Below, in pieces: positions 1-50,496 of a stretch of 50,496 nucleotides of DNA. The stretch lies in the NCBI GenBank assembly GCA_018819105.1, contig JAHJQV010000058.1, forward strand, positions 1-50,496. Reading direction: 5' to 3'. Position 1 is the first letter of the stretch, and each line of letters begins with the position of its first letter. Below the pieces are notes generated by a model, which did no database searches, was not told the origin of the DNA, and was given only the letters and a program-made list of their open reading frames with translations. This stretch comes from Gammaproteobacteria bacterium. Lineage in GTDB: Bacteria > Pseudomonadota > Gammaproteobacteria > Xanthomonadales > Wenzhouxiangellaceae. Position numbers and translations under genes: made by a program.

Positions 1-141
1 ACCCGCATCTGCGGCGTTTCGCTCGGTCACGAATCCTCAACGTACTGTCAAGTACGCCTGCGGTTCGTTCGGTCGTGAAACACCACAGCTACAGGCACTG
101 GCAGCATCTCGCGACGTCGACTCATGAATAATGCGGGCTAG
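1..141 (+). repeat. Dispersed inverted-end repeat, copy 1 (cut by window start)
   Basis: This is the right-hand part of a roughly 186 bp repeat. It aligns with 29212-29352 with only four differences by eye. It ends in TCATGAATAATGCGGGCTAG, the inverted complement of the left end of the full copy at 29167. The interior folds into a long imperfect hairpin around the loop GTCA near 47-50. It has no convincing coding content. It is non-coding mobile or REP-like DNA by inference; no transposase is present in the window. Confidence 0.85.
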
Positions 142-266
142 AGTTTGAGTGCCCGTATTCTGGGCTGACAAACGAAATCAAAAATTCTCTCACCCACAGA
201 CCACATTACAACTCATGGACTTAGGCAAATAATATTTAATATAGTCTCGGACACTTCAGTTACTGC

Positions 267-752
267 CTATTGCAAGTCGGCAATGGCCTGCTCCAGCTGC
301 ACGCGGGTGACCGGCCCGATGATGGTCTTGACCAGTTCGCCATGGGGGTCAACGATGAAGGTGGTCGGCAGCGCACGCGGCGCACCCAGTGCCGCCGGCG
401 GGTCATAGACATCGGCGATGGCTATCGGATAGCTGGCCGGATAGTCCTGCAGAAATGTCTTGAACACGGACACTTCGGTGTCTTCATAGGCCAGCCCGAG
501 CACGGTGATGTCATCTCTGGCATCGTGCATGGCCGACAGGTCCGGAATCTCCTTGCGACAGGGCGCGCACCAGGTGGCCCAGTAATTCACCACCACCCAC
601 TGGCCAAGATAATCGGACAGGGCAATCTGCTCGCCATCCAGCCCGGGTGAAGTGAAATCGATCGGTTCTGCGGCAGCGGGCATGCTCAGCACCGTTGCCA
701 GCAGGACGGTGTGTGTGCAGCGATCAAACAGGGTCTTGATTGTGGTCGGCAT
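267..752 (-). CDS. TlpA/ResA-family thiol:disulfide oxidoreductase
   Basis: An exported thioredoxin-fold protein of 161 residues that should reduce or exchange disulfides in the periplasm, for example in cytochrome c maturation or cysteine protection. The redox motif WCAPC lies at residues 61-65, followed by RKEIPDL as in TlpA/ResA. The N-terminus (about residues 12-28) is hydrophobic and ends in AAA, consistent with a signal peptide. A cis-proline region, ALPTTFIVDP, is present near residue 128. An AGGAG ribosome site lies about 9 bases before the ATG. The start overlaps the end of the yihY-like gene by 29 bases, so the two are probably cotranscribed. The exact substrate is unknown. Confidence 0.88.
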   Translation of the reverse strand: MPTTIKTLFDRCTHTVLLATVLSMPAAAEPIDFTSPGLDGEQIALSDYLGQWVVVNYWATWCAPCRKEIPDLSAMHDARDDITVLGLAYEDTEVSVFKTFLQDYPASYPIAIADVYDPPAALGAPRALPTTFIVDPHGELVKTIIGPVTRVQLEQAIADLQ

Positions 753-2025
753 GGCCGGGCTCTCCTTGCAGGTAGTGTTTCACGGATGTTTGCCAGTAGG
801 CGTCGCTGCGCTGCCTGATCGCGGCCAGCAGGGCAGCCAGACTGCGATCACACTGCAGTGCAGCAGGCATGTCGGCCTGATCGGTCACCGGCAAGACCCA
901 GCTGCCACGCGCATACAGATCAGCTATCGACAACTCGGCCAGATCAACGTTCAGCAACCAGTCGCCGGAATCCTCGCGGGTTACCAGCGCGCTGGCAGCG
1001 AGTTCACTCATCAGCTGTTGCAGCTGGTCATCGCTCATCGCCGGTTCCAGCTGCAGCAGGTCATCGCTACCCAGCCCGTGACCCCGCTGCTGCGCCTGCC
1101 ACAGGTGACTGAACAGATGCAGCACCAGCACGAACTCCAGCCGCTGCGGCCAGTGCCATTCGGACTGACGAAAATGAAACGTGGTCAGCGCCGCCGCCAC
1201 CACGGCGCCAAGCAGGGTGATCAGCCAGGCCACATACACCCAGACCAGAAAAATAGGAATGGTTGCCAGCGCGCCGTACAGTTTGGTGTACGTGGGGAAG
1301 GTGGTCACGTACCAGACAAAAGTGTTTTTCGCCAGCTCGAACAACAGCGCTGCCAGCAATGCACCGATCAGCGCGTAGCGCGGCTTGACGCGTCGGTTGG
1401 GTACCACCAGATACAGCAGCGAGAAGGCAAACACCGCGACCAGAAACGGCGTCAGCTTCAGCAGCAGACCCCCGGCACGGGAGCCGAACGGCAGAAACGA
1501 CAGATAGGAGCTGAGCACGATGCTGCCCCCCATCATGATCGGCCCCAGCGTCAGCACCGACCAGTACATGACCAGACGGCTGCTGATGCTGCGCTTGTTG
1601 CGCACCTGCCAGATGCGGTTCAGGTTGCTCTCAATGCTTTGCATCAGCAGCAATGAGGTCACCACCAGAAACAGACTTCCGGCACCGGTCAGGGTGGAGG
1701 TGTTGCCGACGAACTGCTCTATGTACTGCTGCACCGTGGCACCGGCTGCCGGCACAAAATTGCTGAACACGAAATCCTGCAACTTTGCCGTCAGGTCATC
1801 GGCCAGCGGGAATGCCCCGACCACACCGAGGATCACTGCCAGCAGTGGCACCAGTGCCAGAATCGTGGTGTAGCACAGTGCGGCGGCGGTGAGAAAGGTA
1901 TCGTGCTCCAGCATCTGCTGCCACAAATGGCGGAGAAAATCACGCTGCAGGCGGCGGTTGCGCCACCAGACCTGATCCGGGGCGGTTATACTGTGCTGCG
2001 GCTGGCTGGCTTCATCAGTTTGCAC
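724..2025 (-). CDS. YihY/BrkB-family inner-membrane protein
   Basis: A polytopic membrane protein of the YihY (BrkB, formerly called RNase BN) family, whose biochemical role is not settled. The family core runs from HDTFLTAAALCYTTILALVPL through the GPIMMGGSIVLSSYLSFLPF segment, with about six membrane spans, then a soluble C-terminal region of about 150 residues. The family usually has 280-430 residues and this has about 433. The open frame extends to a GTG at 2040, but the GTG at 2025 is preferred because AAAGGTG lies about 7 bases before it. It is divergent from the arsC-like gene with only about 35 bases between start codons. Confidence 0.88.
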   Translation of the reverse strand: MQTDEASQPQHSITAPDQVWWRNRRLQRDFLRHLWQQMLEHDTFLTAAALCYTTILALVPLLAVILGVVGAFPLADDLTAKLQDFVFSNFVPAAGATVQQYIEQFVGNTSTLTGAGSLFLVVTSLLLMQSIESNLNRIWQVRNKRSISSRLVMYWSVLTLGPIMMGGSIVLSSYLSFLPFGSRAGGLLLKLTPFLVAVFAFSLLYLVVPNRRVKPRYALIGALLAALLFELAKNTFVWYVTTFPTYTKLYGALATIPIFLVWVYVAWLITLLGAVVAAALTTFHFRQSEWHWPQRLEFVLVLHLFSHLWQAQQRGHGLGSDDLLQLEPAMSDDQLQQLMSELAASALVTREDSGDWLLNVDLAELSIADLYARGSWVLPVTDQADMPAALQCDRSLAALLAAIRQRSDAYWQTSVKHYLQGEPGHADHNQDPV

Positions 2026-2060
2026 AAAATCACCTTTCACATTGTCGGTTTTCGACCATC

Positions 2061-3346
<1,286 letters not shown>

Positions 3347-3354
<8 letters not shown>

Positions 3355-3865
3355 ACTGCTCATCATCACCACCGGTGGCACGATCGACAAAGTCTACTTT
3401 GATGCCAACAGTGATTATGAAGTCGGCGAACCGGAAATCGGTCGCATTCTGGAATCCTTCTCCGCCGCCTTTCGCTATCGCGTGATTCCCCTGCTGCGCA
3501 AGGACTCACTGCAGATGAATGCAGCCGACCGTGCACTGATCCGCACCACGATCGAACAGAACCCGCATCTGCATGTGCTCATCACCCACGGCACCGACAC
3601 CATGATCGACACCGCACTGGCGCTGGATGGTCTCGGTGAGCGGCGCATCGTGCTCACCGGCGCGCTCAACCCGGCGCGCTTCCAGGGCTCGGACGCGGTG
3701 TTCAACATCGGCTGTGCTGTGGGTGCGGTGCAGTCGGTCAAGCCGGGAGTGTATGTGGTCATGAACGGGCGCGTGTGGGATCCACATCAGGTGCGCAAGA
3801 ACCGCGATCAGAACCGCTTCGAAGCGGTCATTGGCGGCTTGACTCAGGTGCCCGCCAGCGATTGA
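3347..3865 (+). CDS. Single-domain asparaginase-family protein
   Basis: A 172-residue protein matching only the N-terminal catalytic half of L-asparaginases. The first catalytic threonine lies in TTGGTID (about residues 8-14), and the second threonine-aspartate pair is in HGTDTM near residue 82. LTGALNPAR corresponds to the central segment of the domain. Classical asparaginases have about 330 residues, with a second domain that completes the active site. This is either one of the known stand-alone short forms or has a different substrate. It overlaps the preceding gene by 8 bases, and its 3' end overlaps the convergent rnhB by 22 bases. There is no signal peptide. Confidence 0.78.
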
Positions 3866-4431
3866 ATCACCGCCCGCACCGGTGCATAACTGCGCCGATG
3901 GATGGCACACGGCCCCAGCGTCTGCAAAGCCTTTTTATGCAGCAGGGTAGGATAACCCTTGTGCCGGGCAAAGCCATAGCCGGGATGGCTGTGTTCCAGT
4001 GCTGACATCAGTCGATCACGATGGGTCTTGGCCAGAATCGAGGCGGCGCTGATCGCCGCCACAGTGGCGTCGCCACCGACGATGGCAACACAAGGCAGCG
4101 CCAGCTCTGGCACCTGATTGCCATCCACCTGCACCTGATCCGGCGTCACCGTCAGCCCCAGCACAGCCTCGCGCATGCCGGCAAGCGTGGCCTGCAGAAT
4201 ATTGATCGCATCGATGCGTTGATGATCGATTTCGCTGATGTGCCAGGCCATCGCGGTGCGCATGATCCACGGTGCCAGCCGCTCACGCTGTCTGGCCGTC
4301 AACTGCTTGGAATCTGTCAGCATGGCCAATTCCGCCCCCGCGCCTGCCGCTGGCGGCAGGATCACCGCAGCGACCACCACCGGGCCCGCCAGCGCGCCGC
4401 GACCAGCCTCATCGACGCCGGCAATCAGCAT
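3844..4431 (-). CDS. rnhB: Ribonuclease HII
   Basis: A 195-residue enzyme that cuts the RNA strand of RNA-DNA hybrids and removes single ribonucleotides from DNA. The N-terminal GVDEAGRGALAGPVV carries the catalytic Asp7-Glu8 pair and the GRG motif. Further acidic positions include the D of TDSKQL and the conserved region ISAASILAKTHRD. Length and start fit the family. In many gammaproteobacteria rnhB directly follows lpxB, as here, but a 200 bp repeat now separates them. dnaE, often next, is replaced by the convergent asparaginase gene. Confidence 0.95.
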   Translation of the reverse strand: MLIAGVDEAGRGALAGPVVVAAVILPPAAGAGAELAMLTDSKQLTARQRERLAPWIMRTAMAWHISEIDHQRIDAINILQATLAGMREAVLGLTVTPDQVQVDGNQVPELALPCVAIVGGDATVAAISAASILAKTHRDRLMSALEHSHPGYGFARHKGYPTLLHKKALQTLGPCAIHRRSYAPVRAVIQSLAGT

Positions 4432-4458
4432 GGCATGGCCCGGGGATCATCATTCAAC

Positions 4459-4660
4459 TCGGATTATTCCTGACCCGACCGTCGCGAGACGGTTCCAGAG
4501 CCCGCCCCGGACTGGATTCGGGGTTTTGTAGACGTGGCGTTTCGCGACCGAGCGCACCGGAGGCGTACTCACCTGTACGTTGAGGATGCGCTACCGAACG
4601 AAACGGCGCGGATGCTGGACTTGGGGCCGTCGCAGGAGATTGGGTCATGAATAATCCGGG
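4459..4660. repeat. Dispersed inverted-end repeat between lpxB and rnhB
   Basis: About 200 bp with inverted ends: GGATTATTCCTGACCC at 4461-4476 against the complement of GGGTCATGAATAATCC at 4642-4657, with one mismatch. Read on the minus strand, the interior is clearly related to the copies at 1-141 and 29167 (shared blocks near CATCCTCAACGTAC and GAGTACGCCTCCGG). It also contains a CCCCGGACTGGATTCGGG palindrome at 4505-4522. TTCAAC occurs directly on both flanks (4453-4458 and 4661-4666), which could be a target duplication or chance. The right end supplies the last codons and stop of lpxB. Confidence 0.85.
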
Positions 4661-5829
4661 TTCAACATGGCACTGACCACTGCCGCGGCCGTAGTCACCG
4701 GTTGCGCCGCTGCAGTCTGCTGGCCGTGCAGCATGCGCTCACTGAGCTCGCGCAAGCGCTGTTGCTGTATGCGGCCTGCTTCACCCAACAGCGGCAGCAA
4801 GGCTGCCACCAGCCGGTCTGGACTGGCCTGATCCTGCAACAGCTCAGGCACCACAGGCTCAGCGGCCAGCAGATTGGGCAGGCTGACATAGGCCGCCTTG
4901 TACAGACGCAGCTGCTTCAACAGCAGCCAGCTGAGTGCATGCAGACGATAACTGACCACCATCGGTGTCGCCAGCAGCATGGCTTCCAGGGTGATGGTGC
5001 CGGATGCCAGCAAGGCCGCATCGGCCACGCGCAAGGCCTGCCAGCTGCCGTGATCGGCAGGCTCCAGCCAATGCATTGGCAACTCCGGTGCCAGCTGTCG
5101 ATGTTGCTGTTCAAGCCACGGCCGCAGCCCCGCGTGCGCAGCGCAGGTGACAATCTGCAGCGGCTGCGGCAATCGCTCTGCCGCGCGCAAAAACAGCGGC
5201 CAGAGCCGCTGGATCTCACTTTCCCGACTGCCCGGCATGAGTGCCAGCACGGTGTCATCGCTGCTCAGCCCGAGCTGATCACGCAAGCGCTGCGGCGCAT
5301 GCCGGGGCTGCTGCTGAAACTGCTGCAACAGCGCCACCAGCGGATGGCCGGTGTAGTTCGCGGTCACCTGGTGGCGGTGCAGGAACTGCGCCTCGAACGG
5401 CAGCAGGCACATGACCCGATCGGTTGCCTGGCGCAAGGTCTGCACCCGTCCCTGACGCCAGGCCCACACAGACGGACAGACATAATGCAACACCCTGATG
5501 CCGCGCTGGCGCAGTTTTTTCGCCAGCGGCAGATTGAAATCCGGCGCATCGATGGTGATCACCAGATCCGGCTGCCAGGCCACGATGCGCTGCAGCAACT
5601 GCCGTCGCAGGCGCAGCAGTCGCGGCAGGTGGCGCAACACTTCCACCAGACCGAACACGGCCAGCTCATCGGCATGCCACCAGCATTGCAGTCCCTGTTC
5701 TTGCAGTGCTGGCCCGCCGATGCCGGCAGACTCGAACTGCACCCGCGTGTTCAGCTCGGTCAGCAACTGCGCCCCCAGACGATCGCCTGAAGTCTCTCCG
5801 GCAATGACGATCAGGCGACTGACAGACAT
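4645..5829 (-). CDS. lpxB: Lipid-A-disaccharide synthase
   Basis: A glycosyltransferase of 394 residues that joins UDP-diacylglucosamine and lipid X to form the lipid A disaccharide at the inner membrane. It has the N-terminal AGETSGDRLGAQLL, the central DAPDFNLPLAKKLRQ and HYVCPSVWAWRQGR, and the later LMPGSRESEI typical of LpxB. It follows lpxA by 3 bases in the usual lpxD-fabZ-lpxA-lpxB order. The last residues (MLNPDYS) and the TGA stop are encoded by the end of the inserted repeat, so the native C-terminus has been replaced or slightly extended. The core enzyme appears intact. Confidence 0.95.
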   Translation of the reverse strand: MSVSRLIVIAGETSGDRLGAQLLTELNTRVQFESAGIGGPALQEQGLQCWWHADELAVFGLVEVLRHLPRLLRLRRQLLQRIVAWQPDLVITIDAPDFNLPLAKKLRQRGIRVLHYVCPSVWAWRQGRVQTLRQATDRVMCLLPFEAQFLHRHQVTANYTGHPLVALLQQFQQQPRHAPQRLRDQLGLSSDDTVLALMPGSRESEIQRLWPLFLRAAERLPQPLQIVTCAAHAGLRPWLEQQHRQLAPELPMHWLEPADHGSWQALRVADAALLASGTITLEAMLLATPMVVSYRLHALSWLLLKQLRLYKAAYVSLPNLLAAEPVVPELLQDQASPDRLVAALLPLLGEAGRIQQQRLRELSERMLHGQQTAAAQPVTTAAAVVSAMLNPDYS

Positions 5830-5832
5830 CGC

Positions 5833-6606
5833 CTAATGGATGAAGCTGCGCTGGGTGGCGGCAAGAAAATCGAGAATGGGCTGAATGTCTTCAGACTGTG
5901 CCGACAGCGCCTGCAGCTCGGCAATGCTGTCGTTGAGGCTCATGTTGTTGCGATACAGCACCTTGTAGGCACGCTTGAGCAGGCGGATGCGCTCGGCGTC
6001 ATAGCCACGCCGGCGCAGTCCTTCGGTGTTGATGCCGCGAGCTCTGGCGCTGTCGCCGGCGGTGACCACATACGGCGGCACGCTCTGGTTGATCTTGCTG
6101 CCGAAGGACAAAAAGCTGTGAGCGCCGATGTGACAGAACTGATGCACCACGGAAAAGCCACCGAGAATGACCCAGTCATCGACACTGACATGGCCGGCCA
6201 GACTGGCGTTGTTGGCAAAAATGGTGTGGTTGCCGACCTGACAGTCATGGGCGATGTGCACATAGGCCATGATCCAGTTGTGATCGCCGATGCGGGTCAC
6301 GCCACCGCCCTGCACGGTGCCGCGGTTGAAGGTACAGAATTCACGAATGGTATTGTGATGGCCGATGACCAGCCGGGTGGCTTCACCGGCGTATTTCATG
6401 TCCTGCGGCTCATCACCCAGCGAGGCAAACTGAAAGATGCGGTTGTGGTCACCGATTTCGGTGTCACCAGTGAGCACCACGTGTGCGCCGATGCGGGTGC
6501 CCCGCCCGATGCTGACATCAGCGCCAATGATGCTGTAGGGGCCGATCTCCACATCGTCGGCGAGACGGGCACCGGCAGCAACCTGTGCGGTGGGATGAAT
6601 GTTCAT
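5833..6606 (-). CDS. lpxA: UDP-N-acetylglucosamine acyltransferase
   Basis: A 257-residue enzyme that transfers a 3-hydroxyacyl chain from acyl carrier protein to UDP-GlcNAc, the first step of lipid A synthesis. The N-terminal left-handed beta helix is visible as hexapeptide repeats (for example EIGPYSIIGADVSIGRGTRIGAH). The catalytic histidine region is YVHIAHDCQVGNHTIFANN. The C-terminal helical part, GLRRRGYDAERIRLLKRAYK, is typical. Length matches the family. It lies between fabZ and lpxB, and one operon is likely. Confidence 0.96.
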   Translation of the reverse strand: MNIHPTAQVAAGARLADDVEIGPYSIIGADVSIGRGTRIGAHVVLTGDTEIGDHNRIFQFASLGDEPQDMKYAGEATRLVIGHHNTIREFCTFNRGTVQGGGVTRIGDHNWIMAYVHIAHDCQVGNHTIFANNASLAGHVSVDDWVILGGFSVVHQFCHIGAHSFLSFGSKINQSVPPYVVTAGDSARARGINTEGLRRRGYDAERIRLLKRAYKVLYRNNMSLNDSIAELQALSAQSEDIQPILDFLAATQRSFIH

Positions 6607-6633
6607 TTGCTGCTGGCGCGCCGGTCCGCCGGC

Positions 6634-7116
6634 TTAGCTGCGGGCGGCACACATGAGATCGGCACTGATCACCATCTCACCGTCAACATAGCCGGCCGCA
6701 CTGTAAATGCCCATGCCGCGGATGGTGCGCTTCTGCACTGCATGAACGACCAACTGATCGCCAGGCTGCACCAGCTTGAGAAAACGTGCATTGTCCACCT
6801 TGGCGAGATAAAACTGGTGGGTTTCCTGACCCAGTTCCTCGTGCGTCAACATGGTGATGATGCCGGCACTCTGGGCGAGAATCTCGATCATGATGACGCC
6901 TGGCAGCACCGGGTGCTCGGGAAAATGACCGGTAAAAAACGGCTCGTTCATGGTCACATTCTTGATCGTGGAGATCTGTGCCCGCTCACCCAACTTCACT
7001 CCCAACACACGATCCACCAGCAAAAACGGATAGCGGTGCGGCAGCAGCTGGCGTATGCGGTCTATGCCGAAGCCACTGTCAGGATCGTACTGCGTATCAA
7101 GCATGTTTGTTTCCAT
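6634..7116 (-). CDS. fabZ: 3-hydroxyacyl-ACP dehydratase FabZ
   Basis: A hot-dog-fold enzyme of about 160 residues that dehydrates beta-hydroxyacyl-ACP in fatty acid elongation. The active-site helix is visible as GHFPEHPVLPGVIMIEILAQ, containing the catalytic histidine and glutamate. LLPHRYPFLLVDRV near the N-terminus is also characteristic. The first ATG at 7116 overlaps lpxD by 20 bases. A second in-frame ATG at 7104 (MLDTQYD) is equally possible. Its place between lpxD and lpxA is conserved, and the shared hydroxyacyl-ACP pool links it to lipid A synthesis. Confidence 0.96.
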   Translation of the reverse strand: METNMLDTQYDPDSGFGIDRIRQLLPHRYPFLLVDRVLGVKLGERAQISTIKNVTMNEPFFTGHFPEHPVLPGVIMIEILAQSAGIITMLTHEELGQETHQFYLAKVDNARFLKLVQPGDQLVVHAVQKRTIRGMGIYSAAGYVDGEMVISADLMCAARS

Positions 7117-8125
7117 TCATCAAATCTCTAAGCAAGCGGTCAAGCTGACGCAATCTGGCCATGTTGCGGCGCCACACCCGCACCGGTTCTGCGGGCACGG
7201 CCGAGCCATAGGCGCCAGGCTCGGTCAATGAGCGTGTGACCATGCTCATGCCGGTCAATTCTACATCGTCGGCAATCTGCAGATGGCCGCCAATGCCGCA
7301 GCCGCCACCGATCAGGCAACGCCGGCCAATGCGGGTACTGCCGGCAATCCCGGTGCAGGCGGCGATGGCGGTGTGGCAGCCGATGTGCACATTGTGCGCA
7401 ATCTGTATCTGATTATCCAGCCGCACATCCGGCTCCAGCACGGTGTTTTCTATGCTGCCCCGGTCGATCGTGGTGTTGGCACCGATTTCGCAGTCGTCCC
7501 CGATCTCCAAACCACCAAGTTGCGGCACTTTTTCCCATTGCTGACCTGACCAGGCGAGTCCGAATCCATCGCTGCCAAGCACCGCGCCCGGATGCACGCG
7601 CACGCGATCTCCCAACCGGCTGCGGCGGCCGATCCAGACACGGGCAGCGATGACACAATCACGGCCGATGACAACACCGGGTTCCAGCACCGCGCCGGCA
7701 CCGATCCGGGTCTGCTCAGCGATCACGCAACCGGCACCGATCACGGCCTGGGCAGCAATCTGTACACCGGCACCCAGCTGACAGTCCTTGCCTATGATGG
7801 CGCTGGCATGCACACCAGCTGCTGCGGACTGATCAGCCTGGCACAAGGCGGCGATGCGGGCAAAGCTGAGATAGGGTTCTGCGCTGATCAGGCAATTGCC
7901 GGCATACTCGGAAGCATGTTCGGCGCGCAAGATCACCGCTGCAGCCTGACACTCGGCGAGCTGCGGGCGATAACGGGGATTGGCCAGAAAGCTCAGATCG
8001 TGCACACCGGCGGTGTTCAGCGTGGCAATGCCGGTGACCATAACATTACCATCACCGCGCAGCTGCAGACCGAATTTGCGCGCCAGTTCGGCCAGGCTCC
8101 AAGGCCTGCAGGTGGCAATCGACAT
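7097..8125 (-). CDS. lpxD: UDP-3-O-acylglucosamine N-acyltransferase
   Basis: A 342-residue trimeric acyltransferase that adds the second 3-hydroxyacyl chain to UDP-3-O-acylglucosamine. An N-terminal uridine-binding domain (SLAELARKFGLQLRGDG; LSFLANPRYRPQL) is followed by a long left-handed beta helix of hexapeptides (IGAGAVLEPGVVIGRDC). The conserved histidine region is IQIAHNVHIG, and a C-terminal helix ends the protein. Length matches the family. It starts one base after the end of the OmpH-like gene, in the standard bamA-skp-lpxD order. Confidence 0.96.
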   Translation of the reverse strand: MSIATCRPWSLAELARKFGLQLRGDGNVMVTGIATLNTAGVHDLSFLANPRYRPQLAECQAAAVILRAEHASEYAGNCLISAEPYLSFARIAALCQADQSAAAGVHASAIIGKDCQLGAGVQIAAQAVIGAGCVIAEQTRIGAGAVLEPGVVIGRDCVIAARVWIGRRSRLGDRVRVHPGAVLGSDGFGLAWSGQQWEKVPQLGGLEIGDDCEIGANTTIDRGSIENTVLEPDVRLDNQIQIAHNVHIGCHTAIAACTGIAGSTRIGRRCLIGGGCGIGGHLQIADDVELTGMSMVTRSLTEPGAYGSAVPAEPVRVWRRNMARLRQLDRLLRDLMNGNKHA

Positions 8126-8126
8126 G

Positions 8127-8675
8127 TCAGTCCTGCGCGTCTGCGTTCTGCTGCTGTTGCAGCACTTGCAACACGCGTGCGGTCAGATCAACGCGATCAT
8201 TGGCGTAGATGACCGGGCTGGAAAGGATCAGATCATAGGCATCACTCCTCGCCACCGCCGCCACCGCACTGTTTATGTCGTCCTCCAGCGCCTGAATGGC
8301 CTCATTGCGACGAAACAGGATTTCCTGGCGCAGGTCTTCCCGGCGGCGATTGATCGACAGCTGCAGATCGCGGATCTGATTCTGCAGCATGAGGCTGTCG
8401 CCACCGGCTTCCTGCAGCCGCCGGTTTAGTACCTGCAGCCGCTCTTCATCGGCTGCGATGGCATCATTGCGGGGACGGAACTCGCGATCAATGGCTTCCC
8501 GGCTGAGCGTGATTTGTGGAGCCTGGTCCAGCAGCTGACGCATGTCCACATAACCGATTTTCAGCGTTGTCTGTTGTGCTGACACAGGTGCCAGCGACAT
8601 GCCCACCAGCGCCGTGGCGGCAAGCATTTTAAAAAGTCGCGAGGTCAGGCAGCGCATTGACATAGTTTGCCACAT
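8127..8675 (-). CDS. skp: OmpH/Skp-family periplasmic chaperone
   Basis: A periplasmic chaperone of about 180 residues that holds outer-membrane proteins on the way to the BAM complex. A hydrophobic export signal (LFKMLAATALVGMSLAPVSAQ) is followed by KIGYVDMRQLLDQAPQ, typical of OmpH, then a long charged helical coiled-coil arm (about residues 65-145 from this start). The start is uncertain. The open frame reaches 8726, and ATG codons at 8675, 8663 and 8657 all precede the signal peptide; 8675 is chosen because GAGAAG lies about 9 bases before it. Its position between bamA and lpxD supports the call. Confidence 0.88.
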   Translation of the reverse strand: MWQTMSMRCLTSRLFKMLAATALVGMSLAPVSAQQTTLKIGYVDMRQLLDQAPQITLSREAIDREFRPRNDAIAADEERLQVLNRRLQEAGGDSLMLQNQIRDLQLSINRRREDLRQEILFRRNEAIQALEDDINSAVAAVARSDAYDLILSSPVIYANDRVDLTARVLQVLQQQQNADAQD

Positions 8676-8732
8676 TAGTGACCGCTTCTCAGAGCTGTCT
8701 GTGACAATCTGCAAGCAGAAAGCCACCTGCTA

Positions 8733-11204
8733 TCAGAATATGGTTCCGAAAGAGAACTGCAGCGTCTGCGTGTCGTCACCGACCTTGTCACGGAAGGCCT
8801 TGCCGAGGCTGATGGTGATCGGGCCCACCGGCGCCTGCCAGGTCATGAACACACCGGCGGAGGCACGAATCTCATTGAATTCAAACGAACCGATGTCTTC
8901 ATAGACATTGCCGAAATCGCTGAATACGCCGATTTTTGAACCCCCGCCGCCAAACGGTGCCGGCATGCTGATCTCGATACCACCGCTGACCTTGAAGTCA
9001 CCACCCACCGCACGACAGAACTGATCCTTGGGACCCAGCGTGTTGTCGTTGAAACCACGAATGTCACGCGTGCCACCGCCGAAAAAATGCTCGTAAAACG
9101 GCAAACCACGATCGATGGTCACCACATCATCCGGGTTGCATTCGCCACTGACCAGCTGACCATCACCGGGGATACCCTGGCTTTGGCTGTCGAAATTGTC
9201 AAAGCTGTCGCCGTAGGCCAGATTGATGCGTGAACCAAACACAAAATCGCCGAACACCGGAAAGAAATTGGCAAAACGGTAGAATGCCTTGTAGAAATCC
9301 CGTGTGCTGCCGGGCCCGGTCACTTCCAGCGACAGCGATTGTTTGGTACCGCGGGTCGGAAACAGAAAACTGTTGGTGGTATCCCGACTCCAGCCGGCGG
9401 TGACTTCATAGCTGGTCACCGTACGCTCGGATGAATCCAGCACGCCATTGCCGTCAAAATCCAGTGAGTTGGCGAACGGCGCATCGGCGACAAACTGGAT
9501 TTCATCACAGATGCCATCATTGTCCAGATCATTGAAACACTGTCCGAACTCGTCACGTTGCTCCAGCGTGGCGCGGCCAACGTTGATGTCGCGGCTGGTA
9601 AAGGACAGCCCGGTATTGAGAAAGTCCACTTCCGACAGGGGCAGACCGAAATTGACCCCGGCGCTGATGCTGTCACTGGAGAACACCGAGATGTTGGCGC
9701 CACCGGGATTGAACTCGCTGTAGCTGGCAAAAAACCCGCGGCTGACGCCGGAATCGGTCCAGTAGGGATTGGTGTAGTTGAGGGCAATCGAGGTCAACAC
9801 TGAACTGCGCGACAGCGACAGACCCACGTTCTTGCCACTACCCAGAAAGTTGTCCTGCTGCACCGAAGCAGAAAAGATGAAATTCTGCACCTGCGAGAAA
9901 CCGACACTGAAGGAGATGCTGCCGGAGGCCCGCTCGGTCACGCTGACGATGACATCGACCTGATCATCAGAGCCTGGCACTGCGGGGGTTTCCACATTGA
10001 CTTCTTCGAAGTAGCCCAGCCGGTCCAGCCGCAGTTTGGAGCGATCCACGGCCGCCTGCGAGAACCAGGCACCTTCGAACTGACGCATTTCCCGCCGCAG
10101 CACCTCATCCTTGGTCTTGGAGTTGCCCTGAAACAGGATACGCCGGACATACACACGCTTGCCCGGATCTACCACATAGGTCAGGTTCACGGTACGGTCA
10201 TCGCGCTCGATCGCCGGCATTGGCGTGACGTTGGCAAAGGCGTAGCCGACATTGGCCAGCACCGCCGTGATGTTGTCGATGCTGCGCTCCATCTGGCCGC
10301 GCGAGAACACCTGACCCTGGCGTGTCAGCAACAGCCGTCGCAGTACCGGCTCGTCGAGAATCAGCTCACCGGTGAGGTTGATCTCGTTGAGGGTGTAGAC
10401 ATCACCTTCGCGGATGTTGGCGGTGATGAACACCGAGCGCTTGTCCTCACTGATGGACACCTGGGTGGATTCGATGGAGAAATCCACATAGCCGCGATCC
10501 TGGTAGAACGAGCGAAGTTTTTCCAGATCACCGCTGAGTTTTTCCTGGGAATACTGATCTTCGCTGCTGAAGAACGAGAACAGACCGCCCCTGGTGGATG
10601 ATTCGAACTCCTCGGTCAGCTCTTCATCGGAAAACACGGTGTTGCCGACCACATTGATGTGCTTGATCTTGGCCGTCTTGCCCTCGTCGATGACGATGGC
10701 AAGACGCACGCGGTTGCGGTCCAGTTCAGTCACCTGGGCATCGACACTGACGCCATACTTGCCCTGGTTGAAATACTGCCGCACCAGTTCCTGCTCCACC
10801 CGACCCAGTGCGACCGGATCGAAGGTTTCACCCTCGGCCAGGCCGATGCCGCCCAGCGCAGCCTGCAGCGACTCGGTTTCGATGGCCTTGTTGCCGACAA
10901 AGCTGAGGCTGGCTATGGCCGGTCGTTCACGCACGCTGATGACCAGAATGTCACCATCACGACCCAGCTGAATGTCCTGGAAGAATCCGCTGCGGAACAG
11001 CTCGCGGATGGCCAGTCGACTGTTGCGGGCGTCCAGCCGGTCACCGACTTCGAATGGCAGGAAGGTCAATACCGTGCCTTCGGCGATGCGTTGCAGACCG
11101 GTGATGCGGATGTCACTGATGACAAAACTGTCGTCTGCTTGCGCCTGCAAATCATTTGATAGGAACAGGCAGATTGTTGCCAGCAGTATGATTCGAACTA
11201 TCAA
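8733..11204 (-). CDS. bamA: Outer-membrane assembly factor BamA
   Basis: An 823-residue essential protein that inserts beta barrels into the outer membrane. A signal peptide (residues 1-22) is followed by five POTRA domains (about 28-430), then a 16-strand barrel carrying the conserved loop motif TRDIRGF and ending in phenylalanine. The start is TTG at 11204, supported by GGAG 7 bases upstream. A predicted surface loop at about residues 555-595 contains two aspartate-rich segments, DLDNDGICDE and DFDGNGVLDSSE, that look like calcium-binding loops, plus extra cysteines. These are unusual for BamA. It lies downstream of rseP, as usual. Confidence 0.96.
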   Translation of the reverse strand: MIVRIILLATICLFLSNDLQAQADDSFVISDIRITGLQRIAEGTVLTFLPFEVGDRLDARNSRLAIRELFRSGFFQDIQLGRDGDILVISVRERPAIASLSFVGNKAIETESLQAALGGIGLAEGETFDPVALGRVEQELVRQYFNQGKYGVSVDAQVTELDRNRVRLAIVIDEGKTAKIKHINVVGNTVFSDEELTEEFESSTRGGLFSFFSSEDQYSQEKLSGDLEKLRSFYQDRGYVDFSIESTQVSISEDKRSVFITANIREGDVYTLNEINLTGELILDEPVLRRLLLTRQGQVFSRGQMERSIDNITAVLANVGYAFANVTPMPAIERDDRTVNLTYVVDPGKRVYVRRILFQGNSKTKDEVLRREMRQFEGAWFSQAAVDRSKLRLDRLGYFEEVNVETPAVPGSDDQVDVIVSVTERASGSISFSVGFSQVQNFIFSASVQQDNFLGSGKNVGLSLSRSSVLTSIALNYTNPYWTDSGVSRGFFASYSEFNPGGANISVFSSDSISAGVNFGLPLSEVDFLNTGLSFTSRDINVGRATLEQRDEFGQCFNDLDNDGICDEIQFVADAPFANSLDFDGNGVLDSSERTVTSYEVTAGWSRDTTNSFLFPTRGTKQSLSLEVTGPGSTRDFYKAFYRFANFFPVFGDFVFGSRINLAYGDSFDNFDSQSQGIPGDGQLVSGECNPDDVVTIDRGLPFYEHFFGGGTRDIRGFNDNTLGPKDQFCRAVGGDFKVSGGIEISMPAPFGGGGSKIGVFSDFGNVYEDIGSFEFNEIRASAGVFMTWQAPVGPITISLGKAFRDKVGDDTQTLQFSFGTIF

Positions 11205-11248
11205 GAAATGACTCCGTTTACTGGTCGCTCAAAAACGTGCCGGGCAGT

Positions 11249-12634
11249 TTATGTGAACAGACGTAAAATATCGTTAGTGAATGCCAGTCCCATCAATGCT
11301 GCCAGCAGCAGCAGTCCAATGCCCTGGCCAACCATCTGTATGCGCTCCGAAACCGGCTGACCGGTGACCGCTTCGATGGCGTAATACATCAGATGTCCTC
11401 CATCCAGCATGGGGATCGGCAACAGGTTCAGAATCGCCAGCGAGAGACTCAGCAGACCCAGAAAGAACAGGAATCTGGACAAGCCCATACCGGCCGACTC
11501 ATTGGCCATCTGTGCGATGGTGATGGGCCCGGACAGGTTCTTCACCGACGCCTGACCGCTTAGCATTCTACCAAGCATGCCGAGGGTACTGGTAGTCAAT
11601 CGCCACAACTCACTGCCAGCCGCGCCGACGGCAGCCAGCGGACCGAAGCGCCAGTTGAAATAATAGGTCTCGCGCCATTGCGCAATGCTGGCCTCATCCG
11701 GCTGGCTTGCGCCAATGCCCAGCAGTACGCGCTGGGAGTCCTGCGCCAGTTTCGGCACCAGTTCATAGCGCTGTTCGCGGTCATCGCGCCGTACCGTCAC
11801 CTGCAGCGGAACACCGGCGCGGGCATGCTCATCCATGTACTCGCTCATCGCATACCAGCTGTCGATCCTTGTGTCCTCGATCGCCACTATGGTATCACCG
11901 ACCTGTAGCCCGGCTGCGCTGGCCGCACCATCTTCGGTAAGCTGGCCCAGCTGTGCCGGCATGGCCATGGTGAACTGCCAGGGCCTGAGACCGAGGTCAT
12001 CCAGCAAATTGGCCTCATCCACCGGCTTCAACAGTTGGGCAAAGTCCAGCTCACGCTGGATGGTCGCTCCGCGTCCGGCATCCTGTTGCAGCGTGAGCAA
12101 CACCCTGTCACCATCCAGCGCTGGCCCCATCAGCCCAAGCACGACATGGGTCCAGGTTGCGGTGGTTTGCTCATCAATGGCCACAATCTGACTGTCGGGC
12201 GGTACACCGGCGCGGGCGGCAAAACCCTCACTCACCCCCACCACCGGACGCAGCTCCTGGGTGCCGACCATAAACATCAGCCAGAACGCGGCAATGGCAA
12301 AGACAAGATTGAACACCGGCCCGGCAGCCACTATGGCGGTGCGTGCCGCCAGCGATTTGCGGTTGAAGGCCTGATCCAGTTGCTGTTCGGGCACATCGTC
12401 TTCACGCTCATCAAGCATTTTCACATAGCCGCCCAGCGGCAGCGCGGCGATGACGTATTCGGTGCCATCGCGCGCGGTTTTGCGGAACAGCGGACGACCA
12501 AAACCAATGGAAAAGCGCAGCACCCGCACACCCATGCGTCTGGCCACCCAGAAGTGGCCGAACTCGTGAAAGGTCACCAGCAGGCCCAGTACGACCAGCA
12601 GCCACCAGATGGATCCAGCGATATCAGCGAGCAT
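11249..12634 (-). CDS. rseP: Site-2 zinc metalloprotease RseP
   Basis: An inner-membrane protease of about 461 residues that cuts transmembrane segments, in relatives releasing sigma E from its anti-sigma factor RseA. The zinc motif HEFGH lies in the first membrane span, and the second site, NLLPIPMLDGGH, near the C-terminus. Two PDZ-like regions lie between them (around GVSEGFAARAGVPPDSQIVAI and GAASAAGLQVGDTIVAIED). The ATG at 12634 gives the usual N-terminus and has a GGGG run upstream; an ATG at 12658 is also in frame. It directly follows cdsA, with no dxr gene between them. Confidence 0.95.
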   Translation of the reverse strand: MLADIAGSIWWLLVVLGLLVTFHEFGHFWVARRMGVRVLRFSIGFGRPLFRKTARDGTEYVIAALPLGGYVKMLDEREDDVPEQQLDQAFNRKSLAARTAIVAAGPVFNLVFAIAAFWLMFMVGTQELRPVVGVSEGFAARAGVPPDSQIVAIDEQTTATWTHVVLGLMGPALDGDRVLLTLQQDAGRGATIQRELDFAQLLKPVDEANLLDDLGLRPWQFTMAMPAQLGQLTEDGAASAAGLQVGDTIVAIEDTRIDSWYAMSEYMDEHARAGVPLQVTVRRDDREQRYELVPKLAQDSQRVLLGIGASQPDEASIAQWRETYYFNWRFGPLAAVGAAGSELWRLTTSTLGMLGRMLSGQASVKNLSGPITIAQMANESAGMGLSRFLFFLGLLSLSLAILNLLPIPMLDGGHLMYYAIEAVTGQPVSERIQMVGQGIGLLLLAALMGLAFTNDILRLFT

Positions 12635-12690
12635 GACATGGCCCCGATGGGCAGGCATTGATGTGTTTAAGCATGGCTTTCATGATTCCG

Positions 12691-13506
12691 TCAGAGCAGC
12701 GGATACAAGAGCAGTTCGACCGTCAGGGCATAAAAAGGTGCCGCCGCCATCAGGCTGTCGAGGCGGTCTACCAGTCCGCCATGTCCCGGCAGCAGGCTGC
12801 TGCTGTCCTTGCGCCTGGCCTGGCGTTTCAACAGGCTGGCAAGCAGGTCCCCGGCCACCGACATCAAGGCGATGACGAGGCCACTGGCGATCAGCAGTGC
12901 AGCATTGGGCAACTGCAGATACCAGACCCAGCCAGCCGCCACCAGGGTCGCGCCGAGCATACCGCCGACGAGCCCGGAAACGGTCTTGTTGGGACTGATT
13001 CTGCTCGCCATCTTCATGCCACCGATGCTGCGACCGACAAAATAGGCACCGACATCGGCGGCCCACACCAGTGACAGCAGCGCCAGCAGCAACCACGGGC
13101 TGATTGCCTGCATGGCGGCCACGACGATCACCGTTGGCACCACAAACAGCAGCGCAATCAGCAGCTTGACGGTGCGATTGAGCCGGCCAGTTGCCGCGCT
13201 GGTCTGGGCATGCACGATGACACCCAGCATGAGCAGCCATCCGCCACAGGCCAGATGGATCAACTGTCGCTGCCAGAACCAGGGCAGATAAAGCAGCACA
13301 GCGATGACCAGCGCTGCCAGCAGCCAAAGCACAACGGCCTGGGCTGTGTGCGCAAAACTGAACCCGGCCAGTCGCAACAACTCCCAGCTGGTGACCAGCA
13401 TGATCAGCGCCGTGAGCAACCGCCACCAGTTAGGCGGCAAGTAGAACAGCAGCAACAACATCGGCACCGCGATCACCACTGCCGTCGTGAAGCGGGTACT
13501 AAGCAC
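12691..13506 (-). CDS. cdsA: Phosphatidate cytidylyltransferase
   Basis: A 271-residue inner-membrane enzyme that makes CDP-diacylglycerol, the precursor of all major phospholipids. It has about eight hydrophobic spans and the C-terminal CdsA signature SLLKRQARRKDSSSLLPGHG followed by GLVDRLDS, with the metal-binding aspartates. The start is GTG at 13506 and overlaps the uppS stop by 8 bases, which indicates translational coupling. It lies in the usual uppS-cdsA order. The next gene is rseP rather than dxr. Confidence 0.95.
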   Translation of the reverse strand: MLSTRFTTAVVIAVPMLLLLFYLPPNWWRLLTALIMLVTSWELLRLAGFSFAHTAQAVVLWLLAALVIAVLLYLPWFWQRQLIHLACGGWLLMLGVIVHAQTSAATGRLNRTVKLLIALLFVVPTVIVVAAMQAISPWLLLALLSLVWAADVGAYFVGRSIGGMKMASRISPNKTVSGLVGGMLGATLVAAGWVWYLQLPNAALLIASGLVIALMSVAGDLLASLLKRQARRKDSSSLLPGHGGLVDRLDSLMAAAPFYALTVELLLYPLL

Positions 13507-14266
13507 TGGATGTCAGTACGCTGTATGCAGCCGACGCATCCTGATTGTCTTCATCCTTTACCATGTCTTCGACCTTGCCAAAGCGCCTGTCGCGCTGCTG
13601 ATAACTGTGCAACGCGGCAAGGAAATCCTGTGACGAGAAGTCCGGCCAGAACACGTCGGTGAAGTACAGTTCGGTGTAAGCCAGCTGCCATAACAGAAAG
13701 TTGCTCAGTCGCTGTTCACCGCCGGTACGAATCAACAGGTCCGGATCCGGGCAATCGGCCAGGCTCAGGTGGCGGCGCAGACTGTGCTCATCAACCAGCC
13801 CCTGCGGATGCTCACGCGCTGCAGCAGTGGCCGCCTGGGCCAGATCCCACTGGCCGCCATAATCGATGGCGACATTGAGCATGGAACCGGCGTTGCCTGC
13901 TGTCAGCTCCTCACTGTGCCGCAACTGCGCACACAACTCGGTCGGCAGCCGGGCTCGGTTGCCGATGAAGCGCACGCGAACGTTTCGCGCATGCAGTTCG
14001 GAGACATGTTTGCGCAGGCCGCGCACCAGCAGGTCCATGAGCAGGCTGACTTCATGCTGGGGACGGCGCCAGTTTTCACTGCTGAAGGCGAACACGGTGA
14101 CACAGGCAATGTCATGATCATGTGCCACTCGCAGAATCTGGCGCAGGGTTTTCAGACCGGCCTGGTGACCGGCATTGCGCGGCAGGCCGCGTCGCTTTGC
14201 CCAGCGGCCATTGCCGTCCATGATCAGGGCAATGTGTGCGGGCAAGGGGGTGATTGCTTCGGTCAT
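13499..14266 (-). CDS. uppS: Undecaprenyl diphosphate synthase
   Basis: A 255-residue cis-prenyltransferase that builds the C55 lipid carrier for peptidoglycan and lipopolysaccharide synthesis. The N-terminal HIALIMDGNGRWAKRRG carries catalytic Asp17 and the phosphate-binding residues. FAFSSENWRRP and the C-terminal DLLIRTGGEQRLSNFLLWQ with TELYFTDVFWPDF are standard motifs. A short polar C-terminal tail (VEDMVKDEDNQDASAAYS) extends beyond the core. It lies between frr and cdsA, overlapping the latter. Confidence 0.96.
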   Translation of the reverse strand: MTEAITPLPAHIALIMDGNGRWAKRRGLPRNAGHQAGLKTLRQILRVAHDHDIACVTVFAFSSENWRRPQHEVSLLMDLLVRGLRKHVSELHARNVRVRFIGNRARLPTELCAQLRHSEELTAGNAGSMLNVAIDYGGQWDLAQAATAAAREHPQGLVDEHSLRRHLSLADCPDPDLLIRTGGEQRLSNFLLWQLAYTELYFTDVFWPDFSSQDFLAALHSYQQRDRRFGKVEDMVKDEDNQDASAAYSVLTSSA

Positions 14267-14294
14267 AGTTGGGCGGCCATGGCAGACTGCAGAA

Positions 14295-14852
14295 TCAGAT
14301 TTCCATCAATTCCTTTTCCTTGGCGGCGACCTGTTCATCGACTCTGGCGATGTGTTTGTCGGTCAATTCCTGCACCTGCTGCTCAGCCTGACGCTCCTCG
14401 TCCTCGGTGATGGCCTTGTCCTTGAGCAGATCCTTGATGCTGGTGTTGGCATCGCGGCGAATGTTGCGGATGGCGATCTTGCCATGCTCGCCCTCGGCAT
14501 GCACCACTTTCACCAGATCGCGCCGGCGCTCTTCGGTCAGCGCTGGCAATGGCACACGGATAACGGTGCCTGCGGTGACCGGATTCAGACCAAGATCAGA
14601 GGTCATGATGGCCTTTTCGATGGCCTGGATCATGCTGCGGTCAAACGGCGTGACGGCGATGGTTCTGGCATCCTCCGTGCTGATGTTGGCAGCCTGACTG
14701 AGTGGAACCTCGCTGCCATAGTAGCTGACATTGACATGATCAAGCAGACTGGGATGGGCCCGACCGGTGCGAATTTTGCTCAATGACTGTTGCAGCGCAG
14801 CGATGCTTTTCTGCATACGCTGATCAGCATCCTGGTAGATTTCTTTCAACAT
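14295..14852 (-). CDS. frr: Ribosome recycling factor
   Basis: A 185-residue protein that, with EF-G, splits the ribosome after termination. The sequence runs from [17 protein letters not shown] through [15 protein letters not shown] to [16 protein letters not shown] and a long C-terminal helix ending in KEKELMEI, all typical of the family. The open frame extends upstream to 14930, but the start at 14852 gives the conserved N-terminus and standard length. It follows pyrH by 105 bases and precedes uppS, in the conserved order. Confidence 0.96.
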
Positions 14853-14957
14853 GCTCAAGATTCCAATGTTTCGGGTTCGCGCTATAGTGTAACCTGCATA
14901 CGAATGGCTGCATAAGTAAGCCGTGCACATGGCATACCGCTGTACTCATGCCTGCAC

Positions 14958-15677
14958 TTATTGCGTGACCAGAGTACCGATGTTCTCGCCGCTGACCAGG
15001 CGAATCAGCGCGTCCGGACGAAACATGTTGAAGATGCGAATCGGCATGTTCTGATCCCGGCACAGGACCACCGCGTTGGTGTCCATCACCGCCAGTTTGC
15101 GGTTTATGACCTCATCGTAACTGATCTGTTCATAGCGCACCGCAGCACTGTCCAGCTTTGGATCACCACTGTAAATGCCGTCCACCTTGGTTGCCTTGAT
15201 CATCACGGAAGCGCCGATCTCAATGGCGCGCAGGCTGGCGGCCGAATCGGTGGTGAAAAACGGATTGCCGATGCCGGCGGCAAAGATGACCACACGTTTT
15301 TTTTCCAGATGCCGCACTGCGCGACGCCGGATGTAGTCTTCACACACATCGCGCACGGAAATGGCCGACATCACCCGTGTGGTGACACCCACACTTTCCA
15401 GTGCGTCCTGCAGCGCCAGGCTGTTGATCACCGTGGCCAGCATGCCCATGTGGTCGCCGGTGATACGGTCCACGCCGGAAGCCGCCAGCCCGGCACCGCG
15501 GAAGATGTTGCCACCGCCGATGACGATGCCGATTTCCACGCCAGCCTCGTTCACCACCTTCAGCTCGGCGGCCATACGCTGGATGACCTTGGGATCGATG
15601 CCATAGTCTTCCTCGCCCAGCAAGGCCTCGCCGCTGAGCTTGACCAGAATGCGTCGAAATGCCGGGGCTTTGTCCAT
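14958..15677 (-). CDS. pyrH: Uridylate kinase
   Basis: A hexameric UMP kinase of about 239 residues that phosphorylates UMP to UDP in pyrimidine nucleotide synthesis. It has the amino-acid-kinase start [20 protein letters not shown], the glycine-rich [12 protein letters not shown], and [20 protein letters not shown]. The ATG at 15677 is chosen over an in-frame TTG at 15710 because it matches the family N-terminus. It lies between tsf and frr in the conserved order. Confidence 0.96.
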
Positions 15678-15719
15678 CAGTTGTCTGCGCTGGGCTGCAT
15701 GCGCTGGCAAGCCAGCCGC

Positions 15720-16592
15720 TTAGCTGCCCTTGACCTGCTGCATCACTTCGGTGGCAAAATCCACCGTTTCCTTTTCGATGCCTTCGCCCACGGCCAGACG
15801 CACAAACATGGTCACCTCAGCGCCTTGCTGCTGCAGCCATTTGCCCACCGAGATGTCGTTGTCCTTGACAAAAGGCTGGCCGTGCAGGGTCATCTCGTCA
15901 ACCTGCTTGCGCAGACGACCGCTGACCATTTTCTCAATGATGTCGGCTGGCTTGCCAGAGTCGGCCGCCTGCGCAATGAGAATGTCCTTTTCTTTTTCCA
16001 GCACCTCTGCCGGCACCTCGTCAGCGCGGATGTAGGCGGGCGAGAACGCAGCAATGTGCATGGCCACATCACGGGCCACGGCTTCGTCTGCGCCGGTCAT
16101 GCCAACCAGCACACCAATGCGACCGCCATGTACATAACTGCCTACAGCCTGGCCCTGCTTGCTCATGCGCAGCATGCGCCGCACCTGAATGTTCTCGCCG
16201 ATCACCGCCACCAATTCCTGCCGCGCCTGCTCCAGCGTGCCGGCACCGGCAGACTGCGCCAGCAATTCGTTGACATGATCACCGGCGAAGCTCAATGCCG
16301 CCTGCTCGACCTGGCCAACGAACTTGCGGAACGAATCGTCCTTGGCGACGAAATCGGTTTCGCAGTTGATTTCCACCAGCACCGCCTGCTGACCATCCTC
16401 GGCCAGCGCGATGATGCCTTCGGCGGCCACGCGGCCGGCTTTCTTGTCGGCCTTGGCCAGACCGGTTTTGCGCAATTGCTCGATCGCGGCTTCCAGATCG
16501 CCGTCGCACTCAACCAGCGCTTTCTTGCATTCCATCATGCCCGCGCCACTGCGTTCGCGGAGCTCTTTTACCTGTTGTGCAGTTACTGCCAT
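15720..16592 (-). CDS. tsf: Translation elongation factor Ts
   Basis: A 290-residue guanine-nucleotide exchange factor for EF-Tu. The N-terminal ubiquitin-associated-like domain (VKELRERSGAGMMECKKAL) is followed by the exchange core with INCETDFVAKDDSF. The dimerisation region is MHIAAFSPAYIRADEVP, and the end, VGEGIEKETVDFATEV, is typical. A GAG ribosome site before the ATG at 16592 favours it over an ATG two codons upstream. It follows rpsB by about 110 bases, as in most bacteria. Confidence 0.97.
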   Translation of the reverse strand: MAVTAQQVKELRERSGAGMMECKKALVECDGDLEAAIEQLRKTGLAKADKKAGRVAAEGIIALAEDGQQAVLVEINCETDFVAKDDSFRKFVGQVEQAALSFAGDHVNELLAQSAGAGTLEQARQELVAVIGENIQVRRMLRMSKQGQAVGSYVHGGRIGVLVGMTGADEAVARDVAMHIAAFSPAYIRADEVPAEVLEKEKDILIAQAADSGKPADIIEKMVSGRLRKQVDEMTLHGQPFVKDNDISVGKWLQQQGAEVTMFVRLAVGEGIEKETVDFATEVMQQVKGS

Positions 16593-16701
16593 GATCATCT
16601 CTCAAACTGTATCTTGAACTGTGGATGTGTTGGCCCTGCCGCAGCACAAACGTGGTACCAGCGGCGCGCTGTGGGCGGCAATTGCCGTGGCCAGATGTGA
16701 C

Positions 16702-17724
16702 TCAATCGTCGCTGCTGTCGGCGTCCTTCTTCGCTGCCACTTTTTTCTTGGCGACCTTTTTCTTGGCAACTTTTTTGCCTGTTGAGGCTTTTTTCGCCAC
16801 CTTTTTCTTGCTGGTCTTCTCTGCCGCTACCGCATCGTCGTCCGCGCTGGCTGAGTCGGCATCTGCCGCTACTGGCGTTGCACTTTCGGCGCTGGCCTCT
16901 GTGGCAGGTTCAGCGGCAGTGACGACCTCTGTCTCGGCCTGCTTGACCACCACCCTGGCAGCTTTGGGTTCGGATGCCGGGGCTGTTTCAGCCGCTGCTT
17001 CGGCAGCCTCCTCGGCAGCTTCGCCTTCGCCAGCCACTGGTGCCGAGGCGCGGCCTTCCAGAATGGCCTCTGCGGCCAGTTCGGTGTACAGCTTGATCGC
17101 ACGAATGGCATCGTCGTTGCCGGGAATGACATAATCAATGCCATCTGGCGAATGGTTGCTGTCGACCACGGCCACAATTGGAATACCCAGCGTATGGGCT
17201 TCCTTGATGGCGATGTTTTCGTGACCGATATCGATGACGAACAGACAGTCAGGAATGCCGCGCATGTCCTTGATGCCGCCGAGGCTGCGCTGAAGCTTTT
17301 CCAGCTCACGCTCCATCTGCAGCTTTTCTTTTTTCACCAGGTGATCAAGCCCGCCGCTTTCCATCATTTCTTCAAGCTGCTTCAAACGCTTGATGGATTT
17401 TTTCACCGTGCGATAGTTGGTCAGCATGCCGCCCAGCCAGCGATGGGAAACATACGGGCAGCCTGCCTTGGCGGCATTTTCCGCAATGGCGTCGCCAGCG
17501 GCACGTTTGGTGCCGACAAACAGAATCGTGCCTCGCTTGGCCGCCAGACTGCTGAGGAAGTTCATCGCATCCTGCATCAGCGGCATGGTTTTTTCGAGAT
17601 TGATGATGTGAATCTTGCCGCGTGCCCCGAAGATGTAGGGAGCCATCTTGGGGTTCCAGTAACGCGTCTGATGTCCGAAATGTACGCCTGCTTCAAGCAT
17701 CTGGCGCATGCTAACGTTTGGCAT
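16702..17724 (-). CDS. rpsB: Ribosomal protein S2 with long acidic/lysine-rich tail
   Basis: Small-subunit protein S2 (340 residues), needed for S1 binding and initiation. Residues 1-226 are a normal S2 core ([57 protein letters not shown]). Most S2 proteins end near residue 240. Here residues 227-303 are rich in Ala and Glu/Asp, and residues 304-333 are a lysine-rich run with repeated KKVAKK units like histone H1-like tails, ending DADSSDD. The start at 17724 has GGAG 9 bases upstream and gives the standard N-terminus; an open frame continues to 17892 by chance. The tail appears intact and in frame. Confidence 0.96.
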
Positions 17725-18228
17725 TTGCAGCCACTCCATAAGTCTGTTTGCGACAGCCATGACGCCCGCACGGGCTGGTGCTGGCTGATCGCAGGGTTGA
17801 TACCTCCACTTTTCCCGTCTGACAACCGGTCTTGCCGGCACCCAGCCAGAACGTGACGAAAAGTGTGTGAATTCAATCATCTGAACCCGCAAACCAAGAT
17901 CAAAATCGATGTCTTGCGGGGCTGATTGTCAGTTTCAATCTGCGCGGACAAGCCTTGCCCGCGACAAATCCCATCCATTATGACACCTGACCTGCCTGAA
18001 AACAAGCAACAGCCTCGAACAACGCCGGGCAGGTGCTGAGCTTGCGGATTGCTGCCATGGCATGTCGCCAATTCCGGCGAAACCCATACGGAACAGGCGC
18101 GTGCAGAGTTATGCATAGGTTCCCCAAGCGTGCTCAACGCGCGCTGCAGTGATCGCAGCGCCGCAGCATTGCAAAAAACATGCGCTTGTCGCATATTGTC
18201 AGGTTGTCCGTATCGACCTGTCGCCATC
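17725..18228. other. rpsB leader and rpsB-trhO divergent intergenic region
   Basis: About 500 bases between the divergent rpsB and trhO genes with no gene I can support. It holds a sigma-70-like promoter for rpsB near 17977-18005 and therefore a leader of roughly 245 bases. Within the leader, 17944-17962 forms a tight hairpin (GCGGACAAG pairing with CTTGCCCGC, allowing one G-U pair). S2 represses its own operon through leader RNA in E. coli, so a regulatory role here is plausible but inferred. Open frames from 17892 (minus) and 18049 (plus) reach into this region without family similarity. Confidence 0.55.
17977..18005 (-). promoter_or_regulatory. Candidate sigma-70 promoter of rpsB-tsf
   Basis: On the minus strand, TTGTTT (18005-18000) and CATAAT (17982-17977) are separated by 17 bases. 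This is a good match in spacing and a fair match to TTGACA/TATAAT. It would start transcription near 17970 and drive the rpsB cluster. Confidence 0.5.
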
Positions 18229-19116
18229 ATGAGCAAAGCTGTACACATTGCCACGTTTTATCGGTTCACTGCCATCGAGCGACCGGGAGAACTGCGCGCG
18301 CGGCTACAGCGATTGTGCCAGGAGAACGACTTGCTGGGCACCATCCTGTTGGCCAGCGAGGGCATTAATGCCACCGTGTGTGGCTCCCGCGAGGGACTGG
18401 AGAAGCTGTTTGCCTGGCTGCAGACTCAGCCTGGAATGGCTGCGCTGAAGCCCCGCTACAGCAGCGCCGACAACCCGCCGTTCAAGCGCATGCTGGTGAA
18501 GGTGCGGCGGGAAATCGTCAGCTTCGGCCAGGATCGCATTGATGTGCCCGCCAACACTGGTGAGCATGTGCCGCCGGATCGCTGGGATGCCCTGATCCGG
18601 CGTCAGGACGTGCGCCTGATTGATACCCGCAACGATTATGAGGTGGGCCTGGGCCGCTTTACCGGGGCGGAAGACCCCAACACGCGCAATTTCCGTGACT
18701 TCGCCGAGTATGTGGAGCGCGAACTGGATCCCCAGCGTGACCGTCACGTGGCAATGTACTGTACCGGCGGGATCCGCTGTGAAAAAGCCAGCGCCTGGCT
18801 GCGGCAACAGGGGTTCGAGCACGTTTATCAGCTGGATGGCGGCATTCTGAACTATCTGCAGCAGGTGCCGTCCGAGCAATCCAGCTGGCAGGGCGAGTGC
18901 TTCATCTTTGATGACCGGGTATGCCTGGATCATCAGCTGCAGCCCACCGCGCGACCAATCTGTTATGCCTGCCGCATGCCGCTGAGCGCCGGTGACATGG
19001 CGTCACCGCATTATCAGGCCGACATCAGCTGCCCGCACTGCATTGATCAGCTCACGCCCGAGCGCGAGGCCAGTCTGCGCGAACGCGCCAGACAGCTGCG
19101 TCTGCGCGCCAGATAA
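18229..19116 (+). CDS. trhO: tRNA uridine-34 hydroxylase / rhodanese TrhO
   Basis: A 295-residue protein of the YceA/TrhO family, which hydroxylates uridine 34 of certain tRNAs. It has an N-terminal acylphosphatase-like domain (LLGTILLASEGINATVCGS), a rhodanese domain with the reactive cysteine in MYCTGGIRCEKAS (about Cys178), and a C-terminal cysteine-rich part with CYACRMPL and CPHC. The ATG at 18229 gives the family N-terminus; the open frame runs upstream to 18049 without similarity. Its TAA stop at 19114-19116 is also the outer edge of a dispersed repeat. Confidence 0.93.
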   Translation: MSKAVHIATFYRFTAIERPGELRARLQRLCQENDLLGTILLASEGINATVCGSREGLEKLFAWLQTQPGMAALKPRYSSADNPPFKRMLVKVRREIVSFGQDRIDVPANTGEHVPPDRWDALIRRQDVRLIDTRNDYEVGLGRFTGAEDPNTRNFRDFAEYVERELDPQRDRHVAMYCTGGIRCEKASAWLRQQGFEHVYQLDGGILNYLQQVPSEQSSWQGECFIFDDRVCLDHQLQPTARPICYACRMPLSAGDMASPHYQADISCPHCIDQLTPEREASLRERARQLRLRAR

Positions 19117-19277
19117 GCCCGGATAATTCAAAACTCTACCTACCGCGACGGTCCCATGCCCTGCATCTGCGGCAATTCGCCCGGTCACGACATGCCGCAG
19201 CCATATGGCCCCGGATCAAGTCCGGGACAGGCTCAACAACCGTCTTGTGGTGATTTCGTCTTGCATAATCCGGGGTA
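19114..19277. repeat. Dispersed inverted-end repeat at the trhO stop codon
   Basis: About 164 bp starting TAAGCCCGGATAATTC and ending GCATAATCCGGGGTA, an inverted pair. It is flanked by TA on both sides (19114-19115 and 19276-19277), compatible with a TA target duplication. The interior contains CATCTGCGGCAATTCGCCCG, related to the other copies, and CCCCGGATCAAGTCCGGG at 19209-19226. The first TAA is the stop of trhO. Confidence 0.8.
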
Positions 19278-19294
19278 GCGGCAATGCCGCCTGA

Positions 19295-20335
19295 TCAACG
19301 CGGATCGGCGGACAAATCAAACTCCACCTGTTCCGTGGGTACGTTCAGGCTGATTTCATCCAATACGTTGATCTGCGGTTCACCAGAGCCATCATCGGTG
19401 GCCACCCGATGCGGCCAGACGATGCTGACCTCTTCTCCCGCAGCAGCGACGCGGCGGTAATCGCTGTAACGCACGGTCAGCGTCCTGCTGCTGCCATCGG
19501 CAAGGCGATCCTCGGATGCCACAATTTGCGGCAGCCAACTGCTGCTACTGAGTTTCCAGATCGAGGTTTCCTCGACAGACTGCGTCGTGACCTTGCCTGC
19601 TGCCGCATCTTTACTGACGTCTTCGCCGGTCGCGGCTGCTGCTGCTGGCAAACTGAAACTGCGCCTGACCTCAATGCGCTGCAGCGTGCCATCGCCGGTG
19701 GTTTCCGGCGTCAGCAGGCGCAACGCCACCCGCTTGCCATCAGGCTGGATCAGTGGGCCGAAAAAATCAGCCTGTTCACGAATCTGCAACAGGTCAGCCC
19801 CCAGCATGGGCATGGCCTGACGGTTGCTGATCACCGGAAGCACGTTCCAGCCGCGCTCGCCGTCAAAACTGACCACGCCGGGCACCCCCAGGTACAGGTA
19901 CTCCAGCCGCAGATGATTTTTGGCCGGCTCATACCAGGCCTTGAACGGCATTTCCGCCGTGTTTTTCGTGGCCAGCGTTCTGCCCTGAATGAACACCGAG
20001 CGCACTTGCGCGATGGCATCATCGCCACCGATCGCCTGGCGATAGTTCTCCAGCACCGTCGCCAGGGTCAGATCCTGAGCCGACCCCGCTGGCATGATCA
20101 GCAGCAAAAAAATGGCAGCAATGGTACGCAGAAAACTTGCTCGGACTAGCCCGGATTGCTCAGCACCGTTCGTCGCGAGGACGTCGAGACGCCGTTGTGA
20201 CCGGGCACGCGGACTGGAAGACGCCGCCGACGCAGCCGAAACCACGTCAAGGTGGCTGGAGGGAGCTCGCCCCGTCACAGCGAGCTGATCGGCGTCCGCA
20301 GTAGAGGGGTGGTGAGCAATCCGGGCTGGGCACAT
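19295..20335 (-). CDS. Exported LolA-like protein with repeat in its 5' end
   Basis: The conserved part (about 260 residues) starts after an export-signal-like stretch, LRTIAAIFLLLIMPAGSAQ, and continues TLATVLENYRQAIGGDDAIA. This resembles periplasmic outer-membrane lipoprotein-sorting (LolA-like) proteins with a large beta sheet; I do not recognise the exact family. The only upstream ATG, at 20335, lies beyond a 180 bp dispersed repeat, so the first 60 or so codons would be repeat DNA read in frame, burying the signal peptide. No ATG, GTG or TTG lies between the repeat and the signal peptide. The native start may be lost, or translation may begin at a non-standard codon. Confidence 0.55.
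   Translation of the reverse strand: MCPARIAHHPSTADADQLAVTGRAPSSHLDVVSAASAASSSPRARSQRRLDVLATNGAEQSGLVRASFLRTIAAIFLLLIMPAGSAQDLTLATVLENYRQAIGGDDAIAQVRSVFIQGRTLATKNTAEMPFKAWYEPAKNHLRLEYLYLGVPGVVSFDGERGWNVLPVISNRQAMPMLGADLLQIREQADFFGPLIQPDGKRVALRLLTPETTGDGTLQRIEVRRSFSLPAAAAATGEDVSKDAAAGKVTTQSVEETSIWKLSSSSWLPQIVASEDRLADGSSRTLTVRYSDYRRVAAAGEEVSIVWPHRVATDDGSGEPQINVLDEISLNVPTEQVEFDLSADPR
20148..20327. repeat. Dispersed inverted-end repeat at the 5' end of the LolA-like gene
   Basis: A 180 bp element with perfect 15 bp inverted ends: AGCCCGGATTGCTCA at 20148-20162 and TGAGCAATCCGGGCT at 20313-20327. The ends match the family except for GC in place of TA in the middle. The interior (for example CGTTCGTCGCGAGGACGTC) is more diverged than in the other copies. 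No coding content of its own is evident. Confidence 0.85.
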
Positions 20336-20477
20336 GTTGAACTCGCATGCATTGGCATAGGGAATGGAAATTGTAGACCAGCCAGGGCGGTGTTGCGTTC
20401 ACTGGTGACCGCGTCGCCGGTGCGTCACGATCGGGAAGCACCGTCGTATCGTTGCAGACTTGTGCCGGGTTCCCGGC

Positions 20478-21680
20478 TCAGGCCGGCAGAAAGATCGCCT
20501 GCAGATCATTGAGAAACCGCCAGCCCAGATCGGTGATGTGCAAATCATCGCCGTCAATCCACACCAGCCCGCGCTGCTGTGCTTCGTCCAGCGGCTGCTG
20601 CAGCCAGTTCATCGCCAGCCCGGTGCGCTGCTGAAACAGGGCAAGATCCACGCCATCACGCAGACGCAGCGCGTTGAGAAAAAATTCGAACACCAGGGTC
20701 CTGGCATCCGGACAGGATCGGCTTTGATCCCATTCGCCTGATTGCATCGCCTGCAGGTAGCGTTTTGGGCTGGGTTGCCGCACATAGCGCACAATGGCCT
20801 GCTCGGCCGGCAGCGTGAGCTTGCCATGAGCGCCGGCACCCACTGCCAGGTAGTCACCGAAACGCCAGTAATTCAGATTGTGACGGCATTCGTGCTGCGG
20901 CTGCGACCAGGCGGAAACCTCATACTGGCGCAAGCCGGCGGCCTGCAGGTGATCGGCACAGGCCTCCTGCATGCTGGCGATGATGTCCTCATCGGGCAGC
21001 GGCGGTGGACGATGTGCAAACAGCGTGTTGGGCTCCAGCGTGAGCTGGTAATGTGATACGTGCGTGGGCGCAAACGCCAGTGCGCGCTGGACATCGTCCA
21101 CCGCAGCAGCCACGTCCTGCTGCGGCAGCCCGTACATCAGGTCGATGTTGAAATTGTCGAAACCGGCCTGCCGCAGCCGGTCAATGGCGGTGATTGCTTC
21201 CTGCCCGCCGTGGATGCGTCCAAGCTGCTGCAGGGCAGCATCGGCAAAGCTTTGCACGCCCAGACTGACGCGGTTCACACCCGCGGCGCGGTAAGCGGCA
21301 AAATGATCGTGTTCAACCGTGCCGGGATTGGCCTCCAGAGTGATTTCCGCCGCTGGTGCCAGCGACATTCTGGCACGCACACCATCCAGAAAGCGCTCGA
21401 TCTGAGCACCGCTGAACAGGCTGGGCGTGCCGCCACCAAAAAATATGCTGTGCAGCACCCGCCCCCACACCAGCGGCAGTTGCTGGTCCAGATCAGCCAG
21501 CAGCGCATCCACATAGGCTTCTGCCGGCAGCTCACCGTGCAGCGGGTGGGAATTGAAATCGCAGTAGGGACATTTGCGCACACACCAGGGCAGATGCACG
21601 TACAGCGCCAGCGGTGGCATGCCCTGCAGTGTCAATCCCTGCGCTGACATACCCGATTTCTCAGGCTGCGCTGCGGCCAT
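20478..21680 (-). CDS. hemW: Radical SAM heme chaperone HemW
   Basis: A 400-residue radical SAM protein. HemW-type proteins insert heme into respiratory enzymes and were long annotated as oxygen-independent coproporphyrinogen oxidases. The 4Fe-4S motif is Cys33-x3-Cys37-x2-Cys40 in CVRKCPYCDF, preceded by LALYVHLPW. FFGGGTPSLFS and EANPGTVEHD follow as expected. The C-terminal HemN-like domain ends at DLQAIFLPA. The rph-rdgB-hemW order is common in gammaproteobacteria, and the gene starts 3 bases after rdgB ends. Confidence 0.92.
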   Translation of the reverse strand: MAAAQPEKSGMSAQGLTLQGMPPLALYVHLPWCVRKCPYCDFNSHPLHGELPAEAYVDALLADLDQQLPLVWGRVLHSIFFGGGTPSLFSGAQIERFLDGVRARMSLAPAAEITLEANPGTVEHDHFAAYRAAGVNRVSLGVQSFADAALQQLGRIHGGQEAITAIDRLRQAGFDNFNIDLMYGLPQQDVAAAVDDVQRALAFAPTHVSHYQLTLEPNTLFAHRPPPLPDEDIIASMQEACADHLQAAGLRQYEVSAWSQPQHECRHNLNYWRFGDYLAVGAGAHGKLTLPAEQAIVRYVRQPSPKRYLQAMQSGEWDQSRSCPDARTLVFEFFLNALRLRDGVDLALFQQRTGLAMNWLQQPLDEAQQRGLVWIDGDDLHITDLGWRFLNDLQAIFLPA

Positions 21681-21683
21681 GGA

Positions 21684-22346
21684 TTACCACCAGTCCGGCA
21701 GGCTGGCCAGCAGCTGCTGCAGGGCCTGACCGCGATGACTGGCGGCGCGCTTTGCTGCCGCAGGCAGTTCTGCTGCGGTGCAGTCCATGCCGGTCGGCAC
21801 AAACAGCGGGTCGTAACCGAACCCGTGCGCACCGGACGGCGACAATGCGACATGGCCATGCCAGCGCGCCACGGCGATCAGTGGATCGGGGTCTGTCGCA
21901 TGATGCAGACACACCAGGGTGCAATGAAACCAGGCGCGTCTTTGCTCACCCTGCAACGCCTGCATGTGTTGCAGCAGCAAGCGGTTGTTGTCGGCGTCGG
22001 TGGCGGCTGCACCGCTGTAGCGGGCCGAATACAGGCCCGGCGCGCCATCCAGGGCCGGCACCACCAGCCCGGAATCATCTGCCAGCACCGGCGGCAGCGG
22101 CGACCGGGAGCGCTGCGCCAGCGTTGCGGCCATGTGACGCGCCTTGAGCAGGGCGTTTTCGACAAAGGTCAGTCCGGTTTCTGCGATCGAATCGATGCCC
22201 AGTTCGGCCTGTCCCAGCACACTGATCCGCTGCGCTGCCAGCAGTGCAGACAATTCTTCCAGCTTGCCCGCATTGGCGCTGGCCAAAGCCAGCTGGCGGG
22301 CGGCATTGCCGGGCTTGGCCGTGCTGCTGATGCCGGCTTCTGTCAC
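21684..22346 (-). CDS. rdgB: XTP/dITP pyrophosphatase
   Basis: A house-cleaning enzyme that hydrolyses non-canonical purine triphosphates (dITP, XTP) to keep them out of DNA and RNA. The N-terminal LALASANAGKLEELSALL, the ETGLTFVENALLKARH block, ADDSGLVVPALDGAPGLYSARY and the C-terminal SPSGAHGFGYDPLFVP are diagnostic. The open frame runs to a GTG at 22409. A GTG at 22346 preceded by AGGA is preferred and gives about 220 residues, though an ATG at 22379 is also possible. About 16 residues precede the usual start of the fold. Confidence 0.93.
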   Translation of the reverse strand: MTEAGISSTAKPGNAARQLALASANAGKLEELSALLAAQRISVLGQAELGIDSIAETGLTFVENALLKARHMAATLAQRSRSPLPPVLADDSGLVVPALDGAPGLYSARYSGAAATDADNNRLLLQHMQALQGEQRRAWFHCTLVCLHHATDPDPLIAVARWHGHVALSPSGAHGFGYDPLFVPTGMDCTAAELPAAAKRAASHRGQALQQLLASLPDWW

Positions 22347-22445
22347 TGCTGCAGTCCTGCCCCGGCATAACACCGACATGGTCTTGTCGCCGGGCGTTTC
22401 CGGCTGCACGCAAGCTGAACGTGGTGCCGACTGGAGTACACCGGC

Positions 22446-23168
22446 TTAGCCCTGCTCCAATGCCTCGGCCTGCGCCTCAAGCAGCGTGCGGATGCCGTCA
22501 TCCGCCAGCTTCAGCATCTGTTGCAGTTCGTCTTCGCGAAAGGCGTGGCCTTCGGCCGTGCCCTGCAGCTCGATGTAACCACCGGCGGCGTTTTTGACCA
22601 GGTTCATGTCGGTCTCAGCATTGCTGTCCTCGCTGTAGTCCAGATCCAGCAGCACCTCACCGGCGACCACGCCGACCGACACCGCCGCCACCTGCCCATG
22701 CAGGATTTCCTGCTGCATGCCGCGTTGGCGACGCAGTGCATCGATGGCGTCCACCAGCGCCACCCAGGCACCGGTGATGCTGGCGGTGCGGGTGCCGCCA
22801 TCGGCCTGAATGACATCACAATCCAGCGTTACCGTGCGTTCGCCCAGCGCCTGCAGATCCACCACCGAGCGCAAGGAACGCCCGATCAGACGCTGGATTT
22901 CCATGGTTCGCCCACCCTGTTTGCCGCGTGCAGCCTCACGCTGGTTGCGACTGCCGGTGGCGCGCGGCAGCATGCCGTACTCGGCGGTGACCCAGCCCTG
23001 TTTCTTGTTGCGCAGCCAGGGCGGCACGCGCTCTTCGATGCTGGCGGTGCACAGGACCTGGGTACGGCCACAGTGGATCATCACCGAACCCTCTGCATGC
23101 ATGCTGACATGGCGCTCTATGCGCAGCGGGCGCAACTGGTCGGCGCGGCGTCCGTCGGATCTGTTCAT
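22446..23168 (-). CDS. rph: Ribonuclease PH
   Basis: A 240-residue phosphorolytic exoribonuclease that trims tRNA 3' ends. The sequence opens with [17 protein letters not shown] and contains [36 protein letters not shown] and [19 protein letters not shown], all typical. It is divergent from yicC with a 72-base gap, the same arrangement as in E. coli and many relatives. Confidence 0.97.
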
Positions 23169-23240
23169 TGGCTGGATTCATTGTTGAAATTGGTCAACAA
23201 GGTTACCATGACGGTTGTCGCCACTGCCTGCAGAATTCCC

Positions 23241-24110
23241 ATGATCAACAGCATGACAGCGTATGCCAGTGCCAGCTCGGACCAGGAACTGGGCCAGCTG
23301 AGCTGGGAAATGCGCGCGGTCAATCACCGCCATCTGGATGTCAGCATGCGCCTGCCGGAAGAGTTTCGCAGCCTGGAGTCGGATTGTCGCGACATCATCG
23401 CCCAGCATGTCAGTCGCGGTCGCATTGAAGCCCTGCTGCGTTTCCAGCCTGCCGCAGATAGCATGGCTGCAGGCATTCATGTCAATGAAGCGCTGGCGGA
23501 AAACCTGCTGGCAGCCCATGCGCAGCTGTGTGATCTGCTGGCTGTGGAGGCAGCCCCGGATGTGCAGGCCTGGCTCGGCTGGCCGGGCATGATCGAGCAG
23601 GATGCCCCCGATCTGAAGCCACTGCATGACAGCGCCAGGCAACTGTTGCACACGGCGCTGGAGCAGCTTTGCGCACAGCGACAGCGCGAGGGCAGCCACA
23701 TCAGCGCGCTGCTGACACAGCGCCTGGACAGCATCGCTGAACTGGTCGCGCTGGTGCGCGGCTGGCTACCGGACATCCGCCAGCAGTTGCAACAGCGCCT
23801 GCACGAGCGACTGGCGTCCCTGCAGGCCGATGCCGAACCCGGCCGGCTGGAGCAGGAACTGGCCATTCAGATCCAGAAAATCGATGTGGATGAGGAACTG
23901 GACCGGCTTGACGGTCACATCAAGGAAGCCCGCATGACCCTGCAGCAAACCGAGCCGGTGGGTCGGCGGCTGGATTTTCTCATGCAGGAATTCCACCGTG
24001 AAGCCAACACGCTGGGATCGAAATCGGTCGACACCCGCACCAGCCAGGCCGCGATCGATCTGAAAGTGCTGATCGAGCAGCTGCGCGAACAGGTCCAGAA
24101 CATCGAATGA
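23241..24110 (+). CDS. YicC-family endoribonuclease
   Basis: A 289-residue YicC-family protein; E. coli YicC has been linked to RNA cleavage. The family start, MINSMTAYASA, is followed by WEMRAVNHRHLDVSMRLPEE. The conserved C-terminal region is EFHREANTLGSKSVDTRTSQ, followed by DLKVLIEQLREQVQNIE. The open frame extends upstream across rph to 22521, but the ATG at 23241 gives the standard protein. It precedes gmk by 25 bases, as in many proteobacteria. Confidence 0.93.
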   Translation: MINSMTAYASASSDQELGQLSWEMRAVNHRHLDVSMRLPEEFRSLESDCRDIIAQHVSRGRIEALLRFQPAADSMAAGIHVNEALAENLLAAHAQLCDLLAVEAAPDVQAWLGWPGMIEQDAPDLKPLHDSARQLLHTALEQLCAQRQREGSHISALLTQRLDSIAELVALVRGWLPDIRQQLQQRLHERLASLQADAEPGRLEQELAIQIQKIDVDEELDRLDGHIKEARMTLQQTEPVGRRLDFLMQEFHREANTLGSKSVDTRTSQAAIDLKVLIEQLREQVQNIE

Positions 24111-24135
24111 CACAGCCACACGCAGCATCACCACA

Positions 24136-24750
24136 ATGAGCACCAGCGGCAGCATGATCATCGTCTCGGCACCGTCCGGGGCCGGCAAGACCAGTCTTAT
24201 CCATGGCCTGCTGCAGCGTGATGCACGCTGCCGGCTGTCGGTGTCCTACACCACCCGCGCCGCGCGCACGGGTGAACGCGACGGCATCGATTATCACTTT
24301 GTCGACCGCACACAATTTCAGCAGCGCATGCAGCAGGGCGACTTCATGGAACATGCCGAGGTGTTCGGCAATCTTTACGGCACCTCGCACAGCGCCACCG
24401 CTGCCCTGCTGGATGCCGGTTACGACGTGCTGCTGGAAATCGACTGGCAAGGTGCGCAAAAGATTCGCCAGCAGCGTCCACACACCCACAGCGTGTTTGT
24501 GCTGCCCCCCTCACTGGCGGCGCTGGAGCAGCGCCTGCGTCAGCGCGGCCAGGACAGCGCCGAGGTCATTCGCGCACGCATGGACGCCGCCCAGGCCGAG
24601 CTGTCACACTGGCCGGAATACGAATATCTGCTGCTCAACGACGACTACGACACCACCCTGGAGCATTTCCACGCCATTATCATGGCGCTGCGCTGCGAGC
24701 GACAGCGGCTGCAGGGGGATGTGCAGTCACTGTTTCCCCCACCGCACTGA
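24136..24750 (+). CDS. gmk: Guanylate kinase
   Basis: A 204-residue kinase that converts GMP to GDP. The P-loop SAPSGAGKTSL covers residues 11-21. The GMP-binding region contains SVSYTTRAARTGERDGIDYH and EHAEVFGNLYGTS, and EIDWQGAQKIRQ follows. It is downstream of yicC in the usual order. rpoZ, normally the next gene, is instead about 4.7 kb away beyond two exported-protein genes and a repeat. Confidence 0.97.
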   Translation: MSTSGSMIIVSAPSGAGKTSLIHGLLQRDARCRLSVSYTTRAARTGERDGIDYHFVDRTQFQQRMQQGDFMEHAEVFGNLYGTSHSATAALLDAGYDVLLEIDWQGAQKIRQQRPHTHSVFVLPPSLAALEQRLRQRGQDSAEVIRARMDAAQAELSHWPEYEYLLLNDDYDTTLEHFHAIIMALRCERQRLQGDVQSLFPPPH

Positions 24751-24789
24751 CCACGTGCCGCGCTGAGTCATGCGATCCTGTGGCGCTGT

Positions 24790-25869
24790 TCATCCACTGC
24801 CACGGGTCGGCGCCCGCTCGCGCAACCACTGTTGCGCCTGACGCTGTGTTTCCGCATGCAGCCGCTGCCATTGCTGCGGCACTGCCTGCCAATCCTGCAA
24901 CTGCGCTGCCAGCGCCTCGGCGTCCACTCGGGCGAGCAGCTGCAATGCTGATTTGGCCACACCTGGCGCGTTGGACTGCAGCATCTGCATGATCAGCGCA
25001 CGGTCTTTCTCGCTGACACTGCTCCGATCGTCCAGCACCGCCATGCCGGTGCGCAGCAATTGCGGCGTGTAACTGGCCAGATCATGCGGAGGTGGCCGCT
25101 GCCGAAGTATCTGCAATGCCTGTTCGTGCAGCCAGCCCTGGCGACTTTGCGCTGGCAGGCCAGCTGCCGCCAGCAGCAGCATGTCCAGCAGTTCATCCGA
25201 CCAGTGCGGCTGCAGCAGCTGCAGCCGCAGACTGTCGGCCTGCACGCTGGTCGCCTGCGTCATCCAGTCAGCATGCATGGCCAGCTCGAAGGCCGCCATG
25301 CGCCGGGATGGCTGATCTGCACTTTCGAGCAGCTTCAGCAAGGCATCCAGCGGTGGCGACGGGACTGCGTCCGGCTCTGCCTTGGCCGCCAGCACATGCT
25401 CGACGACCGTGACAAAATCGTTGCTGCAGGCAAACTCACCCGCACCAACCAGGTTCAGTTCCTGCACGGTAAAGCCTTGCGGATCGTCGAGAAACTCATC
25501 CCGGTAAAGCGGGTGGCGAACGTATTTGCTCAGCACCAGAATGCGGCATTCAGTCGGTTGCTGCAGCTTGCTGATGCGGATGCGATCGGTCTCCTGCAAC
25601 AGCTGTTCAGGATCCCACAGCCGCCGCTTGATGCGCAGCTCACCACTGGCATCCGGGGTCGGGTGAGCAATTATTAACACATATCGAGATTTAAGCGATG
25701 CCTCGAACGGCGGTCTGATAATCTCGGCAGCTGGAGTCACTGCGACTGTGAGCGACAGCAGCCAGACCAGCACCCCTGTTACCGCCACTGGCGGCGCATC
25801 CGGAAGCCATCGTTGTCTGGCAGCATTGCAGCTTGCCTGCACTGAGCCGTACTGATTCCTGCTTGACAT
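24790..25869 (-). CDS. Exported protein of unknown function
   Basis: A 359-residue protein I do not recognise. A hydrophobic stretch at about residues 28-44 followed by TPAAE suggests a signal peptide with a long N-terminal region. Residues 60-150 look globular (SRYVLIIAHPTPDASGELR; SKYVRHPLYRDEF). The second half is rich in Leu, Gln and Ala in short helices (LLKLLESADQPSRRMAAFEL), which could be HEAT-like, though this is weak. It is convergent with gmk and divergent from the large PKD protein across a 163-base AT-rich gap. Both lie in the segment that separates gmk from rpoZ. Confidence 0.7.
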   Translation of the reverse strand: MSSRNQYGSVQASCNAARQRWLPDAPPVAVTGVLVWLLSLTVAVTPAAEIIRPPFEASLKSRYVLIIAHPTPDASGELRIKRRLWDPEQLLQETDRIRISKLQQPTECRILVLSKYVRHPLYRDEFLDDPQGFTVQELNLVGAGEFACSNDFVTVVEHVLAAKAEPDAVPSPPLDALLKLLESADQPSRRMAAFELAMHADWMTQATSVQADSLRLQLLQPHWSDELLDMLLLAAAGLPAQSRQGWLHEQALQILRQRPPPHDLASYTPQLLRTGMAVLDDRSSVSEKDRALIMQMLQSNAPGVAKSALQLLARVDAEALAAQLQDWQAVPQQWQRLHAETQRQAQQWLRERAPTRGSG

Positions 25870-25946
25870 TATTATTATCGTCCATGATCACGCAACAACC
25901 TGGAGCCATAGCATAACAGACAATTCCGACGGCTTGATTATAGACG

Positions 25947-25974
25947 TTCACAACAAAGACAAAATATTGATAAA
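25947..25974 (+). promoter_or_regulatory. Possible promoter of the PKD-protein gene
   Basis: In a strikingly AT-rich stretch between divergent genes, TTCACA (25947-25952) and GATAAA (25969-25974) are 16 bases apart, about 60 bases before the ATG at 26033. Other pairings in the same AT-rich DNA are possible. Confidence 0.3.
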
Positions 25975-26032
25975 TAATGAAATTCTAATCACAAAGACGG
26001 TTTTGAAAGAAACCGGATAATGGAGCATAACA

Positions 26033-29000
26033 ATGAAAATAACTCAACCAGGAAAGGTTTGCCTTGCACTCGGTCTGCTGGCCTCCAGCATGCTGGGTAC
26101 GGTGATGGCCCAGAACCATGACGGCATCGCTGCCGCGGCGGCAAAGGTGACCACTGCCAAGGCTGTTCGCAGCGGTCGTTCTCCAGCGCTGGATGAACTG
26201 CTGAACATTCGAGCAGACAACGAGCGCGCCGGCCTGCTCGCCGAAATCAAGGATGGCGCCGTCAACAACCATCAGATTCCCACCCCACTGAAGTTCGCAC
26301 CGCAGAATCCGGACGACGTTCGGGCCGGCAACGATACCGTGGCCGAACGCAGCAGCGTGGGTGCCATCCGGGCACCATCAGCGCTGCTGTCCGTACCGGG
26401 CTACTCCAACGACGACAACGCGGCGCTGATCGGTGGCCGCATCACCCCTCCAGACACCAACGGCGACGTGGGTCTGAACCACTACGTGCAATACATCAAT
26501 CTCGGCTGGGTGGTGCTGAACAAGTCCGACGGCTCGGTGGCTGCGGGACCATTCCCCGGCAACACCTTCTGGCAGGGTTTCGGCGGCGTCTGCGAAACGC
26601 AGAACGCCGGCGATCCGGTGGTGCTGTACGATCACCTGGCCGGACGCTGGCTGTTCAGTCAGTTCACCGGCACCTCGGTGCCTGATGGGCACCAGTGCGT
26701 GGCCATTTCCGATGGCGAAAATCCACTGGGGCCCTATACGCTGTATGATTTCGTGGTCAGCCCGAACGCGTTCAATGACTATCCCAAGATCGGCTTGTGG
26801 ACCGACGGTTACTACATGACCACCCACGAGTTCGCCGGCAACACCTTCCAGGGTGTCAACCTGACCGTGTTTGACCGCACACAGATGCTGGCGGGCAACC
26901 CGAATGCCGGCTTCATCCAGTTCAGCAATGCCAGCTCAGGCGAAAACCCGGATTTCGGCACCATCGCCGGAAACCTGGAAGGCCCGGCACTGCCGCCAGC
27001 GGGCTCCTGCAACTATCTGGTGCATGCCACCGATGTGCAGGCGTTCGGCCTCACCGGCCAGGATCGCTACCGGTTCTGGAAGGCCTGCGTCAATTTCAGC
27101 AATCCAGGCAGCTCCAGTCTGGCCCAGGTGCAGAGCGTCAACGTCCCGGCGTTTGATGTCAACCTGTGCGGCTTCAGCCGTGACTGCATCCGCCAGCCAG
27201 CGACACAACGGCTTGACCCGCTGGCCGGATTTACCATTTATCGCTTCAACCTGCGCTTCTTCGGCAGCGAAGGTGTACTCAAGGGCGTGGCCACCAACAA
27301 TGTGGATGTGGGCAGCGACATCGCCGGTGTGCAATGGGCGGGGTTCGACATCAATCCGACCACCGACACCATCGCCATTGGCGATGGCGGTGATCTGCTT
27401 GGCGTGATCAATTTTGGCGATGGACTCAGCCGCTGGATGGGCTCGGCCACACTGGATCAGGATGGCAATATCGGCCTTGGCTACACCCGCTCCGGCACCA
27501 GCTCGTTTCCGTCCGTGTACTTCACCGTGCATGAGCGCGGCGTTGACGGTGCCGGTCAGGTGCAAGCGGAATCGGTGTGCGTGAATGGCACCGGTTCCAC
27601 CACCGGCGCCAACCGCTGGGCCGATTACGCCAGTGCCAGCATCGACCCGGTTGATCAGTGCACGTTCTGGATCACCAATGAATACGTGGAAACCACCGGC
27701 AACTTCAACTGGGACACGCGCATCTGTGCGTTCCAGATTCCCGGTTGCGGCGGCGGTGGCGGCCCGGCCAATCAACCGCCGGTGGCCAGTTTCACCTTCA
27801 GTTGTAACGAACTGAGCTGCAGCTTCAATGGAGCAGGCAGCACTGACAGCGACGGCAGCATCGTCAGTTATGCCTGGAACTTCGGCGACGGCAGCAGCGG
27901 CAGCGGTGTGAGCACCAGCCACAGCTATGCGGCGGGCGGCACGTTCAACGTGACCCTCACGGTGACCGATGACGACAACGCCAGCGACAGCGACACCCAG
28001 GCGGTAACGGTGACGGCACCACCGCCGCCGCCCACCAGCTGTCCGGCCGGATCGATCGATTTCAACAATTTCGCCCTCACGACGTTCGCCACGCAGGATG
28101 GCAGCGGCACGGTGGAAGTGCTTGATGGCGGCGACAGCCTGCGTCTGGTCGGCAACCGTTGGCGCGCCTCTACCCAGACCTTCCCGATCACCGCCAACAC
28201 GCGCATCGAGTTTGATTTTGCCAGCAACGCAGCCGGTGAAATCCATGGTGTGGGCATGGACGAGGACAACACACTGACACAAAATCGCGTGTTCAAGGTG
28301 TTTGGCACACAGACCTACGGCAACATCGTCAATCCGCAGTACAGCGGTGCCGGCGCGTTCCAGAGCTACAGTGTTGCCGTGGGCGAGAGCTTCACTGGCC
28401 CCAGCTTCCGGCTGGTGTTCGTCAACGACAAGGACAGCGGCACGCTGAACAATGAAAGCGTGTTCCGCTGTGTCCGCGTGGTCGATGACACCCCGCCGCC
28501 ACCGCCTCCGCCTGCCGGCTGTAGTGTCGAGGTGGATTTTGAAAACGGTGCCGACGGCTGGAGCAATGCCGCCTCTTCCACCTGCAGCACAGGTGCGTAC
28601 ACACTGGGTACCCCGACGCAAACCACTGGCGGCGGCGTGGTCATCCAGCTGGCTGGCGACCACACCACCGGCACCGGTGCCGCGGTATTCAGCGCCACCA
28701 ACACCAACGCCGGCAATGGCGACATTGATGGCGGCAACTGCACCCTGTTGTCACCGGTTTGGAGCGTCACGGAAGCCTCCACCCTGGAAGCGTTCTACTT
28801 CTTTGGGCAGCGTGATGCCGGCGACGACGCGGCCGGTGACTTCTTCCGCCTGGAGGTATCAACCAACGGTGGCAGCAGCTTCACCCCCATCGCCAGCATC
28901 GGTGATGTGCGCATCGGTGCCGCCTGGACTCCGGCAACCGCCAGCATTCCTGCCGGCAGCCAGGTGCAGCTGCGCATGCAGGCCTCTGACGGCAGCGGAC

Positions 29001-29053
29001 CTGGCGATCTGGTCGAAGCCGGGCTGGATGATGTCAGCATCTGCAGCAACTGA
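26033..29053 (+). CDS. Large secreted PKD-domain protein
   Basis: A 1006-residue exported protein. A signal peptide (about residues 1-26, ending TVMAQ) is followed by a large N-terminal region with propeller-like character (PPDTNGDVGLNHYVQYINLG; GDPVVLYDHLAGRWLFSQF). A PKD domain covers about 580-663 (PPVASFTFSC to TLTVTDDD, with YAWNFGDG). Two beta-rich domains, about 668-820 and 828-1006, are separated by proline linkers. GGAG lies 7 bases before the ATG. A strong terminator follows, so it is probably a single-gene unit. PKD domains often mediate extracellular binding; the substrate is unknown. There is no membrane anchor at the C-terminus. Confidence 0.88.
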   Translation: MKITQPGKVCLALGLLASSMLGTVMAQNHDGIAAAAAKVTTAKAVRSGRSPALDELLNIRADNERAGLLAEIKDGAVNNHQIPTPLKFAPQNPDDVRAGNDTVAERSSVGAIRAPSALLSVPGYSNDDNAALIGGRITPPDTNGDVGLNHYVQYINLGWVVLNKSDGSVAAGPFPGNTFWQGFGGVCETQNAGDPVVLYDHLAGRWLFSQFTGTSVPDGHQCVAISDGENPLGPYTLYDFVVSPNAFNDYPKIGLWTDGYYMTTHEFAGNTFQGVNLTVFDRTQMLAGNPNAGFIQFSNASSGENPDFGTIAGNLEGPALPPAGSCNYLVHATDVQAFGLTGQDRYRFWKACVNFSNPGSSSLAQVQSVNVPAFDVNLCGFSRDCIRQPATQRLDPLAGFTIYRFNLRFFGSEGVLKGVATNNVDVGSDIAGVQWAGFDINPTTDTIAIGDGGDLLGVINFGDGLSRWMGSATLDQDGNIGLGYTRSGTSSFPSVYFTVHERGVDGAGQVQAESVCVNGTGSTTGANRWADYASASIDPVDQCTFWITNEYVETTGNFNWDTRICAFQIPGCGGGGGPANQPPVASFTFSCNELSCSFNGAGSTDSDGSIVSYAWNFGDGSSGSGVSTSHSYAAGGTFNVTLTVTDDDNASDSDTQAVTVTAPPPPPTSCPAGSIDFNNFALTTFATQDGSGTVEVLDGGDSLRLVGNRWRASTQTFPITANTRIEFDFASNAAGEIHGVGMDEDNTLTQNRVFKVFGTQTYGNIVNPQYSGAGAFQSYSVAVGESFTGPSFRLVFVNDKDSGTLNNESVFRCVRVVDDTPPPPPPPAGCSVEVDFENGADGWSNAASSTCSTGAYTLGTPTQTTGGGVVIQLAGDHTTGTGAAVFSATNTNAGNGDIDGGNCTLLSPVWSVTEASTLEAFYFFGQRDAGDDAAGDFFRLEVSTNGGSSFTPIASIGDVRIGAAWTPATASIPAGSQVQLRMQASDGSGPGDLVEAGLDDVSICSN

Positions 29054-29092
29054 TGCGCTGAGCTGATCACGGTGATTTAGTGATCAAACACA

Positions 29093-29119
29093 ACGCCGGG
29101 CACTGCCCGGCGTTTTTTT
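29093..29119 (+). terminator. Rho-independent terminator after the PKD-protein gene
   Basis: A perfect 9-base-pair stem, ACGCCGGGC pairing with GCCCGGCGT around the loop ACT, is followed by seven T. It lies about 40 bases after the stop codon. A second inverted pair, TGATCAC/GTGATCA, lies just before it (29064-29086). Confidence 0.92.
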
Positions 29120-29166
29120 GCGACGATGTAACGCCATCCACCTGCCAGAAATGGCTGCACAAGAAT

Positions 29167-29352
29167 CTAGCCCGCATTATTCATGAAACCGACTACTGCG
29201 ATGCCTCCAGTACCCGCATCTGCGGCGTTTCGCTCGGTTACGAATCCTCAACGTACTGTCAAGTACGCCTGCGGTTCGTTCGGTCGTGAAACACCACAGC
29301 TACAGGCACTGGCAGCATCTCGCGACGTCGACGCATGAATATTGCGAGCTAG
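29167..29352. repeat. Dispersed inverted-end repeat, full copy before rpoZ
   Basis: A complete copy of 186 bp. The left end is CTAGCCCGCATTATTCATGA, and the right end, GCATGAATATTGCGAGCTAG, is its imperfect inverted complement. TA lies at both outer edges. The core from 29212 is almost identical to 1-141. The interior folds on itself: GTTTCGCTCGG to GTACT pairs imperfectly with AGTACGCCTG to GTGAAAC around GTCA. It lies between the terminator and the rpoZ upstream region. Confidence 0.9.
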
Positions 29353-29381
29353 TTTGCATAGTCGTGAACCTGTGGATGGTT

Positions 29382-29400
29382 TACAATGTTTGCCATTGTA
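29382..29400. promoter_or_regulatory. Perfect inverted repeat upstream of rpoZ
   Basis: TACAATG-TTTGC-CATTGTA is a perfect 7-base inverted repeat 21 bases before the rpoZ start. TACAAT could itself serve as a -10 element, so a protein bound here would sit on the promoter. No regulator is identified. Confidence 0.4.
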
Positions 29401-29421
29401 GAAAACATTGAGTAAGTAACG

Positions 29422-29700
29422 ATGGCCCGAATTACGATTGAAGACTGCATGGATCACGTGGAAAACCGCTTCGAGCTGGTGCTGACCGCGTCCAAGCGTG
29501 CCCGCCAGATTGCCCACGGCAGCGAGGCACTGGTTGCCGAGGAAGGCGACAAACCAACCGTGGTGGCCCTGCGCGAAATTGCTGATGGCCTGATCACCAA
29601 TGAACTGGTCAGTGACATGCAGCTGCAACTGGATGCAGCACGCGCTGCGGCCGAACACGAACGCGAGCAAATGCAGGATGACGAGGCTGACGACCGCTGA
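29422..29700 (+). CDS. rpoZ: RNA polymerase omega subunit
   Basis: The 92-residue omega subunit, which helps assemble RNA polymerase and contributes to a ppGpp site. The N-terminus [20 protein letters not shown] and the segment [11 protein letters not shown] are diagnostic. The C-terminus is acidic and variable, as usual. It overlaps the start of spoT by 23 bases, coupling the ppGpp-sensing subunit to the ppGpp enzyme. Its normal upstream neighbour gmk has been displaced. Confidence 0.97.
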
Positions 29701-31921
29701 AGCCCCCCGCAAGCCAGGTTCCAGGCGCGATTCGAAAGTATTGCGCGAACTTCGTGAATGCCTGCAAAGCTATCTGCCAGCAGATCAGATCGAACTGATC
29801 AACAAGGCGATTGCGGTTGGCACTGAAGCGCACTCAGGCCAGTTCCGCAAAAGCGGCGAGCCCTACATTGAACACCCCATCGCCGTGGCCCTGCTGCTGG
29901 CGGAACTGCGGCTGGACCATGAATGCCTGTGTGCCGCCATCCTGCACGACACCATTGAAGACACCCCGATCAGCTTCGCCCAGCTGAAAAATCTGTTCAA
30001 CGAAAACATCGCCTATCTGGTCGATGGCGTGACCAAACTCGATCAGGTGAAATTCCGCACCCGCCAGGAAGCCACGGCGGAAAGTTTCCGCAAGATGATC
30101 CTGGCCATGGTCAACGATCTGCGCGTGCTGCTGATCAAGCTCGCCGACCGCCTGCACAACATGCGCACGCTGGGCGCCATGGCCCCGGCTGCCAAGCGCA
30201 GGATCGCCCGTGAAACACTGGAAATCTACGCTCCGCTGGCGGGCAGGCTGGGACTGCAGAAGTTTCGCGAGGAACTCGAGGATCTGGGCTTCCGCCACAT
30301 GCATCCGCGTCGTTATGAGGTCATTTCCCGGCGAGCCCGGAGCCTTTATGGTGACCAGCGCAGCCAGATCCGCAAGCACACCGCACTGCTGGGCAAGGCC
30401 ATGCAGGAACACGGCATCAAGTCAGACATCAAGAGCCGCTGCAAGGCACCCTACAGCATTTACCGCAAGATGGTGGACAAGAACCTGTCGCTGGACGAGG
30501 TCGCCGACATCATCGCCTTGCGGGTGATCACCGACACGCTGGGCAAGTGTTACATGGCGCTGGGTGCCGCGCATCAGCTGTATCAGCCCATTCCAGGGCG
30601 CTTCAAGGACTACATCGCCCTGCCGAAGCCGAATGGCTATCAGTCCCTGCACACCATCGTCAAGACCGAGGACAACACCACGCTGGAGATCCAGATACGC
30701 ACCGAGGACATGAACGAGATCGCCGAGCACGGCCAGGCTGCACATTGGGCCTACAAGTACGAACAGGACAAACCCGATCGCACCGCGCGCGTGCGCGGCT
30801 GGTTCACCCAGCTGTTCGACCCGGCCCGCGAAGACACCAACTCGCTGCAACTGCTGGATTCCATCAAGTCGGAGCTGTATCCGGACCAGATCTTTGTGTT
30901 CACCCCCAAGGGCCGCATCATTGATTTGCGCAAGGGCTCCACGGCGCTGGATTTTGCCTACGCCATTCACACCGAAATCGGCAACCGCGCCTGGGGCTGC
31001 AAGGTGGACAACCTGACCGTGCCGTTGAGTTATGAGCTGGTTTCGGGTGAAACCGTGGAGATCGAAACCCGCGCCGACAGCAAACCAAAACCGCAATGGC
31101 TGCATATCGTCAACAGCAGCAAGGCGCGTGCCGCGATCAGGCATTCGCTGCGCGAACTGGATCTCACCGACAGCGCGCGACTGGGCCATCGCATGCTGGA
31201 AAAAGCTCTGGCGGCCTACAACTGTGCGCTGGAAGACGTGCCCAAGCGTCGGCTGCAACGCTATCTGCGGCGGCACAATCTGGATCGCATTGAGGATCTG
31301 CTGATCAAACTGGCGCATGGCGACATGCTGGCGAACATCGCTGCGGCCAAGCTGTTGCCGCTGCTGCAGCGGCGTGATGGCGAGCAGGCTCAGGACAGCC
31401 AGGAAGCGCTGACCATCACCGGCGATGAGGGCACGGCGATGGTGATTTCCAACTGCTGCTACCCGATTCCGGGCGACCGCATCATCGGCTACGTGCATTC
31501 CGGCAGCGGCATCGCCATACATCGTCGCGAATGCAAACTCGGCCAATCGCTGTGTCAGAAACATCCGGAACGACAGATCAGTGTTGATTGGGCCCAGGCC
31601 ATGACGCGCAGCTTCCATTCACTGCTGCGCCTTTACTGCATCAATGGCAGCGGCGTGCTGGCCAGCATTTCGCAGAGCATCGGCCGCGCCGACACCAACA
31701 TCGTGCACATTGAACAGCCAGCAGGGGAGGAAAACTCCGCCACGCTGATGTTTCTGCTCAGCGTGCGCAATCGCGACCATCTCGCCCGGGTCATCAAGCG
31801 TCTGCATCACAATCCTTATGTGGTCAGGGTCGAACGGGAAATGCGGCTGCCGGGCAGCATGAAAACCGAACCGCCGGCAAGCAGTGAGGACGCCCTGACA
31901 GCTGCCGATGTGAGCAACTGA
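29678..31921 (+). CDS. spoT: Bifunctional (p)ppGpp synthetase/hydrolase SpoT
   Basis: A 747-residue stringent-response enzyme. The N-terminal HD hydrolase domain keeps its metal site ([14 protein letters not shown] at about 90-91 in [22 protein letters not shown]), so hydrolysis should be active. The synthetase domain has [20 protein letters not shown] with the RxKD motif of bifunctional Rel/SpoT rather than the ExDD of RelA. A TGS domain ([20 protein letters not shown]), a conserved CCYPIPGD region and a C-terminal ACT domain follow. The ATG at 29678 lies inside rpoZ; an in-frame ATG at 29600 would overlap rpoZ further and has no family similarity. Confidence 0.96.
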
Positions 31922-32076
31922 ACCGACACGCAACCATGCGCATCAATCAGCAATACCCGAACCTGACAGAATCCAGCATCCCGGTACGCACCGCAGCCTG
32001 CAGACTGTGCAGCAGTGCTGCAGGGTCAATCATGACCGTGACACACCACACCTGACAAACCGCAGGAACCCAAAAC

Positions 32077-32472
32077 ATGAAACAGATCATTGCCACATCC
32101 GCCGCACCGGCCGCCATCGGCACTTACTCACAGGCCGTCGCCGCCGGAAACTGTGTCTACCTGTCCGGCCAGATCGGACTGGACCCGCAATCCATGGAGC
32201 TGGTGGCCGACAACCTGGAACTGCAGCTGCATCAGGTGTTTCGCAATCTTGCTGCGGTCTGTGCCGCCGCCGGCGGCAGTCTGGCTGACCTGGTCAAGCT
32301 CAATGTCTATCTGCTGGACATGGCCGATTTCGCCACCGTCAACCAGATCATGGCCGAACATGTGCCGGAACCATTTCCAGCCCGCGCTGCCCTGGCTGTC
32401 AGTGGTCTGCCCAAGGGTGCACGCGTGGAAATCGACGGCGTCATGCTGATCCCGCAACAACGTGGGGACTGA
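32077..32472 (+). CDS. ridA: RidA-family reactive imine deaminase
   Basis: A 131-residue trimeric enzyme that hydrolyses reactive enamine/imine intermediates such as 2-aminoacrylate. It has GTYSQAVAAGNCVYLSGQIG, the central LVKLNVYLLDMADF and the C-terminal PARAALAVSGLPKGARVEID containing the conserved arginine and the IEID-like end. AGGAA lies 9 bases before the ATG. The gene follows spoT after 155 bases and overlaps recG by 11 bases. spoT-ridA-recG is a frequent order in gammaproteobacteria. Confidence 0.95.
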   Translation: MKQIIATSAAPAAIGTYSQAVAAGNCVYLSGQIGLDPQSMELVADNLELQLHQVFRNLAAVCAAAGGSLADLVKLNVYLLDMADFATVNQIMAEHVPEPFPARAALAVSGLPKGARVEIDGVMLIPQQRGD

Positions 32473-34546
32473 TGATCCTGCGAACGATCTGCTGCAATTG
32501 CGTGGCGTGGGGGTCAAGTTTCGCGAACAGCTCAACGGCATCGGCATACAGCAGGTCCATGATCTGCTGCTGCATCTGCCCATTCGTTATGAGGACCGCA
32601 CCCGACTGACAGCGATCGGCAGTCTGAGCCCCGGCATGCGGGTGCTGGTGAATGGCCGGATTGAATACTCCAGCGTGGTGTTCGGCCGTCGTCGCGCCCT
32701 GCTGGTGGTCCTCAACGACGGCACCGGCCTGATCCATCTGCGGTTTTTTTACTTCAACCAGGCCCAGCAGCAGGCCTACAAGGCCGGTGGTCATCTGCGC
32801 TGCTTCGGTGAGGTGCGGGCCGGATACAAGGGCCTGGAAATGGTCCACCCCAGCTGCCAGCGCATCCGCCAGGCCCAGTTGGGGGTGGTCGAACAGCAGA
32901 CCCTGACGCCGGTGTATCCATCCACCAGCAGCATCAAGCAGCATCGCTGGCTACAATTGACCGATCAGGCACTGCGCCTGCTGCACAATGATCAGCTCAA
33001 ACTGCCCGAACTGTTGCCGACGGCCATACGCCAGCGGTTTCAGCTGCCGTCACTCAGACAGGCACTGCAAACGCTGCACCGGCCAGCCATCGACGATGAT
33101 CTGCCGGCCATACTGGAGCGCCGACATCCAGCCCAGCAGCGGGTCATCCTGGAAGAACTGATGGCCCACCATCTGGCCATGAAACGACTCAACCTGCAAC
33201 TGCAAAAGCTCTCCGCACCAGCCTTGCCCAACACCCAACTGTGGCAGCAGCTGGCACAACAGCTGCCATTTAAACCCACCGCTGCGCAGCTGCGGGTGAT
33301 TGCGGAAATCGGTCGTGATCTGGCCCGCCCCACACCGATGCTGCGTCTGCTGCAGGGCGATGTCGGTTCCGGCAAGACCGTGGTGGCCGCAGCGGCGGCA
33401 GCCATGGCGCTGGCCAGCGGCCAGCAGGTGGCGCTGGTGGCACCGACCGAACTGCTGGCGGAACAGCATCTGCATACCCTGCGCGCATGGTTTACCCCGC
33501 TGGGCATCGACGTGGCCTGGCTCAGCGGCCGGGTCAGCGGCAAGCAGCGCAGCGCCGCACTGGCACAGATTGCCGCCGGCGGCTGCCTGGTGGTGGGCAC
33601 CCACGCACTGATGCAGGAAGGCGTGACGTTTCACCGCCTGGGCCTGGTCATCGTCGACGAGCAGCACCGCTTTGGCGTCGGCCAGCGTCTGGCGCTGCGC
33701 GACAAGGGCGGTGGCAGCGACATGCGCCCGCATCAGTTGATCATGACCGCCACCCCGATCCCACGCACGCTGGCCATGACCGCCTACGCCGGACTGGCGG
33801 TGTCGGTGATCGATGAATTGCCACCGGGGCGCAAACCGGTGACCACCGTGGTGATCAGCAGTGAGCGCCGGACAGAAGTGATACAGCGGTTGGCAGACGC
33901 CTGTGCCGCCGGTCGCCAGGCGTACTGGGTCTGCACCATCATCGAAGAATCAGAACAGCTGGTGGCACAGGCCGCCGAACAGACCACCGAAGCCCTGCGC
34001 AAGGCCCTGCCGCAGCTGACCATTGATCTGGTGCACGGCCGGCTCAAAGCGGCCGACAAGGAACGTGTGATGCAACGCTTTCGCGACGGGCTGAGTCAGT
34101 TGCTGGTGGCCACCACGGTGATTGAGGTCGGCGTTGATGTGCCCAATGCCAGCCTGATGATCATCGACAATGCCGAGCGTCTGGGTTTGTCACAACTGCA
34201 TCAGCTGCGTGGCCGGGTCGGTCGGGGCAGCGATGCCGCCAGCTGCGTGCTGCTGTATCAGTCGCCGCTGGGCCACATGGCCAAAGCCAGACTGGAAACC
34301 ATGCGCAACAGCAACGATGGTTTCTACATCGCCGAACAGGATCTCAAGCTGCGTGGACCCGGCGAGGTGCTGGGCACCCGCCAGACCGGCATCCAGCAGA
34401 TGCGCATTGCCGACCTGGGCAAGGATCACCATCTGCTGGATCAGGCCATCGAACTGGCGGATGCGGTCGCCAGTGCCTCACCGCGTGCCGAGCAGGCGTT
34501 GATCCAGCGCTGGATTGGCGATGCTGCCAGTTATGGTGAGGTCTAA
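32462..34546 (+). CDS. recG: ATP-dependent DNA helicase RecG
   Basis: A 694-residue helicase that drives branch migration at stalled forks and recombination junctions. The N-terminal wedge domain starts LRGVGVKFREQLNGIGI. Walker A is GDVGSGKTVV (near 300), the Walker B variant is DEQHRFGVGQR (near 400), and motif III is MTATPIPRTLAMT. Motif VI lies in LSQLHQLRGRVGRG. The start is GTG at 32462, inside ridA. The TAA stop at 34544 forms the edge of an isolated repeat end shared with the convergent gene. Confidence 0.96.
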   Translation: MGTDDPANDLLQLRGVGVKFREQLNGIGIQQVHDLLLHLPIRYEDRTRLTAIGSLSPGMRVLVNGRIEYSSVVFGRRRALLVVLNDGTGLIHLRFFYFNQAQQQAYKAGGHLRCFGEVRAGYKGLEMVHPSCQRIRQAQLGVVEQQTLTPVYPSTSSIKQHRWLQLTDQALRLLHNDQLKLPELLPTAIRQRFQLPSLRQALQTLHRPAIDDDLPAILERRHPAQQRVILEELMAHHLAMKRLNLQLQKLSAPALPNTQLWQQLAQQLPFKPTAAQLRVIAEIGRDLARPTPMLRLLQGDVGSGKTVVAAAAAAMALASGQQVALVAPTELLAEQHLHTLRAWFTPLGIDVAWLSGRVSGKQRSAALAQIAAGGCLVVGTHALMQEGVTFHRLGLVIVDEQHRFGVGQRLALRDKGGGSDMRPHQLIMTATPIPRTLAMTAYAGLAVSVIDELPPGRKPVTTVVISSERRTEVIQRLADACAAGRQAYWVCTIIEESEQLVAQAAEQTTEALRKALPQLTIDLVHGRLKAADKERVMQRFRDGLSQLLVATTVIEVGVDVPNASLMIIDNAERLGLSQLHQLRGRVGRGSDAASCVLLYQSPLGHMAKARLETMRNSNDGFYIAEQDLKLRGPGEVLGTRQTGIQQMRIADLGKDHHLLDQAIELADAVASASPRAEQALIQRWIGDAASYGEV

Positions 34547-34560
34547 GCCCGGATTATTCC
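34544..34560. repeat. Isolated repeat terminus between convergent genes
   Basis: The 17 bases TAAGCCCGGATTATTCC match the end of the dispersed repeats (compare 19114 and the complement of 4642-4660), but no partner end or interior follows. It contains the recG stop (TAA, 34544-34546) on the plus strand and the transferase stop (TAA, 34554-34556) on the minus strand. It is either a remnant of excision or a site from which the repeats derive. Confidence 0.7.
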
Positions 34561-35360
34561 CGCACAGCTGCTGTGGTCAGCAGCTTGAATCTGCGCAAAA
34601 CACTGACACTGGCAGCATGTGCGACCGCGACAAGCATGTCATCGTCTGCTGCTGGCGTGCTGATGTGCAGACTGTGCAGCACATCGTCGCTTGGCTCGTT
34701 GATGGCGGCGGTGAGGCTGACTTGCTGTCCAGACAAGGCCACGGCAAAGCGGTCCAGCCCGGAAACAATGCCGCCTCCGGTGGCCTTGACCACCGCTTCC
34801 TTGCAGGTCCACAGGCGCATGAATGCTGCAGGTTGTTGCGCCGGCGGCAGGGCTTGCAGCCAGCGCACCTCGGCGGGATGAAAATGGCGTCGCGCCATGC
34901 GCATGGGGTCGCGCACGCGGCGACTGGCGGCTTCCATGTCCACCCCGAGCGGGTGATCCCGGCACAGCGCCACCAGCATGGCGCTGCCGACATGACTGAG
35001 GCTGAAGTACAGCGGCGGTCTGCTGGTCGGCGTGTGCTGGGCTGATGGCCTGACCGCGGTCGGTCCGCCTGCGCCGGTGGCAACATAAGGCTTGCCGCTG
35101 GCGGTCCTGCCAATGCGCACGGCATGCGCGGGACGCTGCAGGTGAGCGGCCAGCAGCAGACGCAGATAAAATCGCTGCTGAAACCTCAGCAATCGCGGTG
35201 ATGCAGAAGACCTGCTGTCCGCGTTATCGATCCTGGCTTGTGGTTCGAGCGCCGCCGGATCCGGCAGATCTGCCATCTGCAGATGCCACAAATGTACCTC
35301 ACCCGACGGCAGCTGCAGGTCGCGCAGCGGCAGCGGCATGGCACGCACATCCGACGTCAT
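34554..35360 (-). CDS. 4'-phosphopantetheinyl transferase (Sfp type)
   Basis: An Sfp-like transferase of about 268 residues that attaches phosphopantetheine from CoA to carrier proteins. The magnesium motif is GVDME (D141/E143 from this start), and WTCKEAVVKATGGG carries the Lys-Glu pair. LYFSLSHVGSAMLVAL matches the family SxSH region. An ATG at 35411 is also in frame but overlaps the kinase by 46 bases; 35360 lies 5 bases after the kinase stop and is preferred. No polyketide or peptide synthase is in the window, so its carrier target is unknown. The stop lies in a shared repeat end. Confidence 0.85.
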   Translation of the reverse strand: MTSDVRAMPLPLRDLQLPSGEVHLWHLQMADLPDPAALEPQARIDNADSRSSASPRLLRFQQRFYLRLLLAAHLQRPAHAVRIGRTASGKPYVATGAGGPTAVRPSAQHTPTSRPPLYFSLSHVGSAMLVALCRDHPLGVDMEAASRRVRDPMRMARRHFHPAEVRWLQALPPAQQPAAFMRLWTCKEAVVKATGGGIVSGLDRFAVALSGQQVSLTAAINEPSDDVLHSLHISTPAADDDMLVAVAHAASVSVLRRFKLLTTAAVRE

Positions 35361-35365
35361 CTCGG

Positions 35366-36091
35366 TCAATGCTGCAACCCCAGCCAGTGCCGCAGCTTGC
35401 GCCACAGCCATTCCGCCGCAGTGACCTGCAGCTTGTTCCGGTCAGCGCCGGCGATCCGGGCATAGTGACCGTGGTACTTGTGCTTTAGCACGGCATTGAT
35501 GTCGGCGCGGCAATGCTGGCGGAACAACCAGTTGTTGAACACATGCCACCAGGCCTTGCGGCGGATCGCTGTGCCCAGATCCAGCACCCAGGGCTGACCG
35601 TCGCTACCGGCGAGCAGATTGGCCTTGCGCTTGAGATCACCGTGACTGACGCCGCGCGCATGCATGGCGCGCACGATCTGCTCCAGCTGCTCGAACCAGC
35701 GCTCACGATCAGCCAGCTGCGCCTGACGATATGCGGTGCCCGGCACGTATTGCAGTACCAGCGCCCAGGGCAGCGGCATGCCGTGGCAGCGCGGTATGCC
35801 GGTGATGCCATGCAGGCGCTGGTAAGCCAGCTGTTCGCGCCGCAGCATCCAGCAGCGCGCCCACCGCAACAGACCGCTGCCGCTGGCGCACTTGACCGCC
35901 AGATCGTGCCCGGCATGACGCTTGCGCACGATCACCCCCTGATGACCGCTGGCCAGCACACTGGCCGGATCCCTGCATGCCGGCCGCAACCAGTCACGGA
36001 ACTGCGCCGATGTCAGCCAATCCTGCAGAAGCCGGTCATCATTTCTGGCCGCACGCTCTGAGGCGTTGCTGTTGTTCGTCTGCTCAGACAT
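35366..36091 (-). CDS. Small LPS-kinase-like protein kinase
   Basis: A 241-residue protein with a minimal kinase fold, like Kdo/heptose kinases (KdkA/WaaP) and RIO-type kinases. Visible motifs are the ATP lysine in HDLAVKCA (K67), the catalytic loop SHGDLKRKANLL (D142) and DLG at 161-163 in place of DFG. The partner could be a lipopolysaccharide core sugar, but this is inferred from the fold only. The start at 36091 (MSEQTNN) is chosen because the longer open frame runs across the divergent gene at 36144. It is 52 bases from that gene and directly upstream of the phosphopantetheinyl transferase. Confidence 0.75.
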   Translation of the reverse strand: MSEQTNNSNASERAARNDDRLLQDWLTSAQFRDWLRPACRDPASVLASGHQGVIVRKRHAGHDLAVKCASGSGLLRWARCWMLRREQLAYQRLHGITGIPRCHGMPLPWALVLQYVPGTAYRQAQLADRERWFEQLEQIVRAMHARGVSHGDLKRKANLLAGSDGQPWVLDLGTAIRRKAWWHVFNNWLFRQHCRADINAVLKHKYHGHYARIAGADRNKLQVTAAEWLWRKLRHWLGLQH

Positions 36092-36143
36092 GCGGCTATG
36101 ATAGCGGAGTATCCCGCAGTCGAAATATTTTTGGAGTCCCGGC

Positions 36144-36860
36144 ATGAACAAATCCTGCACCCGCTCGTTCTCGCACACAGGTTCATACCTGCACAGCGCG
36201 ACCAGGCATGGCCTGATGCTGCTGCTGTTATGCATCGGATCGCTGGCACTGCTTGTGCCAGCCGGCAGCATGGCAGCAGACGCTGCCGACGATACCGACA
36301 GCGGCCCGCTGCTGCCAGCAGAACCGGCACCGCCAGCCACCCCGCAGGACACGCCAGAGGCTGACGACAACGACGCGGACGCCGATGCGGCCAGCGCCAG
36401 CGGCGCGCCGATGAACCTGGAGCGGCTGCATGATTTGCTGCTGCGCATCGATCCGGCGCTGCAGCGAGACAGCAATGTCTGGCAGTTCCGCCTGCGTGGC
36501 AGGCAGATGATCACCGTGGCCGATGCCAATGCCGACCGCATGCGCATCATGAGCCCGGTGATCGAATCGGGCGAGTTGGACGAGGCGCTTATGTTCCGAC
36601 TGTTGCAGGCCAATTTCGACTCGGCGCTGGATGCCCGCTACGCGGTTGCCAACGATGTGCTGTGGTCGGTGTTCATCCATCCACTGTCGCCACTGGATGA
36701 ACAGCAGCTGTCCAGCGGCGTGTTTCAGACTTTCACCGCTGCCGCCACATTTGGCACGCTGTTTTCTTCCGGCATGTTCATCTACGGTGGCGGTGACAGC
36801 AACGAGGAACTGGAACAGTTGCAGCAGGAACTGGACGCTCTGCTCAAACCGACCATCTGA
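36144..36860 (+). CDS. Exported YbjN/CesT-fold-like protein
   Basis: A 238-residue protein. A hydrophobic stretch at about residues 24-40 ending in GSMAAD suggests export. A low-complexity Pro/Ala/Asp segment (about 45-88) follows. The C-terminal part (MNLERLHDLLLRIDPAL; ANFDSALDARYAVANDVLWS; FQTFTAAATFGTLFSSG) resembles the YbjN or secretion-chaperone-like (CesT) fold. That is a judgement from pattern, without a search. GGAG precedes the ATG. It is divergent from the kinase across 52 bases and 55 bases upstream of the amidohydrolase pair. Confidence 0.7.
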   Translation: MNKSCTRSFSHTGSYLHSATRHGLMLLLLCIGSLALLVPAGSMAADAADDTDSGPLLPAEPAPPATPQDTPEADDNDADADAASASGAPMNLERLHDLLLRIDPALQRDSNVWQFRLRGRQMITVADANADRMRIMSPVIESGELDEALMFRLLQANFDSALDARYAVANDVLWSVFIHPLSPLDEQQLSSGVFQTFTAAATFGTLFSSGMFIYGGGDSNEELEQLQQELDALLKPTI

Positions 36861-36915
36861 TGATCTGCTATGCTGCCAATCTCATCGCGAGACAAACCGG
36901 ACGACGGGATACACT

Positions 36916-38295
36916 GTGAACAAGCCACTTTTCTGCATACTGCTGGGCTTAATGCTGCCCGGCGTCTCCTTCGGCGCTGACAGCGACGCAGGCTTTGCCG
37001 CCGAGGACAGCTATCCTTCCACCTACCAGCCAGCAGCCAGTGAGCCGCTGCTGCTGCGCAACGCCACCGTGCTGACCGGCACCGGTGCCCGGCTGGAAGC
37101 CGCCGATGTGGCCATCCGCAACGGTCGCATCGAAGCGGTGGGCGTGGACCTGCCCAATCCCGATGGCCACACTGAAGTTGATGCGAGCGGTCGCTGGATC
37201 ACCCCCGGCATCATAGACATACACTCGCATCTGGGCGTTTACCCCAGTCCCGGCACGGCTTCTCATGCCGATGGCAATGAAATCACGGCGCCGGCGACGC
37301 CGGGCGTCTGGGCCGAGCATGGTGTGTGGCCGCAGGACCCGGGCTTCACCGCAGCCCGTGCCGGCGGGGTGACGGCCATGCTGGTACTCCCCGGCTCGGC
37401 CAATCTGTTCGGCGGTCGTGGCGTGGTGCTGAAAAACGTGCCGGCAGTCAGTTATCAGGCGATGAAGTTTCCGGCTGCCCCGCACAGCCTGAAAATGGCC
37501 TGTGGGGAAAACCCGAAACGGGTCTATGGCAGCAAGGGGCAGGCACCGATGACGCGCATGGGCAATCTTGCCGGTTATCGCAGCCAGTGGATCAAGGCGC
37601 AGCAGTATCTGCAATCCTGGGAGGATTATCACAATAGCGATGACGAGGATGCCAAACCTCCGCAGCGCGATCTGGCCATGGAAACGCTCGCCGGCGTGCT
37701 GCGCGGCGACATATTGGTGCAAATGCACTGCTACCGCGCCGATGAGATGATCACCATTCTGGATCTGGCGGAAGAATTCAACTACCGCGTGACCGCCTTT
37801 CACCATGCCGTCGAGGCGTACAAAATCGCCGACGAACTGGCCGCAGAGAATGTCTGCGCAGCGATGTGGGCCGACTGGTGGGGTTTCAAGATGGAAGCCT
37901 ACGACGGCATTCAGGAAAACATTGCACTGGTGGATCGCGCTGAGCACAGCTGCGCCGTTGTGCATTCCGATTCAGCCGAAGGCATCCAGCGCCTGAATCA
38001 GGAAGCTGCCAAGGCGATGGCGCGTGGCAACCGCGCCGGACTGGACATCAGCGCGGCCGAAGCGATCCGCTGGATCACGCTGAATGCTGCGCAGGCCATG
38101 GGCATTGCCACCGAGACCGGCAGTCTGGAACCCGGCAAGGCCGCCGATGTGGTGATCTGGAACCAGCATCCATTCAGTGTCTATGCGCTGGCAGATCAGG
38201 TCTATATCGATGGTGCGCTGATGCATGATCGCAATGACCCGCAGCTACAGGCGGTTTCCGATTTCATGCTGGGCCAGCCAGCCGCAGGAGAATGA
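36916..38295 (+). CDS. Exported amidohydrolase
   Basis: A 459-residue member of the metal-dependent amidohydrolase superfamily (imidazolonepropionase/dihydroorotase-like). A signal peptide (about residues 1-20, ending SFG) is followed by a beta-sandwich and the metal motif HSH at 103-105 in ITPGIIDIHSHLG. Later histidines include QMHCYRADE, FHHAVEAYK and the aspartate in VVHSDSAEG. The superfamily ending SLEPGKAADVVIWNQHPF is present. The start is GTG at 36916 with GGGA upstream. The substrate is unknown. It is followed immediately by a related gene and is probably translated with it. Confidence 0.88.
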   Translation: MNKPLFCILLGLMLPGVSFGADSDAGFAAEDSYPSTYQPAASEPLLLRNATVLTGTGARLEAADVAIRNGRIEAVGVDLPNPDGHTEVDASGRWITPGIIDIHSHLGVYPSPGTASHADGNEITAPATPGVWAEHGVWPQDPGFTAARAGGVTAMLVLPGSANLFGGRGVVLKNVPAVSYQAMKFPAAPHSLKMACGENPKRVYGSKGQAPMTRMGNLAGYRSQWIKAQQYLQSWEDYHNSDDEDAKPPQRDLAMETLAGVLRGDILVQMHCYRADEMITILDLAEEFNYRVTAFHHAVEAYKIADELAAENVCAAMWADWWGFKMEAYDGIQENIALVDRAEHSCAVVHSDSAEGIQRLNQEAAKAMARGNRAGLDISAAEAIRWITLNAAQAMGIATETGSLEPGKAADVVIWNQHPFSVYALADQVYIDGALMHDRNDPQLQAVSDFMLGQPAAGE

Positions 38296-38300
38296 TCGAT

Positions 38301-39584
38301 ATGCGTATTCTAACCGTCATCATTGTCGTCACTTTGGCCTGCTGCAGCTGCCTGGTCAGCGCCCAGCAGGCCACGCTGATTCGCAATGCCACCATCCACA
38401 CCATGCTGGAAACTGCGCCGCAGCAGAACAGCGATGTGCTGATCCGTGCCGGTCGCATCGTCGCCATCGGCAGCGGTCTTGACGTTGACGCCCAGACCAG
38501 GGTGATCGAAGCCGAAGGCCGGCATCTGACACCGGGTCTGTTCGCCGGCATCACGCAACTGGGTCTGGTCGAGGTCAGCGCCGAACAGGACACCAGCGAC
38601 GCGGCTTTCGCCAGCAACAGCATGCGTCCGGAATTCAGCATCCTGCCGGCCTACAACCCCGCCTCGGCGCTGATTGACATAACCCGCAGCGAAGGTCTCA
38701 CCTGGACCCTGCTGGGTGCCGCAAGCAGCGGTGGACAGGATGCCGGCATGGGCGCACTGATCGCCGGCCAGGGCGTCAGCCTTGATCTCGGTGGCGCCAT
38801 GACGCTGCCAGACACGGGCCCGAGCGTGTTGTTCGTGAACCTGGGCGGCCGTGCAGCCGAGCTCAGCGGTCAATCACGGGCCGCACAATTCATGCTGCTG
38901 GAACAGGCCATGCGTGAAGCGCAGTCGAGCGGCAGGCAGCTGGCCAATGAACCACGCCTGCTGACCGTCACCGGCCGCGAGGTGCTGGCGACATTCATCG
39001 CCGATGGTCGCTGGATGGTCCAGGTTGATCGCGCCAGCGACATCCTGCAGACACTGGCCTGGGCCAAGCGGCATGATCTGGACATCGTCATCGTCGGCGG
39101 GGCCGAGGCCTGGCGCGTGGCAGCGCCGCTGGCCAGCGCCGAGGTGCCGGTGATGCTGGATCCGCTGACCAACCTGCCGGGTGATTTTGACCAGCTGGGT
39201 GCCCGGCTGGACAATGCCGCCCGCCTGCATCAGGCCGGCGTCACCCTGGCCTTTTCAGCTGCCGGCATGGACAGTCACAATGCCCGCAAAGTGCGACAAC
39301 TGGCCGGCGTTGCTGTGGCCCACGGGCTGCCATGGCATTCCGCCCTGCTGGCGCTTACGCGCAATCCGGCGCAGCTGCTCGGTTACACACAGCAGCCTGG
39401 CACGCTCAGCAAGGGCGGACCCGCCACCATGGTGCTGTGGCACGGTGATCCGCTGGACGTGACCGGCTATGCCGAGCAGGTCTGGATTGACGGCGAAACA
39501 CAGCAGCGACCGTCGCGCCAGCAGCTGTTGCTGCAACGCTATCTGCCACAAAATCCGCCGCGCGCCAGACAGTTTCTGCACTGA
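38301..39584 (+). CDS. Exported amidohydrolase homologue lacking the HxH metal motif
   Basis: About 427 residues, with an export signal ending VSAQ and the same architecture as the upstream gene: NATIHTML and AGRIVAIGSG, then HLTPGLFAGITQLGLVEVSA. At the place where active relatives have HxH there is no histidine pair (FAGITQL). The C-terminal TLSKGGPATMVLWHGDPLDV is conserved. It is therefore a likely pseudoenzyme or structural partner of the upstream enzyme. The ATG at 38301, 10 bases after GGAG, is preferred to an ATG at 38292 that overlaps the upstream stop. The frame is intact, so this is not a decayed gene. Confidence 0.85.
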   Translation: MRILTVIIVVTLACCSCLVSAQQATLIRNATIHTMLETAPQQNSDVLIRAGRIVAIGSGLDVDAQTRVIEAEGRHLTPGLFAGITQLGLVEVSAEQDTSDAAFASNSMRPEFSILPAYNPASALIDITRSEGLTWTLLGAASSGGQDAGMGALIAGQGVSLDLGGAMTLPDTGPSVLFVNLGGRAAELSGQSRAAQFMLLEQAMREAQSSGRQLANEPRLLTVTGREVLATFIADGRWMVQVDRASDILQTLAWAKRHDLDIVIVGGAEAWRVAAPLASAEVPVMLDPLTNLPGDFDQLGARLDNAARLHQAGVTLAFSAAGMDSHNARKVRQLAGVAVAHGLPWHSALLALTRNPAQLLGYTQQPGTLSKGGPATMVLWHGDPLDVTGYAEQVWIDGETQQRPSRQQLLLQRYLPQNPPRARQFLH

Positions 39585-39614
39585 TCAGGGCTGCGCTGAT
39601 CTGGGCAGCGCAGA

Positions 39615-39977
39615 TCAGGCCTGTGCGTTGATCTTCTGCAGTATGCTCATGATGATGTGCTGTAGTTTGCCAAACGGCAGACCGCGCGCAGACTGATAGC
39701 GCAGACAGGTCTTGCTGGCGCGGACCGGCTTCAGATCCTCTTCATACTCGGCCAGCAGTTCCGGTGCCATCAGGTAAATCACCGGACCAGTCGGCTTGTA
39801 GGCAAAACCTGCCCGCCACTGCTTGCCGATGGTGTACTCAGGAAAGCCTCCCGGTCCGATACCGGGTCTGGCAGCGGGAAGATTTTTTTCAATCAGGCGT
39901 TTGATTTCTTCCAGTTCGCTGCGCTGATCCTGTGGGCCAATATTGAGGTATTCATCGATGTTTCTGGCTGTTGTCAT
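39615..39977 (-). CDS. DUF1801-domain protein
   Basis: A 120-residue cytoplasmic protein with the DUF1801/YdhG-like pattern: NIDEYLNIGPQDQRSELEEI followed by IKRLIEKNL and a small alpha/beta domain with FPEYTIGKQWRAGFAYKPTG. The related family includes the iron-chaperone-like YdhG/frataxin-like proteins, but no function can be assigned here. It is convergent with the amidohydrolase pair, with a 30-base gap that contains GATCTG/CAGATC inverted bases, and upstream of a gene-free stretch of about 310 bases. Confidence 0.75.
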   Translation of the reverse strand: MTTARNIDEYLNIGPQDQRSELEEIKRLIEKNLPAARPGIGPGGFPEYTIGKQWRAGFAYKPTGPVIYLMAPELLAEYEEDLKPVRASKTCLRYQSARGLPFGKLQHIIMSILQKINAQA

Positions 39978-40287
39978 AACTCTGATTCGTGGCTGTGGTA
40001 GTTGGATTTATAGTTATACGAACAATAGCCTGCACGTTTTGTTGCATGCTTGAACCAGCCGGTGGTTTTGTTCAGCCCCCTCCCTGAAACACTGCACGGA
40101 TCAGCTGTATAAGGCACTGATCCGCTGATGCTGGCGGCCATTGGTATATTGTTGCCGCTGTATCACGGCGCCGCAAGTGTCATTGGTACCAATCGTCCTG
40201 CACTTCATGGCGTGTGTCTCATCGCAGCGATGCAGGCGATTGCTTTTGCTAAGATAAACCTCCATCCACCGCGAGGATTCCATTCTG
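39978..40287. other. Gene-free stretch between DUF1801 and DoxX-like genes
   Basis: About 310 bases between divergently transcribed genes. The first 60 bases next to the DUF1801 gene are AT-rich and may hold its promoter. I see no convincing gene, terminator or repeat-family copy. Short open frames here have no recognisable features. Confidence 0.5.
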
Positions 40288-40686
40288 ATGCAACATTCAG
40301 CCAAACTTGCCAACGCCCTGCTGCTACTGCGACTGTCCGTGTTCCTGGTCATGCTGATGTGGACCCTGGACAAGTTCATCAACCCGGATCACTCGGCAGC
40401 GGTGTATGCCAATTTTTATCAGCTGGGCGGTCTTGGGCCACAGGTTTTCCTGATGATTGGCGCACTGGAACTGCTGTTGCTGCTGGCATTCGTGACCGGA
40501 TTCAGAAAAACCATCAGCTATGCGCTGGTGCTGGGCATCCATGCCGTGTCGACACTTTCGACCTGGCAGCAGTATCTGGATCCATTCAACAACCTGCTGT
40601 TTTTTGCCGCCATTCCGATGCTGGCGGCGTGCTGGACGCTGTTCAGCCTGCGTGAGCTGGATACCCGGCTGAGCCTTGGCGGCTGA
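40288..40686 (+). CDS. DoxX-like four-span membrane protein
   Basis: A 132-residue membrane protein with four hydrophobic segments (ALLLLRLSVFLVMLMWTLDK; VFLMIGALELLLLLAFVTG; ISYALVLGIHAVSTL; NLLFFAAIPMLAACWTLFSL). The layout and the KF-NPDHSAAVYANFY segment after the first span resemble DoxX-type proteins, which are poorly understood and sometimes linked to redox or sulfur metabolism. The link is weak. A 342 bp inverted-end element lies between it and the metalloprotease gene. Confidence 0.7.
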   Translation: MQHSAKLANALLLLRLSVFLVMLMWTLDKFINPDHSAAVYANFYQLGGLGPQVFLMIGALELLLLLAFVTGFRKTISYALVLGIHAVSTLSTWQQYLDPFNNLLFFAAIPMLAACWTLFSLRELDTRLSLGG

Positions 40687-40755
40687 GGCTGGGCGGTTGA
40701 ATTCTGCTTGCATCATGCGCGCCTTATCTGCCTGGAATCTTTGCCAATGAATACC

Positions 40756-41097
40756 AAGGAACCTCTGAACAACTCTGCACGGGCGCGACGGCACCCCCAC
40801 ATCGGGATCCGCGACATGCTTTGCGGGAGGCTCCGACTTGGCCTGGGTAAATGTGGTTTGACCATGATTAAATATTTTTGCCCAAACGAGCGCGCCCAAA
40901 CGAGACGCAGACCTCGCAAAGAGCCTGCCCCGGACTTGATCCGGGATGCGTCCCGAAAGGGTTTCGCCGGAAAAGACGCAGCTCATGCACGGCATCACGA
41001 GGCCGTAGCGACGGCTACTGTCACTCGTGCCGCCGCACACAATCTGCGGCGTTTCCGAACAAAACGCGCTCCGCGCAGAGCTATTCAGAGGTTCCTT
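40756..41097. mobile_element. MITE-like element with perfect 14 bp inverted ends
   Basis: A 342 bp non-coding element bounded by AAGGAACCTCTGAA (40756-40769) and TTCAGAGGTTCCTT (41084-41097), an exact inverted pair. The inside holds a direct repeat, GCCCAAACGAG (40880 and 40894), and a CCCCGGACTTGATCCGGG palindrome (40928-40945) shared with the other repeat family. One plus-strand frame happens to stay open through it into the metalloprotease gene. No transposase is encoded, so it must have been moved by an enzyme elsewhere. It ends 18 bases before the next start codon. Confidence 0.85.
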
Positions 41098-41115
41098 AAC
41101 CTGTACCAATACGCC

Positions 41116-43713
41116 ATGTCATTGATCCCTGTACAAGCATTAGTAAGTTGCTGTCTGCTGGCGGCAGCCATGACTCTGTCTGCTGCAGATGCGGCGGAAA
41201 ATTTCGCCGCTGCCACCGCAGGCCTGCAGCCCGATACCGGATTTATCGAGGTCTACCCTGATGTCGATGCTGGCCGCTTGCTGATGCACCTGCCTGCCGC
41301 GAACAGCGACGGCAGCATTCTGCGTCTGATCCACGCCGTGCGTCTGTCCGGCGGACTGGGCTCCAACCCGCTGGGGCTGGATCGTGGCTGGGGCAACAGC
41401 GGCCAGCTGCTGCATCTGCGCCGCATTGGCCCGCGCGTGGTGTTCGAGGTGGAAAACCATCGCTATCGGGCCGAGACCGACAACACGCTGGAGCAGCAGG
41501 CGGTCAGTGCATCGTTTGCCAACTCTTTCATCTGGTCCACCGACATTGTTGCCAGCGCTGACGACGGCAGCCTGCTGATTGACGCTGCCGGGCTGTTGAC
41601 CCTGGATCTGCTCGGTCTGGCGTCTGCTCTGAATGAAAACGGCAGCGGTTTCAGTCAGGCGCAAGACCGCTCGCTGCCGGATCTGGACAGTCTGCTGGTG
41701 TTTGCGGACAACGTGGAAATTGATGCCTTCGTCACCTTCACATCGACCCAACCGGGCGATCAGGTCAGCGCCACCGCCGCCAACCCCAATCACGTCACAC
41801 TGCGCCAGCATCACAGCTTTGTGCGACTGCCCGAGCCCGGCTACCGGCCGCGTCGCGCCGATCCGCGCAGCGGCACCTTTACGCTGGGTTACTACGACTA
41901 CGCTGCAGCCTTGCACGAGCCGCTGTTGCGAGGTGTCGCCATGCGTCACCGGCTGCAGTACAAGGAACCAGGCAATGCTGCCAGTGGTGTGCGCGATCCG
42001 ATCGTGTTTTACATTGATGCCGGCGCACCACCCGCCATACAGCAGGCGCTGCAGCAAGGCGCCAATTGGTGGCGCGAGGCATTTGCCGCCGCCGGTTTTG
42101 CCGACGGTTACCGGGTCGAGATTCTGCCCGCCGATGCCCATCCACTGGACATACGCTACAACGTGGTGCAATGGGTGCACCGACAAACCCGTGGCTGGTC
42201 GTACGGTGGCGGCATCATAGATCCGCGCAGCGGCGAGTTCATCAAGGGACATGTGATTCTGGGCTCGCAGCGCATCCGCCATGACCGCATGATTTTTGAG
42301 GGCCTCGCCGGCACCGCGCAATCCGCCAGCGGCAGTGCCGATGATCCGGTGCAACTGGCCCTGCAGCGGATTCGTCAACTGGCGGCGCATGAGGTCGGCC
42401 ATGCCCTGGGCTTCGGCCACAATTTTGCCGCCTCCAGCAACGACCGTGCCTCGGTGATGGATTATCCGGCCCCGTGGATCAGCGTGAACGATGCTGGCCA
42501 GCTGGATTTCAGCCGCGCCTATGCCAGCGGCATAGGTGCCTGGGACAAAGTGACCGCGCGCTGGCTGTATGGCGATTTTCCACCGCAAACCGAACGGCAG
42601 CAACTGGACGCCATTCTCAGTGAGGCAAAATCGCAGGGCCTGCTGTTCATCGCCGACCAGCATGCCCGTGGCGTCGGCACGGCGCACCCCAGCGCGTCGG
42701 TCTGGGACAACGGCAACGACGCGGTGGAAGAACTGAACAATGTGCTGGCGGTGCGCAGGCACGCGCTGGAGAACTTCGCCGCGGACCGCGTACGCGCCGG
42801 TCAGCCACTGGCCGCCCTGCGCGAGGTGCTGACGCCGATCTACCTCTATCACCGTTATCAGATCAACGCTGCAGCCAAGGCCATCGGCGGACTGTGGTTT
42901 GATTATCGACAACGCCCTGCAGACATCGACAGCATGCTGGCTGCTGAGCAGGCCACGGCGTGGACACCAGCGGCCAGAACAGTCAGTGCTAGCCAGCAGC
43001 TGCGTGCGCTGGAGGCACTGATTAGCACGCTGGACACCGCCCTGCTGGACCTGCCGGAAAACCTGCTGCAGATGCTGCCACCGGCCAATCACGGCTACTG
43101 GTTCATGGTGCCCGGGGAAGGCTTCGAGCAGCGCAGCGGCGTGCTGTTTGATCTGCTGGCAGCGGCAGAAACCGCTGCCGATCTGAGCTATACCGCGCTG
43201 CTTGATCCGCAGCGACTTGAACGCATGTTGCAGCAGCATCTGCGCGCGGCCGACACGCCTTCACTGGATCTGCTGTTTGAACGCATCGAACAGCAGCTGC
43301 GACGACAGCTTGCTGCCGCGTCCGAGCCCAGACAGATCGCTCTGGCCGGGGTGCTGCAGCAGCGTTACATCGCGCATCTGCTGCAGCTTGATGAGATGAC
43401 GCTGTCCACTCCACTGGCTGCCAGCATCCAGTTGCGCCTGCAGCAGTTGCAGCGCAGTCTGACTGACAGCGGCCGTCGTGATCGCTTGCATGCACAGCAG
43501 CAGTGGCTGGCACGACGCATCACGCAGCAGTTACAGCGGCCGGCACCGGCAGCGAGCGCGGTGCCGGCAACTCCGGTGACCCCGCCCGGCAGCCCCATTG
43601 GCAGCAGCGGTGGCAATGGCCCAGACCATGGATCTGGTCCTGGCATGCCGCGCAGCAGGGCTGCCAGCAATGGCTGGGTCCGCGAAGACTGCTGGCACTG
43701 TGACAGTCACTGA
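41116..43713 (+). CDS. Exported zinc-dependent metalloprotease (metzincin type)
   Basis: About 865 residues. A signal peptide (residues 1-25, ending AADAAE) is followed by a DUF5117/5118-like N-terminal region (FIEVYPDVDAGRLLMHLP; GWGNSGQLLHLRRIGPRVVF). The catalytic domain has HEVGHALGFGHNF (His425, Glu426, His429, His435). The downstream Met-turn-like VMDYP is in place. The C-terminal 250 residues are helical and Gln/Leu-rich, ending with a Pro/Gly-rich tail. The ATG at 41116 is chosen over the long upstream frame, which crosses the inserted element. It lies 41 bases before an M14 peptidase gene, so a peptide-scavenging pair is likely. Confidence 0.88.
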   Translation: MSLIPVQALVSCCLLAAAMTLSAADAAENFAAATAGLQPDTGFIEVYPDVDAGRLLMHLPAANSDGSILRLIHAVRLSGGLGSNPLGLDRGWGNSGQLLHLRRIGPRVVFEVENHRYRAETDNTLEQQAVSASFANSFIWSTDIVASADDGSLLIDAAGLLTLDLLGLASALNENGSGFSQAQDRSLPDLDSLLVFADNVEIDAFVTFTSTQPGDQVSATAANPNHVTLRQHHSFVRLPEPGYRPRRADPRSGTFTLGYYDYAAALHEPLLRGVAMRHRLQYKEPGNAASGVRDPIVFYIDAGAPPAIQQALQQGANWWREAFAAAGFADGYRVEILPADAHPLDIRYNVVQWVHRQTRGWSYGGGIIDPRSGEFIKGHVILGSQRIRHDRMIFEGLAGTAQSASGSADDPVQLALQRIRQLAAHEVGHALGFGHNFAASSNDRASVMDYPAPWISVNDAGQLDFSRAYASGIGAWDKVTARWLYGDFPPQTERQQLDAILSEAKSQGLLFIADQHARGVGTAHPSASVWDNGNDAVEELNNVLAVRRHALENFAADRVRAGQPLAALREVLTPIYLYHRYQINAAAKAIGGLWFDYRQRPADIDSMLAAEQATAWTPAARTVSASQQLRALEALISTLDTALLDLPENLLQMLPPANHGYWFMVPGEGFEQRSGVLFDLLAAAETAADLSYTALLDPQRLERMLQQHLRAADTPSLDLLFERIEQQLRRQLAAASEPRQIALAGVLQQRYIAHLLQLDEMTLSTPLAASIQLRLQQLQRSLTDSGRRDRLHAQQQWLARRITQQLQRPAPAASAVPATPVTPPGSPIGSSGGNGPDHGSGPGMPRSRAASNGWVREDCWHCDSH

Positions 43714-43754
43714 ACAGCAGCATCATTCAACTCACAGCACAGGATATCCCCGAT

Positions 43755-46394
43755 ATGAGATCCACAGCATGGCCACACATCTTCTTTGCCTGCATGTTGT
43801 TCACAGCCTGCCAGTGCTGCGCTGTCGCCGCCGAGAGCATGCTGCCCGCCGAGAGCATGCTGCCCGCAGAGAGCATGCTGCCCGCAGAGGAAGGCTTTGC
43901 TGCCAGCATTCCCGCACCAGACCGCGTACTCGGCTGGCCGCTGGGCTCATGGCATGCTCGCCCGGAGCAGATCACGCGCTATTTCGAGCAGCTGGCTGCA
44001 GCTTCCCCGCGAGCCACCCTGAGCACCATCGGCCACAGCCATGAACAACGGCCACTGCTGCACCTGACCATCACCAGTGCCGCCAACCAGCAGCGGCTGG
44101 AGGCGCTGCGGCAACAGCATCTGCAGGGGGAAGGGCCGCTGGTAATCTGGCTGGGTTACAGCATCCACGGCAACGAAGCCAGTGGCAGCAATGCCGCCAT
44201 GCTGGTGGCCTACCACCTGCTCGCCGGAGAAGCCGCCTGGATCGATAACTTGCTGGCCAACACCATCGTCATCATTGATCCGATGCTCAACCCCGATGGA
44301 CTGGCACGCTTCGCCACCTGGGCCAACATGCACCGCGGACAGCAGCCGGTGGGCGACAAGCTGCATCGCGAACACAATGAGGTCTGGCCCGGCGGCCGCT
44401 TCAATCATTACTGGTTTGACATGAATCGCGACTGGCTGCCGCTGACACAGCCGGAATCCCGCGCCAGGGTGCGCCAGTTTCAGCGTTGGCAACCGAATGT
44501 CTTCGGCGATTTTCATGAGCAGGGTGCCGATGCCGGCTACTTCTTTCAACCCGGTGTGCCCGAGCGCAAACACCCGCTCACCCCGGATGAGAACGTGCGC
44601 CTGACCACCGCACTGGCAAGCTATCATGCCCAGGCACTGGATGCCATCGGCACCCGCTACTTCAGCCGCGAACGGTTCGACGATTTTTACTATGGCAAAG
44701 GCTCCACCTACCCCGATGTGCAGGGCAGTGTCGGCATACTCTATGAGCAGGCCTCAGCGCGTGGTCATCTGGTCGACTCCGCCAACGGTACTTTCAGCTT
44801 TGCCGACGCCGTGCGTAACCATTACGCCACCAGCATTTCCACCCTGCGTGGCGGTCATGCCCTGCGCGCCGAGCTGCTGCAATGGCAACAGGACTTTTTC
44901 GCCCAGGCCGCACGTCGCGCTGCCAGCCTTGATCACCGCGGCTGGGTGTTTGCCGATCGCGGCCAGAGTGACCGCGCCGCAGCGCTGGCCGAGGTTCTGC
45001 AGGCGCATCAGATCGACGTCCGGGTGCTCGACGAGGATCTCAGCATGGCCGGCCACACCTACACTGCCGGCAACAGTTATGTGGTGCCGGTGCAGCAGCG
45101 CCAGGCCGCACTGATCGAGGCCATCTTCGAGCAACGCAGCGAGTTTGCGGACAACACTTTCTACGATGTCTCGGCATGGACCCTGCCACTGGCCTACAAC
45201 CTCAGCTTCGCCAGGCTAAAGCGACTGCCTGACAGCAGCAGCATGGATGCCGACAGCGCCAGCGACCAGCCTCAACAGGGCAGCGTGGTATTGCAACAGA
45301 ACATTGTCGGCTGGCGTTTTTCCGGCGACAGCCTCAACGCCAGTGCGCTGGCCATGGCCCTGGTGAACAACGATGTGCCGGTGTATCGGGTGATCAACCC
45401 GGCTCGCAGCCTGGCTGCCGACAGCAGCATTCAGCGCGGCGACTTTGTCATCATGCTGCTGCACAATCTGGAGCACAAAAAAACCGTAGAGCAGATCAAT
45501 CTGCAACTGCGTCAGCACCCGGTGACGCTGAGTCTACTGCACAGTGGTCTGAACCTGGCCGGCATCGACCTGGGTTCACCCGGCATCCAGCGCATCCAGC
45601 CGATCAGGCCCCTGCTGCTCACCGGCAAGGGCATCAACCCGATGGAAAGCGGCCACATCTGGCACCTGCTGGATCGCCGTTTGGGACTGACCGTGCCGAT
45701 GCTGGATGTGAGCCAGGAACTGCCCGCGCTGTCTGACTACAGCCACATTCTGCTGGCCGATGCCGATTACAGCGCAATTCCCGATGGCTGGCAGCAAGCG
45801 CTGCACGAATGGTTGCGACAGGGCGGTGTACTGATCACGCAGCAGCGCAGTGCCGCCTGGGCTTCTGCGGTGTTTTTGACCGCCAGCAGCGAACTGGCCA
45901 AAGACCAGACCCTGCCTGAGTTGATCGGCGAAAAGCTCAAGCAACTGGCCAGCAACAACGATCAGTCGCGCGAGCAGTTGGGAGCGCAAGACTACGCCAG
46001 CCACGCCTCGAAAGCGGCCGAGCGTGTGCTCGGGGGTGCCATCTTTTCTGCTGAGGCCGATCTGACCCATCCGTTGCTCACCGGCGTGTATACCGCACAG
46101 ATGCCGGTGTTTCTCGATCAACTGGTGCGCTTGCCGCCCAGCCGCAATGCCTGGAGCACACCACTGCAGCTGACCGATGAGGTACAGCCGATGGCGGGCT
46201 ATGCCAGCGCCTGGATGCGGGAGCAACTGCAGCGGCAGCCGCTGCTGGCGGCCGAACGCATCGGCCAGGGCAGTCTGGTGCAGTTTGCCTTCAATCCCAA
46301 TTTTCGCGCCTTCTGGCGCGGCACCGAACTGCTCTATGTGAACGCCCTGCTCAATGCCGGACTGCTGGACAACACCAGTTTGCCCAATTATTGA
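43755..46394 (+). CDS. Exported M14-family zinc carboxypeptidase
   Basis: An 879-residue peptidase. A signal peptide (about residues 1-26) is followed immediately by three ESMLPA repeats, then the M14 domain with the zinc pair in SIHGNEASGSNAA (His138/Glu141), NPDGLARF, and the third ligand in FGDFHEQGADAGYFF (about His254). The long C-terminal part (about 400-879) is found in large bacterial M14 proteins and includes a class I amidotransferase-like region (SHILLADADYSAIPDGWQQA). It follows the metalloprotease by 41 bases with no terminator between them, and a dispersed repeat begins 22 bases after its stop. Confidence 0.9.
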   Translation: MRSTAWPHIFFACMLFTACQCCAVAAESMLPAESMLPAESMLPAEEGFAASIPAPDRVLGWPLGSWHARPEQITRYFEQLAAASPRATLSTIGHSHEQRPLLHLTITSAANQQRLEALRQQHLQGEGPLVIWLGYSIHGNEASGSNAAMLVAYHLLAGEAAWIDNLLANTIVIIDPMLNPDGLARFATWANMHRGQQPVGDKLHREHNEVWPGGRFNHYWFDMNRDWLPLTQPESRARVRQFQRWQPNVFGDFHEQGADAGYFFQPGVPERKHPLTPDENVRLTTALASYHAQALDAIGTRYFSRERFDDFYYGKGSTYPDVQGSVGILYEQASARGHLVDSANGTFSFADAVRNHYATSISTLRGGHALRAELLQWQQDFFAQAARRAASLDHRGWVFADRGQSDRAAALAEVLQAHQIDVRVLDEDLSMAGHTYTAGNSYVVPVQQRQAALIEAIFEQRSEFADNTFYDVSAWTLPLAYNLSFARLKRLPDSSSMDADSASDQPQQGSVVLQQNIVGWRFSGDSLNASALAMALVNNDVPVYRVINPARSLAADSSIQRGDFVIMLLHNLEHKKTVEQINLQLRQHPVTLSLLHSGLNLAGIDLGSPGIQRIQPIRPLLLTGKGINPMESGHIWHLLDRRLGLTVPMLDVSQELPALSDYSHILLADADYSAIPDGWQQALHEWLRQGGVLITQQRSAAWASAVFLTASSELAKDQTLPELIGEKLKQLASNNDQSREQLGAQDYASHASKAAERVLGGAIFSAEADLTHPLLTGVYTAQMPVFLDQLVRLPPSRNAWSTPLQLTDEVQPMAGYASAWMREQLQRQPLLAAERIGQGSLVQFAFNPNFRAFWRGTELLYVNALLNAGLLDNTSLPNY
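43833..43886 (+). repeat. Three tandem 18 bp repeats
   Basis: Three copies of GAGAGCATGCTGCCCGCM in a row (43833, 43851, 43869), differing at the last base. They encode ESMLPA three times directly after the signal peptide of the M14 peptidase. Each unit contains the palindrome GCATGC. Copy number may vary by slippage without breaking the frame. Confidence 0.92.
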
Positions 46395-46416
46395 ATCAGA
46401 GGCTGTCTGAAAGTCA

Positions 46417-46600
46417 CTAGCCCGCATTATTCATGAGTCGACGTCGCGAGATGCTGCCAGTGCGTGTAGCTGTGGTGTTTCGAGAGCGAACGAACCGCAG
46501 GCATCCTTGACAGTACATTGCGGATTCGTGACCGGGCGAAACGCCGCAGATTCGCGAGCTGGAGGCATCGCAGTAGTCAGATTCATGACTATTGCGGGCT
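46417..46600. repeat. Dispersed inverted-end repeat between M14 and DUF2254 genes
   Basis: A copy of about 184 bp starting CTAGCCCGCATTATTCATGA and ending TCATGACTATTGCGGGCT. The interior (GTCGACGTCGCGAGATGCTG onward) is the reverse complement of the copies at 1-141 and 29167, so it is inserted in the opposite orientation. It has more substitutions than the other two. The right end lies 26 bases before the DUF2254 start codon and contains an in-frame ATG at 46585. Confidence 0.88.
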
Positions 46601-46626
46601 TGCGCCAACGCGCGGATAATGCCGGC

Positions 46627-47877
46627 ATGACACTGCAACTGAAACGCTGGCTGGAAATACTGCAGTCCAGCTATTGGGTGATACCAAGCATCATGGCGCT
46701 GCTGGGCATGCTATTGGTACCGGCCCAGTTTCTGATCCATGATCTGCTGCCGGACGCGCTGCTTCGACTGGGCTTTTTTCAGCATCTGCAAAACATGGGG
46801 CAGGCCACCGCACGCGGCATCCTGAGTACGGTGGCTGCAGCTGCCATCGGCACTGCCAGTGTGGTGTTCTCGGTCTCGATCGTGGTGCTGTCACTGACCG
46901 CCAGCCAGTTCGGCCCACGCCTGCTGAAGAACTTTCTCAAACAGGGCGTGGCGCAACTGACGCTGGGCACTTTCATCGCCACGTTCATGTTCAGTCTGTT
47001 TGGTCTTACCCTGCTCGACAGCGCCATGCAGGGAGTGCAGTTGACCTATCTCCTGGTAACGGTGTCGATTCTGCTTGGTGCCGGCAGCTTCTTTGTGCTG
47101 ATCTTCTACATACACCACATCGCCACATTCATTCAGGCGCCCCGGGTCATCGATGATGTGTCCAGAGCATTGATGGCACGACTGAAGAGCCTGCCGGCAA
47201 TAGATCGAGATGCCGCGCAGAACGGCCATTGTCCGCAGGATGACCGCGAGGAGCCGGCACCTGCGCTGCAGCGTGAGTTGAAGACAGCTCGTTCCGGTTA
47301 CGTACAGGCCATCGATTTCGACGCCTTGCTGGAACAATCGGTCACGCATGACCTGTTCATCAGACTGGACATTTATCCCGGCCAGTTCGTGCTGGTTGCA
47401 CAATGCCTGGGCATGGTTGGCCACGCCGATGCAGTCAGCGATGATCTGCTTGATGCATTGCTTGACTGCATCACCATCGGCAACGAGCGCACTGCCACCC
47501 AGGATCTCAGCTACGCCATGGATCAACTGGTGGAAATCGCCGTGCGCGCCTTGTCACCGGGCATCAACGACCCGTTTACCGCGATCAACTGCATCGATCA
47601 ACTGGCTGCCGGACTGTCCCTGCTGGCTGATCGCGAGCTGCCTTCCGCCCAACTGCATGATGACCAGGGCAAGCTGCGCATCAGCAAGCCTCGCATGGGT
47701 TATGGCAACCTGCTCGACGCCGCGTTTGCGCAGATCCGCACGCATAGCCAACGCGACCTGGCGGTCACCAGGCACCTGCAATCAACACTGCAGAATCTGC
47801 ATGCACTGTCACTCCCGGAACACTATCACCAGGCCATTGCTGACTGGTGTGAGCAGCGCGAAGAGCACAGCAAATAA
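46627..47877 (+). CDS. DUF2254 membrane protein
   Basis: A 416-residue protein of the DUF2254 family (predicted membrane protein). The family start, LKRWLEILQSSYWVIPSIMA, is followed by four membrane spans within about 230 residues (for example TASVVFSVSIVVLSLTASQF and LLVTVSILLGAGSFFVLIFY). A soluble C-terminal domain contains DLSYAMDQLVEIAVRALSPG and INDPFTAINCIDQLA. Function is unknown. The ATG at 46627 fits the family. In-frame ATGs at 46585 and 46507 lie in the inserted repeat, so the native upstream control region has been displaced. Confidence 0.85.
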   Translation: MTLQLKRWLEILQSSYWVIPSIMALLGMLLVPAQFLIHDLLPDALLRLGFFQHLQNMGQATARGILSTVAAAAIGTASVVFSVSIVVLSLTASQFGPRLLKNFLKQGVAQLTLGTFIATFMFSLFGLTLLDSAMQGVQLTYLLVTVSILLGAGSFFVLIFYIHHIATFIQAPRVIDDVSRALMARLKSLPAIDRDAAQNGHCPQDDREEPAPALQRELKTARSGYVQAIDFDALLEQSVTHDLFIRLDIYPGQFVLVAQCLGMVGHADAVSDDLLDALLDCITIGNERTATQDLSYAMDQLVEIAVRALSPGINDPFTAINCIDQLAAGLSLLADRELPSAQLHDDQGKLRISKPRMGYGNLLDAAFAQIRTHSQRDLAVTRHLQSTLQNLHALSLPEHYHQAIADWCEQREEHSK

Positions 47878-47990
47878 GCACGCTGACCTGAACAGATGCA
47901 GCATTTGACAGCGTCACTCTGATGCGCCAATGTCAGCGCTGTCTGTCACACTGTCATCATTTCGCTTACTTCGAATGTCCTAATGTACGT

Positions 47991-48020
47991 TCTTGACATG
48001 AATAACACTTAAGTGATAAT
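47991..48020 (+). promoter_or_regulatory. Sigma-70-like promoter of the Asp-box surface protein
   Basis: A perfect TTGACA at 47991-47996 and GATAAT at 48015-48020 are separated by 18 bases. Predicted transcription would start near 48027, giving a leader of about 90 bases that contains a small hairpin, TGCATT/AATGCA. The rest of the 238-base gap after the DUF2254 gene shows no gene. Confidence 0.6.
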
Positions 48021-48115
48021 TTCATCAATGCGAGCAAGGAATGGCTCTGCATTAAGGGTAATGCAAGGGACATGTTCGCAATCGACAGGACGTCATTATC
48101 TCTTTGGGAGGCGAC

Positions 48116-50496
48116 ATGGAAGTACTATCATCGGCACAGATTCTTGTGCGCAGGGCTTTTTTTCGTGCCACCGCAGTATTGCTGCTGGCCTGTATCTTTG
48201 CAACGACTGCCTCAGCAGGTTTGTTGTTTTCCGGCACCGCAGTCAGTGACGCCGGTACCGACAACAGCATTGCCTCCGGCAATACCACGCGCAATCTTGC
48301 AGTGGGCGCCGACGGCACCATCTATGCTGTCTATCGCGGGGCCACTGGCGGTATCCGGGTCGCACGCAGTGTCAACCGAGGGGCCAGCTTTCAGCCCAGC
48401 GTGCAGGTCTCCAGCCAGAACTTTGAGGCTGAGATCGCGGTCAGCACCACCGGCATCATCTATGTGGTTTGGGCCGACAGTTCCAGCCGTGCCCGCATCA
48501 GCCGCAGTCTCGATGACGGACTCAGCTTCTCCGCACCCATTGATGCCGGACCAGCGTCCACCAGCGTGCACATGGCCACCGACGGCAGCCGTGTGTACCT
48601 GATCGACCGCCCGGGCAACAACATTCTGGTCAGTGAAGACAACGGTCTCAGCTTCAGCCAGGTGGCTTTGAACGCCAGCCAGGTTTTTTCCGATATCCAT
48701 GTCGATGAACAGACCCGTGAAATCATCGCTGTGCTGGACAACCCCGCAGTAAAGTACTTCACCAGCAGCGACTTTGGTGCCAGTTTTGGCGCACAGATCA
48801 ATCCGAATCCAGGCGGTAGCATCTTTTTCTCCGTGGGCACCGTCAGCAGCGGCAGCGGTGGTCGTTTTATGTTCGTCAGTGGACAGGGTACCAATGCGCT
48901 GAAAATCAATCTTGATACCGGTACGTCTGAAACCCTGACATTCGGCAACAACACCAGCAGCCAGGGACGCTCGCTGACTTCCGATCGCTGTGGCAACGTC
49001 ATTGATGGTTTTGTCAATGGCGGCAACGTCAACTTCCGCATCAGCAATGATCTTGGCAGCAGTTTCGGCAGCCAGCAGACGGTGGCTGCAGCGAACGCCG
49101 CCAACGTCTTCATCAACCCAACCAATGGCGACATTCTGTATCTGTTTGATCAGGGTGGTGAGGTGTTCCTCAGCGTGTTCAACGAGGAACTGGGCAATTG
49201 CTACACGCCGACACTGAACCAGTCGGCCCTGGTCTTCAGCGCCCTGCTGGTGGGCCAGACCAGCCAGCCGCAGCAGGTCGTGATCAGCAACTCCGGCATC
49301 GTTGATGTGCAGATTCTTGGTATCACTTCAACCTCTGCTGAATTTTCTCAAAGCAACGCCTGTGTCGGCACACTGGCCGTTGGTGACAGCTGTCCTATCG
49401 ACGTTACCTTTACCCCTTCCGGCACCGGCACCAGAACTGGCGAGCTGCTCATTGACACCAATGTCTTTGTCGACGCTCGCCAGGTTTCTCTCACAGGTGA
49501 AGGTGTGGCCACCGCCCCGGTGCCGCAATTCAGCACCGGCAGCATAGATTTTGGTGCCGTATTGAGCGGCAACAGTGCCAATGCCAGCGTCCAACTGAGC
49601 AACGCTGGTACCAATGATCTGACCATCAATGGCTTCAATGTACCAGCTCCATTCAGCGTGGTCAGTGAGGATTGCGGAGCCAGCCTGATCCCGACGGCAA
49701 GCTGCACCATCAATCTGGCCTTCTCTCCCACCAGCACTGGCAGCTTCAATGCCTCGCTGGTGCTGGATTCCAACGCAGCCGGGGCACCGGCATCGGTGGC
49801 GCTCAGCGGACTGGGCTCCAGTCTGTTCAGCGTTGCAGGCAATGTCTCGGGACTGTTGGGCACCGGACTGGTGCTACAGAACAATGGCGGTGATGATCTG
49901 CTGATCAACGCGGACGGTGCCTTTGTGTTCAACACGGAACTGGCCGATGGCAGCCTATATGCCGTCACCATACTGAGCCAGCCCAGCGGCCCGAGCCAAA
50001 CATGCAGCGTTGCCAATGGCAGCGGCAACATCAGTGGTGCGGACGTCACGAATGTCAGCGTGACCTGCTCCACCGCGCAGTTCAGCGTTGGCGGCAGCGT
50101 CTCCGGTCTGCTCGGCAGTGGCCTGGTGTTACAGAACAACGCCGGTGACAACCTGGCCATCGGCGCCGATGGCAGCTTCAGCTTTGCCACCGCACTGGAC
50201 GATGGCTCGACCTACAACGTCAGTGTCTTCAGCCAGCCGGCATCACCCAGCCAGACCTGTGCTGTCAGCAATGGGACCGGCGCACTGGCCGGCAGTGATA
50301 TATCCAACGTTAGCGTCAGCTGTGTGACCAACCAGTTTACCGTTGGCGGCAGCGTCTCAGGTCTGGTCGGCAGTGGCCTGGTGTTACAGAACAACGCCGG
50401 TGACAACCTGGCCATCGGCGCCGATGGCAGCTTCAGCTTTGCCACCGCACTGGACGATGGCTCGACCTACAACGTCAGTGTCTTCAGCCAGCCGGC
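48116..50496 (+). CDS. Secreted Asp-box / choice-of-anchor D repeat protein (partial)
   Basis: An open frame of at least 793 codons running off the window. GGGAGG lies 5 bases before the ATG. A signal peptide (about residues 1-36, ending TTASA) is followed by a propeller-like region with at least five Asp-box motifs of the type S-x-D-x-G-x-S-F (SLDDGLSF, SEDNGLSF, SSDFGASF, SNDLGSSF and the variant SVNRGASF). Two beta-sandwich domains of choice-of-anchor D type follow (each with a C-x(n)-C pair such as NACVGTLAVGDSCPIDVTF), then 85-residue tandem repeats. It is probably surface-exposed or secreted; Asp-box propellers occur in sialidases and binding proteins, but catalytic residues cannot be assigned. 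Confidence 0.88.
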   Translation, partial: MEVLSSAQILVRRAFFRATAVLLLACIFATTASAGLLFSGTAVSDAGTDNSIASGNTTRNLAVGADGTIYAVYRGATGGIRVARSVNRGASFQPSVQVSSQNFEAEIAVSTTGIIYVVWADSSSRARISRSLDDGLSFSAPIDAGPASTSVHMATDGSRVYLIDRPGNNILVSEDNGLSFSQVALNASQVFSDIHVDEQTREIIAVLDNPAVKYFTSSDFGASFGAQINPNPGGSIFFSVGTVSSGSGGRFMFVSGQGTNALKINLDTGTSETLTFGNNTSSQGRSLTSDRCGNVIDGFVNGGNVNFRISNDLGSSFGSQQTVAAANAANVFINPTNGDILYLFDQGGEVFLSVFNEELGNCYTPTLNQSALVFSALLVGQTSQPQQVVISNSGIVDVQILGITSTSAEFSQSNACVGTLAVGDSCPIDVTFTPSGTGTRTGELLIDTNVFVDARQVSLTGEGVATAPVPQFSTGSIDFGAVLSGNSANASVQLSNAGTNDLTINGFNVPAPFSVVSEDCGASLIPTASCTINLAFSPTSTGSFNASLVLDSNAAGAPASVALSGLGSSLFSVAGNVSGLLGTGLVLQNNGGDDLLINADGAFVFNTELADGSLYAVTILSQPSGPSQTCSVANGSGNISGADVTNVSVTCSTAQFSVGGSVSGLLGSGLVLQNNAGDNLAIGADGSFSFATALDDGSTYNVSVFSQPASPSQTCAVSNGTGALAGSDISNVSVSCVTNQFTVGGSVSGLVGSGLVLQNNAGDNLAIGADGSFSFATALDDGSTYNVSVFSQP
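49826..50496 (+). repeat. 255 bp tandem coding repeats
   Basis: Three repeats with a 255-base (85-residue) period begin at 49826, 50081 and 50336; the third is cut by the window end. Each opens with F(S/T)V-G-VSGL-G-GLVLQNN and contains a Cys pair (QTC...VxC). Repeats 2 and 3 are almost identical at the DNA level over the visible 160 bases, with about four differences near the start. Repeat 1 is clearly more diverged. This indicates recent duplication of the last units. Confidence 0.92.

Follow-up and report, generated by a model that had tools for sequence, protein, structure and literature searches.

The repeat that borders the stop codons of trhO and recG in the window (the whole stretch of 50,496 nucleotides analyzed here) is very probably a nonautonomous derivative (MITE) of the IS1380 family, with a distribution shaped by its target motif and by selective loss of copies elsewhere. 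As a family it is not new in kind, and the mechanism is the ordinary one of an IS1380-type MITE with a stop-like target. The element begins at CCC, and the TA plus A or G in front of it is part of the duplicated target, which is a 4-bp YTAR or a 5-bp YTNAR. A sequence-only reading had proposed that the element targets TA and begins with A or G, so that insertion into the TA of TAA or TAG would recreate a stop and be nearly neutral. The near neutrality stands, and so does the preservation of the stop. The proposed start and target do not, and the stop is not rebuilt from the first base of the element, since the whole of it sits inside the duplicated target.

The trhO and recG junctions

The in-frame ORF at 18229 to 19116 (plus strand, ATG at 18229, stop TAA at 19114-19116) was identified as trhO, coding for tRNA uridine(34) hydroxylase, by a profile search of its protein (NCBIfam NF001133, above cut-off). 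As first noticed from the letters alone, its stop meets the edge of a repeat: TAAGCCCGGATAATTC runs from 19114, its first three bases are the in-frame TAA, and the exact 16-mer has a single occurrence in the genome. A single G separates the TAA from CCCGGATAATTC, with which a 157-bp element (19118 to 19274, plus strand) begins; its ends are CCCGGATAATTCAAAA and, inverted, CCCGGATTATGCAAGA. This is a diverged MITE, matched to other members by blastn pieces of 52 to 111 nt at 71 to 81% identity that jointly cover it (best E value of 1.3e-13, among the best 15 matches listed), i.e., ca. 20 to 29% divergence from its relatives. The left flank, ATAAG (19113 to 19117, plus strand), is a candidate 5-bp target enclosing the trhO stop; it and the right flank, GTAGC (19275 to 19279, plus strand), form no matching target duplication in this decayed copy. 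Judging from the behavior of the element family, the trhO copy probably landed on a stop codon. In the relative G001, trhO and the convergent neighbor (an ORF at 19295 to 20335, minus strand; tblastn to L217, E value of 2e-82) are syntenic, and no element was seen between the two. The trhO gene of G001 ends two residues later than that of the window, so the stop in the window may not be ancestral. On the other side of trhO, a t44 RNA (17796 to 17887, minus strand; RF00127, 58.7 bits) is the only match at the Rfam gathering level in the window.

The second junction of this kind, also recognized in the sequence-only reading, is that of recG (ORF at 32462 to 34546, plus strand; NF008163, 998 bits with a cut-off of 796), whose TAA (34544-34546) is followed by GCCCGGATTATTC. 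The repeat end at 34548 to 34563 (plus strand) has three mismatches to the 16-nt core and is single: a partner end was looked for here and not found. Within it falls the stop (TTA at 34554-34556 on the plus strand) of a convergent ORF (34554 to 35411, minus strand) that resembles 4'-phosphopantetheinyl transferases and scores below all curated cut-offs. By comparison with relatives, the recG stop is native, because all nine listed (9/9) stop at the residue matching query residue 299 and G001, with the sequence TAAGCAGCC, has no repeat end there. The last four residues, YGEV, are identical in four relatives (G001, G004, G007, and G008).

A MITE family with IS1380-type ends

Allowing up to three mismatches, the 18-mer AGCCCGGATTATTCATGA was found at 58 + 59 = 117 places in the genome of the window (G000), and its reversed control at none (0 + 0). 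In the stretches fetched we recognized 151 elements, 73 in G000, 27 in G022, 33 in G002, and 18 in G005, which are short, without a gene of their own, present in many copies, and bounded by inverted ends, as MITEs are. The two-ended copies of G000 (n = 42) range from 55 to 343 bp, with 18 of 178 to 179 bp and 12 of 201 to 203 bp, and those of G022 mostly measure 161 bp. Palindromic forms occur at 55 bp and perhaps also at 26 to 39 bp. An exact 18-base C-type end occurs in 2/30 genomes of the genus of G022 and an exact 18-base G-type end in 7/43 genomes of the taxonomic family. Further members lie in the window: one of the CCCGC type truncated at the edge of the contig (1 to 137), one of 203 bp with an exact 5-bp duplication (4458 to 4660), two of 178 bp, flanked by CTAG on both sides (29171 to 29348) or by CTAG and CTTG (46421 to 46598), and a diverged one with inverted CCCGGATTGCTCA ends (20150 to 20325), detected by pattern matches and left out of the counts. 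Thirteen contig ends of G000, including the left edge of the window, have a repeat end no more than 160 bases away. The right end of the window (50051 to 50496) carries a direct repeat of 191 nt with 92% identity and a spacing of 255. A different inverted-repeat element, with AAGGAACCTCTGAA... arms of 27 bp that are 89% complementary, is located at 40756 to 41097, and a 25-mer inside it (40921 to 40945) is 96% complementary to 19210 to 19234 of the trhO element.

It is highly improbable that a TAA simply happens to precede a string resembling a repeat end. By our own arithmetic, two to three mismatches in 16 bases lead one to expect a few random matches per genome, so that several single ends may be due to chance, and the recG end is both single and with three mismatches. 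However, the 18-mer control gave no matches, stop junctions are above the rate at noncoding targets (see below), and the trhO repeat, which has two ends and whose interior matches related copies, contradicts a coincidence, the recG end being the weaker case.

The affiliation to IS1380 comes from the ends. Among 16 IS1380-type loci of relatives, four have transposases with similar ends on both sides, namely L111 (CCCGGATATTTCATGA), L112 (CCCGCATTTCTCACA), L113 (CCCGGATTATTCATAA), and L098 (CCCACCTTATTCATC). Another, L114, has a broken IS1380 gene and, 236 bases from it, an exact C-type end (CCCGCATTATTCATGA); at the remaining 11, other ends or none were found. The MITE end CCCGGATTATTCATGA resembles the IS1380 ends CCCGGATTATTCATAA (L113 and L248) and CCCGGATATTTCATGA (L111), so the terminal inverted repeats of the MITEs are like those of IS1380 elements. 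All four transposases given matched NF033539 (296 to 398 bits, cut-off of 180), and all five proteins given matched PF13701 (DDE transposase), which had no matches in G000, neither in the element nor in the genome; hence, the repeat was filed as an IS1380 derivative and not as an insertion sequence. A scan of named genomes produced 80 IS1380 loci, and 40 of the 54 examined had ends matching in at least 14/18 positions; the ends were picked by similarity alone, a few of the 40 picks are clearly mistaken, and one genome contributes several of the loci (an earlier end picking on the same 54/80 loci gave a bonus for a duplication). IS1380 insertion sequences (PF13701, NF033539) have terminal repeats similar to those of the MITEs (CCCGGATTATTCATAA, CCCGGATATTTCATCA, and the like) and share the YTAR target, with the 4-bp duplication measured in the autonomous elements, but they have a length of ca. 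1.6 to 1.8 kb, in contrast to the 55 to 343 bp of the two-ended G000 copies, which have no transposase gene. The IS5 family, with YTAR or TNA as target, was set aside once IS1380 elements with similar ends turned up. IS1247, of the IS1380 family, is given as 1,672 bp long with a 5-bp duplication (PMC3281130).

Target and duplication

Autonomous IS1380 elements with ends like those of the MITEs start at CC, and an exact 4-bp duplication was present in 27/40 (shuffled mean of 10.5 and maximum of 19 in 1,000), the duplicated targets including CTAG, TTAG, CTAA, CTAC, CTAT, and ATAG. Among the GACC-type MITEs, 11/30 have an exact 5-bp duplication (shuffled mean of 1.26 and maximum of 6 in 500), and the consensus of their flanks is YTNAR (54 ends). 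The other MITE ends are flanked by CTAG, with frequencies of 0.86, 0.92, 0.91, and 0.95 along the four positions (148 ends); here, exact 4-bp duplications amount to 35/63 vs 33.2 after shuffling, the constancy of CTAG masking whether it is duplicated or an element-borne end. A target duplication of 4 to 5 bp is, therefore, found at the level of the family. The YTNAR and CTAG flank consensus and the 5-bp duplications assign the A or G that precedes CCC to the target and not to the element. Read off the letters, YTNAR has TRA on exactly one strand (YTRAR reads TAA or TGA), and YTAR has TAA or TAG on both. Whichever its form, the target thus includes a stop trinucleotide on one strand or both, and therefore a stop within the target survives insertion.

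Two other frames looked possible on the first flank list and were then rejected. One is a TA duplication with an element starting with G. The other is a 3-bp TNA duplication, which would be IS5/IS1031-like; 3 bp were exact in 0/30 beyond the 5-bp frame. The base before CCC is accompanied by the same base in the opposite flank, so that a 5-bp frame agrees better with the GACC type, and the ends are supplied by IS1380 elements.

At L120:1516-1521 (G022), two MITE ends point apart across one CTAG, so the duplicated target is seemingly itself a target. In several genomes, a MITE is bordered at a shared CTAG or variant by the end of a second repeat, CTAGTGTACCCC(GCCGG)... or CTAGTGGGCCAT... (L044, L056, L058, L061, and L082 in G000; L119, L138, L139, and L143 in G022; L185 and L190 in G005), and it seems that one target is used or recreated by two repeat families. 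CTAGTGTACCCC was counted 31 times in the sequence fetched, 1.15 Mb with some overlap between stretches.

Stop codons and gene 3' ends

The occurrence of stop codons at the insertion points was compared with that at target-motif sites outside coding bodies, split by the presence of a stop codon inside, and used instead of plain TA sites. Genes were called with a home-made codon-usage script, and a site counted as 3' flank if it lay on a stop or no more than 100 bp from the 3' end of a gene. The pooled test had five strata from four genomes (G000 G-type, G000 C-type, G022, G002, and G005), with the trhO and recG cases left out. The G000 census covers 100/117 terminus places, the other 17 only if inside a stretch fetched for another end, and unpaired ends with more than two mismatches were skipped, except that of recG, added by hand. 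For G000, G002, and G005, the null sites were drawn from the stretches that contain the elements, and two of the CTAG nulls are small, with 37 and 11 sites. The YTNAR null served for every G002 copy, including six two-ended ones that carry CTAG-type ends. Odds ratios (OR) exclude the 15/151 elements with a neighboring gene ending inside, plus one G-type end of G022.

Elements cluster near gene 3' ends. Pooled, 72 were near any 3' end vs 46.4 expected (OR of 3.33, P = 1.5e-8), and stop junctions numbered 35 vs 21.0 expected at noncoding targets (OR of 2.77, P = 3e-5). The same 35 compare with 32.4 when the test is confined to targets with a 3' end within 100 bp (OR of 1.27, one-sided P = 0.26). 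Two-ended copies alone gave ORs of 4.02 (near a 3' end), 2.95 (noncoding), and 1.11 (given a 3' end). A first count dropped ends sharing 30 flanking bases with another end (150 elements, 151 with the rule lifted), and the result given a 3' end is insensitive to it (OR of 1.28 and P = 0.25 with the rule, 1.27 and 0.26 without). Since the pooled excess vanishes given a 3' end, the excess of stop junctions is one of 3' flanks, and within these the frequency of hits on stops is roughly what the motif permits. The data, thus, support near-neutral insertion and not a special affinity for stop codons; the excess over 3' intergenic sites, on which the sequence-only reading had made its proposal depend, is absent from the pooled data within error, with a residue in the G-type elements of G000. 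By stratum, the proportions near a 3' end, elements vs null, were 21/27 vs 129/432 (G000 G-type), 19/24 vs 29/63 (G022), 15/30 vs 36/143 (G002), 5/14 vs 1/11 (G005), and 12/38 vs 12/37 (G000 C-type), the last being the one stratum of five where the bias is absent.

True targeting, with the transposase or target complex drawn to stop codons or 3' ends beyond the motif, appears unlikely, even if some single strata (uncorrected P values) point to it. A stop lies in the target of 12/27 G-type elements of G000 vs 44/432 null sites (P = 1.5e-5) and, near 3' ends, of 12/21 vs 44/129 (P = 0.039, half of the excess coming from doubtful single ends). In G022, 12/24 copies outside coding bodies have a stop at the edge vs 43/218 YTAR sites (P = 0.0018), and in autonomous copies (44 of the 54 loci) the target contains the end of an open frame of 60 codons or more in 18/44 vs 58/263 flanking YTAR sites (P = 0.008). 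However, with the usual target, CTAG, as reference, the 12/24 of G022 are set against 21 stop codons among 63 noncoding sites (P = 0.12), no significant excess was found for the C-type of G000 (4/38 vs 3/37), G002 (4/30 vs 12/143), or G005 (3/14 vs 1/11), and the pooled test is also null once a 3' end is given. An older G-type and a younger C-type were considered as the cause of the strong excess being restricted to the G-type in G000, and dropped because within-group identities are close (0.92 for C-type of 178 to 179 bp, 0.96 for C-type of 202 bp, and 0.89 for G-type of 201 to 203 bp).

Still less probable is that selection keeps the copies at 3' ends because a putative hairpin serves the host as terminator or stabilizer of the mRNA 3' end. 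The 42 two-ended G000 copies fold at -13 to -171 kcal/mol (raw values, without a shuffle control), and the palindromic forms, of 55 bp and perhaps down to 26 to 39 bp, would suit such a role, but no terminator-like site was detected in 18900 to 19500, the region of the trhO copy, and the C-type copies of G000 lack the 3'-end bias.

The reading that we prefer, a MITE with a stop-like target, would work as follows. The element would presumably be moved in trans by an IS1380 transposase whose target, a short palindrome of the form YTAR (mostly CTAG) or YTNAR, is duplicated on insertion. In a genome densely packed with genes, most insertions in genes or near promoters would be lost by purifying selection, the probable cause of the 3' bias, and those in 3' flanks would survive. 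Stop codons make up a large share of the targets there, and insertion at one would duplicate the stop and leave the gene unchanged. In G000, the commonest distances from the stop to CCC are 0 and 1 (seven and eleven ends, respectively, trhO and recG included), and in G022 there are twelve ends at 0, with every other positive value represented by at most two ends (within 60 bases). At L077, the TAG stop of each neighboring gene falls in the CTAG that flanks the element, and the two genes would have converged on one common CTAG prior to the insertion. This illustrates a route by which a transposon may accumulate more than 100 copies of its end in a compact genome while doing little harm, by means of a stop-like target that is copied on insertion. 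The effect is measurable and can mostly be explained without special targeting.

Relation to other elements and remodeled gene ends

In the literature covered, mostly outside subscription journals, we found no description of this MITE family and no link of IS1380 elements with stop-codon targets. Bacterial MITEs such as Correia/NEMIS, RUP, and MITEAba12 are also short and noncoding, with inverted ends and target duplication (PMC2229807, PMC6382973). RUP is tied there to IS630 and TA targets and MITEAba12 to ISAba12 and 9-bp duplications, whereas the ends here are IS1380-like and the target is YTAR/YTNAR; MITEAba12 is also described as giving a gene a premature stop (PMC2229807, PMC6382973). 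For piggyBac, the source gives a 4-bp TTAA target (with variants including TTAG, CTAA, and TCAA) and terminal repeats that often start with CCC, and it uses IS1380 as the outgroup (PMC10813416). Unlike the MITEs described here, piggyBac is eukaryotic. One might speculate, although we give the idea little credence, that the IS1380 target evolved into a de facto stop codon, making gene ends safe harbors renewed by each insertion, and that this preference is an adaptation of the transposase that spares the host and has its like in the TTAA of piggyBac. If so, convergent genes with one common CTAG, as at L077, would be the foremost safe harbors.

Gene ends beside such repeats may be remodeled, which calls for caution. 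Among the 15 of 151 elements inside which a neighboring gene ends, 11/15 of the listed cases do so at a tail encoded by the terminus, CCG SAT TAT TCA TGA or a variant. In the window, the minus-strand gene at 4645 to 5829 terminates in this way (CCG GAT TAT TCA TGA) within the terminus of the 203-bp member, and other tails supplied by the element were observed at L036, L049, L058, L062, and L076. At L045:1503 and L076:1503, inspection by eye revealed single ends whose TTCATGA may provide the ATG of the next gene, after or overlapping the previous stop.
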